Of a stretch of 56,849 nt of DNA, positions 1 through 56,849 are shown piece after piece. Position 1 is the stretch's first letter. The number at the start of each line of letters is the position of its first letter. The stretch spans positions 1 to 56,849 of IMG/VR virus record IMGVR_UViG_3300050821_016215, one strand, 5' to 3'. This DNA is from a virus. The position numbers and the translations under genes are program-made. The notes under the pieces are model-generated. The model did no database searches, had not been told where the DNA came from, and saw only the letters and a program-made list of their open reading frames with translations.

Positions 1-132
1 GCCCTGATGGCGGGCATTGGAGTCCACTACGGGACTGACCCCCTGTACGGCCGTAAAATCATCGCCATGGCCAACAGCGATCAGGTGACGGGAGCGCTCG
101 CTCGGGCAAGAGCCTCAGGTCCGCCATCCTGA
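1..132 (+). CDS. C-terminal end of endo-N-acetylglucosaminidase-type endolysin (partial)
   Basis: The reading frame is open from the first base and stops at 130-132, giving 43 residues. The stretch YGTDPLYGRK resembles the YATDPxYAxKL end of FlgJ/lysozyme-family glucosaminidases, which cleave peptidoglycan glycan strands. Its frame continues exactly from the gene truncated at the right edge (56538), whose last codon ends at the final base. I read this as the end of that same gene in a circular molecule. The join is shorter than typical family members, so some bases may be missing between the ends. Confidence 0.7.
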   Translation, partial: ALMAGIGVHYGTDPLYGRKIIAMANSDQVTGALARARASGPPS

Positions 133-156
133 ATGTTTGCCGACATCCCTCGAATC

Positions 157-178
157 GGCTCTCCGGCTCAGGAGAGCC
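157..178. terminator. Hairpin between convergent genes
   Basis: An 8-bp perfect inverted repeat (GGCTCTCC / GGAGAGCC, 6-nt loop) lies just after the lysin stop and before the end of the convergent minus-strand gene. There is no T-run on either strand, so intrinsic termination is uncertain. A second imperfect hairpin follows at about 198-225. Confidence 0.4.
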
Positions 179-232
179 AGAAGACGGCGCGGATGGTTTG
201 AGCGCGGGATCTAAGCCCGCTCAAGGGGAACA

Positions 233-436
233 TCACCGGACTTCAATCCTAACTGGTCTTCCCGGATGCAGCCCGCCCTTGGCCCGAATCTCTCCGTACC
301 ATGCGAGCAGCCGGATAAACTCATTGCGGGTGATCGAGATGTGTTTCTGGTCTTCGGGCCAGTCTACGCCAGAAACTATTTTCAAAAACTGTCGCGCTCC
401 ATCGCGGGCTTCCTCCGAAACATCAGTGCCTTTCAT
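233..436 (-). CDS. Hypothetical small protein (67 aa)
   Basis: I do not recognise this protein. The start at 436 is chosen because AAAGGATG lies a few bases upstream. A longer frame to 508 would only translate the junction repeat in front of it. The sequence is mixed charged/hydrophobic with a Trp-rich centre (VDWPEDQ, LAWYGE) and has no membrane segment. It is the last gene of the short minus-strand unit headed by the methyltransferase, from which it is separated by one junction repeat in reverse orientation. Confidence 0.6.
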   Translation of the reverse strand: MKGTDVSEEARDGARQFLKIVSGVDWPEDQKHISITRNEFIRLLAWYGEIRAKGGLHPGRPVRIEVR

Positions 437-449
437 GCCAGCATCCTTT

Positions 450-500
450 CGGGGAACGACCCCTCGGTGTTGGGTTGCAAACTCATGGTCGTGTCGCCAA
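450..500 (+). repeat. Junction repeat copy 1
   Basis: 51 bp from CGGGGAACGACC to GTCGCCAA. It fills the gap between the methyltransferase stop (501) and the ribosome-binding site of the 436 start. It is reversed relative to the minus-strand genes. Confidence 0.85.
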
Positions 501-2597
501 TCAATCAAAAAGCCGTTCTTGCACTCTCAGACAATACGGACTAAACCAAATCCGCTCCCTTGAGGCATTCTCATACCCGCGATCCCCCCGCTGACTCCCG
601 TAGCCCCCATGGGCTCTCCAATAGAGGGTTTCCCAATCGTCGGGGAACTGATGCTCGCCCTCGTAGCCGCAAACCGCAATTCGAAGTAGCGGATTATTGC
701 CATTTTGGATCGCCCACTCCCGGACCGCTTTCGACAAATCGTTATCGTGGCTGCTGTAGAGGCCATCGGAGGGCGCGGCCCCATCGCGGCCACTTTCGGG
801 CCCGCTCACGACCCGCATATCGTAGGGTGGATCTAGGAAGACCCCGCAGACCCCGTGCTTGACCGTGACTGACGGCCCCAGGACTCGAGTCCAGTCCCCG
901 CAACAGACCCGGACTCTCCGGAGACGCTCGGAAAGCTGAAGCATGTAGTCCAGTAGGGCGGCACTCCGTTCATCGCTATTGATCCCCACGCCGGGACCGC
1001 GGCCTGAAAGCAGAGGACGTTTTTGACTGACCCCCTTGCCGTCGGAGCCGAGTTCCGGCCGCTTGAGCCAAACCCGTGCGCTCCCATCTTCGGCCAACGG
1101 TGGTTCCTGCCGGCGCTTGGGCCCCCGTGCACCGGGCGCTTTCCGGCTCGTTTGCAGCGCTTCCGTAAATATCCCCTGACCGGCCGCGCCTGAGTTACCC
1201 CGAAGGCTCGGGATCTGCCTCGATAGTTTTACTGAGGCGGTGCCGCGCCCCCCGTCTCCCAGGCTCGGGAGTTTGCGATGGACGCCTTCACCGGAATCGG
1301 CCAGGTGGGGAATCTGTTGCGGGGTTCCCTCGATCAAGCCGCTGCGGTGGATGCCACGGGCGGCCCGGCCCGCCTGAGTGCGGCCGGTCCACTCGGGTCT
1401 TGAGCACCACCCGGACCCGATCCACTGGCTGATCCCCCAGACCCACCACCCCGCAATCCGGGGGTCGAAGTACTCGGGATCCGTCTTCATCCGTTCCCGG
1501 AATTCCGTTTGGTTGACCAGCCACAGGTGTCGGGCGTGGAGGTCCGCTTCATTGACGGGCCAGTCCGCGTATTCCGTGAGGGTGTTGGGCGCGTAGGCCA
1601 AACTTCGCCAGAAATTGGCAAGGTAGCAGTTGTGGGAGGCCAGCCCCTCGGCGATGAACGTGTGGCAGTCCGTTTCGATCGCCACGACGTATTGTTCCCC
1701 CAAAAACTCTTTCGAGACCAGCCCCACGGCGCGGTGATCACGTCCATAAAGGCTCAGGCGTCCCAGGTTGTCGCCGAGTTTCTTGATCAACCGTGCTGGC
1801 CTGAACCGCATCAGGAGTGAAAGCACTACCGCCATAGGCCCTATCTGTATTGATCGACAACGGCGTGTTCCGTCAAGCTTGCCTCCAGAGGCGCATTGGA
1901 AACCACGATTGTTGAGCAGCATTAAAGCGAACTCCAGAATCTGGCCAGGGTTCTGCGAAAGAGTAATCCGTAGTCCGGGACCTGCATGCAGAGATCCTTC
2001 CCCATCAAGGATTCCACCAAGCCAGCCAGCCTCCCAGGTTTGCTCTCGTTCCACAACATCAGCTACTTTCAGAACCCAGGATCTTTGGGTAGCGCGATTG
2101 CACACCATGTTCGCGGTCTTTACCCAGCGCCAGCCTCGCCCGCCCGACTTGTGCGATCCACCCAACCACATATGATTCTCAGAGGCCACAACCGAAGTAC
2201 CGTCGTCAAACGTCAATCGATATGCCGGCTTCTTCAGTACGCGGACGCCCGTTACGTTGCCCTTAGCCAATCTTCTGTATCGCTTTGGGGCACGAAGCCC
2301 AGGACGGGCCTCCCCGTTAGTTTCATCAAAGGCCAGTAGCTCGTCGCCGGGCATAATCTCACCAGCACGCGACCAAGTCAGATCCGCTTTTAGAATCCTA
2401 GTGTCAGGCGCAACACAGTCCAGGTCGTTCACAGTTTCGGTCTGGGGGACCGTTGGGCGCCCGAGCAGCACCGCAAGTGATCCGGCGAAGGGCTCAACGT
2501 AGTTGTCGACTGCTCCGAAGCGGTCCCAGACCTCGGGGGCAATGCGGGATTTCCCTCCAAACCATGGAAAGGGGGCTTTGAGGATCGGGAAGCTCAT
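501..2597 (-). CDS. D12-class DNA adenine N6-methyltransferase interrupted by an intein
   Basis: The 698-aa precursor is a Dam-like (MethyltransfD12) enzyme, expected to methylate adenine in a short DNA site using S-adenosylmethionine. Visible motifs are FPWFGGK (residues 10-16), VEPFAGSLAVLL (34-45), ETVNDLD (54-60) and the catalytic DPPY (589-592). Residues 61-323 are an intein (separate entry); removing it restores NDLD-CYLANFWRSL, as in intact family members. Residues about 427-537 hold repeated LGxxGxGVxxKxP-type units of the variable target-recognition region, a pattern seen in other phage D12 enzymes. The start ATG directly follows a forward junction repeat and has no clear Shine-Dalgarno. 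It probably protects viral DNA from host restriction or regulates packaging or expression. Confidence 0.92.
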   Translation of the reverse strand: MSFPILKAPFPWFGGKSRIAPEVWDRFGAVDNYVEPFAGSLAVLLGRPTVPQTETVNDLDCVAPDTRILKADLTWSRAGEIMPGDELLAFDETNGEARPGLRAPKRYRRLAKGNVTGVRVLKKPAYRLTFDDGTSVVASENHMWLGGSHKSGGRGWRWVKTANMVCNRATQRSWVLKVADVVEREQTWEAGWLGGILDGEGSLHAGPGLRITLSQNPGQILEFALMLLNNRGFQCASGGKLDGTRRCRSIQIGPMAVVLSLLMRFRPARLIKKLGDNLGRLSLYGRDHRAVGLVSKEFLGEQYVVAIETDCHTFIAEGLASHNCYLANFWRSLAYAPNTLTEYADWPVNEADLHARHLWLVNQTEFRERMKTDPEYFDPRIAGWWVWGISQWIGSGWCSRPEWTGRTQAGRAARGIHRSGLIEGTPQQIPHLADSGEGVHRKLPSLGDGGRGTASVKLSRQIPSLRGNSGAAGQGIFTEALQTSRKAPGARGPKRRQEPPLAEDGSARVWLKRPELGSDGKGVSQKRPLLSGRGPGVGINSDERSAALLDYMLQLSERLRRVRVCCGDWTRVLGPSVTVKHGVCGVFLDPPYDMRVVSGPESGRDGAAPSDGLYSSHDNDLSKAVREWAIQNGNNPLLRIAVCGYEGEHQFPDDWETLYWRAHGGYGSQRGDRGYENASRERIWFSPYCLRVQERLFD
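1629..2417 (-). other. Intein with LAGLIDADG homing endonuclease domain (within methyltransferase)
   Basis: The 263-residue intein spans precursor residues 61-323. Splicing signals are complete by eye: Cys1 in block A (CVAPDTRILK), a block B SENH with the conserved His, a C-terminal block ending HTFIAEGLASHN, and Cys as first residue of the C-extein. GWLGGILDGEGSL is a LAGLIDADG endonuclease motif (about intein residues 131-143). Only one such motif is obvious, so the endonuclease may act as a dimer or be decayed. It sits in the conserved NDLD motif beside the active site, a typical intein site where imprecise loss would inactivate the host protein. Confidence 0.9.
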
Positions 2598-2600
2598 AGG

Positions 2601-2651
2601 TTGGCGACCACAACTGCGTGCTGCGGTTCAGGGCTTTCTGGTCGTTCCCCG
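2601..2651 (-). repeat. Junction repeat copy 2
   Basis: Forward relative to the minus-strand genes. It lies directly before the methyltransferase start codon, and its 5' part is translated as the RGTTRKP tail of the upstream gene. Confidence 0.85.
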
Positions 2652-2789
2652 CTGTTGAGTGAACCGCCTGACAAGTTCCACAAACGCCCACGCAGCCTGG
2701 AGAGGTTCCCCCAGTTCGCAATTCGTGAGGTCAACTTCCAGGTGGGGCAACGGACCGGTGAACGTCGGGGAAACGGCGGTTTTGGCCAT
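2628..2789 (-). CDS. Hypothetical small protein (53 aa)
   Basis: Not recognised. It starts MAKTAVSP and has an acidic-amphipathic centre (HLEVDLTNCELGEP, AAWAFVELVRRF). The last residues (RGTTRKP) come from the junction repeat. It is the first minus-strand gene after the divergent control region. No clear ribosome-binding site is visible. An overlapping frame (2594-2806) that also reads through the repeat is a less convincing alternative. Confidence 0.45.
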   Translation of the reverse strand: MAKTAVSPTFTGPLPHLEVDLTNCELGEPLQAAWAFVELVRRFTQQRGTTRKP

Positions 2790-2808
2790 CGGGAACAGGA
2801 TAACACGG

Positions 2809-2893
2809 GTGTTCACAAAAGGCCCTTGGTTTTGCGCGCTGGAAGCCGTTGAAAGTACTAGTACGGTAACCCGCAAAATGGGTGTTCACAAAA
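2809..2893. promoter_or_regulatory. Divergent control region with repeated GGTGTTCACAAAA boxes
   Basis: Two copies of GGTGTTCACAAAA (2809-2820 and 2881-2893) flank a perfect palindrome GTACTAGTAC (2855-2864). The boxes sit between the minus-strand methyltransferase unit and the plus-strand recombinase unit, so they are candidate operators for a regulator of the divergent promoters. Confidence 0.4.
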
Positions 2894-2913
2894 TGCAGAC
2901 TTACCGCTATAGT
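2885..2913 (+). promoter_or_regulatory. Sigma70-like promoter
   Basis: TTCACA (2885-2890), 17-bp spacer, TATAGT (2908-2913). An ATG follows only 6 bp after the -10 box, so the transcript would be essentially leaderless. It would drive the DUF4259-recombinase operon. Confidence 0.55.
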
Positions 2914-2919
2914 GGACAC

Positions 2920-3063
2920 ATGCACACGCGGGGTAGTGTAAAACGGAATTGGTCCCCAGACCAGTGTGGTTGCACGGCCAGCAAGCATCGGGACGCCGTG
3001 GCGGTACAACGTCGCCCTGAGTTTGGAGCAAGTACGGGTTCGATTCCCGTCCCCGCATCATAG
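2920..3063 (+). CDS. Possible leaderless small ORF (47 aa)
   Basis: An ATG at the predicted transcription start opens a 47-codon frame that stops 2 bp before the next gene. It is Arg/Cys-containing and unlike any family I know. The last residues (GSIPVPAS) are a translation of a tRNA T-arm-like sequence, so the frame could be incidental to an RNA feature or an attachment-site remnant. Confidence 0.3.
   Translation: MHTRGSVKRNWSPDQCGCTASKHRDAVAVQRRPEFGASTGSIPVPAS
3031..3060 (+). other. tRNA 3'-half-like sequence (T-arm plus acceptor strand)
   Basis: ACGGG-TTCGATT-CCCGT forms a perfect T-arm and is followed by CCCCGCA, as at the 3' end of a tRNA gene. No matching 5' acceptor (TGCGGGG) or normal D and anticodon arms can be placed upstream, so this is not an intact tRNA. 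It may be a tRNA remnant, or an attachment core mimicking the 3' end of a host tRNA gene. Confidence 0.35.
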
Positions 3064-3065
3064 CC

Positions 3066-3506
3066 ATGGGAGCCTGGGGCCACCGAGCATTCGACAACGA
3101 TACCGGCGAAGACTGGCTGGACGGTTTCAGCGATGTCCTGAAGTTCATCCTGATGCAAGCCTACTGGAGCCACTTTCAGGAAGAGGGGATCGCGGCGGCG
3201 CGTCTCCTGATGGATCTACCCCAACTGCTTCAAGACCGACTTGGACCTCACCCGTTCGCTGAGGCGCTTGAATGCGTTGAGGCCGAGCTGAAGCCCCAAG
3301 CGATCAAACCGTGGAAGCACCCACAGAAGCGCCGCCGGTACCTTCGGGTTCTGAGGGGCGCATTGATTCAGGCCTACGAATTCCAAACCAAACTCGATCA
3401 GGCTCACCGGGACCGGATCTCTAAGCTGAAGGTCATCAGAGTCTCGGGGAACGACCCCAGGAAGCCGAAGCGCAAGCCCAAGCGTCGGGTCGCCAAACCA
3501 TCATGA
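3066..3506 (+). CDS. DUF4259-family protein
   Basis: The N-terminus MGAWGHRAFDNDTGEDW is the hallmark of DUF4259, a family of unknown function common in bacteria and seen in phages. The body is mostly helical and charged. The C-terminal stretch from VSGNDP to RVAKPS is encoded by a forward junction repeat and is very basic, so it is probably not part of the ancestral protein. The stop overlaps the recombinase start as ATGA, implying translational coupling. Confidence 0.75.
   Translation: MGAWGHRAFDNDTGEDWLDGFSDVLKFILMQAYWSHFQEEGIAAARLLMDLPQLLQDRLGPHPFAEALECVEAELKPQAIKPWKHPQKRRRYLRVLRGALIQAYEFQTKLDQAHRDRISKLKVIRVSGNDPRKPKRKPKRRVAKPS
3445..3496 (+). repeat. Junction repeat copy 3
   Basis: Forward copy, translated as the tail of the DUF4259 protein. 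It is followed by CCATCATGA, where the stop of one gene and start of the recombinase overlap. Confidence 0.85.
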
Positions 3507-4087
3507 AGCGAGCCGCCATCTATTGCCGCGTCTCCACCCAGGACCAAAACCCCGCCCTCCAGCTCGGGGAACTCCGGGAATTCGCCCACCGGCGCGGCTT
3601 CGAAATCTCACGCGAGTACATCGACCACGTGACCGGCGACACCCACCGACGCCACGCCCCCGAATACCAAGCCCTCATGCGGGACGCCGGCGCGCGCCAC
3701 TTCGATATTGTGCTGGTGTGGAAGTTCGATCGGTTCGCTCGATCGCTTGTGGCGCTGCTCGACGGCCTCCAGACCTTTTCGGCCCTCGGGATCGATTTCA
3801 TATCCGCCACCCAAGAGATCGACACCACCACCCCGGCGGGCCGATTGTTCTTTTCGATGGTGGGGGCGTTTGCCGAATTCGAGCGTAGCCTCATCCTGGA
3901 GCGAACCCGCGCCGGGATCGCGAACGCGCGCCGCAAAGGAGTCAAGTTCGGGAGACCCAGGAACCCGATCCAGGAGGCCAGGATCTTGGCCCTCCGGGCC
4001 CAGGGCCTGAGTTTCCGCGCGATCGCGCGTCAGGAGGGCAAGAGTCTCGCGGGGGTGGTGCTGTGTTGCAAGCGGGGCGCTCAATGA
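3503..4087 (+). CDS. Serine recombinase, resolvase/invertase type
   Basis: The 194-aa size is typical of small serine recombinases. YCRVSTQDQ carries the nucleophile Ser11, VWKFDRFARS the active-site Arg pair, and ERTRAGIANARRKG the start of the long E helix. A C-terminal helix-turn-helix (ILALRAQGLSFRAIARQEG) follows. Such enzymes resolve or invert DNA between short specific sites through a covalent Ser-DNA intermediate. It is too short to be a large phiC31-type integrase. Junction repeats lie immediately before it and 350 bp after it, raising the possibility that the repeats are its sites. Confidence 0.93.
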   Translation: MKRAAIYCRVSTQDQNPALQLGELREFAHRRGFEISREYIDHVTGDTHRRHAPEYQALMRDAGARHFDIVLVWKFDRFARSLVALLDGLQTFSALGIDFISATQEIDTTTPAGRLFFSMVGAFAEFERSLILERTRAGIANARRKGVKFGRPRNPIQEARILALRAQGLSFRAIARQEGKSLAGVVLCCKRGAQ

Positions 4088-4413
4088 CGCCCGCGGATGC
4101 GCTCAAGAGCCTGCTGGGCGGTCCCTTGCGGTTCGGGGACCGGGATCAGATCGCCAAAATTGAGCTAGTGCGGATGGCCGAGGAATTGATCGGACTGGCG
4201 TCCCCATGCCCAGGCTGTTCCGGGAAGGGCGAAATCGATAACGGCCCACCGGGTAGTTGTGATAAGTGCGGTGCGAAATGTATGGACTGCGGCGGAACCG
4301 AAGAGTGCGGAAGATGCAAAGGAACTGGAGTGCGCAAATGGAGCCGGGATGCCGTCTACCGGCTCACCGACACTGAGATTGGCAAGTTCCTACAAGAGAC
4401 GGTGGCCGCATGA
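4084..4413 (+). CDS. Small zinc-finger protein with DnaJ-like Cys repeats
   Basis: The 109-aa protein has four closely spaced Cys pairs (CPGCSGKG, CDKCGAKC, CMDCGG, CGRCKGTG), like the CxxCxGxG repeats of the DnaJ zinc-binding region but without a J domain. It probably binds zinc and a nucleic acid or protein partner; no specific role can be assigned. The start at 4084 overlaps the recombinase stop as ATGA; a frame opening at 4063 is less likely. Confidence 0.7.
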   Translation: MTPADALKSLLGGPLRFGDRDQIAKIELVRMAEELIGLASPCPGCSGKGEIDNGPPGSCDKCGAKCMDCGGTEECGRCKGTGVRKWSRDAVYRLTDTEIGKFLQETVAA

Positions 4414-4441
4414 CGCAACCCGCCCAGTCCCGCCAGCCTCA

Positions 4442-4493
4442 CGGGGAACGACCCCACCGCCCTGATGCGCAAGCCCAGCAGGCGGGTCGCCAA
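4442..4493 (+). repeat. Junction repeat copy 4
   Basis: Forward copy between the zinc-finger gene and the 4524 start. It is open in the frame of that gene, so an ATG at 4410 could also produce an extended protein. Confidence 0.85.
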
Positions 4494-4523
4494 CCCAAAA
4501 AGCAAATCCTAAAAGGGCGCGTG

Positions 4524-4703
4524 ATGCCCCAGAACCCACTCCCGCCCTACATTGCGGCCCGGATCGCGAGGCTCCCCAGCTTGTGTGCGCTAGCCCGCTT
4601 GATAAATCAGCCCTACGTGGGTCGGATGTGTCCGGAACTCTGGAAGCAGTGGGCCAAAAGGTCACTCTGTTGGAGGCATCGGTTGCCTGGGAAGGATTTG
4701 TAG
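4524..4703 (+). CDS. Hypothetical basic small protein (59 aa)
   Basis: Not recognised. Start 4524 is preferred because AAAAGGG lies about 7 bp upstream. The in-frame ATG at 4410 overlaps the previous stop as ATGA and would add 38 residues mostly encoded by the repeat. The sequence is rich in Arg, Leu and Trp (ARIARLPSLCALARL, CPELWKQWAKR). It ends exactly where a reversed repeat begins. Confidence 0.5.
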   Translation: MPQNPLPPYIAARIARLPSLCALARLINQPYVGRMCPELWKQWAKRSLCWRHRLPGKDL

Positions 4704-4706
4704 ATG

Positions 4707-4757
4707 TTGGCGACACGACCGGTGGTTTGCACGTCTATTCCGGGAGGTCGTTCCCCG
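4707..4757 (-). repeat. Junction repeat copy 5
   Basis: Reversed relative to the plus-strand genes. It begins 4 bp after a stop codon and ends 6 bp before a GTG start. Confidence 0.85.
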
Positions 4758-4762
4758 TGGCG

Positions 4763-4858
4763 GTGAGTTTTAGGTTTCACGATTTCATCCGCGCTTTGGC
4801 TCTCGGCCTTGTCGGGTTGAGGCTATGGCGACGAATCTCTGATCGGAAGGATCTATGA
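4763..4858 (+). CDS. Tiny hydrophobic ORF (31 aa)
   Basis: GTG start just after the reversed repeat; the stop overlaps the next start as ATGA. The peptide has an amphipathic/hydrophobic helix (RALALGLVGLRLW) between basic ends. The tight packing supports it, but it could be only a translated leader for the next gene. Confidence 0.35.
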   Translation: MSFRFHDFIRALALGLVGLRLWRRISDRKDL

Positions 4859-5154
4859 AAGCGAGCCGTGAATACCTGGACGCCCCTAACCCAGTCCCTC
4901 CAACGAAGACGATGATGATGTGGGCTTTGAGTGATCAGAGGGGGCGATTTGCTACAACAGTGACATCTGGCGAACTCCGGCTGTATACGCGCAAGCCCGA
5001 AGGCTACTTTCAAGCCGGATGCTTTGGAAAGTACCGAAATGGCCCAGTGATCTGGAAGCCCCGGAGGGTAAAGGTCACGGTCAAGGCTCTTGGGGGAACG
5101 ACCAGAAAACGCCAAAAGTCAAAGCCAAAAGGTCGTGTCGCCAAACCATCATGA
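4855..5154 (+). CDS. Hypothetical protein (99 aa)
   Basis: Not recognised. GGAAGGAT precedes the start. The body is a compact beta-rich sequence (GRFATTVTSGELRLYTRK, GYFQAGCFGKYRNGPVIW). The last ~20 residues, from the GGTTRK stretch to RVAKPS, are encoded by a forward junction repeat. The stop overlaps the next start as ATGA. Confidence 0.6.
   Translation: MKASREYLDAPNPVPPTKTMMMWALSDQRGRFATTVTSGELRLYTRKPEGYFQAGCFGKYRNGPVIWKPRRVKVTVKALGGTTRKRQKSKPKGRVAKPS
5092..5144 (+). repeat. Junction repeat copy 6
   Basis: Forward copy translated as the tail of the 4855 gene; followed by CCATCATGA carrying the next start. Confidence 0.85.
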
Positions 5155-5393
5155 GCAGCAACGAAGCCCTCTACCAGTTACTCATGATGGAAAGATTCGG
5201 AGGCCCCACCATGGCGGAATACGACCGTAAGCGGGCATATCGATCGAGGGAAATGCCGGAAGCCGATCTAGCGCTGGCCCAACAGGTCCTCGCAAATGAA
5301 GCCCACCGGCACGAGCACGCTATCCTGCGCGCCCAACTGCGAAAGCCCCCGCAACGCATCACGAGCCGTCGTGGTTGGCAAAAGCGCGCATGA
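5151..5393 (+). CDS. Hypothetical charged helical protein (80 aa)
   Basis: Not recognised. It starts MSSNEALYQLLM at the ATGA junction. The body is largely helical and charged (EADLALAQQVLANEAHRHEH) and the C-terminus is basic. It precedes the HNH nuclease gene by 10 bp. A longer frame to 5019 would only add repeat-encoded residues. Confidence 0.6.
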   Translation: MSSNEALYQLLMMERFGGPTMAEYDRKRAYRSREMPEADLALAQQVLANEAHRHEHAILRAQLRKPPQRITSRRGWQKRA

Positions 5394-5403
5394 TCACGTC
5401 CAA

Positions 5404-5964
5404 ATGAGCACCCGCCGCACTTCCCGAGAGGCCGGGTGGGTGAACCCTTCACGATTGCCCCGAGGCCCCAACGGGCGCGCCCTGTGCCGCCACTGCTCAA
5501 ACGAGGTCCCGGTGGGGCGCCGTACCTTTTGCGGCCCGGCCTGCGTGGACGCCTGGAGGATCAAAACAGACCCCGCCCACTTGCGCCGCATGGTCTGGGA
5601 GCGCGACCACGGGGTCTGTGCGCTCTGCGGGCTAGATACCTGTGCCGACATGCGGCAAAAGCGCTGTGGCGCGACGGGGGACCGCTGGCAGGCCGACCAC
5701 ATTGTGCCGGTCATTGAGGGCGGGGGGGAGTGCGGACTCGATAACCTCCGGACCCTCTGCACCGCCTGCCACAAGCGAGCTACCGCCGCGCTGGCGGCCC
5801 GGCGGGCCGATCAACGGGTTGCGGAGTTGCGCCAACTGGTCGACGGCCCACTGGAGTTCGGAAACCTGGTCCACATTGAGGCGAAGCGCAAACTACGGCG
5901 GGTTAAAACGAATGAAGAATCTCTGGTCCCACCAGCGCCGGGGGAACGACCCCCCATCGCCTGA
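5404..5964 (+). CDS. HNH endonuclease with N-terminal zinc finger
   Basis: The 186-aa protein has two zinc-type Cys clusters (CRHCSNE and CGPAC near residues 27-45; CALCGLDTC further on). The HNH core follows: ADHIVPVIEGGGECGLDNL then LCTACHKRAT, in which the His of DHI and the Asn of the DNL segment are catalytic and CTACHK supplies metal ligands. Phage HNH proteins act in DNA nicking, packaging or homing; which applies here cannot be told. The final residues (GERPPIA) come from a junction repeat. The next gene is convergent. Confidence 0.85.
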   Translation: MSTRRTSREAGWVNPSRLPRGPNGRALCRHCSNEVPVGRRTFCGPACVDAWRIKTDPAHLRRMVWERDHGVCALCGLDTCADMRQKRCGATGDRWQADHIVPVIEGGGECGLDNLRTLCTACHKRATAALAARRADQRVAELRQLVDGPLEFGNLVHIEAKRKLRRVKTNEESLVPPAPGERPPIA

Positions 5965-5991
5965 ACAGAGCCACACAGGTGTGGTCGCCAA
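5940..5991 (+). repeat. Junction repeat copy 7
   Basis: Forward relative to the HNH gene, giving its last residues. It occupies the junction with the convergent minus-strand operon that ends at 6002. Confidence 0.85.
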
Positions 5992-6001
5992 CAACAAAAC
6001 A

Positions 6002-7540
6002 TTATTGAATAATTGGGGATCCCGACTGCCCGGCCCCCGCAGCGGTCGTGTGCTGCAAAGCCCCGATGTCCAGGGCCCCCGTCCCCCCCGCCAGCAACGC
6101 CCCCGGAAACGCAACCCCCTGCGCGGCCTTCCCCGCACCGGCGGTATTGTTGAGCGTGAACACATTCCCAGCCCCATTGGTGAACGGGTCGCCCGTCAAC
6201 GTGACGTCGTTGGCCCCGCTCGTCATCCCCACAATCGCCCCTCCGGTGTTGCCAAAGAAAGCGTTGTAGTTTTCCCATTGCGCGTTGGCGACATAGGTGG
6301 TGTTGGGGCTATTGAGCCCGATCCCGGTATTGTTGACGAAGATCGAATTCGAGACCACGAAGGGATAGTTGCTCACGACGCCGATCCGCAACCCGTCTTG
6401 GGAATTTCCGTAGGAGACCGAGTTGATCAGGATCACATTCCCCGTCATGTTGTTGACGAAAAACCCTTCGTTCTTTTCGGCCCCGGTGCTGCCGGTGTTG
6501 TTGGCGCTGATGCAGTGCAGGCAGAGCGACCCTCCGTTGAGGTTGAACCCCACCGCCAGATTGTTCCCCGTGGCCCCGTTCGCGATCGCGACACACCAGA
6601 TACAGCTTGACGCAACCCCCTGGCTCCCAACCTGGAAGCCTCCCGATCGTGACGTGCTCCCAGGGTTGTTGTGGCTGTAGCAGTTCAGGCACATCCCCCC
6701 GTTGCCTCCGCTCAGATTGAGCGAGATCCCATAGGCGCCGCAATTCTTGGCCTCCAGGTTTTGGCCCGAGTTCCCGTTGGCGTTGATGGAAAAGCCGGTG
6801 CTGTTCACGAGGCTGTTGCAGTCGAAAACGAAATTGCGGACGATCAGGTTTTGGAGGTTGTTGTTGTTGTCGATCGAGAGGAGTGTGTAGCCGCTCCCGC
6901 TGGTGCTCTGGATGGTCGCTTTGCCGTTGTCGCCTCGCGCGGTCGTGTAGCCGTTGACCTGGATCGAGCATGCGTTGGTCGCGGCGGTACAGGTCGGCCC
7001 CAGCGATTGATTGGCCGTCACGGCATAGGTGGCGTCGGCCTTGACCCAACCGGTCTGTTGGATATTGCTGGTGGTCCCCAGGGCGGTGTTGAGGGTCGTC
7101 AAGGCGTTGAGGGCGCCCCCGATGTTGAGGGTCGCGCCGGTGCCGGTGGTGAGGCCCGTGGAGCGGTCGACCGTCACGGTGGTCGAGTTGGTGAAGACGG
7201 TTATCTCGTAGCGGGCCGCCGCGATGGCGCCGGTGCCACCGGTGATGTAGACGATGTTGCCCACCGAGGCGGCCGTGAAGGCGGCAGTGGCGGACACGAT
7301 AGTGGTGGTGCCGGCGGTCACGAGGTCGGTGGTCGAGATGTTGTTGACGGCACTTTGGCAGTTCGTGCAGGCGGCCGCGTTCTTGTTATTGAAGACCGAC
7401 ATGTCGGTCCCGGAGGCCCCGGTGACGAATCCCCCGCCGTTGGTGGCGGCCCCTAGGGTGCGGACTTCCCAGGTGGTCAAATTTGGTAATGCGCACCAGG
7501 AGATGCGGGCCAGCAGCAGCAAGAGCACAAAACGTTTCAT
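6002..7540 (-). CDS. Secreted right-handed beta-helix protein, candidate tail-spike/adhesin
   Basis: 512 aa with a Sec signal peptide (MKRFVLLLLLARISWCA). The body is rich in Asn, Gly, Ser and Thr, with repeated short strands (LLSIDNNNNLQNLIVRNFVF, NCYSHNN, NSVSYGN) typical of right-handed parallel beta-helices. The C-terminal part (PGALLAGGTGALDIGALQ) is a pattern common in phage receptor-binding and polysaccharide-processing beta-helix proteins. A signal peptide on such a protein is unusual for a cytoplasmically assembled tailed virion. The start overlaps the upstream stop as ATGA just downstream of a forward repeat. Confidence 0.75.
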   Translation of the reverse strand: MKRFVLLLLLARISWCALPNLTTWEVRTLGAATNGGGFVTGASGTDMSVFNNKNAAACTNCQSAVNNISTTDLVTAGTTTIVSATAAFTAASVGNIVYITGGTGAIAAARYEITVFTNSTTVTVDRSTGLTTGTGATLNIGGALNALTTLNTALGTTSNIQQTGWVKADATYAVTANQSLGPTCTAATNACSIQVNGYTTARGDNGKATIQSTSGSGYTLLSIDNNNNLQNLIVRNFVFDCNSLVNSTGFSINANGNSGQNLEAKNCGAYGISLNLSGGNGGMCLNCYSHNNPGSTSRSGGFQVGSQGVASSCIWCVAIANGATGNNLAVGFNLNGGSLCLHCISANNTGSTGAEKNEGFFVNNMTGNVILINSVSYGNSQDGLRIGVVSNYPFVVSNSIFVNNTGIGLNSPNTTYVANAQWENYNAFFGNTGGAIVGMTSGANDVTLTGDPFTNGAGNVFTLNNTAGAGKAAQGVAFPGALLAGGTGALDIGALQHTTAAGAGQSGSPIIQ

Positions 7541-7758
7541 GGATTGGCGACCCCACTTTCAGGCTGCGGGTCAAGCTGTTTCTGGTCGTTCCCCGCAAGA
7601 GTCCGGAAGCGGAGCTCCAGTTGTTTCGCCCGGCGGTCGCGGCAAAACTGGACCCACTCGGCAAGGACCTGCCGATCTTTCGCAGTGAGGACTTGACCCT
7701 TTTTGACGTTCGCCAGCACGACGGTTCCATCCGGCATCTTGATAGGCTCGCAACTCAT
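7537..7758 (-). CDS. Hypothetical small protein (73 aa)
   Basis: Not recognised. The start MSCEPIKMPDG follows a reversed repeat; a frame from 7791 would translate part of that repeat. The body (TVVLANVKKGQVLTAKDRQ, AEWVQFCRDRR) is compact and charged. The last ~19 residues (AGNDQ through GVANP) come from a forward repeat. The gene is thus flanked by one repeat on each side in opposite orientations. Confidence 0.6.
   Translation of the reverse strand: MSCEPIKMPDGTVVLANVKKGQVLTAKDRQVLAEWVQFCRDRRAKQLELRFRTLAGNDQKQLDPQPESGVANP
7544..7595 (-). repeat. Junction repeat copy 8
   Basis: Forward relative to the minus genes. It is translated as the tail of the 7758 gene and ends at the start codon of the beta-helix protein. 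Confidence 0.85.
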
Positions 7759-7771
7759 CTCACTAGCCCTT

Positions 7772-7824
7772 CGGGGAACGACCCCACGCAATCCCCAGCG
7801 AAGCCCTCAAGGCCGTGTCGCCAA
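7772..7824 (+). repeat. Junction repeat copy 9
   Basis: Reversed relative to the minus genes, between the 7829 stop and the 7758 start. Nearly identical to the copy at 40131. Confidence 0.85.
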
Positions 7825-7828
7825 ACCA

Positions 7829-8485
7829 TCATGTTGCATTGCATGGAATCACCAGACTCACTACGGTTGCCGTTGCCACAGCTTGTAGGTTGACCCCAAT
7901 GATATCGAACGCCGCTACCGCCGTCGTGGTGAACAGTGTAACTGAGGTCGAATGGAGCGCGGTCCCAGAACTCAACGCCAAAAATCCCCCCGTCAAAATT
8001 GAGTTCCCCACCGTGGGGATTGCGGTTCCGGTCGCGACCTTCCAGACGTCGAAACTGACGGTCCCCGCATCCGCCGTGATGTTGTAGCCCGTGATCGTGC
8101 ATGCGAACGGCATCGTAAAATAGGTCGTCTTGCCGCTCGTGAGCGCCGAACCCCCACCGTCGAAAGCAGCTCCAAAGCTGCGGACCAATTGATTGTTGGT
8201 CACACAGGTCCCGGTGGTCGTGATGGTGGTGCCGCCACACACCACGCTGGTGACGCTCCCCCCGGAGCCGATCGCCGTCAGGACCGTCACTTTATTGATG
8301 GCGTCGTCGCTGCAACTCATGCCGGTGGAGCAATTCAGGGTGGTGCGGGCCACCAAGGGGGTCCCCATGTTTTGCACCAAGTTGTAGGCCGCGGCCGTGA
8401 TGCCGCTCGCGCTTACCGGGTGTTCGAGCAGAAAGGGCGTTAGGGCCATGAGGACCATTAAGGCCAGCATCGCGTAATGTTTCAT
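7829..8485 (-). CDS. Secreted virion-like beta protein (218 aa)
   Basis: A Sec signal peptide (MKHYAMLALMVLMALTPFLL) is followed by a Thr/Ser/Gly-rich beta protein. The C-terminal part (TMPFACTITGYNITAD, VSFDVWKVATG, DIIGVNLQAVATATVV) matches the tail-fibre-type beta-sandwich pattern in which an ITGW strand, a DIWK strand and a GDVIGFNV strand follow each other. A structural or adhesin role outside the cytoplasm is likely. The start lies immediately after a forward repeat; an upstream extension to 8572 would translate the repeat. Confidence 0.65.
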   Translation of the reverse strand: MKHYAMLALMVLMALTPFLLEHPVSASGITAAAYNLVQNMGTPLVARTTLNCSTGMSCSDDAINKVTVLTAIGSGGSVTSVVCGGTTITTTGTCVTNNQLVRSFGAAFDGGGSALTSGKTTYFTMPFACTITGYNITADAGTVSFDVWKVATGTAIPTVGNSILTGGFLALSSGTALHSTSVTLFTTTAVAAFDIIGVNLQAVATATVVSLVIPCNAT

Positions 8486-8488
8486 GGT

Positions 8489-8540
8489 TTGGCGACCCCA
8501 CTTTCGGGCTTGCGCTTCAGGTCCGGCCGGTCGTTCCCCG
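8489..8540 (-). repeat. Junction repeat copy 10
   Basis: Forward relative to the minus genes, ending at the start codon of the 8485 gene. Confidence 0.85.
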
Positions 8541-8568
8541 CAACTGTTTCTCCACCGCATCAATTGCC

Positions 8569-9174
8569 TCAAGACCCCACGCAGTGCCAGGATAACAACT
8601 CCCCATTGGTGAAGTTGGTTTCGACCCCGGTCGCAAATGCAAACCCCTCAAACGTCAAGGCGGTGGTGGTGGGGATTGCGGTAACGCCCTGCAGCTTCGC
8701 CGCCCCCGGCGCGGTAAGGAGATTCTGTACCAGGCACACCGGAGCATTGGTCCAGCTATGGGCGAACGAAACAGTACCGCGGGAGGTCGCGGTCCCCGAC
8801 CCGACTGTCACCACTCCATCGAGGTCCGAGCCCGCGATCGAATCCCCCGAGGTGTTGAAGTGCACGGTGATGACCGGAATGCCCCCGCCGCCAGTCAGAT
8901 GGTTCACTCGGGGATTGAGGGCCATTTGGGTCCAGTGACCCGGTGTGCCGGTCATGTCGCAGAAATACAAGTTTTGTCCCGACCCCACCGGCACATCACT
9001 GGCAAAGAACACCTGGGGACGCACACACGGGCCGGGCAATTGGGCCACGGTGCCGTTTTGCAACAGAAGCGCCGGCGCTTGGTACAACTGAGGTTGGGCC
9101 TTGATCAACATGGCCAATCCCAACAGGACCAGGGCGGCCACCACCCCCACCAATATGGCGATGCTGCGCCTCAC
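8569..9174 (-). CDS. Signal-anchored secreted protein (201 aa)
   Basis: The GTG start at 9174 overlaps the upstream stop as GTGA. The N-terminus (MRRSIAILVGVVAALVLLGLA) is a signal peptide or membrane anchor. The exported part is beta-rich with repeated Thr/Gly strands (LDGVVTVGSGTATSRGTV, FEGFAFATGVETNF) and four scattered Cys. No enzyme motif is seen. The neighbourhood suggests a structural component of the same surface or virion assembly as its three neighbours with signal peptides. Confidence 0.6.
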   Translation of the reverse strand: MRRSIAILVGVVAALVLLGLAMLIKAQPQLYQAPALLLQNGTVAQLPGPCVRPQVFFASDVPVGSGQNLYFCDMTGTPGHWTQMALNPRVNHLTGGGGIPVITVHFNTSGDSIAGSDLDGVVTVGSGTATSRGTVSFAHSWTNAPVCLVQNLLTAPGAAKLQGVTAIPTTTALTFEGFAFATGVETNFTNGELLSWHCVGS

Positions 9175-9734
9175 GGCAGCAACCCCGACAGTACGCTCAC
9201 GGTGAAGCTGCAACCCGCGGTCACCTGATCGATATTTTGGCCGGTGCTGGTCAAAGAGGCCACCACGTTAACGGCCGCCGATGTATCGGCCCCCGTGAGC
9301 AACGGCAGCGCGGTCGTGATGTTGGTAGCCGAAACCGCCGCCTCCAAATCGTACCCCGTGGCGCTAATGAGGTAAAAGTTTGGTGAGGACGCCGTGCCGA
9401 GCCCGCTCGCCAGGCTGGCGGTCCCAGTGCACTGAACAGCGCTCTTGATCCGGTAGCTTTGTACGAACCCGTTGGCGGGCAACCCAAACAGCACGATGTT
9501 CTGGGTGAGGGCCGCGGCCTTGTTGGGCCCCAGGGCCCCGTTGATCGACCAGCACCCGTTGGCATTCGCGCAACCGTTGACCCCGTTCCCAATCGCGGTA
9601 ACAAGATAGCTGCTCCAGAGGGGAAACGGGGTGACGACCGCTTGCGCGATGTTGCTTCCCTGCAGGCCCGGCCCCACCAGCAGTGCGAGGGCCAATAACG
9701 CCATCCCGATACTGCGGACGCTAAAATTGAGCAT
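9171..9734 (-). CDS. Secreted protein (187 aa)
   Basis: N-terminal signal peptide (RSIGMALLALALLVGPG), then a Ser/Thr/Ala-rich beta protein with a paired-Cys loop (NGCANANGCWS) that could form a disulfide outside the cytoplasm. No known domain is recognised. It overlaps the upstream gene by 14 bp and the downstream gene as GTGA. Confidence 0.6.
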   Translation of the reverse strand: MLNFSVRSIGMALLALALLVGPGLQGSNIAQAVVTPFPLWSSYLVTAIGNGVNGCANANGCWSINGALGPNKAAALTQNIVLFGLPANGFVQSYRIKSAVQCTGTASLASGLGTASSPNFYLISATGYDLEAAVSATNITTALPLLTGADTSAAVNVVASLTSTGQNIDQVTAGCSFTVSVLSGLLP

Positions 9735-10767
9735 AAGAAAACTGCCCCGTCGCCCTCACGCCTGCGCTGAGGTTTAGACACACCGCATTTCCCGCCACCG
9801 AAATCAAAGGAGACTGGTCGGCCAGGAAATCCTCCGCGATCGCCGCAACATTCTGATAGAGACCACTCAGGTTGCTGGTGCCCGCCGCACAATTGGCACC
9901 GGTGCCTTGGGTCAACTGGATCGAAACCCCCGCGGCGGTCGTGAGGCTAACCTTGCAGATGTAGATCTGGGTGGTGCCCGATAGCGCGATCTGCTGTATG
10001 TTCCCCATGGTGGAATCGTCCACAATTTTGGTGTTCGGGCATTTTAGTTCCCGATCCCAGGTGGTGCCATTGAACAACGTGGGGAACACAAGATTGACCG
10101 CCGGACCCCCGAGGGCATTCGGGACATCCTGGGTGTTGGAAATCCCGTCCGTAAACGTCACCTGGGTTCCGGCCGGTTGAAGTCTCCCGCCTGTGTCGGT
10201 CGAGATCCGTTGTACGTCCGTCCCATCGAAGCCCGAGACCTGCACCGGGGACTTCGTCGGTACTGCCCCGGCGGCATCCGGACCGTCCACCACACAGGGG
10301 GTCGTGGTGGTGCCGGGGCATGGACTCGTCACCGGAGCCGCGCCCGCCGAGGCGGCGCTCCTGGACCCGAACACAAACCCCAGGATGTTGGCACTCTGGG
10401 AATCGCTGATCACCCGCACAAAGGGCTGGAAGCCCGCCAGTTGGATGATGCCGCTGGGGGTAGCGGTCGAGGGATTGGCCCCCTGGATGATGGTCGAGCC
10501 CGCGAAGGTCACCCAGGTGCCTGGTACCCCCCCGACGTTGGGGGCGCTCTGGAGTTCGATCTGGAGCGCGCCGGCGGCAACCTGGTCATAGGTGACCGTC
10601 CAGTTGCTGCACCCGGATTGCCGGTTATCGATCACGAGGGTTTGGGCGGCGGCCGAGAAGGCGAACGCAGCGCCGTTGACGGGGCAATCGGGATCGACGC
10701 GCACAAGCTGCTGGGCGGCCGCCGGCAACATTGCCAGAAAACAAAGCGCAAGAAATCGAATCTTCAT
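9721..10767 (-). CDS. Secreted virion-like protein (348 aa)
   Basis: A clear signal peptide (MKIRFLALCFLAMLPAAAQQ) starts at 10767, where the ATG overlaps the preceding tiny frame as ATGA. The N-terminal third is a beta-domain (WTVTYDQVAAGALQIELQS, SGIIQLAGFQPFVRVIS), followed by a Gly/Pro/Thr linker (SPCPGTTTTPCVVDGPD) and a second beta-rich part. The family is not recognised. A frame opening at 10881 overlaps other small genes and is unlikely. Confidence 0.6.
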   Translation of the reverse strand: MKIRFLALCFLAMLPAAAQQLVRVDPDCPVNGAAFAFSAAAQTLVIDNRQSGCSNWTVTYDQVAAGALQIELQSAPNVGGVPGTWVTFAGSTIIQGANPSTATPSGIIQLAGFQPFVRVISDSQSANILGFVFGSRSAASAGAAPVTSPCPGTTTTPCVVDGPDAAGAVPTKSPVQVSGFDGTDVQRISTDTGGRLQPAGTQVTFTDGISNTQDVPNALGGPAVNLVFPTLFNGTTWDRELKCPNTKIVDDSTMGNIQQIALSGTTQIYICKVSLTTAAGVSIQLTQGTGANCAAGTSNLSGLYQNVAAIAEDFLADQSPLISVAGNAVCLNLSAGVRATGQFSYAQF

Positions 10768-10829
10768 AAGGTTCCAAACCACCGTAGTGCCCAATAGGCC
10801 AGTCCTTCCCCAACGCTCCAGAAAACCAT
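10764..10829 (-). CDS. Tiny ORF (21 aa)
   Basis: The ATG shares its A with the stop of the previous gene (TGATG), and its own stop overlaps the next start as ATGA. The peptide is Trp-rich and hydrophobic (VFWSVGEGLAYWALRWFG). It may be a genuine micropeptide or only a coupling leader. Confidence 0.3.
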   Translation of the reverse strand: MVFWSVGEGLAYWALRWFGTL

Positions 10830-11068
10830 CACTCTCTTGACTGCTCCGAGATTCTCTTCCCCTCCAGGATTCCCTCAGCATGGGATGATTTCTGCGTCAG
10901 GGCCACCAGTTCATCCTTCATGTGGTTGGTGTTGTGTTCGGTCTGGCGCGAGACTTCCAACCCGGCCTTGCTGTGCACGGATGCCCGGTATGAAAACCAT
11001 GCGGACGCTAGCCCGACGACCGACATGGGGAGTGATTGAACAATCGCAATGATGACGAGATCGCTCAT
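10829..11068 (-). CDS. Small membrane protein with C-terminal coiled coil (79 aa)
   Basis: An N-terminal hydrophobic helix (LVIIAIVQSLPMSVVGLASA) is followed by a charged helical tail (EVSRQTEHNTNHMKDELVAL). This one-membrane-helix plus coiled-coil arrangement is common in phage small membrane proteins, including some holins and spanin-like proteins, but function cannot be assigned. A longer overlapping frame to 11971 is antisense-like composition and is rejected. Confidence 0.55.
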   Translation of the reverse strand: MSDLVIIAIVQSLPMSVVGLASAWFSYRASVHSKAGLEVSRQTEHNTNHMKDELVALTQKSSHAEGILEGKRISEQSRE

Positions 11069-11088
11069 AAGGTGACAAAGTAAGCCTT

Positions 11089-11964
11089 TCAGCGGCGCGG
11101 GTAAAACCACCCAAACACCGCCGCGGTGATCATCCCGGTGGCGACCGGACTCCCCAGCGGGATGTTGAAATACACCTGCACGTTCTGGCCACTGATCAAC
11201 CGGATATTGTTGATCCCCGGCACCGATACTTGGTTGAGGCTCCCGAAGGTCGTGTTGACGTTGCCGAGATCGGGCGCGAACCGGTTCCCTACTTTCAAGC
11301 GCCAGAAAATGTTGCCGCTGTAGTCCTGAAACCCCAGGCCGGTGAAGTTGGGGACGAATCGCGTAATGACCCCATCCCAACCATCCGGAACCTGAAACTG
11401 CCCCAGCAGGACATCGAGGCCGCTGAAAGGCCCCGCGGGGGTCGCGACCCCAAAACCCTGTTCGAACTTGCTGGCGTTGCTCGGCATCACGATCCAGGGT
11501 GGTTGGTTGTAGAGAGGCGCCCCCAGCTCGGGGATGTAGCAACAACTCTTCAGGCCGCCATGGTTTTTGATGAAGGTCCAGAGCTGCGCTTCCCGCAAGA
11601 GCCGCATGTCCCAGGGGCCCGGCGTCCACTCGACCGGGAGACGCCTCAACAGTGGGTTGGTGCGTTGCAGGGGCCGGGGCAACACCGAGTCGGGCAACAT
11701 CTGTTGCGCCCAATTGCCGGCCGGTGGTTGGGCCGACGGTGGCCACCAGGTCAAGCCGCCTGGACCGCCCGAGGGCATCGGTGGCGCGTTGGCGAGCGCG
11801 CCGGGGACGCCCCCAGGCGGCAGTACTCCAGGCACCGCGGAGCCTGCACCTTGGAAGGGGAAAGGGCCATAGAGGGGCTGCTGGTAAGCCGTTTGGGTTC
11901 CGGGTTGTTCGGGGGCCCATTCGGTCGGTAGGGGCATTACCACTAAGTCGCCAAGGTTTCGCAT
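11089..11964 (-). CDS. Virion-like protein with Pro-rich N-terminus (291 aa)
   Basis: ATG 11964 has AAGGAAG 7 bp upstream; a GTG one codon earlier is an alternative. Residues about 20-100 are Pro/Gly/Gln-rich and probably disordered. The C-terminal half is a beta-sandwich-like domain (DGVITRFVPNFTG, FWRLKVGNRFAPDLGN, NIRLISGQNVQVYFNIP) ending in aromatic and basic residues (AAVFGWFYPRR). It resembles the other putative jelly-roll proteins of this operon (12137, 17235). A structural role is inferred from position and fold-like pattern only. Confidence 0.6.
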   Translation of the reverse strand: MRNLGDLVVMPLPTEWAPEQPGTQTAYQQPLYGPFPFQGAGSAVPGVLPPGGVPGALANAPPMPSGGPGGLTWWPPSAQPPAGNWAQQMLPDSVLPRPLQRTNPLLRRLPVEWTPGPWDMRLLREAQLWTFIKNHGGLKSCCYIPELGAPLYNQPPWIVMPSNASKFEQGFGVATPAGPFSGLDVLLGQFQVPDGWDGVITRFVPNFTGLGFQDYSGNIFWRLKVGNRFAPDLGNVNTTFGSLNQVSVPGINNIRLISGQNVQVYFNIPLGSPVATGMITAAVFGWFYPRR

Positions 11965-12140
11965 CACACACTTCCTTTTAGGTTGGCGACACCACCACTT
12001 GGTTTCACGCCTGCTGTTTCCGGTCGTTCCCCGGAGACTGTGTGATAAAATCGTTTTGTGCCACGGCGCACGGTGACCTTTGAGTCATCCATACCGGAGT
12101 TGATATCGCCGGTCACTGGCCATGCCGTCAAATCTCTCAT
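11964..12140 (-). CDS. Small protein whose C-terminus is encoded by a junction repeat (58 aa)
   Basis: The ATG overlaps the upstream stop as ATGA, and the TGA overlaps the next ATG as TGATG, so the frame bridges two structural genes exactly. About 36 residues (MRDLTAWPVTGDINSG onward) precede the repeat-encoded tail (SGERPETAGVKPSGGV). No family is recognised. It shows well how a forward repeat keeps the translation chain unbroken. Confidence 0.5.
   Translation of the reverse strand: MRDLTAWPVTGDINSGMDDSKVTVRRGTKRFYHTVSGERPETAGVKPSGGVANLKGSV
11983..12033 (-). repeat. Junction repeat copy 11
   Basis: Forward copy inside the 58-aa frame. It is followed by AAAAGGAAG, a ribosome-binding site for the next gene. 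Confidence 0.85.
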
Positions 12141-12634
12141 GCCGCCTCCCGGAACTTCGGTTCCCCGCCCCAGAGCAAAAACTGCACCCCCGTGGTGTCG
12201 GTACCTGACAAGCTACAGATTTCGAAATCGAGCAAGCCGGGCGCCCCGATGACCAGCAGCTTGGGCAACGGGTTTTGGCGCGCCTGTTGGGATACTGTTC
12301 CGCTGCCGAGCAGCACTTCCGAAAACAGGGTCTCATCCGAACAGTTGTCCCGCACCTGAACCGAGAACTGCCCCACTGGGGCCACGAAGCTGTAGGCCCA
12401 GAAGGCCGACCCAGGAACCACCCGCTGCCCATACCGGAATACGTTGCGGTTGGGGATCGCGGTATGGCCGGCGTCCTCCGGGACCGTTATGATCCGCTGG
12501 GCAAAGCCCCTTGAGCGCCGCAAGGCCTCGTACCCCTCGAGCGCCACAGCCAAGAATCGCAAATCGCACTTCAGGGCCGCCTTGTAGAGGAAGCCGTCCA
12601 GGATGGGGTAGTAGTCAAGGATTTGTTCACTCAT
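12137..12634 (-). CDS. Putative jelly-roll-like virion protein (165 aa)
   Basis: N-terminal helical segment, then a beta pattern (SAFWAYSFVAPVGQFSVQV, LLVIGAPGLLDFEICSLSG, GVQFLLWGGEPKF). This aligns by eye with 17235-17696 and with the repeated domains of the two large paralogues (12920, 15013): an aromatic-rich strand, a GxFxxxxxD strand, then a final strand VxxxFxGxxr. I infer a small virion protein of the same fold. The start overlaps the upstream stop. Confidence 0.55.
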   Translation of the reverse strand: MSEQILDYYPILDGFLYKAALKCDLRFLAVALEGYEALRRSRGFAQRIITVPEDAGHTAIPNRNVFRYGQRVVPGSAFWAYSFVAPVGQFSVQVRDNCSDETLFSEVLLGSGTVSQQARQNPLPKLLVIGAPGLLDFEICSLSGTDTTGVQFLLWGGEPKFREAA

Positions 12635-12846
12635 GCGGCGAGCCTGCTTTCTGGCCCCAACGGGATTTCTTGAAGGTCATGGCCACTGTGTAGCGCGAAC
12701 CATTCATGGAATAGGTCGGCATTCACGCTACCGGCCTGCTGCTTCATCTGTTCAAAATCCGGCGCCAGCAGTTCATTGGGGTTCGTGGCCACCACGGGCC
12801 AGAAGCTTTCACCACATGTGCAGCAGCGGAGTTGATAGTAGGTCAT
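12631..12846 (-). CDS. Small CxxC-containing protein (71 aa)
   Basis: Starts MTYYQLRCCTCGESFWP, with a Cys pair (CTCGESF) typical of a half zinc ribbon; no second pair is seen, so metal binding may need a partner. The rest is acidic and helical. The start follows a reversed repeat; extension to 12909 would translate the repeat. The stop overlaps the next start. Confidence 0.55.
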   Translation of the reverse strand: MTYYQLRCCTCGESFWPVVATNPNELLAPDFEQMKQQAGSVNADLFHEWFALHSGHDLQEIPLGPESRLAA

Positions 12847-12858
12847 CCCACCGGCCTC

Positions 12859-12909
12859 CGGGGAACGACCCCACTGAGCCGAAGTGAAACCCGTTGGTGG
12901 TGTCGCCAA
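12859..12909 (+). repeat. Junction repeat copy 12
   Basis: Reversed relative to the minus genes, between the stop at 12920 and the 12846 start. Confidence 0.85.
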
Positions 12910-12919
12910 ACTATCATCA

Positions 12920-15013
12920 TTAAGCCGTATTCCTCAAAGCACCCTTAGGATACCGCTGTCTCCCCACCAAGTGAACCGTCACCGTCACCGGCACCACATT
13001 GGTCAAGCTGTAGAGTTCGATCCGCAAGGTAGTGCTTTGCCGGTACCTGAGCGGCGGCACCAGCGCCCCATTCTTGTACTTGCTCGATTGTTGCCCGTTG
13101 ATGAAGATGTCCAACACCGGAATGTTCGAAATCCGCATGTGGGCGCTATCGAAGATCTGGACACTACACACCACCCCCGGCAACGCGGAGGCGGCCTGGT
13201 AGGTCAGGATCACCTGGTAGAGATCGAAGTCGTAATCGTTGATCGTCTGCACCAAAATGGCGCTGGGGGTTTTGGCGGGCCCCAGATCGCTAATGGTCCC
13301 GGTCAGCACGTACGTGAAACTGGGCTCATCGTAGTCGCAACTATCGTCAGCCGGTGAAGCGCCGGTCCGGCGGACCCGCCGAACTCCCTGGAAGGCAATC
13401 TGGGTCTGCAACACCTTGGGGAGCGCCATCCCAAACACAGCCCCGACGCCCACGAATGCGCTGCTTTCCGAGAGTGCAAATCGGATTGAGCCCGCGGACG
13501 CCGAAAGCGCCACCTGCGAGATCGCGCCCCCCAGGCCCGCCACCGCATTGGTGATGAGGTTCACGGGTACCCCCCAGGTGGCGGTGGGGACGTTGTAGGT
13601 GACCTGCTTCAAATTGGCGTCCTGGTTCCCCGCCCCGGTGCCGTCATCGTAGTAGAGGACCGTGACGTTACCGGCATCGGGGAGCGCTTGCGCCAATTGG
13701 CCCTCATTCGCGGGGCTGAAATTGTCCGTCATCGCCACCGCGGTTGAATCGTGGTCAGTCCACACGGGCGCATTCGCGAACGGCGCTACCGAGATCGCGA
13801 CGTGGCCCGCTGCGTTGACGCGCCCGACCACGATCTGGCCATTGACCGAATCGGCAAACCCTCCAAAGACGGCCCTGCACGCCAAGGTACCGGCCCCCGG
13901 CTGCAAACAAGCCGCGGAAACCAACGAGGGCCCCGACAGGATCGCGAAGGCGCTGCTGAGCACCACCACCTGCAGGCTGATGACCCCGGCGGCGTTCACC
14001 CTCAGGAGGATCACGTAAATGCGGTCTGCGGGATCGTCCGCGTAGATCCCGGCGGGCACTTGGTCGATCGTGGCGCTGGTGGCCAGGACCTGTGTGGCCC
14101 CCCAGAGGGAAGTCGCGATCGTGAAGGTGGCGAAGGAGGTTTGGATCAGGGTTCCGCCCGCCACTGATGCGTAGGCGACCGCGATCGAGCCATCCCCGGT
14201 ATCGGTCAACACGATCTGGTAATTGTTATCGTTGTAGCCGCCGTTGGTGAAGTTGCTGAAGGCGCCCAGGCCGGTGCCGGGCCCCGCGACGTTGGCCCCG
14301 TAGGTGTCGACGCTCATGTCGAACACGACCATTTGGAGCTGATAGGTTCCCGCGACCAGCTTTTGCCAACTGATGAACAGTTTGCTGCCGCTTTGACAGG
14401 CCGCGTAGCTCTTGAGGGATGCTGTGGTCGTGGGGGCGCCCGCCGAATTCATTTCGGTCCACGTGACCCCGCCATTGATGCTCTTGAAGGTTCGGACCGC
14501 CGGTTGAGCGCCGGCGAAACTCCCCTCCGCAAACACCACATAGAGATTTGGGCCGTTGCTGAAGGGGCCCGCAAGCGCTAACCCGGTCGCGTTGGGGAAC
14601 CGCCAGCCCGTCACATCGTTGACGATTTCGCCCACCAGGACGGACGGTGGGTCCCGCAACACATTGTAGAGGTCGAAACTGATCTTGGTGGTTTCCCGAT
14701 AGGGGACCTCGTTCGGAAACATCAAATCATCGTTGACCGACCCGATCAGGACAGGGTCGCTCGCGAGGGGGCGGTTTTGTGAATCACGCAGCAGGAAGGA
14801 GCCTCCCGCGGGATTGACCACGCTCCCGAGGCCCGCACAGCGCCGCATGATGAAGTCGCCCCACCCGCCCTGGATGTAGACGAATTGGTTGAGGGCGTTT
14901 TGGCCATCGGTCAGTATGGTGCCGTCGTAGGCCCAGGTGAATGGATAATCCTCGTAGCCATCGGGGGCGCTATAGAGGGCGCGGACAGGCGGGCGTCTGG
15001 CAAGCGCGGGCAT
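12920..15013 (-). CDS. Large virion-like protein with beta-propeller insert (697 aa), paralogue A
   Basis: The N-terminal ~110 residues and C-terminal ~160 residues are closely similar to the next gene. The N-terminal fold begins with a QFVYIQ strand and ends with SFDLYNVLRDPP. Residues ~115-520 form a repetitive beta domain with sialidase-like Asp-box features (VRTFKSINGGVTWTE) suggesting a beta-propeller. The final strand (QIAFQGVRRVRR) appears only after this insert, so the propeller seems inserted into a loop of the first domain. A second intact copy of the same fold ends at VHLVGRQRYPKG. It is likely a surface-exposed receptor-binding or glycan-binding virion protein. Confidence 0.65.
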   Translation of the reverse strand: MPALARRPPVRALYSAPDGYEDYPFTWAYDGTILTDGQNALNQFVYIQGGWGDFIMRRCAGLGSVVNPAGGSFLLRDSQNRPLASDPVLIGSVNDDLMFPNEVPYRETTKISFDLYNVLRDPPSVLVGEIVNDVTGWRFPNATGLALAGPFSNGPNLYVVFAEGSFAGAQPAVRTFKSINGGVTWTEMNSAGAPTTTASLKSYAACQSGSKLFISWQKLVAGTYQLQMVVFDMSVDTYGANVAGPGTGLGAFSNFTNGGYNDNNYQIVLTDTGDGSIAVAYASVAGGTLIQTSFATFTIATSLWGATQVLATSATIDQVPAGIYADDPADRIYVILLRVNAAGVISLQVVVLSSAFAILSGPSLVSAACLQPGAGTLACRAVFGGFADSVNGQIVVGRVNAAGHVAISVAPFANAPVWTDHDSTAVAMTDNFSPANEGQLAQALPDAGNVTVLYYDDGTGAGNQDANLKQVTYNVPTATWGVPVNLITNAVAGLGGAISQVALSASAGSIRFALSESSAFVGVGAVFGMALPKVLQTQIAFQGVRRVRRTGASPADDSCDYDEPSFTYVLTGTISDLGPAKTPSAILVQTINDYDFDLYQVILTYQAASALPGVVCSVQIFDSAHMRISNIPVLDIFINGQQSSKYKNGALVPPLRYRQSTTLRIELYSLTNVVPVTVTVHLVGRQRYPKGALRNTA

Positions 15014-17067
15014 CAGGCGGTGTTCCTCAGGGCGCCCTTGGGGTAGCGCTGCCGGCCGACCAAATGAACCGTAACCGTCACCGGCACCACACTGGTGAGG
15101 CTGAAGACCTCAATCCTGAGGGTCGTGCTTTGTCTGTATCGCAACGGCGGCACCATGGCGCCGTTGCGGTATCGGCTCCCAGGGGCTCCGTTGTAGAAGA
15201 TATCGAGCAGCGGGATATTGGAGATCCGGACCCGGTTCTCATCGAAGATTTGGAGGGAAGACACAATTGCGGGCAGGGGGCTGGCGGCCTGGTAGCTGAT
15301 CACCACCTGGTAGAGATCGAAGTCGTAATCGTTGATCGTCTGCACCAAAATGGCGCTGGGGGTCTTGGCGGGCCCCACATCCGCAATCGTGCCGGTCAAC
15401 ACGTAGGTGAAGCTGGGCTCGTCGTAATCACACTGATCGTCGGGCGGTGGGTTGGTGCGCTTGAGGCGCCTCACCCCTTGGAACGCCACCTGGGCCGTGA
15501 TGACCTTGGGGCCCGCGCCTCCAATGAGGAAGAAAGCCGGACTTCCGCCCGCAAGACTCTTCATGGTCGCGAGCCCGAACAGGCTCCCGGACAAAATTGA
15601 AACGTCAAGAATGGTCTGGGAGGCCGCCGGGACCGCGTTCGGTGGATTCAGCACCGCATCATAGAAGGTTGCGGGAACGCTCCACCCTGATCCGCCGTTG
15701 GTCGCGTAGCGCATCTGGAGCGTGGCCGCGCTGGGGATGTCGTTCCAGGACAGGTAGGCTGTTCCCCCGTAGACCTGGAGGCGGGAATTGTTGATCGCGG
15801 GGGATCCCACAATCGTTTCAAGGGTCGTCGCGCTGTAGACGGGCGCGGCCAAAGGGGTGCCGGCAAACACCTGAATCTTGGATTGGGTGGCGCCGGCGTT
15901 TTGCTGGCTCGCCGGCAACAGCAAGCTAGTGCCCAGGATGGCCCCCCGTTGCAACACCGCTCCATTGAAGGTGTCTTCGGTGAAGATCAGGGCCACCGCC
16001 CCCAGGACGTTGGTGCTGCTCCACGGGACATCGTTGAAGCGCCGCGCCGCCGCCGCGGGCGGGTAATCGATGTGGATGCAGTGGGTGGTTTGGGCGCTGT
16101 CGAGATACACGCCCGCGGGGATGTAGGTGTGGCCGGCGGTCGCGGGGGTCACGTTGGTGAACGCGCTCCAGACCCCCGCGGTGTTGACCCGAACCCCCAC
16201 GCCTCCCGCGACCTGCTGATACAGGAACACCACGGAGCCATCGGCCCGCACCACGAAATCCGGCCCCGAGTTTACGTCGGTGACGTTGGGGTAAATGGCT
16301 GCCGCGAACTTATCGGTCGCGGTGTTGAAGCTGGCCCACGAGATCGTGTTGGGGGCGAGGGAGCCGGTCCCGTAGGCGATCGTCAGCAGCCCGGTCGTGG
16401 CATTGAACTGGCTGTTGAAAAATCCTCCGCTGCCATTGATGACTGGCGAATTGGCGACATCCTGCTGGGTCCACGTCAAGCCACCATTGAGACTCTTGAA
16501 AACGTTCATGGTGTAGGTGGGGCCCACCAGGGTGGTGAGCAAACAGTACAGGGCCCCGTTGGGGGCCTTCCATGGTCCGCAGTCGACGTCGGCCGGCGTG
16601 ACGCTGGCATTGTTGGTCACGATGGTGGCGGTAGCCCTGTTGGCAAATCCGGACTGCTGCGCCGAGTTGTCGATCTGGACCGGCGGCGCCAGAACCACCG
16701 GGGGTGGGTCGGGCAAGACACTGTAGAGGTCGAACCCAATCAAGGAAGTTTCGGGATAGAGGACCTCGTTCGGAAACATCAGGTCATCGTTGACTTGCCC
16801 GATGAACATTGGGTCACCGAGGGAGCGCTTTTGTGAGTCCCGCAACTGAAAGGAGCCGGTCGCGGGGCTGATGACCGTCGCGAGCCCCACGCAACGCCGC
16901 ATGATGAAGTCGCCCAGCCCGCGTTGGATATACACGTACTGGTTCAAAGCGTTGACGCCCGCGATCAGGTTGGTGCCATCGAAGGCCCACGTGAAGGGCG
17001 TGTCCTCGTAGCCGTCGGGGGCCCGGTAGAGCGCGCGTACTGGAGGACGTTTCGCAACAGGCGGCAT
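15013..17067 (-). CDS. Large virion-like protein with beta-propeller insert (684 aa), paralogue B
   Basis: Tandem paralogue of the 12920 gene. The start (KRPPVRALYRAPDGYED) and end (LVGRQRYPKGALRNTA) are nearly the same, while the central ~400 residues have diverged almost completely yet keep the Asp-box-like segment (NVFKSLNGGLTWTQQ). The shared scaffold has a split first fold and a complete second fold. Diverging centres between conserved ends suggest selection or recombination acting on the exposed propeller, as in receptor-binding proteins. Its stop overlaps the paralogue A start as TGATG. Confidence 0.65.
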   Translation of the reverse strand: MPPVAKRPPVRALYRAPDGYEDTPFTWAFDGTNLIAGVNALNQYVYIQRGLGDFIMRRCVGLATVISPATGSFQLRDSQKRSLGDPMFIGQVNDDLMFPNEVLYPETSLIGFDLYSVLPDPPPVVLAPPVQIDNSAQQSGFANRATATIVTNNASVTPADVDCGPWKAPNGALYCLLTTLVGPTYTMNVFKSLNGGLTWTQQDVANSPVINGSGGFFNSQFNATTGLLTIAYGTGSLAPNTISWASFNTATDKFAAAIYPNVTDVNSGPDFVVRADGSVVFLYQQVAGGVGVRVNTAGVWSAFTNVTPATAGHTYIPAGVYLDSAQTTHCIHIDYPPAAAARRFNDVPWSSTNVLGAVALIFTEDTFNGAVLQRGAILGTSLLLPASQQNAGATQSKIQVFAGTPLAAPVYSATTLETIVGSPAINNSRLQVYGGTAYLSWNDIPSAATLQMRYATNGGSGWSVPATFYDAVLNPPNAVPAASQTILDVSILSGSLFGLATMKSLAGGSPAFFLIGGAGPKVITAQVAFQGVRRLKRTNPPPDDQCDYDEPSFTYVLTGTIADVGPAKTPSAILVQTINDYDFDLYQVVISYQAASPLPAIVSSLQIFDENRVRISNIPLLDIFYNGAPGSRYRNGAMVPPLRYRQSTTLRIEVFSLTSVVPVTVTVHLVGRQRYPKGALRNTA

Positions 17068-17072
17068 TGGGG

Positions 17073-17231
17073 CTAAACGGTTCTTTGTCGTTTTGGTCTG
17101 AAGTATTTACACTCGCACGACTCTGCCATGCAAACACCCCCTAGGTAACCGTGGAGCAGCAGGTTGTGGTTACAAATGCAGAGACATTCATATCCATATT
17201 CCTCAACTAGGTCCTTTGGCTTTGTACCCAT
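17073..17231 (-). CDS. Cys-rich small protein, putative zinc-binding (52 aa)
   Basis: Fits exactly between two structural genes. Cys and His spacing is CLCIC, NHN, a lone His, GVC, then CECKYF, like a small zinc-binding module. The C-terminus is basic (RPKRQRTV). GTAAGGT lies upstream of the start. The family is not recognised. Confidence 0.55.
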   Translation of the reverse strand: MGTKPKDLVEEYGYECLCICNHNLLLHGYLGGVCMAESCECKYFRPKRQRTV

Positions 17232-17234
17232 ACC

Positions 17235-17696
17235 TTACGATTGTGCCGGTTGGCCCATTCTGAAGCGCTTCACTCCCTTGAAGATAATTTGGATGGTATT
17301 CGGAGCAGCGCTGAGGTCCTGGATGTCGATCATGATCCGTGACCCGGCGGGAAAAGGATGCTGGGGGCTAAAGACCGTCGGGTTACTGGGATCGGTCGAA
17401 ATCGCCCCACTGAGGATATAGCCGCTCGAGAACTGGTAGCCCGTCGCGTCGCCCAGCCGGATCTGGAACAGCCCTGTGGCGGTCGCGATGTACCAGGCCC
17501 GAAGTTCGAAATCGCTGTCGGTTTGGATCTGGACCGTTTGGCCCGAGAGAATTTGAGAGGCCGACAACGCGCCCGTCGGTGGATTGTACACGTAGTCAAA
17601 AGGCCGATCCTCATACCCCAGTTGCTGCGGAGGCGGCTGGGGCGTCCCCTGAAAAGCATCGGGCGAGAACTGATTGAGGCGATAAGCGGGCGTCAT
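17235..17696 (-). CDS. Putative jelly-roll-like virion protein, single-domain form (153 aa)
   Basis: Contains the short form of the fold repeated in the large paralogues: DSDFELRAWYIATATGLFQI, then FPAGSRIMIDIQDLS, then IQIIFKGVKRF. No propeller is inserted here. The N-terminus is Pro/Gln-rich. The start at 17696 follows a reversed repeat; an upstream frame to 17801 would translate it. It is next after the candidate capsid gene, which suggests a minor capsid role, by inference. Confidence 0.6.
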   Translation of the reverse strand: MTPAYRLNQFSPDAFQGTPQPPPQQLGYEDRPFDYVYNPPTGALSASQILSGQTVQIQTDSDFELRAWYIATATGLFQIRLGDATGYQFSSGYILSGAISTDPSNPTVFSPQHPFPAGSRIMIDIQDLSAAPNTIQIIFKGVKRFRMGQPAQS

Positions 17697-17709
17697 AGCG
17701 ATAACCTTT

Positions 17710-17760
17710 CGGGGAACGACCCCAGGGAGCAAACGTGAAACCTCATGGTGGTGTCGCCAA
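17710..17760 (+). repeat. Junction repeat copy 13
   Basis: Reversed relative to the minus genes, just before the 17696 start. No further copies occur until 26953. Confidence 0.85.
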
Positions 17761-17807
17761 ACACAAATGAGTGGCCGGGGATGCTGCTTCCGACTCAGCA
17801 CCCCCGG

Positions 17808-17829
17808 AAAAACAGACGCCTAAGCGTCT
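17808..17829 (-). terminator. Intrinsic terminator after candidate capsid gene
   Basis: On the minus strand the sequence AGACGC-TTAG-GCGTCT is followed by GTTTTT, right after the stop of the 17836 gene. It would cap or attenuate the upstream transcript so that the capsid candidate is made in excess over downstream genes. A larger imperfect GC hairpin follows (17774-17807). Confidence 0.6.
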
Positions 17830-17835
17830 AAGCGT

Positions 17836-18519
17836 CTACTGAACTCCGCGTGCGTACAACCCAACCAGCTCGCACAGCATGATGAGCCCGGCGCCAGAGC
17901 TGGAAAGCGTTTGGGAGGCCGCGCCGGTCAACTGAGCAAAAAAGCTCATTTGGTTTGCGATCACCAGCTTGACCGCCACCACATTCATGGCATCCCGAGA
18001 GGGCCAACCATTCGTGTAGAAGGATTCCGCGGTTCTGGTGGTGGTGCCCGCGATGCCCCAGCCGCTTGAGAAGTGGCGGAGGTTGGCCCGCTGATACTCT
18101 TTTTTGCCGAGCCAGAATTCGAAGGCCCAGCTATTGAGGAGCGTCGTGAGATCGGAGCGCAAAATATCTTCGCTCCAGCCGACCCGAAGCCCAAAGACCG
18201 AGAAGGCCTCCGGGGCGTCGAGCTTCGAGTTTTGCGTCATGTTCGTTTGGGCGAAGGTCTTGCCCGAGCCGGACTCCACGTTGGTGAACAGGCTGGAGTT
18301 GGGGGTGTTGATCGCGGCGCCCGCCGTGTAGGTGATGGTGTCGTAGATCGGCGTATCCTGAACGTCCAGGGTATTGCTGATGTAGATTTGGCCCTTGAAG
18401 CTGTTGATGATGAACTGCTGTTGGGCCGTGATGGCGGCGGCGGCCGATTGGACCGCCACCGCGGTGGACATGCTCGCCAAGGCGGCGGCCTGCTGGGCTT
18501 GGGTTTGTGATGCTGTCAT
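17836..18519 (-). CDS. Candidate major capsid protein (227 aa)
   Basis: An Ala/Gln-rich N-terminal helix (AQQAAALASMSTAVAVQSAA) precedes a mixed alpha/beta body (FGLRVGWSEDILRSDL, WAFEFWLGKKEYQRANL, FYTNGWPSRDAMNVVAVK, FFAQLTG). Soluble, no signal peptide and no basic domain. The capsid assignment rests on position in the structural operon, moderate size, and an intrinsic terminator directly downstream. The string GSGKT near residue 85 lacks Walker context. No recognised capsid family is matched by eye. Confidence 0.4.
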   Translation of the reverse strand: MTASQTQAQQAAALASMSTAVAVQSAAAAITAQQQFIINSFKGQIYISNTLDVQDTPIYDTITYTAGAAINTPNSSLFTNVESGSGKTFAQTNMTQNSKLDAPEAFSVFGLRVGWSEDILRSDLTTLLNSWAFEFWLGKKEYQRANLRHFSSGWGIAGTTTRTAESFYTNGWPSRDAMNVVAVKLVIANQMSFFAQLTGAASQTLSSSGAGLIMLCELVGLYARGVQ

Positions 18520-18547
18520 ATGTTTCTATTGGTCTCCTTTGCTGTCA

Positions 18548-19303
18548 TTACCGGCCATAGGCGACCGGGTACGCCATCGACATCCCTTGGAATTGAGGGT
18601 TTCCACCCGGGCCCATCAGGGCGCTGGAGGGCCAGAAGGGCAATCCGGGCTGGCTGGGAACCAAATCCCCAAACCCCGACAACCCCACCGCCGAACCGAC
18701 GCTTGGGATGAAGGCATTGAGGGCTTGGGATCCGGCGTTCATCAAGGCCCCGAACCCGACGGCGGATCCGAAATCCTTACTGATGAATCCGCCGGCCCAC
18801 CATTCGACCAGCGCGAGCGCGATCGCGGCCGCGGTGGCGAACAGGTTATTGCTCGTGACGCTCGCGGGCAACATCGGGATGACGGCCCGGTTGATCGTGA
18901 CGCCAATCAGCCCGCCCGCGATGTACTCCATCATCTTCATGGGGGTCGCGGCGGTGCCGAAGAAAGCGGGGTTACGCCGACGGCGGGATCGATGGGCGCG
19001 GTTCTTGCGCGGCCCCATCACGATCACGCGGGTGCCGGGATTCCGGCGACGACGGTGGTGGCTGTTGGTGGTGGTTCGCCGGCGGGTGGTTCTCCGGACC
19101 CGGTGCGCGTTGCTCTTTCGCTTTGAGCGGTGTGCTCTTTTTGCCATACGTCTCCTTTCAGACGGGTTCAAAAACCCGAGCGTTAGCATATGCGCCGGGT
19201 TGGATTTTGGCCGATGGGCGGCCTTACGGGGCCGGCCGCGGGGGCGTGCGCGGATTGCTCTGCGGCGCCCGTTCGCGACCTGCCGAACTCTTTCAACTTG
19301 CAT
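18548..19303 (-). CDS. Arg-rich basic membrane protein (251 aa)
   Basis: The N-terminal ~125 residues are extremely basic (RRRAIRARPRGRPRKAAHRP, RAHRSRRRRNP), apt for condensing nucleic acid. Two or three hydrophobic segments follow (MEYIAGGLIGVTINRAVIP, FATAAAIALALVEWWAGGF) and then the motif GDLVPSQPGLPFWPSS, also found twice in the 23648 protein. A start at 19303 has GAGG upstream. An in-frame ATG at 19147 with perfect AAGGAG could give a shorter 199-aa form. It may link genome and membrane in the virion, by inference. Confidence 0.55.
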   Translation of the reverse strand: MQVERVRQVANGRRRAIRARPRGRPRKAAHRPKSNPAHMLTLGFLNPSERRRMAKRAHRSKRKSNAHRVRRTTRRRTTTNSHHRRRRNPGTRVIVMGPRKNRAHRSRRRRNPAFFGTAATPMKMMEYIAGGLIGVTINRAVIPMLPASVTSNNLFATAAAIALALVEWWAGGFISKDFGSAVGFGALMNAGSQALNAFIPSVGSAVGLSGFGDLVPSQPGLPFWPSSALMGPGGNPQFQGMSMAYPVAYGR

Positions 19304-19305
19304 GG

Positions 19306-19686
19306 TTACCTCACGATCGTGTGGGGCCTCGTGATCGAGACCTTGGACAACACGCCGGCCGCGGTGGTGTTTTTCTGCAGCACGGAATAATTCGGGTTTT
19401 CCGACGCTTCAAACCACCCGCTCGTGACTTCGGGGTCGGCCTGGGGCATGATGACGACGGTCGGGAACCCCTGGGTGATTTCGGCGTTCGACAGGTTAAA
19501 CAAGTGGGTGATGACGGCGGAGGTGTCGGCCGCGGCAGATGCCGCCACCGTCGCGATCACCATGTTTTGCGGCAAAGGGAACGGGGTCGGGGGCGGCACT
19601 ACGGTGCCGGGATAGAGGTACGTGATCGTGACGGCGCCGCGCTGCCACTGGAGACGCCGCGGAGATACTGGCAGGGTTCTTTTCAT
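19306..19686 (-). CDS. Hypothetical structural-operon protein (126 aa)
   Basis: Basic N-terminus (MKRTLPVSPRRLQWQRG), a Pro-rich stretch (PPPTPFPLPQ), then a beta/alpha body (VIATVAASAAADTSAVITH, FPTVVIMPQADPEVTSGW). No family is recognised. Encoded between the basic membrane protein and the glycosyltransferase; the stop of the gene upstream overlaps its start. Confidence 0.55.
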   Translation of the reverse strand: MKRTLPVSPRRLQWQRGAVTITYLYPGTVVPPPTPFPLPQNMVIATVAASAAADTSAVITHLFNLSNAEITQGFPTVVIMPQADPEVTSGWFEASENPNYSVLQKNTTAAGVLSKVSITRPHTIVR

Positions 19687-20408
19687 AATGCTCCTTCTGT
19701 GCGCGTGAGCGCCGGGTCAAATGTTCCGGGGCCGGTGGGGCTCCAGAGATGGTCAAACGTTTCGGGCGGTTGATAGTCGTGGGAGGTCCGGAGCCCCAGG
19801 AATTCCAAGTGGTCCGCCTCCACCTTGGGGGCGCACCATGCCTGAATGCCCAGGCGGCGCAACCTGGTAAAAAAACTATGGTCCTCACCGCGGCCCGCTA
19901 GATCAAATGGGTTTTCGTGCAACTCCGCGACGATACGCTCGCACACGCCCCGCCGGATCATGAGGATCCCGGCCCCGCTCGAACTGATGGGGACCAGATC
20001 GGCATCCCTGGGCCAATCGGCCATGATTTCGTGGCGATCGGTACCCTGGTTGTGGATGTAGGCGACGGGAAAATGGGGGTGTTTTTTGTACGGGTACATC
20101 CCACAGAGGACATCCAGGCGATTCAGTTCGAACAACCGGATTAGGCGCGCGGCGAGATCCGGCTCAAACGAGAGGTCGGTGTCGAGCATCAAGATCCAGT
20201 CGCCCCGCATGCGCATCAGGAGATCTTGGCGGGCCGCCGGGTGGAGGCTCAGTTTGGTGCGGTCAAAATGGATGTGGTCGTTTTCGCCGCAAATGGCCTC
20301 TTGGGTGTAGGCGCATAACTTCCCCCAGGCGTTGCAGAATGGCTCCGGGATTGCCATGACGCCCCCCATGTAGGCGATGGTTCCTAATTGGCGATGTCGG
20401 GTCAGCAT
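19683..20408 (-). CDS. Glycosyltransferase, GT-A fold (241 aa)
   Basis: GDWILMLDTDLSFEPD contains the DXD metal and nucleotide-sugar motif at residues 76-78. The GEDHSFFTRLRRLG segment matches the catalytic acidic region of GT2-like enzymes, and LEFLGLRTSHDYQPP the C-terminal part. It would transfer a sugar to a viral protein, host surface glycan or DNA base; the acceptor is unknown. GAGGGAG precedes start 20408. It forms a cassette with a methyltransferase and a GT-B enzyme (20402-22209). Confidence 0.8.
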   Translation of the reverse strand: MLTRHRQLGTIAYMGGVMAIPEPFCNAWGKLCAYTQEAICGENDHIHFDRTKLSLHPAARQDLLMRMRGDWILMLDTDLSFEPDLAARLIRLFELNRLDVLCGMYPYKKHPHFPVAYIHNQGTDRHEIMADWPRDADLVPISSSGAGILMIRRGVCERIVAELHENPFDLAGRGEDHSFFTRLRRLGIQAWCAPKVEADHLEFLGLRTSHDYQPPETFDHLWSPTGPGTFDPALTRTEGAL

Positions 20409-20992
20409 TCTTGCTCCCTCTGGCACACAACTCCCGAGCCGACCTCGCCCCACGTGTAGTGGATTCGGCTCCGCTCCTTAACGCGCAACCCCGCCTCAGC
20501 GAGCCACCCGCATAGCTCCGCCCAACTGATGCTGCGGTAGTGGTAGGCGTAGATGCCCCCCAGATCGCCCTTTGGTGCAACGTAAAACTTGGCTTCACCC
20601 GCCGGCGTCTCGAGGGTCCCCTTGTCCCGCCGGGCATCGTGCGGCATCGTGATGACGACCCGCCCGCGGGCCCGCAGCGCCCCAATGGATTCCCGCAGCG
20701 TCAGGACCGCGTCGGCCCGCTCCATGTGTTCGAGGATCTCGCCCAACACGACGGTATCGAAAGCACCGCGGAACGGAAGCGCCCGCGCGTCCGCCAGCAC
20801 ATGGACCGGCAGCGGTTTGCCCGTCACGTGGTCGATGGTCCGGAGGTCCAGGTTGATCCCCCCCATCGAGGGTGCGCCCGGTACCCCGTAGCCCAGCCGC
20901 GCCCCATCGGTGTTGGAGCCGACGTTCAGGATTCGGCCCACGCTGTTGTGGCGCTGGTAGGTGAACTGGTCCCGGTAGATTTGGGTACTCAT
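20402..20992 (-). CDS. SAM-dependent methyltransferase, class I (196 aa)
   Basis: RILNVGSNTDG is a Rossmann motif I, INLDLRTID motif II, and FDTVVLGEILEHM the post-motif of small-molecule or sugar methyltransferases; HVLADARALPF is motif III-like. Located between two glycosyltransferases with overlapping stops and starts, so sugar methylation in a glycan-modification pathway is the likely job. Confidence 0.78.
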   Translation of the reverse strand: MSTQIYRDQFTYQRHNSVGRILNVGSNTDGARLGYGVPGAPSMGGINLDLRTIDHVTGKPLPVHVLADARALPFRGAFDTVVLGEILEHMERADAVLTLRESIGALRARGRVVITMPHDARRDKGTLETPAGEAKFYVAPKGDLGGIYAYHYRSISWAELCGWLAEAGLRVKERSRIHYTWGEVGSGVVCQREQEC

Positions 20993-22209
20993 AAGAGGGC
21001 GGGCTCCAATTGCGCGGGCCATTCATCGGTAATGGGGGCCGCATTCCCGGTGGTCTCCCGGTCCGTAAGGATTCGGTTCTCTGCTGCTGCGGATAAGTCT
21101 TGTCGGGCCCAGCCTTCCCACTGGCGGGCAAAGATGTCCCAATCGAAAGTTTCGAGCGCCCAGGGCATCATGTCGAGCCGGATTTCCTCCTGTAGCTCCG
21201 GCTGCACCATCATCTGGAAAGTTTGGTGAATGTAGCGGGCTTGCACCAGCGGGTCCTTTGCGTTGCCCTCGATGAAGACCCCATGTTGGACGTTTTCCCC
21301 AATGGCCCACACGGGGCTCGTGATCGGGATGCAGCCGCACGCCTGGGCGTCCATGCAGGTGATGCAAGAGGTTTCGGTGAAGTTGCTCGGGTGGACCCAC
21401 AGGCCACTACGGAACCATTCGCGCAATAGCGCCGGTTGCCCCATCCGGCCATGGAAGGTTACGCCGGGCTGCTGGAGCAGCTTGCGCAGTTTGGCCGTGT
21501 TGGCCCCGACGCGTGATTTCTCGCCGTAGTAGGCCACCACTTTCTCGATGTTGTCGAACCCGTAGTAGATGTGGAGTTCCGCATCCGGCACCATCTCGCG
21601 CAACCGGGGGAAGATTTCAAGCAATTGCTCCATGCCGCGGTCGGGGCTACTGGCGTAGATGAGCCGGTGGGGATTTCGCTCTGGAGGATTGCCGGCAATC
21701 TCTTCAATGAGGCTCCGCTTGATCCCGTTGCTGGACAGCGATACCCTGGCCTCGGGGTACCGGGCCTTGAAGTAATCGGCCTGCGTCTGGCAGAGCGGGA
21801 CCAGGCGGGTCAGTTTCGCGATTCTCTCGCGGGTGAGGGTCTGGCCTTCGCGGTTATAGTCGACGTCTTGGCAGATGAGCCAGCAGGGAGCGCCCTTGGG
21901 CACGAAGTCGATCAACTCGGGGGCGCGGTAGATTACGTAAATGTCTCCATCGTTCATTGGAAACACGCCGTGGTCTCGCGCGTAGGCGGCCAAATGTTCA
22001 AAGTTGGCCCATGCGACCCCTGCCGGGTCAAACGGATCTTGCATCTCCATTACCGGAATGGGGGCGTAGGAAACTACATCATGCCCAAGCCGGGATAGCC
22101 GTTGCGCCATTTCGATATGGGAGGTTTCGGAGCCACCGATACCTTGGGTGTCTGGATTGGTCCAGTCCCAAGTTTCAAACGTCGGGGTACTGATGAAGCA
22201 GAATTTCAT
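20989..22209 (-). CDS. Glycosyltransferase, GT-B fold (406 aa)
   Basis: GIGGSETSHIEMAQRLSRLG is the N-domain glycine loop of GT4-like enzymes. LIYASSPDRGMEQLLEIFPR and ADAELHIYYGF-type segments form the second Rossmann domain. SNFTETSCITCMDAQACGC matches the C-terminal region that binds nucleotide-sugar, with its acidic residue. It belongs to the same cassette as the GT-A enzyme and methyltransferase. Confidence 0.85.
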   Translation of the reverse strand: MKFCFISTPTFETWDWTNPDTQGIGGSETSHIEMAQRLSRLGHDVVSYAPIPVMEMQDPFDPAGVAWANFEHLAAYARDHGVFPMNDGDIYVIYRAPELIDFVPKGAPCWLICQDVDYNREGQTLTRERIAKLTRLVPLCQTQADYFKARYPEARVSLSSNGIKRSLIEEIAGNPPERNPHRLIYASSPDRGMEQLLEIFPRLREMVPDAELHIYYGFDNIEKVVAYYGEKSRVGANTAKLRKLLQQPGVTFHGRMGQPALLREWFRSGLWVHPSNFTETSCITCMDAQACGCIPITSPVWAIGENVQHGVFIEGNAKDPLVQARYIHQTFQMMVQPELQEEIRLDMMPWALETFDWDIFARQWEGWARQDLSAAAENRILTDRETTGNAAPITDEWPAQLEPALL

Positions 22210-22406
22210 TTCGTGCTCCGAAACTCGATCGAGTTCAAATCCGCCGCACCCGATACCGATACGGTCCCGTAATCGATCAGGAAGCTGACGATTAAGACGA
22301 TGAGGACTAGGCCCGACAGCATCACGAACAAAAACGCCACCGCCAGCGCCTTGAAGGAGTCCGCGATGCAGCCACCGGGCATAAAGCGTCTCAATAGTTT
22401 CTTCAT
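22206..22406 (-). CDS. Small single-span membrane protein (66 aa)
   Basis: A strongly hydrophobic helix (ALAVAFLFVMLSGLVLIVLIV) follows a basic N-terminus (MKKLLRRFMPGG). Overlaps both neighbours by 4 bp. It could anchor virion or glycosylation components to the membrane; no family is recognised. Confidence 0.6.
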   Translation of the reverse strand: MKKLLRRFMPGGCIADSFKALAVAFLFVMLSGLVLIVLIVSFLIDYGTVSVSGAADLNSIEFRSTK

Positions 22407-23644
22407 CCCACGATCCCCGGACTCACGCCCCCGAGTGATTTGTCTGGCTTTCCAATGAAGTACCGCCCGCCCGCGATTTCCATTGAGGGGTTGCGGGGTT
22501 TGTAGATCAGGGTGGGCAACACACCATCGGAGTGTTCGCCCCCCAGGTCGTGATAAAAGTCAATTTCCTCCTGGCCGTTGCTTTCGAAGCTCTTGCGGGT
22601 CCGGTAGGTGATGCGGGTGATTTGCCCGATCACCATGTGGTCCCGCACATCGTGTTTTGTGAGACCAAATTTCCCCATCAGGGCCTCGAGGGGAATCTGT
22701 TGATCTCCACCCACGAGCACAAACTGGCGACCGTCTTCGGTGGCGGTCAACTGGACCACATCGCCAATCTTGGCGTTAGCGGGATCGGGGGCCGCCAGCA
22801 AGGCTTCCTTTGTTCCATGCTGAACCGTCATGCTGATGAGGGGCCCGATCCCCGCAAGGGCTGAATGGAAATGCACTTGCTCCACGTACTCCAGAACTTC
22901 CGTTGAGGGGAACCCGTGGAACTCTTCAAAGACCTGTTGGGCTCGATCGAGCGGGTTCTTGCGCTGAGTGACCGGATACAGCTTGACCCGGACCCCCTGG
23001 GGGTTCGAAACTTCGTGGAGCCGCAGACGCGCCCAACTTTCGGCCGCCCGGAAGCTCTTGAAGCTTCGGCGATCCGACCCCACCGCTACGCTGAACTCAT
23101 GGTCTCCCGTTTGGAAGATGTCGGCCCGTTGCTGGCCTTGCGTGAGGGTCCGGAAGGGATTTCGGCTCGAATGGGCCGCCAACTTTCCACGCCGTGCCGA
23201 CGCCAACAGTTCCCGCTTGCCCCGTGCGGTCCGCATCTTGGAGGCCGCGCAGACAGCCGCGGGGCTCTTGACGCCCTTGCGCTTCGATACCGCTTCAACG
23301 CAACGCTCAAAAGATTTCCCAGGATTGGCCCGGTTGTGCGCCACCGCTTTCCGGACCAACGCCTGCTGGCTCGGGCTCAATCTCTCGTAGGGCATCCCGA
23401 ACAAAGCCGGCATCTTGGTGCCGGTGGCTTTTGTCACCGGTGCTTTCGTGCGCGCCCGTGCGGCGGCCTTGATGCGCGGCGCCTTGACCCGCGGCTTCAC
23501 GGCAGGGCTGTGGACCCGATAGGACACAAGCTTCTTACCGGACCCCTTGGGGCGCGTCCAGGTCTTGCGCTTGGCGCTATAGGTGCGCTTGCTCCACGGC
23601 CAATTCCGCTTCGCCCCGACTCGTTTTGTTTTTGCGGCCGTCAT
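22403..23644 (-). CDS. Basic N-terminus/folded C-terminus protein of the RNP-repeat type (413 aa)
   Basis: Residues 1-90 are Lys/Arg-rich (KRTYSAKRKTWTRPKGSGKK, KAPRIKAAARARTKAP) with dispersed RNP tripeptides further on (SSRNPFR, QRKNP, KPRNP). A conserved folded region runs from FHGFPSTEVLEYVEQVHFHS through VVQLTATEDGRQFVLVGGDQ to DHMVIGQITRITYRTRKSF, then YHDLGGEHSDGV. I recall this C-terminal pattern from uncultivated phage-like contigs, but it has no assigned function. The first 90 residues suggest DNA binding. Confidence 0.55.
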   Translation of the reverse strand: MTAAKTKRVGAKRNWPWSKRTYSAKRKTWTRPKGSGKKLVSYRVHSPAVKPRVKAPRIKAAARARTKAPVTKATGTKMPALFGMPYERLSPSQQALVRKAVAHNRANPGKSFERCVEAVSKRKGVKSPAAVCAASKMRTARGKRELLASARRGKLAAHSSRNPFRTLTQGQQRADIFQTGDHEFSVAVGSDRRSFKSFRAAESWARLRLHEVSNPQGVRVKLYPVTQRKNPLDRAQQVFEEFHGFPSTEVLEYVEQVHFHSALAGIGPLISMTVQHGTKEALLAAPDPANAKIGDVVQLTATEDGRQFVLVGGDQQIPLEALMGKFGLTKHDVRDHMVIGQITRITYRTRKSFESNGQEEIDFYHDLGGEHSDGVLPTLIYKPRNPSMEIAGGRYFIGKPDKSLGGVSPGIVG

Positions 23645-23647
23645 CGT

Positions 23648-24145
23648 TTACGCGTATGCCCGCCGGGCCGCCGAGCTTGCGCGGCGGCCTCGCTGGTATC
23701 GAGAATGCTCCCCGCCACTGAAGAAAAACATGTAGGCCACCACCGCGCCACCCGCCACCATCCAGAGCGGCACCGTACCAAATACCGGCTCACTCAAGGC
23801 CGAGGTGAAATTGCCCCATGCGGCGCTCCACTGGCCACTCGTGAGGTTCGACACCATCGAGCTGAGGTCGGTCGTGATGGCCCCCATCCCGCACTTGCCC
23901 CCGCAGCCACACCCGCAATCCCCCATGCCGCTACTGGGCCAGAAAGGTAGCCCCGGTTGACTGGGGACCAAATCCCCCATCCCGGTGGCGACCAAATCAA
24001 TCATGCGGCTCTGGGGCCACATCAACACGCCGGGAGGCGCTCCGGGGGCGATCAGGCGCCCCATGCCGCTGCTGGGCCAGAAGGGAAGCCCCGGTTGACT
24101 GGGAACGAAATCCCCCACCCCCATCAAGTGTTTTGAAACTCTCAT
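23648..24145 (-). CDS. Membrane-anchored protein with duplicated PSQPGLPFWPSS motif (165 aa)
   Basis: GAGGAG precedes the ATG at 24145. The N-terminus MRVSKHLMGVGDF leads into GDFVPSQPGLPFWPSS, repeated about 45 residues later as GDLVPSQPGLPFWPSS. A Cys/Gly cluster (GDCGCGCGGKCG) follows, then one membrane helix (PLWMVAGGAVVAYMFFF) and a basic tail. It shares the MRV start with 24148 and 25204 and the motif with 18548, indicating a family of related virion or membrane proteins. Confidence 0.6.
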   Translation of the reverse strand: MRVSKHLMGVGDFVPSQPGLPFWPSSGMGRLIAPGAPPGVLMWPQSRMIDLVATGMGDLVPSQPGLPFWPSSGMGDCGCGCGGKCGMGAITTDLSSMVSNLTSGQWSAAWGNFTSALSEPVFGTVPLWMVAGGAVVAYMFFFSGGEHSRYQRGRRASSAARRAYA

Positions 24146-24147
24146 CG

Positions 24148-24594
24148 TTATCTCCTCAGCACCATCGGCAAGGCCACCAGAGCCACCAACCCAACCACCA
24201 CCCAGGGCAGATACGATCCCAACGCTTGCCCCGCCGCCTGAATGGCGCTTACACCGGGGCTCTGCTGTACCACCGGTACCGTTGGGCTTGTGGTGGCCGG
24301 TGTTGCGCTGCACGCGAGCGCGGTTGTGTCCCACACGGTCCCGGCAGGACACAGGTTGTAACAGGGCCAGCAGGCTTGCCGCCCCAACAGATCTCCCGTT
24401 ACCCCTCCGGTGAACCAGCAACTGGTGGGGCAGTTGACATCCGAGAACGTCCCGGCATTCGGTTGGGGTTGCGCCACGTCACCCAGGCCACTTTGAAATG
24501 AGAGATTCCCAGCCCTCAAGGCCGCCAGTACCGAATTCTCGGGAAACTGGTACATCGACACCGTGGGCAACAGGTCCCCCATCGCGACCCTCAT
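24148..24594 (-). CDS. C-terminally membrane-anchored Cys-rich protein (148 aa)
   Basis: Begins MRVAMGDLLPTVSMYQFP. The centre has six or more Cys (NCPTSCWF, ACWPCYNLCPAGT), likely disulfides or metal sites, then a Pro/Thr linker. The C-terminal helix is WVVVGLVALVALPMVLRR. No signal peptide is visible, so insertion would depend on the C-terminal helix. The layout is like its neighbours 25204 and 30621. Confidence 0.6.
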   Translation of the reverse strand: MRVAMGDLLPTVSMYQFPENSVLAALRAGNLSFQSGLGDVAQPQPNAGTFSDVNCPTSCWFTGGVTGDLLGRQACWPCYNLCPAGTVWDTTALACSATPATTSPTVPVVQQSPGVSAIQAAGQALGSYLPWVVVGLVALVALPMVLRR

Positions 24595-24791
24595 GATCGG
24601 GAACCTCCCAGGAGCCCCATCGGACTCTGGCCCGTGATGGCCTGGTACCCCATCCAGGCGGCCAGCGCCGCACCGATCACCTGATGGCCGTTGAAGAACA
24701 AATAGATCCCCGCGGCGGTCCCGATCCACTCCGGCAGATTCGGCACCGACCCGATGGCGGTCAAGGCCTGCATGGGTGACTGTGGATTCAT
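24591..24791 (-). CDS. Small hydrophobic protein (66 aa)
   Basis: Two short hydrophobic stretches (WIGTAAGIYLFFNGHQVIGA, ALAAWMGYQAITG) may form a hairpin in the membrane. The stop overlaps the next start. Not recognised; a minor membrane component is likely from context. Confidence 0.55.
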   Translation of the reverse strand: MNPQSPMQALTAIGSVPNLPEWIGTAAGIYLFFNGHQVIGAALAAWMGYQAITGQSPMGLLGGSRS

Positions 24792-25207
24792 GCCCTACCT
24801 CTGCGCGCCATCGCGGCCTTGATCAAGAAATCCAGTTCCGGGTTTTGGGCCAGTAAATTACCAAGTACGTTCGCGCCGAGCCGCATCGCCGCCATCTGCA
24901 AAATGTCAGGCGGGTACGGGCTTGGGTAGCTCCCTTGATTGAATTGGCGATTCAACCAATCGTGACTGGGCTCCGCGCTGGCCATTTCGCGTTGATCCGC
25001 GGCCCGCTGTTGCCGGAGGCTGAGGTCGTAACGTCTGCGTTGCTCGGGATCCTCGAGGACATCGTGAGCATTGTTTATCAGGCGGGCCTTTTCACCATCG
25101 GGTTCACTGCCTGATTCGTGGTAGCGGCGCTGGAGAGTTTTCCACGCTGCGTTGATGACCTCGATCGTGGCGTGTTCCGCTACTTCCAGAATTTCGTAAT
25201 GGCTCAT
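24788..25207 (-). CDS. J-domain-like protein lacking the HPD motif (139 aa)
   Basis: MSHYEILEVAEHATIEVINA through KARLINNAHDVLEDPEQRRR follows the four-helix J-domain plan. But the HPD tripeptide that stimulates Hsp70 is replaced (YHESGSEPDGE), so it should not activate DnaK normally. The C-terminal half is helical with no zinc or substrate domain. It may be a J-like adaptor or a decoy of host chaperones, encoded among virion-like membrane proteins. Confidence 0.7.
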   Translation of the reverse strand: MSHYEILEVAEHATIEVINAAWKTLQRRYHESGSEPDGEKARLINNAHDVLEDPEQRRRYDLSLRQQRAADQREMASAEPSHDWLNRQFNQGSYPSPYPPDILQMAAMRLGANVLGNLLAQNPELDFLIKAAMARRGRA

Positions 25208-25584
25208 CGTCTGCCCCCCATCGAAGAAAGGAGAACTAGAACGAACAAGCCCAAGCCGCCATAGATCAACAGGCTCGAGTAGTTGGTAGCGGGCGCCGTC
25301 GCGACACAGGCCCCGGTGGCGCTCATGAGGCTCCCGGCGGGACACGGCACCAACACCGGCGCTCCCGTCACCGGATTAATCACGGTCCCGGCGGCCGCCG
25401 ATGGGCCGATCATCTGGTTGACCCCATCGGTCGGGATTGGGTTCGTGGGCCAGTTCGCAACCCCGGTGCCCGCGGTGGGATTTTGGCACGGATCCAAGGG
25501 ATCCAGTATCCCCATCAGTTGTTCTTGCGAGGGACAGGCGTCCACCGCCCCAATCCCGCTCAGCAGATGGCCCGCTACCCTCAT
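25204..25584 (-). CDS. C-terminally membrane-anchored protein (126 aa)
   Basis: Starts MRVAGHLLSGIGAVDACP, like 24148 and 23648. A Pro/Asn/Thr-rich exposed part with four Cys (VPCPAGSLMSATGACV) is followed by a C-terminal helix (YGGLGLFVLVLLSSMGGRR). The stop overlaps the J-like gene start. The PCPAGxxxxxxxxxC segment recurs in 24148 and 30621. Confidence 0.6.
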   Translation of the reverse strand: MRVAGHLLSGIGAVDACPSQEQLMGILDPLDPCQNPTAGTGVANWPTNPIPTDGVNQMIGPSAAAGTVINPVTGAPVLVPCPAGSLMSATGACVATAPATNYSSLLIYGGLGLFVLVLLSSMGGRR

Positions 25585-25742
25585 CGGGACCTCGCCATCA
25601 GGAGCGCAACCGCGGCCGCGCCAGCGAGCCACCAAAACCACATCGCGGTAGGGGGGCACTGCTGAACCGCCAGTTGATTGGCGGCCGCGCACGGGTCCGG
25701 TGGAGCCCAGCAGGACTTTTCGAAATGGTAGCAAGAGGGCAC
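25581..25742 (-). CDS. Small Cys-rich protein with C-terminal membrane helix (53 aa)
   Basis: The GTG start lies 2 bp after the upstream stop, and the stop overlaps the next ATG as ATGA. Four Cys occur in the first 30 residues (PSCYHFEKSCW, DPCAAAN, QQCPP), then MWFWWLAGAAAVALLMARSR as the membrane anchor. The layout matches the other tail-anchored proteins here, in a miniature form. Confidence 0.55.
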   Translation of the reverse strand: MPSCYHFEKSCWAPPDPCAAANQLAVQQCPPTAMWFWWLAGAAAVALLMARSR

Positions 25743-25744
25743 GG

Positions 25745-26932
25745 CTAAAACGACACCCCCGGATCATGGATCATGTGATAGGGAATCCCGACAAGCCCAT
25801 CCACGGGCCCCATGTTGATGAGCGGGGTTTGGATCGGAGGCATCGGGGTAAACACCCTGGGGGACCAATCGGGAAGCGGAAACAGTCGCTGCAGGGGCGT
25901 AGCGGGTGGCGGTGGGGGTGCCGGCGGTGGTGCAACGCAGCGCCCCAGCGAATCAAGCGTGTTGGGCCACATGCACACCGGCGGCGGGGGCGGCGGTGGT
26001 GGAACCGGCGTAAAGACCGTGGGGGACCAATCGGGAAGCGCAAAAAGTCGTTGCAGCGCCACTGGCGGTGCCGGTGGAGGCGGTGGTGGTGGAGGCGCAA
26101 CGCACTGACCCGCAGCGTTAAGGGTATTGGGCCACAAGCAAGGCGGCGGCACCGGAGGAAGTTTTGGCTGGAAAATTCTGGCGGTGCCCCACGGTGGAGG
26201 CAAGAGCCGCTTTAGCCAATCCGGAAAGTCCCCGAGGCCGCCGGATTCGTTGACCAGCCAGGGCTCATGAATCCACTCGTACGGTATCCCGAGTCCACCG
26301 GACCCCAGCGGGAACGCCCAACCGCTTAGCCCGTAGGTTGATCCGACGCCAGCGCTCCATAGTGCCTGGACAAACTGATCGGCCGTCATTGTGGAGCCAC
26401 GATTAGGAAACATCCCAGTGAACTGTTCCCCGGTCAACGGAACACCGTACATTTGAGTCAAATAGAAACTCCACTGATCGGCGTTCAACGAGTTGGAGCC
26501 AGCGGCCTTTTGTAGCGCGCTCGACAGATGCACAGAAGCGCCCGTAAGGGGCTGGCTTGTTGGCGGTGGATCAATACACAATCCTGCGGCGGTTAATGTC
26601 TTAGGTGGCGTACAGGTCGGTGCACCGCCGCCGCCAGAACCGCCGCTGCTTTTCGCGGCTACGGCTGCCGCCGCTTGCTGTTGTGCTAATAGTGCGGCCG
26701 CTGCTACTGCTGGGTCTGTGGAAGCGCCGCTGGTCACTGGGGCGCTAGCGACCGGGTTGCCGGATTCATCTAGTCCGAGGGAATAAAACAGCATGTCGCA
26801 GACCGAGGTCCCCTGCATGATGGATCCGGTCTGGCTGCACTGCGTCTTGAGCCACTCGTAAACCGCGTACACAACCCCGGCCACAATCCCCAACTGCACC
26901 ACCGTGTTGATCATTTTGCTTGAGTCCGCCAT
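25745..26932 (-). CDS. Membrane-anchored protein with Pro-rich tandem repeats (395 aa)
   Basis: N-terminal helix (VVQLGIVAGVVYAVYEWL), an Ala/Gln linker, a folded segment (DQWSFYLTQMYGVPLTGEQF...FVQALWSAGVG) shared with the 27008 gene, then Pro-rich modules. These repeat as: a WPNTL-GxC core, a long Pro run, then LQRLF-LPDWSP-VFTP. Two full copies and one partial are visible, about 50 residues apart. Such repeats could span the periplasm or form a flexible spike. GAGAGGGG precedes the start. Confidence 0.6.
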   Translation of the reverse strand: MADSSKMINTVVQLGIVAGVVYAVYEWLKTQCSQTGSIMQGTSVCDMLFYSLGLDESGNPVASAPVTSGASTDPAVAAAALLAQQQAAAAVAAKSSGGSGGGGAPTCTPPKTLTAAGLCIDPPPTSQPLTGASVHLSSALQKAAGSNSLNADQWSFYLTQMYGVPLTGEQFTGMFPNRGSTMTADQFVQALWSAGVGSTYGLSGWAFPLGSGGLGIPYEWIHEPWLVNESGGLGDFPDWLKRLLPPPWGTARIFQPKLPPVPPPCLWPNTLNAAGQCVAPPPPPPPPAPPVALQRLFALPDWSPTVFTPVPPPPPPPPVCMWPNTLDSLGRCVAPPPAPPPPPATPLQRLFPLPDWSPRVFTPMPPIQTPLINMGPVDGLVGIPYHMIHDPGVSF

Positions 26933-26952
26933 CGCTAGGCCCCTCTCTCTTG

Positions 26953-27003
26953 CGGGGAACGACCAGAAAGCCGTGACGTGAAAAGCGGACGTTGTGTCGC
27001 CAA
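26953..27003 (+). repeat. Junction repeat copy 14
   Basis: Reversed relative to the minus genes, between the 27008 stop and the start at 26932. Confidence 0.85.
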
Positions 27004-27007
27004 CATA

Positions 27008-27529
27008 TTAGTTAACCCATCCATACTGCGGAGTAGCGGCCTGGGCAAACAGCGCCCCAAACCCACTCACACCTTTTTGCTGCTGCCCCCACAGCAACCC
27101 CACCCATTGCTGTGCCGAAATCAAAACGCTGCGATCCCCGCCCCCCGCCGCAATCATCGCGTCGATCAACGTGGGGCTGATGGAGCCGTTGGACCCAAAG
27201 CCCGCGGGCGCCCCCGTGAACGCCGGGGTGTTTTGCCACCAGTAACTCCATTGATCGAAATCTTGCGTCGGGGCGCCGGCCGATCCCTGCATCGCAATTG
27301 CGGCTTGGCTGTAGCTGGCCGGTAACCCCTGGGGCTGCTGGGCTGGAATCGTGACCGGTGGCGTGGTGATGACCGGAAGGCCGGTCGGCTGCGTGACCGG
27401 CGCCCCAACGACGGGCCCGCCGAACCACAGCGCCCAATAGCCACTCCGCTGCAACCACCAATAGAGCGCCAACGCGCCCCCCACTAGCGCCACCACCTTA
27501 ACGATACTTTTGGTTGAATCGTCCATCAT
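27008..27529 (-). CDS. Membrane-anchored protein related to the 25745 gene (173 aa)
   Basis: N-terminal membrane helix (IVKVVALVGGALALYWWL), a Pro/Thr-rich stem, then a folded domain (QDFDQWSYWWQNTP ... ISAQQWVGLLWGQQ) that parallels the segment in 25745. Two adjacent ATGs exist; the one at 27529 overlaps the upstream stop as ATGA. Function unknown. Confidence 0.6.
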   Translation of the reverse strand: MMDDSTKSIVKVVALVGGALALYWWLQRSGYWALWFGGPVVGAPVTQPTGLPVITTPPVTIPAQQPQGLPASYSQAAIAMQGSAGAPTQDFDQWSYWWQNTPAFTGAPAGFGSNGSISPTLIDAMIAAGGGDRSVLISAQQWVGLLWGQQQKGVSGFGALFAQAATPQYGWVN

Positions 27530-27888
27530 CTTCCCTTGGGCCACGCGAGCCTGGTCACGATTCCGAGAATCATCACCGCCCACATGGGATTTTGCGCAAT
27601 CCAACCATTCAGGGCCTGCCACTGCGAACATGGCGCCTGCGCCGGCATGACGGCCGCCTGAATGTCCGGCAAGGGTTGCACGATATTGTGGGGGGTCAAC
27701 GCGGGTGGGGGCACGGTCGGCAAACTGGTCACGACCCCCGGCGGGACCGGCGCAACCACGGGAGGATTTTGCAAACATCCGCCGTTCGCCAGATAGGTTT
27801 GATAGTCATCCGGGGTCCCGAGGAAGCAGCCCGGAATATCGATCCAGCCCGGCGGCACCGCGCTCGCTTGATTGGCCGGAATCATCAT
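27526..27888 (-). CDS. C-terminally membrane-anchored Pro-rich protein (120 aa)
   Basis: Starts MMIPANQASAVPPGW. The exposed part is rich in Pro/Val with four Cys, and the C-terminal helix is MWAVMILGIVTRLAWPKGR. Double ATG start with ATGA overlap, as in the next gene. Not recognised. Confidence 0.55.
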   Translation of the reverse strand: MMIPANQASAVPPGWIDIPGCFLGTPDDYQTYLANGGCLQNPPVVAPVPPGVVTSLPTVPPPALTPHNIVQPLPDIQAAVMPAQAPCSQWQALNGWIAQNPMWAVMILGIVTRLAWPKGR

Positions 27889-29030
27889 CGTCTCCCTCGC
27901 GCCAAAAAGAACAGCAGGCCCGCGGCGCCGGCGAACCAAACCCAATTCGGGATCCCGCCAATTGACGTTTGGGTCAGGAGGGTCCCGATGGAGCTACCGA
28001 TCGATCCCCCCGCGGAGACGCCGGAACCCATCAAGGGACTTGCCCCAATGGCGGGCACTAGTGCCCCGCTGGGTAATTTGGTCCCCGCCGACAATTTCAC
28101 CAACTGGCCGCCGGGGGTCCCTGGGATTCCGCTCCCCGCTCCGCCGGGGAATGCGATCTGGCCCCCCGGAGCCAGCATGCTGGCACCGCCGCCGCCATAA
28201 CCGCCGGGGCTGCTGAATTGGTTCGCGAGCAACAGACCGGTCGCGGGATCCACGTACCCGCCTTGCGTGTAGAGGCCCGGCAGCCCGCCCGCTTCACCGC
28301 CCGGCCCATAGTTCAACGTTTCGCCCGGTAGCGATCCCGAAGGAGCACCCCCCGGATAGATGGTTCCCGGTTGCGGGGATGCGCCGCTCCAGGTCATCGT
28401 GACCCCGCTGGGGGTAATGCCCGGCACCAATGTTTGGCCGGCCCAGTTCTCAAACCAAGTCCCGTACTTGTCGACCAACGATGGGAGCTGCGAACAATCG
28501 ACCCCCGTGGCGGCGCAGTAGGATTGGGCGTTTTGGTCAATCGTGGTCCGGCCCCCCGCGGCCGCGGAACTCTGGGGCCCCATGGAGGTCATCTCGGAAA
28601 GGAGCTGCTGAAGAAAGCTATCGAGGGTCAGGACATCCGTGATCGCGGGCCCGAGGGCAGTGGTTTCTTTTTCGTACTGCGGGGGATCGGGCGTGTAGCC
28701 GGGGGGCGCGAGGTTTTGCGGTGTCGCCGGCATCTCGCTCGCGAGGGTGGGGGAACTCGCGATGGCCTGCATGACGGCGGGGGTGTAGGAACCGAAGGGC
28801 GTGAGTTTGCTGCCGCCGGACGCGGGGGTCACCATCCCGCCGCCACCGGTATAGCCCCCGTAGGGACCGACTTGTTTTTGGTTGGTGCCCCAGAAGGCCG
28901 CGGCGTCGGCGGGGCTCATTTGAACGGTTGTGCCGGGGGCGATGTTGACCGGGACGGTGGTGTCCCCGAGGCCAAAGAGTCCTCTGGCCAAGTGGGGCTG
29001 TAGATGGATTGAATGGGCGCTTATTCTCAT
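27885..29030 (-). CDS. Large Gly/Pro-rich tail-anchored protein (381 aa)
   Basis: Starts MRISAHSIHLQPHLARG at the ATGA following a forward repeat. The long low-complexity Gly/Pro/Ser body contains one folded-looking part (IDQNAQSYCAATGVDCSQLP, KYGTWFENWAGQTLVPGI). The C-terminal helix is WVWFAGAAGLLFFLARGRR. A virion spike or membrane-associated structural role is inferred from the repeated design of this operon. Confidence 0.6.
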   Translation of the reverse strand: MRISAHSIHLQPHLARGLFGLGDTTVPVNIAPGTTVQMSPADAAAFWGTNQKQVGPYGGYTGGGGMVTPASGGSKLTPFGSYTPAVMQAIASSPTLASEMPATPQNLAPPGYTPDPPQYEKETTALGPAITDVLTLDSFLQQLLSEMTSMGPQSSAAAGGRTTIDQNAQSYCAATGVDCSQLPSLVDKYGTWFENWAGQTLVPGITPSGVTMTWSGASPQPGTIYPGGAPSGSLPGETLNYGPGGEAGGLPGLYTQGGYVDPATGLLLANQFSSPGGYGGGGASMLAPGGQIAFPGGAGSGIPGTPGGQLVKLSAGTKLPSGALVPAIGASPLMGSGVSAGGSIGSSIGTLLTQTSIGGIPNWVWFAGAAGLLFFLARGRR

Positions 29031-29119
29031 GATGGATTGGCGACCACTCCTTTGGGCTTCGCGTCACAATCGTGGGGTCGTTCCCCGCTGTTCTTTTGTG
29101 CCGTGTCCGGTTTCGTCAT
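29027..29119 (-). CDS. Tiny ORF bridging two genes through a junction repeat (30 aa)
   Basis: Its ATG overlaps the upstream stop and its TGA overlaps the next start as ATGA. After 10 residues it is entirely repeat-encoded (SGERPHDCDAKPKGVV). It may exist only to carry ribosomes across the repeat. Confidence 0.35.
   Translation of the reverse strand: MTKPDTAQKNSGERPHDCDAKPKGVVANPS
29037..29087 (-). repeat. Junction repeat copy 15
   Basis: Forward relative to the minus genes, translated within the 30-aa frame and followed by the CCATCATGA junction. Confidence 0.85.
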
Positions 29120-29862
29120 AGCAGCATCACCCCCGCGATCACGGCCGCGATCAGGAGCAAGGGCATCAGGCTCGTGGAACCCGTGGGCGTCGAAATCGAT
29201 AACGTCCCATCCGCGCCCAACGCGGGATCCGGCACCACCGTGGGGTCGTTCGCGATGGGGTCTCGATAGCCGACGAACCAGTTCCAGCACGCGCTACCTG
29301 AGCCATCCTGGCCGGGCGCAACATATTGACCGTTTTGCCATCCCCCCGGTGAGGTGTGGTAATGGCACGCCCCTTGCTGGCGATCCTGAATGCAGTTGAC
29401 GCCCGCCTGTTGGAGCGCTTGAGCGGAACACGCCTGAACGAGCGCTTGCCAGGCGGTTTGGAAATTGTTCAGGTGGGCCGCCTGAAGGCTCGCGTAGTGG
29501 ACCGGCAGCGCCAAGTAATCGTTCAGGTTCTGGCGCAAGATTTGCTCGACCTGATTCGCGATGTTCGACGCCTGGATGCAGGTTTGGCCGCATCCCTTGA
29601 AGGCGTTGTAGATCGCCACCGAGAGCGCGATCGCGCCCGCGACCGCCGCCCCAATCCCCATGGTGATCGCCGATAGCGATAACGTGGTGGCGCTCAACGC
29701 CGAGAGGGTGCTCAAGATTCCCGTGGTGGTCGAGACCCCCGCGGCCGCGATCGATTCCCCGGTTTGGATTCCGGTCGCGCCCAATGAACGGCGGCGCGGC
29801 ACAACCAAGTAGGCCGGCGGGAGCCGGGGGCCTTCGAAGCGATAGGGGGTTGCGGTTTCCAT
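29116..29862 (-). CDS. Multi-span membrane/structural protein (248 aa)
   Basis: A long Ala/Thr/Ser-rich hydrophobic stretch (ITMGIGAAVAGAIALSVAIY) near residues 66-88 and a C-terminal helix (LMPLLLIAAVIAGVMLL). Between them a helical Cys-containing domain (GCGQTCIQASNIANQVEQIL ... GYRDPIANDPTVVPD). Function is not recognised. Adjacent on both sides to other membrane-anchored genes. Confidence 0.55.
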   Translation of the reverse strand: METATPYRFEGPRLPPAYLVVPRRRSLGATGIQTGESIAAAGVSTTTGILSTLSALSATTLSLSAITMGIGAAVAGAIALSVAIYNAFKGCGQTCIQASNIANQVEQILRQNLNDYLALPVHYASLQAAHLNNFQTAWQALVQACSAQALQQAGVNCIQDRQQGACHYHTSPGGWQNGQYVAPGQDGSGSACWNWFVGYRDPIANDPTVVPDPALGADGTLSISTPTGSTSLMPLLLIAAVIAGVMLL

Positions 29863-30147
29863 TTACGGAAAAAGAGAAACGAACGCTTGTGCCTGAGATC
29901 CGTCTATCGCGGTGGCGAGTACCTGATCGACCGAGGGAGAGCTTACCGACGACGGAGCGGTGTAGAGTCCGCCCGCTGTGATCGTTCCTTTCGATGCCGC
30001 GCTCAAACCCCACGTAATGCCAACGCCTCCCAGAATTCCCCCGAACGCGTTGAACAGCCAATTGCGGTTCCCGGAAGAACTAATCGCGACGGCACTTGGG
30101 AACACGGTGAGGCCGGTTTGAAAACCGTTTGCCGATTGAGTAGCCAT
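29863..30147 (-). CDS. Protein with Ig-like (BIG2-type) end (94 aa)
   Basis: AAGGAGGT precedes the start, a strong ribosome-binding site. The C-terminal half (SAASKGTITAGGLYTAPS ... VLATAIDGSQAQAFVSL) has the GxIxxxGLYTAP and final AxVxL strands of bacterial Ig-like domains common in phage surface proteins. Likely a small decoration or exposed structural protein. Confidence 0.6.
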   Translation of the reverse strand: MATQSANGFQTGLTVFPSAVAISSSGNRNWLFNAFGGILGGVGITWGLSAASKGTITAGGLYTAPSSVSSPSVDQVLATAIDGSQAQAFVSLFP

Positions 30148-30156
30148 TGTTGTTGT

Positions 30157-30261
30157 TTACCTCCTTCTGACTCTGCGTTTCGCTTTGCTGCGACGTTTCG
30201 CCGGATTCTTTTTCGTGATCTTGATCACGAGCCTGGGCAGCGGATTTGATTTGCGTCTCAC
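30157..30261 (-). CDS. Very basic small protein (34 aa)
   Basis: GTG start overlapping the upstream stop as GTGA. About half of the residues are Arg or Lys (KITKKNPAKRRSKAKRRVRR), with a KNP tripeptide like the larger basic proteins. It probably binds nucleic acid. An overlapping frame at 30080-30301 is less plausible. Confidence 0.5.
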   Translation of the reverse strand: MRRKSNPLPRLVIKITKKNPAKRRSKAKRRVRRR

Positions 30262-30542
30262 CGGGTCCTCCGCTTGGATTTGATGGATGATCTGCGGGCA
30301 ACGGGACGTTTTGCGTTTGTCCGTTTGCGGGGGCGATGTGCTCCCACGCGCCGTCGCGCAGTATTGGCTTTGCGCTTGCGCGGTCGATGGGCCGCGGCTT
30401 TCTTTCGCTTGGGCCGATTCCTGCGCCTTGGCGTCCCGGCCACTTTAGCCGTGAGGGCGACCCGTTTCCCTTGCGCGCCAGCCCTGTAGATCCTCCGCAG
30501 ATCCGCCAGCGATGCCGAGACGCGTCTTGAGCGGGCGGCCAT
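30258..30542 (-). CDS. Arg/Lys-rich basic protein (94 aa)
   Basis: Starts MAARSRRVSASLADLRRIYR after a reversed repeat. The C-terminal 60 residues are protamine-like (RRRNRPKRKKAAAHRPRKRK, HRPRKRTNAKRP). Expected to condense or coat DNA, or bind RNA. It forms a pair with the 34-aa basic protein downstream. A frame opening at 30605 would translate the repeat. Confidence 0.6.
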   Translation of the reverse strand: MAARSRRVSASLADLRRIYRAGAQGKRVALTAKVAGTPRRRNRPKRKKAAAHRPRKRKANTARRRVGAHRPRKRTNAKRPVARRSSIKSKRRTR

Positions 30543-30554
30543 TATCTTGACCCT

Positions 30555-30605
30555 CGGGGATCGACCAGAAAGCCGTTGCGTGAAACCCAGTGGCCGTGTC
30601 GCCAA
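30555..30605 (+). repeat. Junction repeat copy 16
   Basis: Reversed relative to the minus genes. Variant end CGGGGATCGACC. Confidence 0.85.
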
Positions 30606-30620
30606 ACCATCATGAGCGCC

Positions 30621-31097
30621 TCATTTCTTCAACACCATCATGAGCACCACCAAACCCGCGATCCCCAGCACCACCGGCAACATCGAACCCGTCAGAGAAC
30701 CCGCGGCCGTCACGCCCCCCAGGGAAGCCTGCACATAAGTTCCCGACGCTGGGTTGTAACTCATGCCCGGCAGAGCCCCCGGAACACAGCGCCCCATCGC
30801 GCTATTGAACAAGTAGCCCGCCGGACAAGCCCCCGCCGCATTCAACGCCGCAACCGTTACGCCGCCGACGCTCGCGATGATTTGAGCGATTTGGGCCGGC
30901 GTGAGTCCGCCGCTACCGGGGGTCATCCCGCCACTGCCGGGGCCCGTGCCCCCGAAAGTATCCGGCACCGCTCCACCGGTGGCGGGGCAGGCCGAGCAAT
31001 CCGTCGACACCACCGCCCCGGTGTCGTCGGTGACGTTGACGCAACAGTCACCCAAACCAGCGAGCGAACGATACGTCGCCGGCACCTGCACCATCAT
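30621..31097 (-). CDS. C-terminally membrane-anchored Cys/Gly-rich protein (158 aa)
   Basis: Double ATG start with ATGA overlap at 31097. The exposed part has paired Cys (GDCCVNVTDD, STDCSACP, ACPAGYLFNSAMGRC) and a Gly/Thr-rich linker. The C-terminal helix is MLPVVLGIAGLVVLMMVLKK. The CPAGxxxxxxxGxC segment recurs in 24148 and 25204, again pointing to a paralogous family. Confidence 0.6.
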   Translation of the reverse strand: MMVQVPATYRSLAGLGDCCVNVTDDTGAVVSTDCSACPATGGAVPDTFGGTGPGSGGMTPGSGGLTPAQIAQIIASVGGVTVAALNAAGACPAGYLFNSAMGRCVPGALPGMSYNPASGTYVQASLGGVTAAGSLTGSMLPVVLGIAGLVVLMMVLKK

Positions 31098-31204
31098 GGC
31101 CGCCCCCGTAGCCGTCTCGCGATCAGGCGATTGACCCGCCGCAGCCGTGCCTTGAGGCGTGCGATTCGATGGTGGGGCGAAACTCCGGTGCACGGGTGGC
31201 TCAT
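31094..31204 (-). CDS. Small basic ORF (36 aa)
   Basis: ATG overlaps the upstream stop, and its stop overlaps the next start, both as ATGA. The second half is Arg-rich and helical (RIARLKARLRRVNRLIARRL). Could be a nucleic-acid-binding peptide or a coupling frame. Confidence 0.4.
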   Translation of the reverse strand: MSHPCTGVSPHHRIARLKARLRRVNRLIARRLRGRP

Positions 31205-31911
31205 CGGCTGGACCTCTTGTATAAGGCGGATGCCGCGATGACCAGCAACAGGCCCACGATCAACCAGTCCAAATCACTCGCCTGGTCAAGGGACCATTCG
31301 CGCTTCCGCCCGAGATGTTGACACTCCCACCCCGGATATTGGCCGTGCGAGAAATCGAGCGGAACCCTGCGGCCATCGAGGTAAGCGGCAAGGTAGACGT
31401 GGCTATAGCGGCTCGCATCTTCGGGATCCGCCGCCACCGTCACCAGCTTGACCTTGATCCCCAGGGCGGTCAAGAGTGCGGCCCCATAGAGGACAAAACC
31501 GTCGCAGTCTTCGAAGCCCTGCCCTTGTGTCCGGATCAAGAGTTCCTGATCCAGCGGCCGGATGAACACCTCAACTACATCGCCCAACCGGGCATCATCG
31601 ATCTTGAGCCCCCTGGCAATCTCGGAATCTTGCCGGAACCGTAGCAGCGGTTTGATGGTGCGCCAGATCCCCAACACCGGATCGCCATCACCGGCCGTCA
31701 AGGCCATCAGGGCCCGTTCCTCAATCATGGGCGCGCAGGCATCCGCGCGGATCAGTTGCCCCATGCGGGCGATGGCGGCCCGGACCTGTCCGTCCGGGTC
31801 ATCCGGTATCTGGTCGAACCGATAACGGATCGGTTGGCCAAAGTCCTGATGGTAGGCGGTATTGTGCACGAGTGCTTGGCCAAGCGTACTTGCAAACCCC
31901 AGGCAGTTCAA
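31201..31911 (-). CDS. Transglutaminase-like protein with C-terminal membrane anchor (236 aa)
   Basis: The region EDCDGFVLYGAALLTALGI, then RYSHVYLAAY, then RRVPLDFSHGQYPGWE carries the Cys136-His171-Asp186 triad order of the transglutaminase/papain-like superfamily. The C-terminus is DWLIVGLLLVIAASALYKRS. It may cross-link or process virion proteins, or cleave a peptide or isopeptide bond at the membrane. The start is uncertain: TTG 31911 has no ribosome-binding site, and an inner ATG at 31764 would keep the triad. First gene of the long minus-strand operon. Confidence 0.7.
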   Translation of the reverse strand: MNCLGFASTLGQALVHNTAYHQDFGQPIRYRFDQIPDDPDGQVRAAIARMGQLIRADACAPMIEERALMALTAGDGDPVLGIWRTIKPLLRFRQDSEIARGLKIDDARLGDVVEVFIRPLDQELLIRTQGQGFEDCDGFVLYGAALLTALGIKVKLVTVAADPEDASRYSHVYLAAYLDGRRVPLDFSHGQYPGWECQHLGRKREWSLDQASDLDWLIVGLLLVIAASALYKRSSR

Positions 31912-31918
31912 TTAGAGT
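31890..31918 (+). promoter_or_regulatory. Sigma70-like promoter for 31975 gene
   Basis: TTGCAA (31890-31895), 17-bp spacer, TAGAGT (31913-31918). Lies in the divergent gap and partly in the N-terminal codons of the minus-strand transglutaminase-like gene. Confidence 0.45.
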
Positions 31919-31928
31919 ATGTAGACAT

Positions 31929-31982
31929 ATGGGAAACGCCTTGCGGGGCGCTGTTTTTACAAGGAGTTGCGCACTTGGGTGA
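31929..31982 (+). CDS. Possible 17-aa leader peptide
   Basis: ATG about 10 bp after the -10 box opens a 17-codon frame whose TGA (31980-31982) overlaps the start of the next gene. The peptide is unremarkable (GNALRGAVFTRSCALG). It could couple translation or regulate the TTG start downstream. Confidence 0.3.
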   Translation: MGNALRGAVFTRSCALG

Positions 31983-33693
31983 TCCAGTAACGCCTCCGGC
32001 GGAGCGCGCGCGTGTCAGGGCCGCCGTGAAAAGTGGTCCATTTGGCCGCAAAAACACCCCCAATACGAGGTTTCCCAATCCGCCACAGGAAACCTACGGT
32101 TTCAAAAACGCCAAACGGTTCTTTGAATACTGGTGCGCCATTCCGGAACCGCTCCAAGACTTGATCGAGGTTCGGGTTTATCGCACCTGGCCCCAAGTCA
32201 AGATGGAGCTGGTGGAGCCGGAGCGCCGGGACCACTGCTGGGAAATGATTGCCGGCAAATGTCCGTTCGATCCCGAGAACTATGAGAACCAGGTCATGAT
32301 GCGGGACGGGTTTGGCTCCGGCGACTACCGATTCGATTTGAAGGAAGCCGGCACCCAGGGGGTTTTGACCAAATCGTACGTCCGGGCTCAAGATCTGCAA
32401 ATGTTCCCACCGGTGATTGACTATTCGACGCTGGTGAACTGTCCGGCCAACCAAGAATACATCCGGGGCTTGATGAAGCGGAACATCAAGTTGCCCTGGG
32501 AATACACCGCTGAGGAGGAAAACGATATGGCGGGCACCGGTATGGGGGAGGCGATGAACACGATGGCGAAAGCCGTTACCGACATCGCCAAGACGGCGGT
32601 CGAAACGGCCCACCAGGTGGCGGATGCGAAGGTGGAAGCGGCGGAAGCCCGACAGGCTGAAGCCGAGGAAGCTGGGGATGATGCGGAGGAAATCGAAGAA
32701 TCGGCAGTCGCGCGCTCGATGGACCTCCTGGCCCATGCGGCTGAAAAATCCATGGACATGATGACGCGCCACGCCGGCAAGCAATACGATCCGGTCGAAA
32801 TGCTCAAGGCCGCCAAGGAGCTGATGGGCAACGACGGCACCGGCACCCAGTTGCTCGTCAGCGCCCTCAAGGACCAAAGCGAGCGTATGCTCCAGATGCA
32901 GGAAAAGAACCTGGAGTTTATGCGGGAGCGGCTCCAAGGTCCGGTCGCCGCGGTCCCGACCGATCCCTTCGCGCTTATGTTAGAAAAGGGTTCCCAGATA
33001 AAACAGATGGCCGACCTGTTTGGCTGGGGGCCGCGGGATCGCGACGATGAACCGTTGCCACCGCCACCGGCCCCACGGGCGCCCGAGAAATCGATGGGCC
33101 AGATGGTGACCGAGAACATTGTGCCGATCGTGAGCGGCCTCAGCATGATCCTCACCATGGGGGCCAACATCCTGTACAACATGAAGGCCTCCGCGCCCCG
33201 CAACCCCGCGGAAGATTTGGCGGCTGCCGCGAAACTAAACCCCCTGAACCAAATGGGGCAAGTGCCGGGCGGGATGCCGGGAATGCCGCCGATGCCGGGA
33301 ATGCCAAATGGTGCGATGCCGCCGGGGCCCGCCGATCCATTGGCGCGATTCCGCGCATTGATCCCCCAGATCGAGAGCGCGTTCTTGCAACATTTCTTCG
33401 GAGGGGACCAGGACTTTGATGGCTACAGTTTTGCCGAGTGGGTCTTGAGCAATAAGACGGGAGCTGGCCCAACCCCAGAAGGGCGGCAGGCCTACGGGAC
33501 CATCAAGGAAACGCTGGGGCGCAGTGGGTTGGATCAACTGATTAGAGAGTATCCGGGCAGTGGGGATGGGCCTAGTTTGTGGCACCGGATTCAGGGGATG
33601 CCGGCCCAATATAGTAAGTTTCTGGATGAGTTCTTTTCCTATGATGAGTGGGTGAAGCAACAGCCGGTTGAATCCGAAAAGGCAGTCGCGTGA
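31975..33693 (+). CDS. Large coiled-coil and Pro/Met-rich protein (572 aa)
   Basis: TTG start with AAGGAG 8 bp upstream; a frame opening at 31756 lacks support. Residues 1-180 are a mixed domain (FGRKNTPNTRFPNPPQE, FKNAKRFFEYWCAIPEP). Residues ~185-250 are a long Ala/Glu coiled coil; another helical region follows. Then come a Pro-rich linker (DDEPLPPPPAPRAPE), a hydrophobic segment (NIVPIVSGLSMILTMGANIL) and a Pro/Met/Gly repeat (GMPGMPPMPGMP). An internal ATG at 32527 follows GAGGAGG and might give a second product. No packaging motif is seen. It may be a scaffold or internal virion protein, by inference. Confidence 0.6.
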   Translation: MGDPVTPPAERARVRAAVKSGPFGRKNTPNTRFPNPPQETYGFKNAKRFFEYWCAIPEPLQDLIEVRVYRTWPQVKMELVEPERRDHCWEMIAGKCPFDPENYENQVMMRDGFGSGDYRFDLKEAGTQGVLTKSYVRAQDLQMFPPVIDYSTLVNCPANQEYIRGLMKRNIKLPWEYTAEEENDMAGTGMGEAMNTMAKAVTDIAKTAVETAHQVADAKVEAAEARQAEAEEAGDDAEEIEESAVARSMDLLAHAAEKSMDMMTRHAGKQYDPVEMLKAAKELMGNDGTGTQLLVSALKDQSERMLQMQEKNLEFMRERLQGPVAAVPTDPFALMLEKGSQIKQMADLFGWGPRDRDDEPLPPPPAPRAPEKSMGQMVTENIVPIVSGLSMILTMGANILYNMKASAPRNPAEDLAAAAKLNPLNQMGQVPGGMPGMPPMPGMPNGAMPPGPADPLARFRALIPQIESAFLQHFFGGDQDFDGYSFAEWVLSNKTGAGPTPEGRQAYGTIKETLGRSGLDQLIREYPGSGDGPSLWHRIQGMPAQYSKFLDEFFSYDEWVKQQPVESEKAVA

Positions 33694-33697
33694 TGGT

Positions 33698-33748
33698 TTG
33701 GCGACACGGCCAGCGGTTTGCATTTCGAGTCTTTCTGGTCGTTCCCCG
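33698..33748 (-). repeat. Junction repeat copy 17
   Basis: Reversed relative to the plus genes, just after the 33693 stop and before the 33768 start. Confidence 0.85.
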
Positions 33749-33767
33749 AAAGGTTGAGGCCTAGCGA

Positions 33768-33986
33768 ATGCTTGATCCGCGACCCGCCCGCACCGACCTA
33801 ACGGACCGGGAATGTGCCCGCATCATCGGCGGACTGCTTGGAAGTCTTTCCGGTATCGCGTTTGACGCTGCGACGGTCCGCCGGGCCGTGAGGTTTTGGG
33901 CCGACACCGATGAACTGTGGGTCATGATGGAAGACCAACAGCAGCAGCTTGAGCAAGCGGGGCTTTCGCCAAAAAGGCAGACGTGA
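33768..33986 (+). CDS. Hypothetical protein (72 aa)
   Basis: AAAGGTTGAGG lies upstream of the ATG. The sequence is helical (DRECARIIGGLLGSLSGI, ATVRRAVRFWADTDELWVMM) with a Gln-rich end. Not recognised. The stop overlaps the next start as GTGA/ATG. Confidence 0.55.
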   Translation: MLDPRPARTDLTDRECARIIGGLLGSLSGIAFDAATVRRAVRFWADTDELWVMMEDQQQQLEQAGLSPKRQT

Positions 33987-34915
33987 TGGGCGCTACCTCC
34001 ATCGAATGGACCGACCGCACCTGGAACCCAGTACGGGGCTGCTCGCGTGTCTCACCGGGTTGTGTGAACTGCTACGCGGAACGGCAGGCTTCACGCTTCA
34101 GCAAGGCTGGTATCCGTGGACCAGATGCCCCCTTCAAAGGTTTCGTCCAAATCACCAACGGTCACCCGCAATGGACCGGCCGAGTTGAGCTGGTCGAGCG
34201 GCACCTGGAAGACCCGCTCCACTGGCGGAAACCCCAAAAGATTTTCGTCAACAGCATGAGCGACCTGTACCACGAAGGGCTGCCGCTCGTTGCCCTGTGT
34301 CGAATCTACGAAGTGATGCAGTTGGCGCATTGGCACACTTTCCAGATCTTGACAAAGCGGGCGGATCGCTTACATACGCAACCGATCATGCTCCCCAACG
34401 TGTGGCTGGGTGTCTCGGTCGAAGACCAGCAGCGCGCCGATGAGCGGATCCCGCTGCTGTTGCGGACGCCCGCCGCGGTGCGGTTCGTTAGCTACGAGCC
34501 CGCGCTGGGGCCGGTGGATTTCACGCCGTGGCTACATGGATCAGAGGACCACGGTACGCCGCTATCCGGAGCGCGCACTGTCGGGGGATGCGTGGAATGG
34601 ACGCCAGCACTTGACTGGATTATTGTGGGCGGTGAATCCGGACCCGGCGCCAGGCGATTCGATTGGCGGTGGGCTGAATCTGTTCAGGCGCAAACCCAAG
34701 CCGCCGGCGTGGCATTCTTCATGAAGCAAGGCGGATGGAACTGCTGGGATGGCCCCGACGATCCGTGGCACTTGCGGGATCGCAAGGGCGGCGACATGTC
34801 CGAATGGCCCGCAGACCTCCGCATCAGGGAATTTCCCCCAATCGCGTGGCTGCATGCGATGAAGGATGCCGACGAATCAGTGGAACGCCACTTGCGCGGA
34901 GAGGTCCCGGCGTGA
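33986..34915 (+). CDS. Phage Gp37/Gp68 family (DUF5131) protein, radical-SAM-like
   Basis: SIEWTDRTWNPVRGCSRVS and CVNCYAERQA give the CX6CX2C cluster (Cys19, 26, 29) of this family. LVERHLEDPLHWRKPQKIF, NSMSDLYHEGLP and DWIIVGGESGPGARRFD are further family signatures. These proteins are common in phages and thought to hold an iron-sulfur cluster; the substrate is unknown. A GTG one codon upstream is an alternative start. Full family length at 309 aa. Confidence 0.9.
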   Translation: MGATSIEWTDRTWNPVRGCSRVSPGCVNCYAERQASRFSKAGIRGPDAPFKGFVQITNGHPQWTGRVELVERHLEDPLHWRKPQKIFVNSMSDLYHEGLPLVALCRIYEVMQLAHWHTFQILTKRADRLHTQPIMLPNVWLGVSVEDQQRADERIPLLLRTPAAVRFVSYEPALGPVDFTPWLHGSEDHGTPLSGARTVGGCVEWTPALDWIIVGGESGPGARRFDWRWAESVQAQTQAAGVAFFMKQGGWNCWDGPDDPWHLRDRKGGDMSEWPADLRIREFPPIAWLHAMKDADESVERHLRGEVPA

Positions 34916-35061
34916 AGGCCCCAGCGAAACACGGTGCCGCGCGCATGTATCGCGCCGGATGCACCTGCCCAGCTTGTCGGGCCGCCTACACGACGGCCCA
35001 GCGAGTGAAGCGGCAACAGCGCCCCGCTGCCTATTTCGGAAAGGCCCGGAGGAGAACATGA
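34912..35061 (+). CDS. Small zinc-finger-like protein (49 aa)
   Basis: The GTG start overlaps the upstream stop as GTGA. HGAARMYRAGCTCPACRAAY resembles the short WhiB/HNH-associated AxRY-x-GCRCxxCR motif found in many phage small proteins; the rest is basic. Probable metal- or nucleic-acid-binding protein. Confidence 0.6.
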   Translation: MKAPAKHGAARMYRAGCTCPACRAAYTTAQRVKRQQRPAAYFGKARRRT

Positions 35062-35369
35062 CCCCCTTGACGGACGAACAAATCGACGCCGTGCTGGAGC
35101 AGCAGCGCCCACACTTGCGGGCTTGCTACCGGGCCATGTTTGAAAAAGGCCAGCCGTGGGTTGGGGTCAAGGTCGGCAGTATGCCGTTGCCGAACGGGGC
35201 CCAGTGGGACTTGATGGTCCTCTATTGCTTGGAGCCGGTGGCCAAGATTATCGAGGGGGCGCTGTCGGGTCATCAGCGCTACAACGAAGCGATGGCCAAA
35301 GCGGCAACACCCGTCCAGGCCCCCGCGGCACAGCCAGGGAACGCTAAGGGGAATGCGTTTGGGTTGTGA
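35058..35369 (+). CDS. Hypothetical protein (103 aa)
   Basis: ATG follows GGAGGAGAAC. Helical start (LTDEQIDAVLEQQRPHLRAC), a compact beta/alpha middle (QPWVGVKVGSMPLPNGAQWD) and an Ala/Pro-rich end. Not recognised. Stop overlaps the next start as GTGA. Confidence 0.6.
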   Translation: MTPLTDEQIDAVLEQQRPHLRACYRAMFEKGQPWVGVKVGSMPLPNGAQWDLMVLYCLEPVAKIIEGALSGHQRYNEAMAKAATPVQAPAAQPGNAKGNAFGL

Positions 35370-35575
35370 AGATGAACGGATGGGAAACCGTCATTGCCGA
35401 CGCCGAGGAAGAGTTGCGGAAGTTGGCAAGGCGGCGCATGAGGCTCAAGGCTTCACTGCGGGCATTCCGACAACATCTAGAAAATGGTGATCCACTGCCG
35501 GATGGACTGGCGGCGTTTGAAATTAAAACTACTCAGCCTCAGCCCACGGGGAACGACCAGAAATCACCGAAGTGA
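35366..35575 (+). CDS. Small helical protein with repeat-encoded tail (69 aa)
   Basis: GTG start by overlap; the ATG at 35372 is an alternative. A long charged helix (DAEEELRKLARRRMRLKASL) suggests a coiled coil. The final residues (TGNDQKSPK) come from a forward repeat, with the stop at the TGA inside it. Confidence 0.55.
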   Translation: MKMNGWETVIADAEEELRKLARRRMRLKASLRAFRQHLENGDPLPDGLAAFEIKTTQPQPTGNDQKSPK

Positions 35576-35597
35576 AAACCAGTCGCGTGGTCGCCAA
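35547..35597 (+). repeat. Junction repeat copy 18
   Basis: Forward copy. It is followed 11 bp later by TAAAAT and 6 bp later by the next ATG. Confidence 0.85.
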
Positions 35598-35608
35598 CAG
35601 CAAAAGAG

Positions 35609-35614
35609 TAAAAT
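35609..35614 (+). promoter_or_regulatory. Candidate -10 box downstream of repeat
   Basis: TAAAAT, 11 bp after the repeat and 6 bp before the ATG at 35621, so any transcript would be leaderless. No good -35 hexamer at 17 bp; that position falls in the repeat. Confidence 0.35.
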
Positions 35615-35620
35615 GGTTCG

Positions 35621-35848
35621 ATGTTCAAACCAGGGGATCGAGTCCTCTACCGAGGACCCACCTATCAAGACCGCTACTTCCCCGCCCTCGAACAGGGCAT
35701 CATCGTCTCCATCGGACACACACGCGCTACGGTCCGATTCCCATGGGGGCTCCAGTACCTGAGGCTCGATAGCCTGAAAAGTGCCATGGAGACCGTCCCT
35801 AGCACTTGCGCGGATGCATCTCCTGAATGCGTGGCGCATTTGTTATGA
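35621..35848 (+). CDS. Small SH3/KOW-like protein (75 aa)
   Basis: FKPGDRVLYRGPTYQD, then QGIIVSIGHTRATVRFPWG, is the beta-barrel pattern of small SH3-like or KOW-like domains. A shorter tail follows. Possible nucleic-acid or protein-binding role. Stop overlaps the next start. Confidence 0.5.
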   Translation: MFKPGDRVLYRGPTYQDRYFPALEQGIIVSIGHTRATVRFPWGLQYLRLDSLKSAMETVPSTCADASPECVAHLL

Positions 35849-36129
35849 TGTCCCCTATGGAAGCATCAGGAAAACGGTCCAGTGACGCCCCACCGAAGCG
35901 CCGCCGGAAACGGTGTGAGAATTGTCGGGCTCTCTTTACCCCCACTCGAGACTGGCAACGTTTCGACAAAGAGGAATGTAGGCGTGAGTTTCACCTGTAT
36001 GGCTGTGCCGCTGGTCCATTGAAGGAATGGGTCGCTAAAGTGATCCAGCGAGAACTCTCTCAACTATTGGCGCGACTCCCGCAACTAGATCAACGGTTGA
36101 CCCGGCTCGAACATCTAGCTGGGGGATAG
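35845..36129 (+). CDS. Zinc-finger protein with C-terminal coiled coil (94 aa)
   Basis: KRCENCRALFTPTRDWQRF then KEECRREF forms a CxxC-x18-C type zinc-binding module often seen in small phage proteins. The C-terminal part (WVAKVIQRELSQLLARL, LDQRLTRLEHLAGG) is a leucine-rich coiled coil. ATG at 35845 overlaps the previous stop; 35857 is a possible later start. The next gene is convergent, 9 bp away. Confidence 0.6.
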   Translation: MMSPMEASGKRSSDAPPKRRRKRCENCRALFTPTRDWQRFDKEECRREFHLYGCAAGPLKEWVAKVIQRELSQLLARLPQLDQRLTRLEHLAGG

Positions 36130-36138
36130 AACTGCTGG

Positions 36139-36693
36139 CTAACCGTTCGTGAGATTCTTGAGCCACGCTGGAGCCTCGTAGGGCTCGGGGTCCACTGAAT
36201 CCATCGCGGTTGTTATCCGGCGCAATCGCGCGTTGCTGGCGTGGCGTTCGATGTCGGCCCTCAATTGGGCGTTCTCTCGTTCGGCTGATGGATCGATTTC
36301 ACCGGTGATCTGGAGGGCTCGTTCCGCTTTCCATTCCGCAAGTTTGGTTTCGTACTCAGTTGCGAGCCTGTTATGGTGGGCTTGTTCCGCCTCCGCTAGT
36401 CTCTGTTCGCGGGTTCGTGAATCAACCAGCCCACCATCCGCGGGTGTGAATGTAGCGGACTGAGTTAGGATCTCCCGAAGTGAGGCGATGCCTTCCCAGC
36501 GCTTCAGGGTGTTGATGGCGGTCTTTGTCAAGTACTCGAGAGCGTCAAGGGAACCGCCCGTCATCGCCAATAGTTCCGCAGTGATGACCTGGACCGCTGC
36601 ATCACCGACCGGAAAAAATGGAATTAAGGCCGTCATGACTTCAAGGCATCGCGTGATATCGGCCGGTTGGATGGAACGTTTCGGATCAGGCAT
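36139..36693 (-). CDS. Replication-associated hypothetical protein (184 aa)
   Basis: N-terminal helical part (DITRCLEVMTALIPFFPVG, AAVQVITAELLAM, ALEYLTKTAINTLKRWEGI) and a long charged coiled coil. The first part resembles the phage family that follows DUF1376-type initiators, and its start overlaps the stop of that gene. A loader or accessory role in replication is inferred. Confidence 0.5.
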   Translation of the reverse strand: MPDPKRSIQPADITRCLEVMTALIPFFPVGDAAVQVITAELLAMTGGSLDALEYLTKTAINTLKRWEGIASLREILTQSATFTPADGGLVDSRTREQRLAEAEQAHHNRLATEYETKLAEWKAERALQITGEIDPSAERENAQLRADIERHASNARLRRITTAMDSVDPEPYEAPAWLKNLTNG

Positions 36694-37588
36694 TCGTGAC
36701 TCTCTTTCGCTGTCGAATTCGTTCGAAGGTTTCGGCTGCTACCTCGCCCGCCCGCCGGATCTGTTCGTCCCGCGCGTTTGGCTTTCGACCGCCATTCTGC
36801 TGCCGCCAGAACTCGAGTTCGAAATCCTCGGGTTTCTTATCATCCCATAGCCCGGCGTGTTTTTGACCCTCCCACCGGATTAAAGTTTGCACTAGTTCCG
36901 TGATGGTTTTGCCGCCGAACTTGGCCCGGACGCGACTCGCGAGCGACCGTGACGGCGCCGCCATCCCGAGGCTGATGGTCCGTTGACAGATGGCGTGGAA
37001 GTCCTGATCGCTCAAGCTGACTTGGATCTGCTGTCCGGGTGGTTCAGACGATTGATCGGGAGGGGCACCACCACCACCAACCTGTTCGGAGGAGGGGGTA
37101 GGGGGTGGTGGTGGTTCCCCTACTGTTCTATGTGGTTGTGGCTGTGGTGGTGGTTGGCTATCGTTTGCCATGGTTTCAAAATGGCATTTGCTATCGTGGT
37201 CGACTGTGGTTTGGACGTCGACTCGGGAATCCTGATCACGATTTCCCCATCTAGTAAAAGCCCCTAACTCTCCTGAAAGCTTACGTTTAGCAATTATCTC
37301 CACACGTGTCCTGCGTTCCATCTCGTCTTCCGGATAGTACAAAAGTCCATCACGCACTTCAAAAAAATTTCGCAAACGTGGCCACAGCTTTTTGAACTTA
37401 TAGGTGGACAGCAAAAAACTTTTCGCCAAGTTGCGGAGGATTTCCTCCTGATCCGGTATCCCACCATTCACCCAGGACCAGTCACGAAGACAGCCCAGGA
37501 AGCCCTTTTCCTCGCAAGTCAGTACCATGGTGGGGCCGGAAAGTTCGTCCTTCGGGTGCCGGGGATACCAGGGTTGGTTCTGTGGCAT
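36686..37588 (-). CDS. DUF1376 (YdaU)-like replication-associated protein (300 aa)
   Basis: The opening (WYPRHPKDELSGPTMVLTCE) and CLRDWSWVNGGIPDQEEILR, then KLWPRLRNFFEVRDGLLYYP, follow DUF1376, a winged-helix-like domain in phage replication initiators. A Pro/Gln-rich linker separates it from a C-terminal basic helical region (TISLGMAAPSRSLASRVRAK). It probably binds the origin or recruits the host helicase. Located beside the complex non-coding region at 37.6-38.0 kb. Confidence 0.7.
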   Translation of the reverse strand: MPQNQPWYPRHPKDELSGPTMVLTCEEKGFLGCLRDWSWVNGGIPDQEEILRNLAKSFLLSTYKFKKLWPRLRNFFEVRDGLLYYPEDEMERRTRVEIIAKRKLSGELGAFTRWGNRDQDSRVDVQTTVDHDSKCHFETMANDSQPPPQPQPHRTVGEPPPPPTPSSEQVGGGGAPPDQSSEPPGQQIQVSLSDQDFHAICQRTISLGMAAPSRSLASRVRAKFGGKTITELVQTLIRWEGQKHAGLWDDKKPEDFELEFWRQQNGGRKPNARDEQIRRAGEVAAETFERIRQRKRVTNA

Positions 37589-37641
37589 TTGCTATGCCCC
37601 CCCTTGGCGGGACTCTACCGGGGACGTGAAAACAAGCGTTT

Positions 37642-37692
37642 CAGGGAACGACCGCAGAATGGAGGCTTGGAACCCGGAGGCCGGGTCGCCAA
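37642..37692 (+). repeat. Junction repeat copy 19
   Basis: Upstream of the minus-strand DUF1376-like gene, reversed relative to it. Variant end CAGGGAACGACC. Confidence 0.8.
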
Positions 37693-37789
37693 CAGCAAAG
37701 CAGCCGCCTAAAGGATCAACAAAGGAACAACAGAGAAGCATGAGAACCTTTCGAGGGGCCCTCAGGCGAACAAATCAAAAAGAAAGTAC

Positions 37790-37818
37790 TTGCGGGGAAT
37801 CCCACCATGCCGTATACT
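37790..37818 (+). promoter_or_regulatory. Sigma70-like promoter P1
   Basis: TTGCGG (37790-37795), 17-bp spacer, TATACT (37813-37818). Transcription would start just before the two hairpins. Confidence 0.5.
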
Positions 37819-37822
37819 GGCA

Positions 37823-37900
37823 ATGGAGCGGATTCTGCACCTGCTCTTGATTCTACGGGCGTTGCGGTTACCAACATTCTCCGCAACGCCCGCGCTATTT
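37823..37900 (+). ncRNA. Candidate small RNA or attenuator leader
   Basis: A transcript from P1 would fold into a perfect 11-bp hairpin (GGGCGTTGCGG / CCGCAACGCCC, 13-nt loop, 37857-37891), then GCGCTATTTT as a weak terminator tail. This gives an RNA of roughly 75 nt. It may instead attenuate readthrough to 38038. Confidence 0.35.
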
Positions 37901-37925
37901 TGGTCCCCAACATTTTCGTTTGGTC

Positions 37926-37948
37926 GCGTGACCCGCGGCGGGTCGCGC
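37926..37948 (+). terminator. Second GC-rich hairpin
   Basis: GCGTGACCC / GGGTCGCGC, 9 bp with one G-T pair and a 5-nt loop, between P1 and P2. No T-run follows, so it may be a regulatory or origin structure rather than a terminator. Confidence 0.4.
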
Positions 37949-38001
37949 ACCGGCAAGTTTACCCCAAAAGTTTCCCCAGTACTAGTCTTGACTTTCAGGA
38001 C

Positions 38002-38030
38002 TTGTCAAAAAGGCGCAATTCCACTAAAGT
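38002..38030 (+). promoter_or_regulatory. Sigma70-like promoter P2 (leaderless)
   Basis: TTGTCA (38002-38007), 17-bp spacer, TAAAGT (38025-38030). The ATG of the next gene is 7 bp downstream, at the expected transcription start. Confidence 0.6.
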
Positions 38031-38037
38031 AGCCCAT

Positions 38038-38319
38038 ATGGCCGCTACGCTCCGCTACAATGCCGATCGATCCTGTTTTGAGGTCCTGACCCCCGAGGGA
38101 GACGAGTTCGGCCCAATCGAGTTTCCCGAGGACTGCATCAGCGTCCTCGAGGGGGATGCCGGCCCCAGCTATCTCGTGATCCATGCGGGGTATGATGGCT
38201 TGGAACCCGATACCCTGTACCGGTTGGTTCCAGTCGTTACGGAGATTCAAGAGCCTGTGGAATTGTCTGTGGAAGATGAGGAAATCGAACCTGAAGATGG
38301 TTTGGCGACCACCACTTAG
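38038..38319 (+). CDS. Acidic protein (93 aa)
   Basis: Beta-rich N-terminal part (LRYNADRSCFEVLTPEGDEF, PSYLVIHAGYDGLEPDTLY) and a very acidic C-terminus (ELSVEDEEIEPED). The last residues (DGLATTT) are read from the reversed repeat. Likely expressed from a leaderless transcript. Acidic early phage proteins can mimic DNA or inhibit host factors, but nothing specific is shown. Confidence 0.6.
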   Translation: MAATLRYNADRSCFEVLTPEGDEFGPIEFPEDCISVLEGDAGPSYLVIHAGYDGLEPDTLYRLVPVVTEIQEPVELSVEDEEIEPEDGLATTT

Positions 38320-38343
38320 GTGCCGTGGCGGGGTCGTTCCCCG
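38302..38343 (-). repeat. Junction repeat copy 20 (short, 42 bp)
   Basis: Reversed relative to the plus genes; the variable centre is about 9 bp shorter than in other copies. Confidence 0.8.
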
Positions 38344-38355
38344 AGAGTGTTTCAC

Positions 38356-38610
38356 ATGAGGGCTTCGCAACTCATAAACCGATTGGAAGAAATCCTGGAC
38401 CGTGAGGGCGACGTCGAGATCGAGTTGCCCAACGGGACCCCGTTGACCAAGGTCACGATGGTGGCGGCGCCGCGCCACTTGACCGCGCATGAAGCGGGAC
38501 GCGTCTCCAAAGCTTCCGGGGAACGACCCGAAAGCCCTGACGTGAAACCCACGGGTGTGGTCGCCAACAACAAAACATCAGCCCTGGATCGGATCAGGAA
38601 TGCCCGCTAA
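38356..38610 (+). CDS. Hypothetical protein with repeat-encoded segment (84 aa)
   Basis: About 52 native residues (MRASQLINRLEEILDREGD ... LPNGTPLTKVTMVAAP), a pattern like small phage proteins that describe an expression-level or base-flipping helix-strand unit, but no family is certain. The segment from SGERPESPDV to VVANNK is read from a forward repeat. Its end overlaps the next gene by 11 bp. Confidence 0.55.
   Translation: MRASQLINRLEEILDREGDVEIELPNGTPLTKVTMVAAPRHLTAHEAGRVSKASGERPESPDVKPTGVVANNKTSALDRIRNAR
38517..38567 (+). repeat. Junction repeat copy 21
   Basis: Forward copy translated within the 38356 gene. Confidence 0.85.
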
Positions 38611-38863
38611 AGCCAAATCCAATTTCGGACGCCCTCCCGCCCACCTGATGGACGCCGCCCGTGAGGCTGGATTTTTACCCAAGGAACCCCCGGAACAGAT
38701 TCTGCTCCTGGGCCACATGGTCGCCGATATCGAGATCATGCAGGCGGAACTCCGGGGCCTGATGTTCGCCGGTCCGGATTATCGTTCCAAGCTGCGGGTG
38801 GTCCGCGGAGCCGCCAAACGGATTAGTGACCGGTGCGCCAAACTGCTGGGGGAGGACTCGTGA
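38600..38863 (+). CDS. Hypothetical helical protein (87 aa)
   Basis: Starts MPAKAKSNFGRPPAHLMDAA, a GRPP-type basic motif, followed by helices (QILLLGHMVADIEIMQAELR, LRVVRGAAKRISDRCAKLL). A DNA-binding or small accessory protein is possible. Stop overlaps the next start as GTGA. Confidence 0.55.
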   Translation: MPAKAKSNFGRPPAHLMDAAREAGFLPKEPPEQILLLGHMVADIEIMQAELRGLMFAGPDYRSKLRVVRGAAKRISDRCAKLLGEDS

Positions 38864-39078
38864 GCGCGTTCGGACTGCCGGATGCGGAACCCACGGTACC
38901 GTTGCCCGAAGATATCGAGGTCGAACTCATCAAGAGCCTCCGGGGGTTTGAACAGCGATTCGGCCTGATGGCCGGTTGGGCGCGGCAGAATGGATGGTTG
39001 GAAGATTATGCGCGGGAGATCCGGAGGTTGGCGGTTTTGAGTTACGAGCAAGGCCGCAAAGCCTACACGGGGATTTGA
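38860..39078 (+). CDS. Hypothetical helical protein (72 aa)
   Basis: GTG start by overlap. Acidic N-terminus and an amphipathic helical body (ELIKSLRGFEQRFGLMAGW, YAREIRRLAVLSYEQGR). It ends 2 bp before a reversed repeat. Not recognised. Confidence 0.55.
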   Translation: MSAFGLPDAEPTVPLPEDIEVELIKSLRGFEQRFGLMAGWARQNGWLEDYAREIRRLAVLSYEQGRKAYTGI

Positions 39079-39080
39079 TG

Positions 39081-39134
39081 TTGGCGACACATGGCTTGAG
39101 TTTTGCAACAGCGGCGCCGAGGGGTCGTTCCCCG
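39081..39134 (-). repeat. Junction repeat copy 22
   Basis: Reversed relative to the plus genes; slightly longer variable centre (54 bp overall). Confidence 0.85.
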
Positions 39135-39148
39135 CAAGGTTGGTGAAG

Positions 39149-39433
39149 GTGCCGCCCGTTACGGTCAAGTGCGAGGGTTGCGGCCGGAAGTTTCTAGCGT
39201 CGAGGCGTGACGCCAAGTGGCACTCCCAAAAGTGCCGCTACAGGACTAGGATGGAAAACGCGAAGTTCGCAACGCCGCGCCTGCCCCGCAGTGGAGTACC
39301 GGGCGTGACGTTCTCGCGGATTCGGAGACGTTGGCAGGTCGCGATCCCCGAGGATGGCCGCATGAAGTACGTGGGGAGCCGGGGCACCAAAAGCGAAGCG
39401 TTGGCGCTACGGGAGGAAATTCTCAATGGCTGA
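39149..39433 (+). CDS. Zinc finger plus AP2-like DNA-binding protein (94 aa)
   Basis: VKCEGCGRKFLASRRDAKWH then SQKCRYR is a CxxC-x15-HxxxC zinc finger common in phage proteins. PRSGVPGVTFSRIRRRWQV, then KYVGSRGTKSEALALRE, is an AP2/ERF-type DNA-binding fold, often linked to phage HNH nucleases. GTG 39149 is preferred; GTG 39143 is also possible. Likely a DNA-binding regulator. Confidence 0.65.
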   Translation: MPPVTVKCEGCGRKFLASRRDAKWHSQKCRYRTRMENAKFATPRLPRSGVPGVTFSRIRRRWQVAIPEDGRMKYVGSRGTKSEALALREEILNG

Positions 39434-39710
39434 AACGTTCACAATCACGATACCCGAACCAGGGTACAGTTTCGAACTGATCCATTACCCAGTCCCGACC
39501 GAATACTTCCGCGGCGAAAACGTGCGAGAAATGGTCAGGTGGATTTGTTCCATCACGGGATCTAGGACCTGTCAACATTGCCACCGCCATGAACCGCATT
39601 ATCCGTATTGCCGCGGTGCTGGCGCGACCGCAACGGACGCTATCAAGGAAGCCGAGGCGATGTTGCGAGATTGGCAGGCTGCTACTCGAGCAGTGGAGGC
39701 GGCGACTTGA
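39426..39710 (+). CDS. Hypothetical protein with Cys/His cluster (94 aa)
   Basis: Beta start (ETFTITIPEPGYSFELIHYP), then RTCQHCHRHEPHYPYC, a dense Cys/His group likely to bind zinc, then an Ala-rich helix. Overlaps both neighbours. Not recognised. Confidence 0.5.
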   Translation: MAETFTITIPEPGYSFELIHYPVPTEYFRGENVREMVRWICSITGSRTCQHCHRHEPHYPYCRGAGATATDAIKEAEAMLRDWQAATRAVEAAT

Positions 39711-40120
39711 GCATCTCCCTACATCGTTCGATCAATGCCCCGGTGGTGGGGACCCGAATCCTTCCGGGCATCGTCTACGAGGGCGGATGGGGCCGCTACA
39801 TCAAAGGAGTGGTCGAGTACGCCAGCTCAAGAGTGTTGTTCGTGGTGACGGATTCAAAGCTGGTGGGGAACGTCAACCTCATTGGCGAAACCTACATCTA
39901 TTGCTGCGAACGCTGCCGCTGCACCGTCTATGAGCAAGAGGTCCAGGCGATGCGGCAACACGATATCGATAGTGGGATGATGATTCCCAGGTCAAGGCGG
40001 TGTCCCTTTTGCAATGGACCGATTGAACGGTTGGCCAGAGGGGCGAAGCTGCGGTTGCACTATAGGTTTGCGGCCAATGGGTCGAGTGGGGCGTGGTGGG
40101 GGGAGAGATGGGAATGGTGA
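39707..40120 (+). CDS. Zinc-ribbon protein (137 aa)
   Basis: TTG start overlapping the upstream stop as TTGA, with GGAGG 7 bp upstream. A beta-rich first half (GTRILPGIVYEGGWGRYIKG) and two Cys pairs (YCCERCRCTVYE, RCPFCNGPIE) about 35 residues apart form a zinc ribbon. The C-terminus is Trp/Arg-rich. Probably nucleic-acid or protein binding. Confidence 0.55.
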   Translation: MSISLHRSINAPVVGTRILPGIVYEGGWGRYIKGVVEYASSRVLFVVTDSKLVGNVNLIGETYIYCCERCRCTVYEQEVQAMRQHDIDSGMMIPRSRRCPFCNGPIERLARGAKLRLHYRFAANGSSGAWWGERWEW

Positions 40121-40130
40121 TGCTGATGGT

Positions 40131-40183
40131 TTGGCGACACGGCCTTGAGGGCTTCGCTGGGGATTCTGTGGGGTCGTTCCCCG
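40131..40183 (-). repeat. Junction repeat copy 23
   Basis: Reversed relative to the plus genes and nearly identical to copy 9, 32 kb away. It is followed by GCAGCGGTGGTGAG before the ATG. Confidence 0.85.
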
Positions 40184-40197
40184 CAGCGGTGGTGAGA

Positions 40198-40442
40198 TGA
40201 AACACAGTGTCACCATTACGATCAAGACTCAAGAGGCTTATTCTAGCGAAGCTGATGTGGAGTTCAGTTTTGAGCCCGCAGTAGAGCGCGAAAAGCCCGG
40301 CGGCCCAACCACCGTCGAACTCTACGCGGTAAGGATCATGGAGGCGCTTGGGCTGAGTTCTACGGACACCTTCCAGAAACCCGCCGGGGAACGACCCGAA
40401 AGCCTCGAAGTGCAAACCGAAAGTGGGGTCGCCAATCCATAA
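40198..40442 (+). CDS. Hypothetical protein with repeat-encoded tail (81 aa)
   Basis: Beta-rich start (KHSVTITIKTQEAYSSEADV) and an acidic-helical middle. The last ~20 residues (GERPESLEVQTESGVANP) come from a forward repeat. The stop overlaps the next start as TAATG. Not recognised. Confidence 0.55.
40385..40435 (+). repeat. Junction repeat copy 24
   Basis: Forward copy translated as the tail of the 40198 gene; the next ATG is 7 bp downstream. Confidence 0.85.
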
Positions 40443-40903
40443 TGGAAACCATCGGCAGTAAACCAGACCGAACCCCCGAACCCAACATCGAAGTAGTGCC
40501 CGAGTCTGGCTTCACCCAAGGGAAGCTAAACCCGGAAGGCCGCTGCATCGCCGCCCTGAACGCCCTCCCCTTCGACATCGAACCCCTGGATGAACTCGGG
40601 GTCCAGTGGCGCGTCTGGTGCTTCGAGCATCCGTGGATCGCCCGGCTGGCCCGCCGCGGTCTCGAGATTGCGCGCGCCCAGGTCGAGATTCTGGCCCGCC
40701 GGCTCACCAGGGACTACCAGGCCGAGAAATCCGCCAAAATCACCGGAGAATTCTACCAGAGTTATTTGCGACTCGTGGCCGAGCAACGGGAGCTCCGCAG
40801 TTTCCTGTTGCAGCACTTTCCTGACGATATCGAGCGGGCGGAGGCGGGGAACCGTCCGTTGCCCGAGGTGGCGCGGGACATTATGTTGAGGCACAAAGGA
40901 TGA
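40442..40903 (+). CDS. Hypothetical helical protein (153 aa)
   Basis: Acidic Pro-rich start, then a long helical region (HPWIARLARRGLEIARAQVE, RLTRDYQAEKSAKI) and DDIERAEAGNRPLPEVARD. No family is recognised; overall coiled-coil-like. Stop overlaps the next start by 4 bp. Confidence 0.55.
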   Translation: METIGSKPDRTPEPNIEVVPESGFTQGKLNPEGRCIAALNALPFDIEPLDELGVQWRVWCFEHPWIARLARRGLEIARAQVEILARRLTRDYQAEKSAKITGEFYQSYLRLVAEQRELRSFLLQHFPDDIERAEAGNRPLPEVARDIMLRHKG

Positions 40904-41358
40904 AGCAACTTGTGCTCGCGCTGTGCAAGCTCAATATGCAGTGTTGTGTCCGGGTCGCCAGATGGGCGGTCCGCCGCAACTACAGCGACAACGTTGCTGC
41001 CGAGTTCGTGGACGAGTTCATGCCGCCCTCAGTCCAGATCTCCCCGCTGTTGTTCAGTCGCGTGATGGATGACTTTCACGTCCTGTGGCGCGCAACCCCC
41101 GATATCCTCCAAGCGGAACTGAACGGCTGCATGGAAAGCCTTCGCCCTAAGCTGGCCAGTCATTTTCAGGGCATGATGGGCAGCCTAACGATGCAGGGCT
41201 ATCCGATGGAGGAATGCTTCGTCAGGATTCTGGCGAATGCCGTGCACCTGGGGATATATGTTGAGCGCCGGCTCGACGGGCGCGCCGGAGCGACACCCCT
41301 GGGGGAACGACCGCACGCTCCCGAGACAGAGACCGAAAGTGGGGTCGCCAAACAATGA
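40900..41358 (+). CDS. Hypothetical protein with repeat-encoded tail (152 aa)
   Basis: Helical body (LALCKLNMQCCVRVARWAVR, LLFSRVMDDFHVLWRATPD, CFVRILANAVHLGIYVERRL). The end (LGERPHAPETETESGVAKQ) is encoded by a forward repeat, with ATGA overlap onto the next gene. Function unknown. Confidence 0.55.
   Translation: MKQLVLALCKLNMQCCVRVARWAVRRNYSDNVAAEFVDEFMPPSVQISPLLFSRVMDDFHVLWRATPDILQAELNGCMESLRPKLASHFQGMMGSLTMQGYPMEECFVRILANAVHLGIYVERRLDGRAGATPLGERPHAPETETESGVAKQ
41301..41351 (+). repeat. Junction repeat copy 25
   Basis: Forward copy translated as the tail of the 40900 gene, followed by the ATGA junction. Confidence 0.85.
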
Positions 41359-41717
41359 GCGCCATCTTGCCGGGACCCCAGCGGGTCAACCTCGAACAAC
41401 TCCAACACGCAATCGATTTCGAGCGCGCCCAAATCTCCCTGCATGAAACCTGGATAGAGGCTTGGCAAAAGCGGGGCGAGTACGAACGCAGCTACACCCG
41501 GCACTGCTATCACCTCCATTTCGGAAACACCATCAAGGCCGGACAGGAAGTGTTTTTGGAAAACTACATGCGGTGGCACAAGCAACACTCGGATGCCGAG
41601 GTCGCGATCCGGCAATTACAACTCGCGCAACTCAAGAGCCATCTCGCGATCCAGGAGGCGATGATGCGGGAGGCCAAGAGTCCTTTGTTTACGGGGGGGA
41701 ATCTGCAAGCGTCATGA
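41355..41717 (+). CDS. Hypothetical coiled-coil protein (120 aa)
   Basis: Helical throughout (LEQLQHAIDFERAQISLHET, VAIRQLQLAQLKSHLAIQEA) with an aromatic-rich centre. Resembles phage accessory coiled-coil proteins but no family is certain. Ends 7 bp before the next TTG start. Confidence 0.55.
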   Translation: MSAILPGPQRVNLEQLQHAIDFERAQISLHETWIEAWQKRGEYERSYTRHCYHLHFGNTIKAGQEVFLENYMRWHKQHSDAEVAIRQLQLAQLKSHLAIQEAMMREAKSPLFTGGNLQAS

Positions 41718-41724
41718 GGCAGCC

Positions 41725-42222
41725 TTGAAACCAGGACCGAAGAAAGGGCAGCGGATTGATTTCCGGGGTGTTCCTGGAGAAATGGTCTCAACCCCAACGG
41801 ATCTGGAGTTCAGCGCAGTCAAGCGGAAAGAATCTCCTTACGATCCGCTCCTTATCCAACTGTCAAAGGCCGGTCCTGGCCATGTGCTGAAGTTCGGGGA
41901 TCTAAAGGCCAGAACGTCCGTCACGGTGCGCGCGAAGAAAAAAGGATTTCGCGTATCGTTCGCCGAACGCGACGGAGTCCTGTTTGTGCGGTTCGATGGA
42001 AGCGCCGAAGGCGACCAACAAAATACCAGGAAGGTAAAAATCCTTGAAGTTCTGAAGACTGGGCCGATGAGCTACCTGAAGGTTTGCAACCGCCTTCGAG
42101 ACGCTGGCGACACCTTGATCGACGGTCCGCTAGCGGAGCTGCTCCTAATGCAAATGCTAAAGGCTGGGCAAGTGGTCAAACAGGAAGGCGGGGCCTACGG
42201 CCTCAGCCCGGTGAAGAAATGA
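41725..42222 (+). CDS. Protein with C-terminal winged-helix-like region (165 aa)
   Basis: TTG start. The first half is basic/beta (LKARTSVTVRAKKKGFRVSF). The C-terminal half (ILEVLKTGPMSYLKVCNRLR, LLLMQMLKAGQVVKQEGGAY) looks like a winged helix-turn-helix with a YGL wing strand. A DNA-binding regulator is plausible. Stop overlaps the next start. Confidence 0.55.
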   Translation: MKPGPKKGQRIDFRGVPGEMVSTPTDLEFSAVKRKESPYDPLLIQLSKAGPGHVLKFGDLKARTSVTVRAKKKGFRVSFAERDGVLFVRFDGSAEGDQQNTRKVKILEVLKTGPMSYLKVCNRLRDAGDTLIDGPLAELLLMQMLKAGQVVKQEGGAYGLSPVKK

Positions 42223-42554
42223 TCCCCTGGATGGAAAACATCGCCGCGTTCGTGCTGGGGGTGGTGTTCGCGTGTTCGTGGTGCCGGCTGGTGGGTTGGT
42301 CCTATCGCGCCCGCCTTGCGTTTCAGCGGGATCTCGTCACCCGGTTGGTTGAGCGCCACTTGAGCCTGACCTGGGACCCCCAGCGCAAACTGTGGACCGT
42401 TGAATTGCCGTTTGGGACCAGCTACGAACTTGCCGCGCATCCCCGGTGGGAAATCGCGATCCAGGACGCCTTGGCCCGCTCAAGCCACGGGGAACGACCA
42501 GAAAGCCAAGATGTGAAACCGAGTGGCGGTGTCGCCAACCAAAAAGGAGTATAA
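42219..42554 (+). CDS. Small membrane protein with repeat-encoded tail (111 aa)
   Basis: N-terminal membrane helix (IAAFVLGVVFACSWCRLVGW), then a cytoplasmic charged domain (LVTRLVERHLSLTWDPQRK). The last residues (HGERPESQDVKPSGGVANQ) are read from a forward repeat. Not recognised. Confidence 0.6.
   Translation: MIPWMENIAAFVLGVVFACSWCRLVGWSYRARLAFQRDLVTRLVERHLSLTWDPQRKLWTVELPFGTSYELAAHPRWEIAIQDALARSSHGERPESQDVKPSGGVANQKGV
42488..42538 (+). repeat. Junction repeat copy 26
   Basis: Forward copy translated in the 42219 gene. It is followed 11 bp later by TATAAT. Confidence 0.85.
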
Positions 42555-42555
42555 T
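42550..42555 (+). promoter_or_regulatory. Candidate -10 box (TATAAT) downstream of repeat
   Basis: A perfect TATAAT lies 11 bp after the repeat and 7 bp before the ATG at 42563. No standard -35 is visible at 17 bp; that position lies in the repeat, which might supply an alternative contact. Confidence 0.45.
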
Positions 42556-42562
42556 CCCCCCT

Positions 42563-43135
42563 ATGGAACCCCTCTCAGTCCAACCGGGCCGCTACCGGAC
42601 CCGCAATCAACGGCTGGTCGTAATCGATGAATCCTTCGAAGTCAACGACGCCCCCCAGCCCGGCATGCAGCCCGTCCAACGAACCATCTGGCGGGGCATC
42701 ATGTACAAGGCCGACGCCGTAACGCCAGATTCGCGCCACGACTGGGAACCGGATGGCCGCTACCGGACACCGCTTGGCGTGGCGTCCCAATACGACCTTG
42801 CGGTCCTGATTGAGGCGACGCCGGTTCCGGAAAACCCAAATGGCAGCCCGCCCCCAGCACCGGTGCCCCACGCTGCCTCCCACGCGATGCTCGAGCAAGA
42901 TCTCGCGCATGTGTTGCTCGACTACGCGACCACCGGAGACGAAACACCTTTCGATACCCTGACCCGCTTGATTGCGGAACGGGACCATGGGCAAGCGATT
43001 CTGGCCATGCTGAGTACCATCAAATTGGACGACGAAAGTGACGCCGATTGCGTGCAGCGGTTGGTTGATCTGGCGCTACGGCCACTTCCGGTCGATCCAC
43101 CGGCAAATGCGGACCAAGCGCCCGCTACCGCTTGA
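42563..43135 (+). CDS. Hypothetical protein (190 aa)
   Basis: N-terminal beta domain (QPGRYRTRNQRLVVIDESFE, HDWEPDGRYRTPLGVASQYD), a Pro/Ala linker, then two short related helical units (HVLLDYATTGDETPFDTLTR and LSTIKLDDESDADCVQRLVD). Probably translated from a leaderless transcript. Not recognised. Confidence 0.6.
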   Translation: MEPLSVQPGRYRTRNQRLVVIDESFEVNDAPQPGMQPVQRTIWRGIMYKADAVTPDSRHDWEPDGRYRTPLGVASQYDLAVLIEATPVPENPNGSPPPAPVPHAASHAMLEQDLAHVLLDYATTGDETPFDTLTRLIAERDHGQAILAMLSTIKLDDESDADCVQRLVDLALRPLPVDPPANADQAPATA

Positions 43136-43140
43136 TCCCC

Positions 43141-43695
43141 ATGTTGATCGTGGGCCTGGGGGCGGCCTGCGCCCCCGTCCTCAGTGCCGACCAGATCCTC
43201 CAGGTGGCGATCCAGGCCGGGTTCCCCCTGACGGATGGCTCACCCTCAACGGCGGAAAAGATGACCGCGATCGCGTTGCGGGAATCCGGGGGCTGCCCCA
43301 ACGCCCACAACCCCGGCCCCGGTGAAGATAGTTACGGGCTCTGGCAAATCAACGTCCAGGGGAACCCGACCATCTTGACCCGCCTGGGCCTCAGCGACCC
43401 CACGGCCCTCTATGATCCGGCGACGAATGCGGCGGCCGCCTATATGCTCTGGGGGGGCAACGACCAAAACCTCGATACCGCCTGGTACATCAACCGGCCC
43501 GGCTACCAGGATGCCTATTTGGCGCAATTGCCCGCCGCGCAACAGGCGGCCGCCAACCTGCTGGGCATTCAGGCGCCGGGGGATTCCGGCCCCGTCCTGA
43601 GCGCGGGCCTAAGCCTCGGGGGCTTGACGGGCGGCCAGATCGCCATGGGGGTGGGGGCGGCGTTGCTGTTGGGGTTGGTGCTGTTTAAGCTTTGA
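43141..43695 (+). CDS. Secreted lytic transglycosylase-like protein with C-terminal anchor (184 aa)
   Basis: Signal peptide (MLIVGLGAACAPVLSA), then KMTAIALRESGGCPNAHNPG with the catalytic Glu48 of lysozyme-like (SLT) enzymes and DSYGLWQINVQGNP, the canonical GLWQIN motif. The C-terminus (GVGAALLLGLVLFKL) is a membrane helix. It would cut peptidoglycan in the periplasm, during entry or release. A TTG at 43132 overlapping the upstream stop is an alternative start. Confidence 0.85.
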   Translation: MLIVGLGAACAPVLSADQILQVAIQAGFPLTDGSPSTAEKMTAIALRESGGCPNAHNPGPGEDSYGLWQINVQGNPTILTRLGLSDPTALYDPATNAAAAYMLWGGNDQNLDTAWYINRPGYQDAYLAQLPAAQQAAANLLGIQAPGDSGPVLSAGLSLGGLTGGQIAMGVGAALLLGLVLFKL

Positions 43696-43696
43696 T

Positions 43697-43807
43697 ATGA
43701 AACTTATCTTCGGGATCGTGCTCGCAAGTTGGCTCCTATACTCCTGGAACTGCCGGAACAACCAAGGGGACTCTTGCTTGTTCGCGCTCCCCATCCGGAC
43801 CAACTGA
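43697..43807 (+). CDS. Small signal-anchored peptide (36 aa)
   Basis: Hydrophobic start (MKLIFGIVLASWLLYSW) and a short Cys-containing tail. Lies between two genes with signal peptides. Could be a small lysis or membrane peptide; no family is recognised. Confidence 0.45.
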   Translation: MKLIFGIVLASWLLYSWNCRNNQGDSCLFALPIRTN

Positions 43808-43818
43808 TACACTGAGGC

Positions 43819-44271
43819 ATGTGGACCAAAAGCATTTTGTCTGTGTTGTTCGCGGCGGTCGCGACCGCGCAAGACACACCCGCCGTAGAGCGGGCGATCC
43901 AATTCATCTTTAACCCGCCCACGCCGGTCCTTACCGTCACGGCCACGCAGGGCGACGGGACCTCCTGCACGATCGGCAAGATCGCAGGCGCGACCATCAA
44001 CGCCTACCTCAACTGCGTTAACGCGACGTTCGGCGCGAAGGCGACTTTCTTGACGGCGGGTGGCGCGACCGCGACCAACATGGTGTGGGGGTACGGGGAC
44101 GTGCTGTGTGTGCTGGTCCTCAACCCCACCGCGACCGCGATAGCGGCGGCGGGTTCCATGCCCGCAGTGCCAGCCGTGAGTATTGGGTGGCAGTGCTCAA
44201 CCAACATCCGCACCAATGGCGCGGTGACGGGCCAAGCCCTGCCCATCACCGGGAGTGTAAGCTGGCCCTGA
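43819..44271 (+). CDS. Secreted protein (150 aa)
   Basis: Signal peptide (MWTKSILSVLFAAVATAQ) and a beta-rich exported body with four Cys (GTSCTIGKIAGATINAYLNC, VLCVLVLNPTATAIA, GWQCSTN), likely two disulfides. TACACT lies 5 bp before the ATG, like the leaderless promoters. It resembles in style the secreted proteins at 8.5-9.7 kb. Confidence 0.6.
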   Translation: MWTKSILSVLFAAVATAQDTPAVERAIQFIFNPPTPVLTVTATQGDGTSCTIGKIAGATINAYLNCVNATFGAKATFLTAGGATATNMVWGYGDVLCVLVLNPTATAIAAAGSMPAVPAVSIGWQCSTNIRTNGAVTGQALPITGSVSWP

Positions 44272-44283
44272 ATACCCTATGGG

Positions 44284-44484
44284 GTGATCCACCTGGGCGA
44301 TTGTCCGTGGTGTCCGGATGATTGGCTTGGGTCGCCCCCAACCCAAAAGGTCCTCACCACGCCGGTAACGGTCTCCATGAATGGCGGTCCGCCGTTCTCC
44401 CTACTCTCTGCTGTTTCCCAATTTGAACAGTCCATCCTTCTGACCGATCCAGCGTTGGCGCTGTGGTTCTCGCAGCAACCCTAA
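44284..44484 (+). CDS. Hypothetical small protein (66 aa)
   Basis: GTG start. It begins MIHLGDCPWCPDDWLG with a CxxC, then a mixed body (SLLSAVSQFEQSILLTDPAL). Not recognised. Confidence 0.45.
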   Translation: MIHLGDCPWCPDDWLGSPPTQKVLTTPVTVSMNGGPPFSLLSAVSQFEQSILLTDPALALWFSQQP

Positions 44485-44485
44485 A

Positions 44486-44752
44486 ATGCGCCAAGCCATC
44501 CAGTGTAAGTATTCGTGTCGCAAGTGCGGGATTCACCGGCAGGTCGTCACGGTTCCGGCACGCGAAGACGAGGATGTGGTGGAGTGGCTGGAAAAGGTTG
44601 CCGCGCCCGCCTTGTCCGCCGATCACGACCGCCGATCACCAGCCTGCCGGATCACGAGTCTCGATGAGGTCATGATCCCGGTGCCCGCAGGCACGGAGAA
44701 ACTCGGCGGCCCGCCCTCAACTCCGGGGAACGACCCGAAAGCGCCGAAATGA
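44486..44752 (+). CDS. Small zinc-binding-like protein (88 aa)
   Basis: AIQCKYSCRKCGIHRQVVTV gives a CxxxCxxC cluster; an acidic helical part (REDEDVVEWLEKVAAP) follows, with one more Cys in SPACRI. The tail (TPGNDPKAPK) is encoded by a forward repeat and stops at the TGA within it. Confidence 0.55.
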   Translation: MRQAIQCKYSCRKCGIHRQVVTVPAREDEDVVEWLEKVAAPALSADHDRRSPACRITSLDEVMIPVPAGTEKLGGPPSTPGNDPKAPK

Positions 44753-44774
44753 AAACCAGCCGCCGGGTCGCCAA
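44724..44774 (+). repeat. Junction repeat copy 27
   Basis: Forward copy giving the end of the 44486 gene; the gap before the glycosyltransferase follows. Confidence 0.85.
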
Positions 44775-44813
44775 CAGCTAAAAACAATCCTGAAACTGCT
44801 CAAGATTTCGCGC

Positions 44814-44819
44814 TATCAT
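44814..44819 (+). promoter_or_regulatory. Candidate -10 box before glycosyltransferase
   Basis: TATCAT, 9 bp before the GTG at 44829; CTGAAA lies 18 bp upstream as a weak -35. Confidence 0.35.
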
Positions 44820-44828
44820 CCATAGTAC

Positions 44829-45908
44829 GTGTCCGTTCAACATAACCGCCAACACCCCGACACCCATCAACCCTGGGCCCAATGGTCCGAAGCCCAAACC
44901 CTCCACTGCGCGACCGCTTACTCGAATCCATTCCGGTGGCGGACCCGCCGTGAACTTGCGAACGATTTCCGGCGCCACATGGAACAATCGGCCAACGTGG
45001 CCCTGCACGTGGGGGAACTCGCCTATGGGGACCGGCCCCACGAGGTGGTGGTCGACCAGCATCCCGGCGACGTTCCGCTCCGGACCTCCCACGAGCTGTT
45101 CCACAAAGAAAACATCCTCAACCGGGTCATCCAGAGTTTCCCGCCGGATTGGCGCTACGGCGCCTGGATCGACGGCGACTTCCATTTCACCCGCCACGAT
45201 TGGGCCCTTGAGGCGATCCACCAATTGCAGCACTACGACTTCGTGCAACTGTTCAGCAGCTACAGCGACCTGACCGGCGAAGTCTACGGACAGGGCCACC
45301 AGCCCATGCGGGTCACGCCCGGCTTCGCCTACAACTACATCCAGAACGGCTATCAACTCCCCGAGGGATTCGCCAACGGGGGCTGGAGAACCTCGGGGGT
45401 TGATCTCGGCTACTACTACGGGGGAGCGGCTGGCCGGCGGGGCGTTGGGGCCACCGGGGGCGCGTGGGCGTTTCGCCGTAGTGCATTTGATTTGGTGGGG
45501 GGGCTGCTCGAGCAGTGTATTTTGGGTCATGGCGATTGGTTCATGGCGTTCGGGCTGGTGGGCGAGGAAGCGCCCGACATGCACATCGACGGCTACAGTG
45601 AGGACTACCGGAACGCCATCTTGAGCTGGCAGCGCAACGCAGCCCGGATCAAAAAGAACATCGGGTACATTGATTGTTTCGCGGTCCATCACTTCCACGG
45701 CAGCAAGTCCAGGCGGGGGTATGCGAACCGGGACACCATCCTGGTCAAGAATCAGTTTCAGCCGTCCCGGCATCTCCGGAAGGACTGGCAGGGGATCTAC
45801 CAGTTGGCCAACGATAGCCCGGCGTTGCGGGATGCGATCCGGGCTTATTTCGTCTCGCGCAACGAGGACGACCCTAACCTCTATGGAACCGAAAGGCCGC
45901 TGGTATAA
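44829..45908 (+). CDS. Glycosyltransferase-like protein (359 aa)
   Basis: GTG start. GAWIDGDFHFTRHDWALEAI has the DGD metal site of a GT-A fold. GATGGAWAFRRSAFDLVGG and AVHHFHGSKSRRGYANRD match phage glycosyltransferase-like proteins, in which the HHxHGxxxxR motif is typical. It may add sugars to a virion protein or host polymer. It is separate from the cassette at 19.7-22.2 kb. Confidence 0.8.
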   Translation: MSVQHNRQHPDTHQPWAQWSEAQTLHCATAYSNPFRWRTRRELANDFRRHMEQSANVALHVGELAYGDRPHEVVVDQHPGDVPLRTSHELFHKENILNRVIQSFPPDWRYGAWIDGDFHFTRHDWALEAIHQLQHYDFVQLFSSYSDLTGEVYGQGHQPMRVTPGFAYNYIQNGYQLPEGFANGGWRTSGVDLGYYYGGAAGRRGVGATGGAWAFRRSAFDLVGGLLEQCILGHGDWFMAFGLVGEEAPDMHIDGYSEDYRNAILSWQRNAARIKKNIGYIDCFAVHHFHGSKSRRGYANRDTILVKNQFQPSRHLRKDWQGIYQLANDSPALRDAIRAYFVSRNEDDPNLYGTERPLV

Positions 45909-45916
45909 GGAGCATC

Positions 45917-46078
45917 ATGATCAAACTGAGCTGGTGGGAAGAATTCATCGTTGGGGCCGCGATAAGCCTGTTGACGATGCTGCGGAGCAAGATGACGAAT
46001 CAGGCCGAGATAGCGGCGATTGAGGCGACGGTTGCCTTTTTGCAAAAGCTGCTTGGGGCCGGGGTCAGCTTGACTTGA
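45917..46078 (+). CDS. Small membrane-associated protein (53 aa)
   Basis: AAGGAG precedes the ATG. An amphipathic start (IKLSWWEEFIVGAAISLLTM) and a second helix (IAAIEATVAFLQKLLGAGVS). Size and layout fit a holin-like or small virion membrane protein, but it is not identified. Confidence 0.5.
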   Translation: MIKLSWWEEFIVGAAISLLTMLRSKMTNQAEIAAIEATVAFLQKLLGAGVSLT

Positions 46079-46086
46079 ATGATAGT

Positions 46087-46139
46087 TTGGCGACACGACG
46101 TTGAGCGCTTCGCTTCAGATTGCGTGGGGTCGTTCCCCG
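46087..46139 (-). repeat. Junction repeat copy 28
   Basis: Reversed relative to the plus genes; closely similar to copies 9 and 23, including the GCAGCGGTGGTGAG that leads to the ATG. Confidence 0.85.
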
Positions 46140-46152
46140 CAGCGGTGGTGAG

Positions 46153-46404
46153 ATGAGCGCTTCAAAACATCCCGCGGACAAACAAGTCCGGATGGCCTGT
46201 GAAATCTTACAACACTACCATGTGGACCACACCAATGATGTCATCACTCGGTTTGCTCACTCGAGCGGTGAAGGCGTCGACATTTACTTGATTTCAGATC
46301 CCGCGTGGAAAGCGAAGTTTCTAGCGGTGTTCGAAGCCTCAGTGTCCGGGGAACGACCCGAAACCCATGACGTGAAACCCAGTGGCGGTGTCGCCAAACA
46401 ATAA
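46153..46404 (+). CDS. Hypothetical protein with repeat-encoded tail (83 aa)
   Basis: Body of about 64 residues (MACEILQHYHVDHTNDVITR, VDIYLISDPAWKAKFLAVF) and a tail (SGERPETHDVKPSGGVAKQ) from a forward repeat. A frame from 46120 would translate the reversed repeat upstream. It is thus bracketed by two oppositely oriented repeats, like the 7537 gene. Confidence 0.55.
   Translation: MSASKHPADKQVRMACEILQHYHVDHTNDVITRFAHSSGEGVDIYLISDPAWKAKFLAVFEASVSGERPETHDVKPSGGVAKQ
46347..46397 (+). repeat. Junction repeat copy 29
   Basis: Forward copy translated as the tail of the 46153 gene; AAAAGGAG for the next gene follows. Confidence 0.85.
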
Positions 46405-46416
46405 AAGGAGAACGGT

Positions 46417-47169
46417 ATGCAAATCCATCAACTAGGCAAACAAGCCCCACGGCTCGACCGCCGCACCCTCCGGCTATCGAACTACTTGAAGAAACTCCCC
46501 ACGCCACCCACCGAGGTAAGCTGGGTCACCCAAGTCCCCGGCCCCTGGCCCATGTTCCTAAACGACACCCTCGGGACCTGCGTCATAGCCGCCATGGGGC
46601 ACATGGTCCAACAGTGGACCTTCTACGCCTCAGGCGCTTCGCAGGTGGTGCAAAACACCGATATCCTGAAGGCGTACCGGGACCTCTCGGGCTACGTGCC
46701 GGGCGATCCCTCTACCGACAACGGGGTCGTGATGCTCGACGCGCTCAAGTACTGGCGCACCGTTGGGCTGGCGGGCCACCGGATCGCCGCCTATGCGGCC
46801 GTCAACCTCACGGACGTGACGGAACTCCTGCAGGCCATCCAACTGTTTGGCAATTGTTTCGCTGGCCTATCGTTGCCGGTGACGGCCCAGGGGGAGGGGG
46901 CCTGGACTGTTTCGCCCGGCGGGATCTTCACCCTCAATGGCGCGCCCGGTAGTTGGGGCGGCCACTGTGTCCCCTACATGGCGGCCTCGCCTGTATCGAG
47001 GACCTGCATCGCGTGGGGAGACCGGTTGAAGCTTTCGCCTAATTTCTCGCTCGATTATGTGGATGAACTCTATGCGGTTGTGTCGCAGGAATGGATTGAC
47101 CGGCAAGGCGTGAGCCCGAGTGGGTTGGATCTCAAGACCTTACTGGCGGATGTGGCGGCGATTCGCTGA
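46417..47169 (+). CDS. Cysteine-peptidase-like protein (250 aa)
   Basis: MFLNDTLGTCVIAAMGHMVQ places a Cys at the head of a helix as in papain-like/C39-type folds, and APGSWGGHCVPYMAASPVSR has a His in the expected later strand. ITAWGD-type strand (CIAWGDRLKLS) follows. Related phage proteins with the NDxxGTCVIAA pattern are usually annotated as hypothetical. Protease activity is plausible but unproven. Strong AAAAGGAG ribosome-binding site. Confidence 0.6.
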   Translation: MQIHQLGKQAPRLDRRTLRLSNYLKKLPTPPTEVSWVTQVPGPWPMFLNDTLGTCVIAAMGHMVQQWTFYASGASQVVQNTDILKAYRDLSGYVPGDPSTDNGVVMLDALKYWRTVGLAGHRIAAYAAVNLTDVTELLQAIQLFGNCFAGLSLPVTAQGEGAWTVSPGGIFTLNGAPGSWGGHCVPYMAASPVSRTCIAWGDRLKLSPNFSLDYVDELYAVVSQEWIDRQGVSPSGLDLKTLLADVAAIR

Positions 47170-47345
47170 ATAGTTTGGCGACACCACCCGTGGGGCGCGC
47201 CACCACCGTGGGGTCGTTCCCCGTGGTACTCGGATAAATGTATCTGACTACCTTCCCCGTGGGGTTGAGCTTGGCGTGGTATCTTCACCTTAACCGCGTG
47301 ATCCCCAAATCCCGGAATCACGCCCCAGGGGTCGGGGTTCGCCAT
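47070..47345 (-). CDS. Doubtful ORF overlapping the convergent gene (91 aa)
   Basis: Starts MANPDPWGVIPGFGDHAVKV, overlapping the preceding stop region, reads through a forward repeat and then ~100 bp antisense to the 46417 gene. Only the first ~42 residues are protein-like. It may be the truncated remnant of a gene cut by the inversion of this block. Confidence 0.3.
   Translation of the reverse strand: MANPDPWGVIPGFGDHAVKVKIPRQAQPHGEGSQIHLSEYHGERPHGGGAPHGWCRQTIQRIAATSASKVLRSNPLGLTPCRSIHSCDTTA
47175..47223 (-). repeat. Junction repeat copy 30
   Basis: Between convergent units; forward relative to the minus-strand block. Confidence 0.85.
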
Positions 47346-47578
47346 CCTGGCCCCTGGCGTAGCAGGACCCGCGCGATTCTCGCGATGTCGCTCGACGGCA
47401 GCATGGTGACGTTGGGGGCTAGGCGCACCCGCACCCGCCAGTGGTTGCTCCTGTGGGGGTCGCAGGCTTCGCAGGGATGGCGGGATTCCCCGCCCGTATG
47501 GCAGGGGCAATCACACAACGACGGATCTACGCGCTGCTCGTGCGCGCCCCCTTTACAAAAGATGCAGAGTTTATCCAC
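47318..47578 (-). CDS. Cys-rich zinc-binding-like protein (86 aa)
   Basis: The GTG start overlaps the end of the small gene upstream. Cys pattern KLCIFCKGG, SLCDCPCHTGGES, HPCEACDPH is typical of small zinc-binding proteins found in actinophage-like and soil phage genomes. A basic helical end follows. A longer plus-strand frame over the same region (47238-47723) has no such features and is rejected. Confidence 0.6.
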   Translation of the reverse strand: MDKLCIFCKGGAHEQRVDPSLCDCPCHTGGESRHPCEACDPHRSNHWRVRVRLAPNVTMLPSSDIARIARVLLRQGPGWRTPTPGA

Positions 47579-47669
47579 GGCGTTGCTCCCAACGGGCCCA
47601 AAGGAAGAATCCCAGCGGGATCAGGAACCCCGAAAGCGCCACCAGCACAAGTTCTGCGATGAACCTCAT
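47571..47669 (-). CDS. Single-span membrane peptide (32 aa)
   Basis: Almost entirely one hydrophobic helix (IAELVLVALSGFLIPLGFFL) with a basic end (ARWEQRRG). Overlaps the next start by 8 bp. Not recognised. Confidence 0.5.
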   Translation of the reverse strand: MRFIAELVLVALSGFLIPLGFFLWARWEQRRG

Positions 47670-47768
47670 GTCAATCCCCCCACACTACCGAATTGTGGCC
47701 GATTGCCATTGAGGGGATCTTAGGTCCTGAACCATCTGGAGCACAATAGGCTGAAAGTACTGTTTTGT

Positions 47769-47820
47769 TTGGCGACACCACCCCTGGGGCTCCGCATCAA
47801 GCATTTCGGGTCGTTCCCCG
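47769..47820 (-). repeat. Junction repeat copy 31
   Basis: Forward relative to the minus-strand block; read as the RGTTRNA tail of the DUF1737 gene. Confidence 0.85.
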
Positions 47821-47985
47821 TAGGTCAGGGGCCGTGTCGTGCACCATCGCCTGAACCCAAAGGGAACCCGACCAAATCAGTGAGCCGTGGGGCTGCCACC
47901 CCGACGCCAGCATGATCTTGATGGATTGCTCCAGGTCATCAAGGGATTTGGCTGACGCGACTCGATACTCCGTTATGGTGCTCAT
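47797..47985 (-). CDS. DUF1737-family protein (62 aa)
   Basis: EYRVASAKSLDDLEQSIKIM, then LASGWQPHGSLIWSG and WVQAMVH, is the DUF1737 pattern (a small domain of unknown function with a GWxPxG motif and a QAM strand). The tail is repeat-encoded. Confidence 0.75.
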   Translation of the reverse strand: MSTITEYRVASAKSLDDLEQSIKIMLASGWQPHGSLIWSGSLWVQAMVHDTAPDLRGTTRNA

Positions 47986-47988
47986 GGG

Positions 47989-48117
47989 CTACTCGTCATC
48001 CCGATACAGTGGGCCGTCGATGCGGTCGCGGGTCACGGGGTGGCGGCAGTAGGCGGCCGCGTAGCCGATGACCCAGAAGAGAAACGCCACGCCAATCAAC
48101 AGTGCAATGGTTCCCAT
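47989..48117 (-). CDS. Small membrane protein (42 aa)
   Basis: GGAGG lies 9 bp upstream of the ATG. One N-terminal membrane helix (TIALLIGVAFLFWVIGYAAA) and a short charged tail. First gene of the minus-strand block. Confidence 0.55.
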   Translation of the reverse strand: MGTIALLIGVAFLFWVIGYAAAYCRHPVTRDRIDGPLYRDDE

Positions 48118-48253
48118 CGGTAAACCTCCACGGCTTTGATACTAGGACTTTCGGCCCACGTGGGCAATGGGACCAAAGTACCGATTTCGCCCTATGCCGA
48201 AAACCTGAGGCGTCCTAAGGAGATTTCGTTGCAGAATCGGTACCAGGGGTCCA

Positions 48254-48282
48254 TTGGAGCCCGCGCTCCCAACCGGCATAAT
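48254..48282 (+). promoter_or_regulatory. Sigma70-like promoter
   Basis: TTGGAG (48254-48259), 17-bp spacer, CATAAT (48277-48282). AGGAGG and the ATG at 48302 follow, so this unit has a normal leader. Located in the divergent gap 48118-48301. Confidence 0.5.
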
Positions 48283-48301
48283 CGCGTCAGGAGGAAACGC
48301 G

Positions 48302-48496
48302 ATGCAAGCAACCACAACGGAACAAGACGACATAGAACTCCGGCACGCGCTCGATCTGATCAAACTGCACATCACCGTAGATTCACGCATCAACAACGCA
48401 GAACGCCGGCGCAACATCGAACTCCATGCTGCGGTTCAAATCATCGTAACGGTCGCGCGCCGCCACGGGCTGCTGCTCGAACACGGAGGCCGGTGA
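48302..48496 (+). CDS. Hypothetical helical protein (64 aa)
   Basis: AGGAGG precedes the start. Helical (EQDDIELRHALDLIKLHITV, NNAERRRNIELHAAVQIIVT). A small coiled-coil accessory protein; not recognised. Stop overlaps the next start by 1 bp. Confidence 0.55.
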   Translation: MQATTTEQDDIELRHALDLIKLHITVDSRINNAERRRNIELHAAVQIIVTVARRHGLLLEHGGR

Positions 48497-48801
48497 TGAA
48501 ACGCATTCCGACCTTGGCGCAATTGCAAGCCCAGTGCGACCTCTGGAACATGGCTTATCCGGTTGGCACCTCGGTTGAATATCATCCGGTCATCGGCGAG
48601 CCCGCGCATCGAATCCGAAAGACGCGCACAGCCGCCCAGGTCCTCTCGGGCCATACACCGGTTGTGTGGCTGGACGGGGAGTCCGGATGTGTTGCGCTTG
48701 AGGCCTGCATCCCGGCGAAGCCAACAGCCACGGGGAACGACCCGAAACAAGCCCCGGTCTCTGGAGATGCCGAGTCGCCAAAGCAAAAAGGAAAAAGCTA
48801 A
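48496..48801 (+). CDS. Hypothetical beta-barrel-like protein with repeat-encoded tail (101 aa)
   Basis: WNMAYPVGTSVEYHPVIGEP, RKTRTAAQVLSGHTPVVWLD and SGCVALEACIP form an SH3-like pattern seen in many small phage proteins. The tail (TATGNDPKQAPVSGDAES) is read from a forward repeat. Confidence 0.55.
   Translation: MKRIPTLAQLQAQCDLWNMAYPVGTSVEYHPVIGEPAHRIRKTRTAAQVLSGHTPVVWLDGESGCVALEACIPAKPTATGNDPKQAPVSGDAESPKQKGKS
48731..48781 (+). repeat. Junction repeat copy 32
   Basis: Forward copy translated in the 48496 gene; AAAAAGGAAAAAG and the next ATG follow. Confidence 0.85.
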
Positions 48802-49020
48802 ATGGGCAACCTACCGGACGGCTGCACCGCCCTCGATATCGACCACTTGATCCCCGATGAACCCGAGTACGAACTGACGGAGGCCGATCTGGCGGAAGCG
48901 TACCTGGACCGAATCGACATGGAGGCGATCAACTGCCCCACGGCGGTCTTCTACGAGTACGATGCCTTGCTGGTCGATTGCGCGATCAAGGAAGCCCGGA
49001 TGGCGAGGTGGGCCGCATGA
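48802..49020 (+). CDS. Acidic small protein (72 aa)
   Basis: Very acidic (DIDHLIPDEPEYELTEADLA, YLDRIDMEAINCPTAVFYEY) with a basic helical end. Not recognised. Stop overlaps the next start. Confidence 0.55.
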   Translation: MGNLPDGCTALDIDHLIPDEPEYELTEADLAEAYLDRIDMEAINCPTAVFYEYDALLVDCAIKEARMARWAA

Positions 49021-49724
49021 GCGCCAAGGGGGTGACGGTTGAAAGCTTCCTGGCGGACGTTGCCAACCACAAGCTGACAGTCCGGATGGACAACGGATGC
49101 TACCGGCACCTTGTGTTCAGGCAGCCGATCAACACTTGGAACATGTGGTTTGAAATCGTCACCTGGCCGAACATGTTGACGATTCACGGCGACATGGGGA
49201 CTTGGTCCTTTTCCAGAGTCGAGGACATGTTCACGTTCTTCCGTTCGGATCAACTTCGGATCAACGCGTCTTACTGGAGCGAAAAGATCGAAAGTGAGAG
49301 TCGCTTTGGGGGACCGCACAAAACCTTCATCCCGGAGATTTTCAAAGGGAATGTGTTGTCGAGTCTGGACGGGTACGGGTTGTCAGGCCGCCAGATCGTA
49401 GAAATAGCCGAACTCTTGCGGGACCAAGTCTTTTGCGAGGAAGAGGAATCGTCTGCCCGGCGGGCTCTTGCGGCTTTCAAACACGAAGAGTTTAGGTTTT
49501 CAGATTCGTGGGAGATCGACGGAAAAGGCTACACATATCACTATCTGTGGTGCCTGCATGCGATTGTTTGGGCGATTCAACAGTACGATGCGGTCTCAAC
49601 CCTCGGGGAACGACCCGAAAGCGCCGAAGTGAAAACCAGAAGTCGTGTCGCCAATGCCTTGCCAAAACGGGATGGTTTAGGCAACACAGAAGAGATGGAG
49701 GTGCCATTGAATGAGCCGTCTTGA
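49017..49724 (+). CDS. Phage hypothetical protein extended through a repeat (235 aa)
   Basis: CYRHLVFRQPINTWNMWFEI, TWPNMLTIHGDMGTWSFSRV and DMFTFFRSD match a widespread family of phage and bacterial proteins of unknown function. A helical middle (QIVEIAELLRDQVFCEEEES) and aromatic C-terminal part follow. The repeat (49604-49654) is read through in frame (LGERPESAEVKTRSRVAN), and translation then continues 22 residues beyond it, unlike most copies. Confidence 0.7.
   Translation: MSAKGVTVESFLADVANHKLTVRMDNGCYRHLVFRQPINTWNMWFEIVTWPNMLTIHGDMGTWSFSRVEDMFTFFRSDQLRINASYWSEKIESESRFGGPHKTFIPEIFKGNVLSSLDGYGLSGRQIVEIAELLRDQVFCEEEESSARRALAAFKHEEFRFSDSWEIDGKGYTYHYLWCLHAIVWAIQQYDAVSTLGERPESAEVKTRSRVANALPKRDGLGNTEEMEVPLNEPS
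49604..49654 (+). repeat. Junction repeat copy 33
   Basis: Forward copy lying inside the 49017 reading frame. Confidence 0.85.
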
Positions 49725-49737
49725 TTCGGTTGACCGG

Positions 49738-49845
49738 TTGTGACGGGTTTGACGGGTTTGCGGGAATACTCCCTACGAGACAAGTACAAGGAAAAAGATT
49801 CCACAAACCCGTCACAACCCGTCGCCTTTGCGAAACCCGTCATTT
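49738..49845. repeat. Iteron-like TGACGGGTTT repeats
   Basis: Two head-to-tail copies (49741-49759) and three inverted copies (AAACCCGTCA at 49805 and 49833, AACCCGTC at 49816) of a 9-10 bp motif in the 251-bp gap 49725-49975. Such arrays act as initiator- or repressor-binding sites. A poorly supported 79-codon frame also spans the gap; the rest holds nothing else recognisable. Confidence 0.5.
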
Positions 49846-49975
49846 TCCTACTGTCAGTCCGATGCCGCTGTAAGAATCACACGCGGCCGGCCAACGGCCC
49901 TTCCGTCGGAGGTGCTGACTCTGCCATAAATTACGACGCGCATTTCTTGACTCCAAACCAAAAAGGAGAATCCAA

Positions 49976-50455
49976 GTGACCGCCACCCCAGCTAAACCAA
50001 AACTCACTATCGAAAACGACACCCCCATCACGATAGCGCTCCGGTACCCCAGCGGAAAAGTAGTAGGTAGCCGCATCCCCGGAGCCCCCAATCAGGTCTA
50101 CTATAGTCTCCAGGACGGACGCTCAATGTACCTGCCCTTGCAAGTGGGCCTCATGATCGACGCCCTGAAGCTCAGGACCGGCGAACCCTTCACCCTCGTG
50201 AAGCGCGGGCCCCGCGACTGGGAGGTCAAGCGGACTTCTGAGCGCACGCTCCCCCACGGGGAACCCGCCGGGCCGGTGAACGGCGCGGGTGAAGACGCAT
50301 CCGCCATCCTGACCCGCTGTTACGCCCAAGGGATCGAGATTGCGCTCCGGGCGGTCGAGACGGCACGCCAGAAGGGCCTGATGGTAACGCCGTCCTTTGA
50401 GGATCTGCGCTGCATTTCAAGCGTTCTCATGATCGCGGAAACGGGGCGGCGATGA
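49976..50455 (+). CDS. Hypothetical protein (159 aa)
   Basis: GTG start with AAAAGGAG 7 bp upstream. N-terminal beta domain (LTIENDTPITIALRYPSGKV, YLPLQVGLMIDALKLRTGEP, RDWEVKRTS) and a helical C-terminal part (IEIALRAVETARQKGLMV). It resembles phage proteins of unknown function; a nucleic-acid-binding role is possible. Confidence 0.6.
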   Translation: MTATPAKPKLTIENDTPITIALRYPSGKVVGSRIPGAPNQVYYSLQDGRSMYLPLQVGLMIDALKLRTGEPFTLVKRGPRDWEVKRTSERTLPHGEPAGPVNGAGEDASAILTRCYAQGIEIALRAVETARQKGLMVTPSFEDLRCISSVLMIAETGRR

Positions 50456-50907
50456 ACACCCCTGGTCCATTGGGGCTCAACCTACCGGCCCACCGAAGAG
50501 TTGCCGAACAGGGTCAGCGTATGGACATCCCACAGGCCACCGACATGCTGGCCTTGATCGACTACGCGGAACGTCTGGAGAAAGTGGCGAGAATCCCAAT
50601 CTCTAACCCCAGCCCCACCCCGACCCCCGGCCCCTGGCACCGCGACCCCGAGATGCCGACCATGATCCTGGACGCCCCGCTTGCGCAAGCGAAGGAAATC
50701 ATCGCCCAAACCTCGGGGCTCGCCAACGCGCGCCTGATCGCCGCGGCACCGGATCTACTGGACATCGTGAAGGACGATTACCAGTCGGGTGCTTTCGCCT
50801 GCCTGGATACGGAGTTGTGCGGTCAGTGCCGGTACTGCAAGCGCCGGGCCCTAATCGAACGGATTGACCCGGAATGGTTAAGCAAAGCGGAGGGCCGCGA
50901 TGCCTGA
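50452..50907 (+). CDS. Ead/Ea22-like phage protein (151 aa)
   Basis: Contains GLANARLIAAAPDLLDIVKD, the ARLIAAAPDLL motif of Ea22-type lambda-like accessory proteins, preceded by a Pro-rich linker with PTPTPGPWHRD, also characteristic. Two Cys pairs (CGQCRYCKRR) near the end suggest zinc binding. Confidence 0.7.
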   Translation: MNTPGPLGLNLPAHRRVAEQGQRMDIPQATDMLALIDYAERLEKVARIPISNPSPTPTPGPWHRDPEMPTMILDAPLAQAKEIIAQTSGLANARLIAAAPDLLDIVKDDYQSGAFACLDTELCGQCRYCKRRALIERIDPEWLSKAEGRDA

Positions 50908-51106
50908 CCAAAAACCACTCAAGCCCCCCATAACGGACCGGGATCTTGATGTCGCCGTACGGGTGTTTTTCTGGACTCTCGCCGCCGCCCTTGAAACTGC
51001 TGCCAACAATGAAACTAGCGTCGGGATGGTTTGCCATATTTTGTTGGAATCGACTGATGCCCGCGAACGGTTACGCGTTGCGCTTCAAAAAGAGGTCGAA
51101 CCATGA
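50900..51106 (+). CDS. Hypothetical helical protein (68 aa)
   Basis: Helical (DRDLDVAVRVFFWTLAAALE, SVGMVCHILLESTDARERLR). Overlaps both neighbours. Not recognised. Confidence 0.55.
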   Translation: MPDQKPLKPPITDRDLDVAVRVFFWTLAAALETAANNETSVGMVCHILLESTDARERLRVALQKEVEP

Positions 51107-51468
51107 ACCTCTACGCGCTCACCCGCCCCCGCGCCCGCCGTCCCGGTCCACCCCGCCGTGGCCGCGTCAGAGATCGCGAGTACCTTGCGTGGATTCGTCA
51201 GTTCTCATGCGTCGTGTGTATTCCTCCGAGTAGCAATTGGTGGATGCCGTTTTGCGGGAGTACGGTTTCGGAAGCCGCCCACGTGGGCCAGCGGGGCCTC
51301 GGGCAAAAGTGCTCCGACAGAGAAACGATCCCTTTGTGTGCTGAGCACCACCGGAACGGGCGAGACTCAGTTCATGTGCTGGGAAAGCGATTCTGGCCCC
51401 ACCATGGCCTTGACCGCTACCGCTTGATCGCGGAGCTGAATCAGCGGTACCCCTGGGAGGCCGCGTGA
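51103..51468 (+). CDS. DUF968-like HNH protein (121 aa)
   Basis: EYLAWIRQFSCVVCIPPSS, EAAHVGQRGLGQKCSDRETI, PLCAEHHRNGRDSVH and WPHHGLD follow the DUF968 plan: a first Cys pair, an AHxG...K.SD segment and PLC.xHH. These phage proteins are thought to be HNH-type nucleases for recombination intermediates. Full family length. Confidence 0.8.
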   Translation: MNLYALTRPRARRPGPPRRGRVRDREYLAWIRQFSCVVCIPPSSNWWMPFCGSTVSEAAHVGQRGLGQKCSDRETIPLCAEHHRNGRDSVHVLGKRFWPHHGLDRYRLIAELNQRYPWEAA

Positions 51469-51662
51469 GAAACGGTTACTACTGGGTCAAGACCAACGAG
51501 AGCCGGGATATCGTCAAGAACGCCCAGCCCCAACAGTGGCAAGTCGCCCTGATCGAGAACGACGTAGTGTCCACCATCACCGAAGGGGTCCTGCACTTTA
51601 ACCAATCCGTTAGAGTGGTGGAGTTTGGTCCCAAGATCGAACCTCCGGGTGAGGCCGCATGA
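51465..51662 (+). CDS. Hypothetical protein (65 aa)
   Basis: GTG start by overlap. NGYYWVKTNESRDIVKNAQP then QWQVALIENDVVSTITEGV matches small phage proteins of the YYWVK type that have a beta-barrel-like pattern; function unknown. Confidence 0.6.
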   Translation: MRNGYYWVKTNESRDIVKNAQPQQWQVALIENDVVSTITEGVLHFNQSVRVVEFGPKIEPPGEAA

Positions 51663-52204
51663 AGCTGCTGTCTCTCTGGGAGCCATGGGCCACCCTGATG
51701 GCGATAGGGGCTAAGCGGATCGAGACCCGTTCCTGGGACACCAATTACCGAGGATGGATCGCGATCCACGCGAGCAAGGGCGGGCTCAATCAGTCCGATC
51801 TTGAGCGCCAGTGTTTTGAGGAGGGATTCTATCAGGCCCTCATGGAGTTCGGGCCGTTTAAGCAGCAAGTCGAATGTTCTGTCCGTTACAAGGGCTGGAT
51901 CAAACAAGTGTTTCCCCACGGGTGCATCGTTGCGGTCATGAGGCTACAGACTTGCTGGCCAACTGGACTGGTGGAACGAGCGCTCTCGGATTCGCTCGGA
52001 AAGGAAGCGATGGTCCGGGAACAGCATTTCGGTGACTATAGTCCGGGCCGTTGGGCCTGGATCACGACCGATTGCTTCAGGCTGCCTTTCCCGATCCCCT
52101 TCAGGGCAACTCAACGCTTGATGAACCTACCACCCGACACGCTTTGTGAGTTGAGAAAGCAATGGACGGAGCACTCACCCACGGGGAACGACCCGAAACC
52201 CTAA
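51659..52204 (+). CDS. ASCH-domain protein (181 aa)
   Basis: LLSLWEPWATLMAIGAKRIE-T-RSW is the opening strand-helix of ASCH domains, followed by YRGWIAIHASKGG, GCIVAVMRLQTCWP and GRWAWITTDCFRLPFPIPF. These PUA-like domains bind RNA or modified bases. The tail (TGNDPKP) is repeat-encoded. The next gene is convergent. Confidence 0.85.
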   Translation: MKLLSLWEPWATLMAIGAKRIETRSWDTNYRGWIAIHASKGGLNQSDLERQCFEEGFYQALMEFGPFKQQVECSVRYKGWIKQVFPHGCIVAVMRLQTCWPTGLVERALSDSLGKEAMVREQHFGDYSPGRWAWITTDCFRLPFPIPFRATQRLMNLPPDTLCELRKQWTEHSPTGNDPKP

Positions 52205-52232
52205 CCCGTCTCACCAGAGGTTGGGTCGCCAA
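52182..52232 (+). repeat. Junction repeat copy 34
   Basis: Forward relative to the ASCH gene, at the junction with the convergent secreted-protein gene. Confidence 0.85.
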
Positions 52233-52239
52233 TCTATCG

Positions 52240-52887
52240 TCACGGAACCGTATTGCCAAAGTTGGTCGGAGGCGCCGGCGGTACCGTGACCGTGATGGCC
52301 GCGCCCGCTGATCCCTCCAGCCCATTAAAGGTATCGGTCCCCTGGTAGCAATACGGGCCACCCGTCACGGTTGAATCGGTGAACGTCGCGACCGATAGAC
52401 CCGTGGCGATCTTGCTAAACACCGGGCTGCCGCTGCATAGCCCGGTCGCCCGATAGATGTTGTGGGTGACCCCCGGCGGATTGAGCGTTGGGGCCGCGGG
52501 TTCCACGATCGTCAACACCACACTCCCCGCCCCCTGGGTGCTGGTCAGCGATGGCGCGTAAGGCGTCACGACCGCCTGGCTGGTGTTTGAGAACACGCTC
52601 TGGTTCCCGAACGCATCAAGGGCGGTGCCGGCGTAGCAGTAGGTGGTCCCAATCAGGGCCGTCGCATCCGTGGCGGTGGTGGCGCTCAAGGCGGTCGTCA
52701 ACAATGGCGTCACGCTCCAGGTGGGCTGTGCCCCGCCCGCCGGGCACGGAATCGCTAACCGGAAAATGTTGTACCTTTCAGCCCCACTCGCGCTTGCGGT
52801 CCACGTCAGCACTACGCTACGGGTTTGCGCGTGAGCCAAGACCGCCAAACAACACAACAGGCCGAATCGCTTCAATAGGTGCTTCAT
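52240..52887 (-). CDS. Secreted fibronectin-III-like protein (215 aa)
   Basis: Signal peptide (MKHLLKRFGLLCCLAVLAHA). The body contains two FN3-like units: VVLTWTASASGAERYNIFRL with TTYCYAGTALDAFGNQS, and SVVLTIVEPAAPTL with HNIYRATGLCSG and YCYQGTDTFNG. An isolated minus-strand gene among plus-strand ones. A surface or virion adhesin is likely. Confidence 0.7.
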   Translation of the reverse strand: MKHLLKRFGLLCCLAVLAHAQTRSVVLTWTASASGAERYNIFRLAIPCPAGGAQPTWSVTPLLTTALSATTATDATALIGTTYCYAGTALDAFGNQSVFSNTSQAVVTPYAPSLTSTQGAGSVVLTIVEPAAPTLNPPGVTHNIYRATGLCSGSPVFSKIATGLSVATFTDSTVTGGPYCYQGTDTFNGLEGSAGAAITVTVPPAPPTNFGNTVP

Positions 52888-52903
52888 GCCCGCATTGTAC
52901 CGC

Positions 52904-52954
52904 AGCGGAACCAACGGTAGACCTGCAGGGCAAACCGACGGGTGTGGTCGCCAA
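52904..52954 (+). repeat. Junction repeat copy 35 (degenerate left end)
   Basis: The right half matches (GGTGTGGTCGCCAA). The left end is altered (GCGGAACCAAC in place of GGGGAACGACC) but the length is still 51 bp. Confidence 0.6.
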
Positions 52955-52975
52955 ACAAAAAGCTAAAAACAGGTG

Positions 52976-52981
52976 TACAAT
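52976..52981 (+). promoter_or_regulatory. Candidate -10 box (TACAAT)
   Basis: TACAAT 21 bp after the degenerate repeat and 8 bp before the ATG at 52990; no clear -35. Consistent with a leaderless start. Confidence 0.35.
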
Positions 52982-52989
52982 ATCCCCAT

Positions 52990-53859
52990 ATGTCCGGCTA
53001 TGCTCCCGACCCCCGCCCCAACACCGGCCTGTGGCCCACCGCCTCAGCCTACACGGCCCAAACTGGCAAAACCGCCCCCCTGTACAATCAGGACCAGCCT
53101 ATCAAACCCTGGGGCGCCCTCGACCTCGACACAGTTCCGGACGGCAGCCCCGTTGAAGCGTCCCACCTGGGCTACGACCAAAACGGCCAGCCCGCCATCT
53201 TGACCGTCACCTATCCCGCGCTCGTGATGCGGAGCCCCAACATTGGGGTATTCAGCGATCCGGCCCATCCGTTCCCCGGATGGAACGATTACGTCAAGGG
53301 GTTGCCCCCGACCAAGACGACCTTTAGCTTCGCGCCTCCCTTCGCAAGTTTCCCGCCTCAACGCCTCGAGGTGAGCAATCTCCAAACTCCCGCGGAAGCC
53401 CAGCGGGCCTGTGGTGAGATCGGCGCCGGAGCCGTCGCGGTTGTCGTTACCGGCCAGAGTGGCCAAGTCTACAACTACGACCCCGGTGATGCGCGCCGGG
53501 TCTACGATATCCAGATTGGGGCCAACCAATGGAGCCTTCGGGCGCTGCTGATGCAGAGGTTCGCCTCAGGGGAGTGGAGTCCGGGGACATGGAATATCGA
53601 TCCTGTCAGGGGTCCGGTCTTTACCCCGGAGACCTTTCCCCCAATGCCCCATAATCAAACCACGCTCCCCACGCCGATCGATCCCAAGTACCTGGACCGT
53701 AGCAAGTGGGAGCCTTTCTCGGTATTTCCGGGTGTGGTTGGGATCCGGCCCGTGGGGACTCCGGTGCCGCCGCCAATCACTGGTGGTCTCACGGACGCCC
53801 AAGCGGCGCAATTGACCGATATCCAGACCAACGTCAAGACGTTGCTAGGGAGGCCCTGA
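52990..53859 (+). CDS. Hypothetical virion-like protein (289 aa)
   Basis: Soluble mixed protein with Pro/Gly-rich ends; a beta-rich centre (AVAVVVTGQSGQVYNYDPGD, RVYDIQIGANQWSLRALLMQ) and a C-terminal helix (GLTDAQAAQLTDIQTNVKTL) typical of phage structural proteins. It forms a unit with the next gene. Not recognised. Confidence 0.55.
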   Translation: MSGYAPDPRPNTGLWPTASAYTAQTGKTAPLYNQDQPIKPWGALDLDTVPDGSPVEASHLGYDQNGQPAILTVTYPALVMRSPNIGVFSDPAHPFPGWNDYVKGLPPTKTTFSFAPPFASFPPQRLEVSNLQTPAEAQRACGEIGAGAVAVVVTGQSGQVYNYDPGDARRVYDIQIGANQWSLRALLMQRFASGEWSPGTWNIDPVRGPVFTPETFPPMPHNQTTLPTPIDPKYLDRSKWEPFSVFPGVVGIRPVGTPVPPPITGGLTDAQAAQLTDIQTNVKTLLGRP

Positions 53860-53874
53860 GGCCAAAGGAGCGCT

Positions 53875-54126
53875 ATGCCAGTTATTTCGTTGAAGCCGTT
53901 CGTGGGGCCCCTGCATGCCCAGATTGCACCGGGGCACAAGATCAAGCGGGCCATCCTCGTTTCGGTGGGGCCGGTGGCGGTCGGGGACTCCAATTGTGAC
54001 GCCGCGGCCGGTGTGGGGTTGCCGTTGTTTGCGGGGCAGCCGCAAGCATTGGATGACCTGGATGGGGATCAGGTGTTTTTGGATGTTCCGGCTGGGTCTT
54101 CGGTGACGGGCCTTATTTCTATTTGA
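53875..54126 (+). CDS. Hypothetical small beta protein (83 aa)
   Basis: AAAGGAG precedes the ATG. Beta-rich (VISLKPFVGPLHAQIAPGHK, GPVAVGDSNCDAAAG, VFLDVPAGSSVTGLISI), resembling small capsid decoration proteins in pattern only. Ends just before a reversed repeat. Confidence 0.5.
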   Translation: MPVISLKPFVGPLHAQIAPGHKIKRAILVSVGPVAVGDSNCDAAAGVGLPLFAGQPQALDDLDGDQVFLDVPAGSSVTGLISI

Positions 54127-54128
54127 TG

Positions 54129-54180
54129 TTGGCGACACGGCCATTCGTTTTCACGTCCAAGACTTTCTGGTCGTTCCCCG
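54129..54180 (-). repeat. Junction repeat copy 36
   Basis: Reversed relative to the plus genes. Confidence 0.85.
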
Positions 54181-54191
54181 GAGATGAGAGC

Positions 54192-54260
54192 ATGGGATAC
54201 TTTCTTGCGGGTGCGCTCGCTTCGATCCTGACCCTGTACTGGACTCGTCAAACGAAATGA
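54192..54260 (+). CDS. Tiny membrane peptide (22 aa)
   Basis: GAGATGAGAG precedes the ATG. Mostly one hydrophobic helix (GYFLAGALASILTLYW) with a basic end. Could be a genuine micropeptide. Confidence 0.35.
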   Translation: MGYFLAGALASILTLYWTRQTK

Positions 54261-54300
54261 TACGAACACCAAACCAGATGGTAGCATGCTGGAGGGCGTG

Positions 54301-55158
54301 ATGGCGGACAATCGAGTCACAATCGAACTTCTTGGGGCACTGGAAGACGAAGGTCATGTAAGGCTGAGCGTCTTCATTGCCCAGCTAGAGGCCGTAAAAT
54401 CCGCGCTTCGGCAGACCGAACGACTAATAACTGGAGAGGACGAATCGTCCGTCTACTACCGCGTGGTTGACTTGCACCATTCTAGTCCGGCAATAGTGGT
54501 TCTGGAAGCCATATCCTCGGCCCACGCCGATAGCGCCGTAATCCCCGTGACGCCAAGGCGTGCGCGCCGTCGCACCAATACCGATTACAGCAGAGCCACT
54601 GTCAGCGGTTTCTTTAGTTCGCTAAAACAGATACGCGAAAAGAAGACTCCGCCTAGAGCCGACCTACAAGCCCTGGAATCCTACAGGAACTTGAGCGCCA
54701 CGTTCGGCAAATCTGTCTCTGGCCTCAGGATCATTAACACACAGGAAAGCGTTGCGATCGACGATCGTTTTAGAAGCGCGATCGACGACATCATTGGTCC
54801 CGACGAACTATTGACTGGCGCAGTGGTGGGAATGTTGGAACGCGTCAACCTGCATAATACGGCGCGTTTCGACATCTTTCCTACGATTGGTCCGAAGCAG
54901 GTGACCTGTGACTTCAAGGCTTCTTTGCGGGGAAGCGTCATCGCGGCGCTAGACCAATATGTCTCTGTCAGGGGCGTACTGCGGTACAAGAGACTTGAAG
55001 ACTTCCCATATGCTATTAATGCAGATGAGATAGAAATACTACCTCCTGAAGATTCTCTGCCATCCATATTCGACCTTAGGGGCATGACTCCAGACATAAC
55101 CGGCGGTCTCAGTACTGAAGAGTTTATAAAAGGAATTCGTGATGGCGAAGGCTGGTAA
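54301..55158 (+). CDS. Unknown partner protein of PIN-domain module (285 aa)
   Basis: GGAGG lies 5 bp upstream of ATG 54301. Acidic-helical start (VRLSVFIAQLEAVKSALRQT), then ESSVYYRVVDLHHSSPAIVV and a mixed C-terminal part. It overlaps the PIN gene by 17 bp, and the stretch is visibly more AT-rich than its surroundings. By arrangement it may neutralise or direct the PIN nuclease, but it is much larger than usual antitoxins. Confidence 0.6.
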   Translation: MADNRVTIELLGALEDEGHVRLSVFIAQLEAVKSALRQTERLITGEDESSVYYRVVDLHHSSPAIVVLEAISSAHADSAVIPVTPRRARRRTNTDYSRATVSGFFSSLKQIREKKTPPRADLQALESYRNLSATFGKSVSGLRIINTQESVAIDDRFRSAIDDIIGPDELLTGAVVGMLERVNLHNTARFDIFPTIGPKQVTCDFKASLRGSVIAALDQYVSVRGVLRYKRLEDFPYAINADEIEILPPEDSLPSIFDLRGMTPDITGGLSTEEFIKGIRDGEGW

Positions 55159-55858
55159 GAGGATATATTACTGGGACACGAACACGTTTATAGCGTGGCT
55201 TGATGGCGGGAAAGGCCATCCTGTCGAAGTGATATCCGGCCTTGACGAAATCGCCAACGAGATCAACGAAGGCAGGTCTGTTCTCTGCACGAGTGTAATC
55301 ACCAACACAGAAGTTCTTGAAGGCAAACTCACCCCGGATCAAGCTGTGCGCCTACAAAATCTCTTCAAGAGAAGAAATGTGATTCAGGTTAGCGTAGATA
55401 CGCGAATTTCTCAGCGTGCATCAGCAATCCGCAATTACTACAGTCAGCGCGGTATCAAGTTCGGTACGCCGGACTGTATTCACCTTGCCACTGCAATAAT
55501 CTATGGGGTCGATGAGTTTCACACTCTTGATGGCGATGGAAAACGGCAACGTTCAAATGATCTCCTCCGACTGAACGGAGACGTTGCCGGTTATCCTCTG
55601 CACATTCGAGTTCCAACAGCAGTCCAGCCGTCGCTTTTGGCTGGTATTGCTCCTCTCCCATTAGTTAGTGAGGGAAACAATGCCGAACAAGAAAGACAAG
55701 ATCCCGTTAAGCCTTTACCCGCTGACGTACCGGGAGGCGGTGGCAGACCTGCTGAAGGCAAAGCCGGAGCCGAAATCGAAATCCCAGAAGCCGGAGCGGC
55801 GATCAAGCCAGAACAGAAAAGGAAGAAGCGAGAAGACGGCTCAATAAATGTCCACTAA
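55142..55858 (+). CDS. PIN-domain ribonuclease-like protein (238 aa)
   Basis: YYWDTNTFIAWLDGG gives the first catalytic Asp (Asp12), TNTEVLEG the Glu (Glu57), and GTPDCIHLATAIIYGVDEFH the later acidic residues (Asp111, Asp124) of VapC-like PIN ribonucleases. The catalytic domain is ~150 residues; the C-terminal ~60 residues are low-complexity and overlap another plausible frame (55680), so the true end is uncertain. Likely part of a defence or toxin-antitoxin-type module carried by the virus. Confidence 0.8.
   Translation: MAKAGKRIYYWDTNTFIAWLDGGKGHPVEVISGLDEIANEINEGRSVLCTSVITNTEVLEGKLTPDQAVRLQNLFKRRNVIQVSVDTRISQRASAIRNYYSQRGIKFGTPDCIHLATAIIYGVDEFHTLDGDGKRQRSNDLLRLNGDVAGYPLHIRVPTAVQPSLLAGIAPLPLVSEGNNAEQERQDPVKPLPADVPGGGGRPAEGKAGAEIEIPEAGAAIKPEQKRKKREDGSINVH
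55680..55847 (+). CDS. Small basic protein overlapping the PIN gene (55 aa)
   Basis: GAGGG lies 6 bp before the ATG. MPNKKDKIPLSLYPLTYREA resembles the PLSLYPLTxxEAL start of small proteins encoded next to PIN genes. The frame differs from the PIN frame that continues through the same DNA. Either the genes overlap by 168 bp or a frameshift has extended the PIN frame. Confidence 0.55.
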   Translation: MPNKKDKIPLSLYPLTYREAVADLLKAKPEPKSKSQKPERRSSQNRKGRSEKTAQ

Positions 55859-56023
55859 AAAAGCGAAAGGGCCAACCTAGGTTTTCTAAGCCTCTGTCAG
55901 CCCCTCCGTCCAAGATCGTCGAGCTTTTGGCCCAGCTCACCCAGACGGCTAGTCGCATGTTTTTCCCACCTAGATGATACAGCCTGTGGATACGATCCGT
56001 CAATCACCCATGTGGAAATAGAG
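55859..56023. other. Non-coding gap
   Basis: No credible gene. It includes TGTGGATAC (55985-55993), one base from a DnaA box, as a single copy. The tRNA follows. Confidence 0.3.
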
Positions 56024-56097
56024 TACGCCCGATGAGACTCGAACTCACGACCTTGTCTTTGGGAAAAACATGCTCTATCCATCTGAGCTACGGGCGC
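56024..56097 (-). tRNA. tRNA-Gly (anticodon CCC)
   Basis: A full cloverleaf can be drawn: 7-bp acceptor (one G-T), D-stem GCTC/GAGC, anticodon stem TGTTT/AGACA with loop TTCCCAA, and T-arm GTGAG-TTCGAGT-CTCAT. The anticodon CCC (56061-56063) reads GGG glycine codons. The CCA end is not encoded. It lies antisense to its neighbours, between the PIN module and the lysis genes. Confidence 0.85.
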
Positions 56098-56211
56098 AAT
56101 CCAATGATGGAGCACTTTTGGACCAGAACACAAGTGTTTGAACAGCCTTCGAGTACCAGTAAGCCAGCAATACTAGTACCAAATGGGTTTGTGAAAGGCA
56201 TAATTCCGGAA
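56098..56211 (+). promoter_or_regulatory. Leader region of lysis genes
   Basis: Contains TACTAGTAC (56171-56179), related to the palindrome at 2855, and CATAAT (56199-56204) 7 bp before the ATG as a possible leaderless -10. Confidence 0.35.
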
Positions 56212-56532
56212 ATGATCGACACCACCAAGGGCCTCGGGGCTGCCGTCAAAGGATTGGCTTGGGGGATTTGCGCCGGGGCCTTTTCGGCAGCCGGCACCGC
56301 CCTCTACAACTATCGCAATTACGCCGATCCAATTGATTGGCAGGGCCTGGCCCACGCCGGGATCGTGGGAGCCATCCTGGGGGGCTCGGCATGGTTCCAA
56401 ACCCATCGCGCGCTCTGGCAGTCGCCCCCCGGTACCGTCGCGGTCCGGTTCGAGCAACTGAAGGAAATAGGTCGTTTTGCCGCTCGTGAGGCGGTCTCGC
56501 AAGCCAGCAAGCCCCCAGACCCGCCCAAGTGA
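56212..56532 (+). CDS. Holin-like membrane protein (106 aa)
   Basis: Two hydrophobic segments (LGAAVKGLAWGICAGAFSAA and GLAHAGIVGAILGGSAWF) separated by a short polar loop, with a charged C-terminus. Placed 5 bp before the endolysin gene, the usual holin position; it would permeabilise the inner membrane. Earlier in-frame starts overlap the tRNA and are unlikely. Confidence 0.65.
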   Translation: MIDTTKGLGAAVKGLAWGICAGAFSAAGTALYNYRNYADPIDWQGLAHAGIVGAILGGSAWFQTHRALWQSPPGTVAVRFEQLKEIGRFAAREAVSQASKPPDPPK

Positions 56533-56537
56533 GCACG

Positions 56538-56849
56538 ATGGCCACCAGCTTCAACCTGACCCTGGAAAGCGCCCTCTCGGCGATCGCGACCGCGGCGGTG
56601 GCGTCCGAACGTGCCACCGGCCTCCCGGCGGAGCTGACGGCCGCCCAGTGCATCTTCGAAAGTGGATGGTTGAAGGCGTGCCCCAGTAACAATTGTTTCG
56701 GCATCAAGGCCCATCCGGGAGACGTGTACGGGTCAGGTGAACAGTATTGCTTGACTGAAGAGTACGTAAACGGCCAGTGGCAAGAGGAGCCGCTGGCATT
56801 CGAGGCCTACCCGAGCCTCAAGGCTTGCTTTGACGATCACGCCCATCTG
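56538..56849 (+). CDS. Endo-N-acetylglucosaminidase-type endolysin, N-terminal part (cut at window end)
   Basis: LTLESALSAIATAAVASERA, then LPAELTAAQCIFESGWLKAC with the catalytic Glu, NNCFGIKAHPGDVYGSG and YPSLKACFDDHAHL are the motifs of the FlgJ-like glucosaminidase domain (ExSxxxxS...NxFGIK...Y.S...F.DH). It degrades host peptidoglycan at lysis. The frame runs into the last base and continues in register at base 1. Confidence 0.9.
   Translation, partial: MATSFNLTLESALSAIATAAVASERATGLPAELTAAQCIFESGWLKACPSNNCFGIKAHPGDVYGSGEQYCLTEEYVNGQWQEEPLAFEAYPSLKACFDDHAHL

Follow-up and report, generated by a model that had tools for sequence, protein, structure and literature searches.

Which element divides the D12/Dam-type adenine methyltransferase gene in the IMG/VR virus record IMGVR_UViG_3300050821_016215, and is it mobile? 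The analysed stretch, here called the window, comprises 56,849 bases. Positions 501-2597 on its minus strand, to which all gene coordinates below refer, form a single uninterrupted frame of 698 codons with matches to PF02086 and phrog_56. An earlier note had proposed an intein with a LAGLIDADG motif at 1629-2417, inside a phage D12 methyltransferase. Sequence, homologues, phylogeny and predicted folds agree with this proposal, and on these grounds the segment was confirmed as an intein in a D12/Dam-type methyltransferase gene.

The host was assigned by its PF02086 match and by the motifs GGK, EPFxG, NDxD and DPPY, all of which were located. The N-extein (2418-2597, residues 1-60) carries FGGKS, EPFAG and NDLD, and these 60 residues alone yielded the phrog_56 match (1.2e-14). 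In the split precursor the PF02086 match ended at the junction (residues 12-59, 24.7 bits; cut-off 22 bits), whereas in the closest intein-free relative, L004, it passed through the insertion point (residues 9-79, 38.7 bits). The C-extein (501-1628) was delimited by alignment with intein-free homologues; it begins with CYLANFW, runs to the stop codon and contains the catalytic motif DPPY (822-833, precursor residues 589-592), invariant in a 46-row alignment. The AlphaFold model of L004 had a pLDDT of 70.8 overall, with most of the N-terminal 120 residues near 90, and the 17 PDB matches at E <= 0.001 were without exception chains of Dam, DpnM or Mcbe1. The predicted fold is thus that of E. coli Dam and DpnM; the phage enzymes differ from these by a Gly-rich repeat region before DPPY. 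This variable region lies between the N-terminal part and DPPY (957-1400 in the window), with units like GVHRKLPHLGDAGR, and was also present in L004 (residues 126-238), L008, L009, L010 and L080. It is predicted to be disordered in L004 and has roughly the position of the target-recognition part of Dam. Near the methyltransferase gene, on the plus strand of the window, are a serine recombinase/DNA invertase (3503-4087, phrog_125, 1.4e-50) and an HNH endonuclease (5296-5964, phrog_11604, 1.4e-18).

The 789 bp of the segment correspond to 263 stop-free codons (precursor residues 61-323). The splice-junction residues named in the earlier note were all found: Cys1 as first splice nucleophile (2415-2417), block B with S79-E-N-H82 (2172-2183), His262-Asn263 at the end, and Cys+1 as first C-extein residue and second nucleophile (1626-1628), a native Cys in the intein-free L004. 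The end residues, block B, the seamless empty sites and the predicted HINT fold place the segment in class 1; with Cys1 present, the class 3 pattern of a Trp-Cys-Thr triplet without a nucleophile at position 1 does not apply. According to AlphaFold, the HINT splicing domain is formed by an N-terminal part (intein residues 1-127, 2037-2417) and a C-terminal part (residues 221-263, 1629-1757). Between them is one LAGLIDADG homing-endonuclease unit (residues 128-220, 1758-2036), recognised by its alpha-beta-beta-alpha-beta-beta-alpha order and by profile matches to I-MsoI and PI-PfuI. Its motif GWLGGILDGEG (residues 131-141, 1995-2027) and the complete predicted fold unit are present once only, in contrast to the two-motif layout of most inteins.

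Further comparisons gave the same assignment. The NCBIfam model for Rv2578c, a protein that contains an intein, aligned to intein residues 1-263 (1.9e-14), and mycobacteriophage terminase inteins matched across all 263 residues (6e-27). The AlphaFold model, computed with seven sequences, showed a HINT fold (pLDDT 87.9, pTM 0.86), with PI-SceI and the PhoVMA, TliVMA, DnaB and GyrA inteins as top PDB matches. None of the intein-specific Pfam models reported the window intein in a Pfam search of the precursor, which was counted against the assignment and means that routine annotation would miss it; PF14528 matched the intein-bearing relatives L085 and L002 just below its cut-off. Two apparent hints at known carriers were rejected. 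A phrog_13242 match across the junction (residues 14-74) suggested a known intein-bearing family, but the model scores with the N-extein alone, misses the intein alone and matches the intein-free L004, and the extension is therefore due to chance. Methylase matches of HCTV-2 and Pseudomonas phage Lodos extended past residue 60, but the annotated genes, with 271 and 267 codons, cannot hold this intein.

Removal of the intein restores the junction NDLD|CYLANFWRS as present in L004, and the rejoined stretch, NDLDCYLANFWRS, equals that of L004 letter for letter; the earlier note had already stated that removal restores the NDLD-CYLANFW core. Its placement of the site held in one respect, for the motif is conserved, and was refined in another: the insertion is in the SAM-pocket motif NDxD near the N-terminus, not at the catalytic DPPY. 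In the L004 model the insertion point lies between the strand 49-53 and the helix 58-68, directly behind Asp54 of NDxD, which is invariant in the 46-row alignment. In class-I methyltransferases the acidic residue of this motif contacts the SAM ribose. With an insertion at this pocket residue, the unspliced enzyme should be inactive.

These observations bear on the view that the HINT/LAGLIDADG segment is an ordinary domain insertion, which the mature methyltransferase would retain for accessory or regulatory functions. The open frame throughout would suit such a domain, and splicing is so far predicted; however, a lasting insert of 263 residues inside the SAM pocket should abolish activity, the splice residues are conserved in five of five methyltransferase copies, and the inserts are distributed patchily, the empty sites being seamless. 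A search of the homologues for an ordinary domain at this position found none: about 64 were seamless and five had inteins that appear competent for splicing. We consider a retained domain very improbable. The methyltransferase relatives with an uninterrupted motif (64-65 in viral contigs) were drawn with an intein-bearing query, thus the ratio of 5 to 64 is not a frequency of occupation.

Almost certainly, then, the segment represents a mobile intein of class 1, self-excising and equipped with a homing endonuclease, in a Dam-type methyltransferase. The 698-residue precursor would be translated with the NDLD motif of the SAM pocket parted from the remaining methyltransferase. The HINT domain would excise itself by an acyl shift at Cys1, transfer to Cys+1 and cyclisation of Asn263, leaving a continuous methyltransferase of 435 residues. 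The LAGLIDADG unit would act as a homing endonuclease that cleaves alleles of this gene from which the intein is absent, and the intein would be copied in during repair. One-motif LAGLIDADG enzymes such as I-CreI and I-MsoI work as homodimers; having one motif only, the endonuclease of the window intein is probably a homodimer as well. Splicing, DNA cleavage and dimerisation are what we infer from these features. The residue preceding the intein is Asp, which was counted against this explanation; in some inteins an Asp at this place can favour N-terminal cleavage over splicing.

By sequence, the window intein is a member of a large family of compact phage inteins that each have a single LAGLIDADG motif. 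A scan with a profile of seven inteins, with patterns that covered both intein ends, gave 79 loci and 74 non-redundant sequences of about 245-285 residues, all 74 of which aligned at the position of the one motif in the window intein. Cys1, His82 and Asn263 were invariant, and position 79 was Ser or Thr in all. The end residues were partly preselected by the scan patterns; His82 and the DGEG of the endonuclease were not. Of the 74 relatives, 71 have D138 and 72 have E140. Host proteins of the family included terminases, portal proteins, a family A DNA polymerase, and UvrD-like and DEAD-type helicases.

Some members were accompanied by further elements. The helicase frame of L089 (2749-6327) has, besides the compact intein, an apparent second intein-like segment from about CLSWDTQIL to VGN|S with two LAGLIDADG-like motifs. 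In the portal frame of L088 (1993-6015), a second HINT-like segment, CVIEGTVVEATAV...GILSHN|C, is situated downstream of the compact intein in a head-protein-like region. A single intein allele of 251 residues at the site GEDSDEF(Q)xSYN|CKWLLERGM was common to many short viral contigs (L118, L120, L124, L125, L127, L132, L135, L140, L142-L145, L147, L148, L153, L159, L160, L162-L168) and appears to be very widespread; in L124 the N-extein matched the ATPase domain of terminases.

The intein has moved horizontally between methyltransferase lineages. The inteins of the window and of the viral contig L001 are sisters (100/99), but their methyltransferases fell into different supported groups among intein-free genes. 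Forcing the two methyltransferases together cost 105 log-likelihood units (AU p 0.00012), a test on a pair that was picked after the tree had been seen. Between the two intein DNAs the differences at codon positions 1, 2 and 3 were 0.29, 0.20 and 0.68, indicating selection on the intein protein; a dN/dS ratio is not given as dS was saturated. Identity was 77% in the splicing part and 48% in the endonuclease part. This faster divergence would fit an intein that splices, has a dead endonuclease and persists by vertical descent only, and nuclease activity may have been lost in one copy. As a general explanation a dead endonuclease is unlikely, given the intact DGEG, the near-invariance of D138 and E140 in the 74 relatives, and the conflict between the trees of intein and methyltransferase.

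In total, five D12 methyltransferase inteins were obtained, that of the window and four more in viral contigs (L001, L002, L003, L085), all with the splice residues kept. They occupy two sites. Site a (NDxD|C) holds the inteins of the window and L001. Site b (NDxDxxx|C), occupied in L002, L003 and L085, follows exactly 3 residues (9 bp) further downstream; the length of the host motif is the same at both. In a tree that includes related inteins from other genes, the five group together as a single clade (99/97). The window intein and the L085 intein, each used as the sole query, revealed no further copies, and a search of genome contigs gave one distant, different intein.

Among the 65 intein-free homologues, the site-a residue was Cys in 28, and the site-b residue was Ala in 45, Ser in 12 and Cys in 5. 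The site-b inteins occupy a region of the methyltransferase tree in which site a is mostly Gly or Ala, and there the Cys at site b is supplied by the host genes of L002, L003 and L085. Judging from this distribution of Cys, every intein is inserted at a position for which the host gene provides the nucleophile. The five intein-free genes with Cys at site b (L033, L054, L067, L068, L078) may represent unoccupied natural targets, or else scars left behind by inteins since lost.

Our tentative explanation, given slightly less than an even chance, is that the intein relocated by three codons, in either direction, inside its own homing target and landed at whichever position had a Cys in the host allele (NDxD|C or NDxDxxx|C). 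Its one-LAGLIDADG, presumably dimeric endonuclease would still recognise the conserved flanks NDxD...NFWR. The 9-bp difference would then reflect relocation within the gene. Alternatively, sites a and b were invaded independently from other genes. For such invasions speaks that the site-a inteins form a branch of their own (100/99), that only five copies are known and that the data fit more than one branching order among them; a test for a single site-b clade gave AU p values of 0.18 and 0.36. The common clade of all five, however, and an identity of 51-57% across the sites compared with at most 42% to inteins in other genes, argue against separate origins, which we regard as the less probable course. 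The target was also searched for palindromes, with no convincing result: the best-scoring centres lay elsewhere than at the insertion points, while the site-a junction scored 0.38 against a mean of 0.25 (SD 0.08).

Inteins of this kind are known from other phage proteins. The terminase-like and portal inteins of cluster C1 Mycobacterium phages (Pham3880-g, PORT, PMC5050341; for example DirtMonster, ET08 and Pio) and the portal inteins of Gordonia phage Newt have the layout of the window intein, with about 254-275 residues, Cys1 and one LAGLIDADG unit of the GxxDGEG type; the DirtMonster gene was read as Pham3880 type from the C1 terminase entry. Full-length similarity to the window intein was 33% for the terminase, 29% for the Gordonia portal and 25% for the Pio portal intein in an alignment. 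They differ in host protein and insertion site, and several have Ser or Thr at +1; Pio and Nappy inteins are without the penultimate His, unlike the window intein. The intein part of the Rv2578c-family radical SAM protein (NCBIfam NF038136) aligns with window intein residues 1-263, with scores of 53-58 bits against a cut-off of 700 bits since the host protein is unrelated.

The earlier note was not aware of many inteins in Dam-type methyltransferases. This requires a distinction: inteins in phage DNA methylases have been published, as DNMT-1/2 in mycobacteriophages (PMC5050341) and as the Dorothy_75 family (PMC9957025), but the DNMT-1/2 hosts are labelled N6_N4_Mtase (PMC5050341) and are set apart by this label from the D12/Dam host (PF02086) of the window. 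A tblastn of phage records with the window intein had no methylase among the matches listed. In the open-access literature we could find no earlier report of an intein in Dam/D12 enzymes, so the host family is new in this sense while the kind of intein is known. The same literature held no precedent for related inteins a few codons apart. The nearest case of adjacent sites found there is the pair a and b of vacuolar ATPase inteins (PMC2814812), where a conserved motif region likewise has two insertion sites close to each other; those are 20 residues apart, in yeasts versus archaea, whereas here three residues separate the members of one intein clade.

With this locus, D12/Dam methyltransferases join the phage proteins invaded by inteins. 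As the insertion is at the SAM pocket, methyltransferase activity would be expected only after excision. With its compact layout and one motif, the intein could serve as a useful small splicing and nuclease module. Of greatest interest is the double site: insertion points that lie 9 bp from one another are a natural test of how an intein may change its insertion point and of the role of the required Cys.
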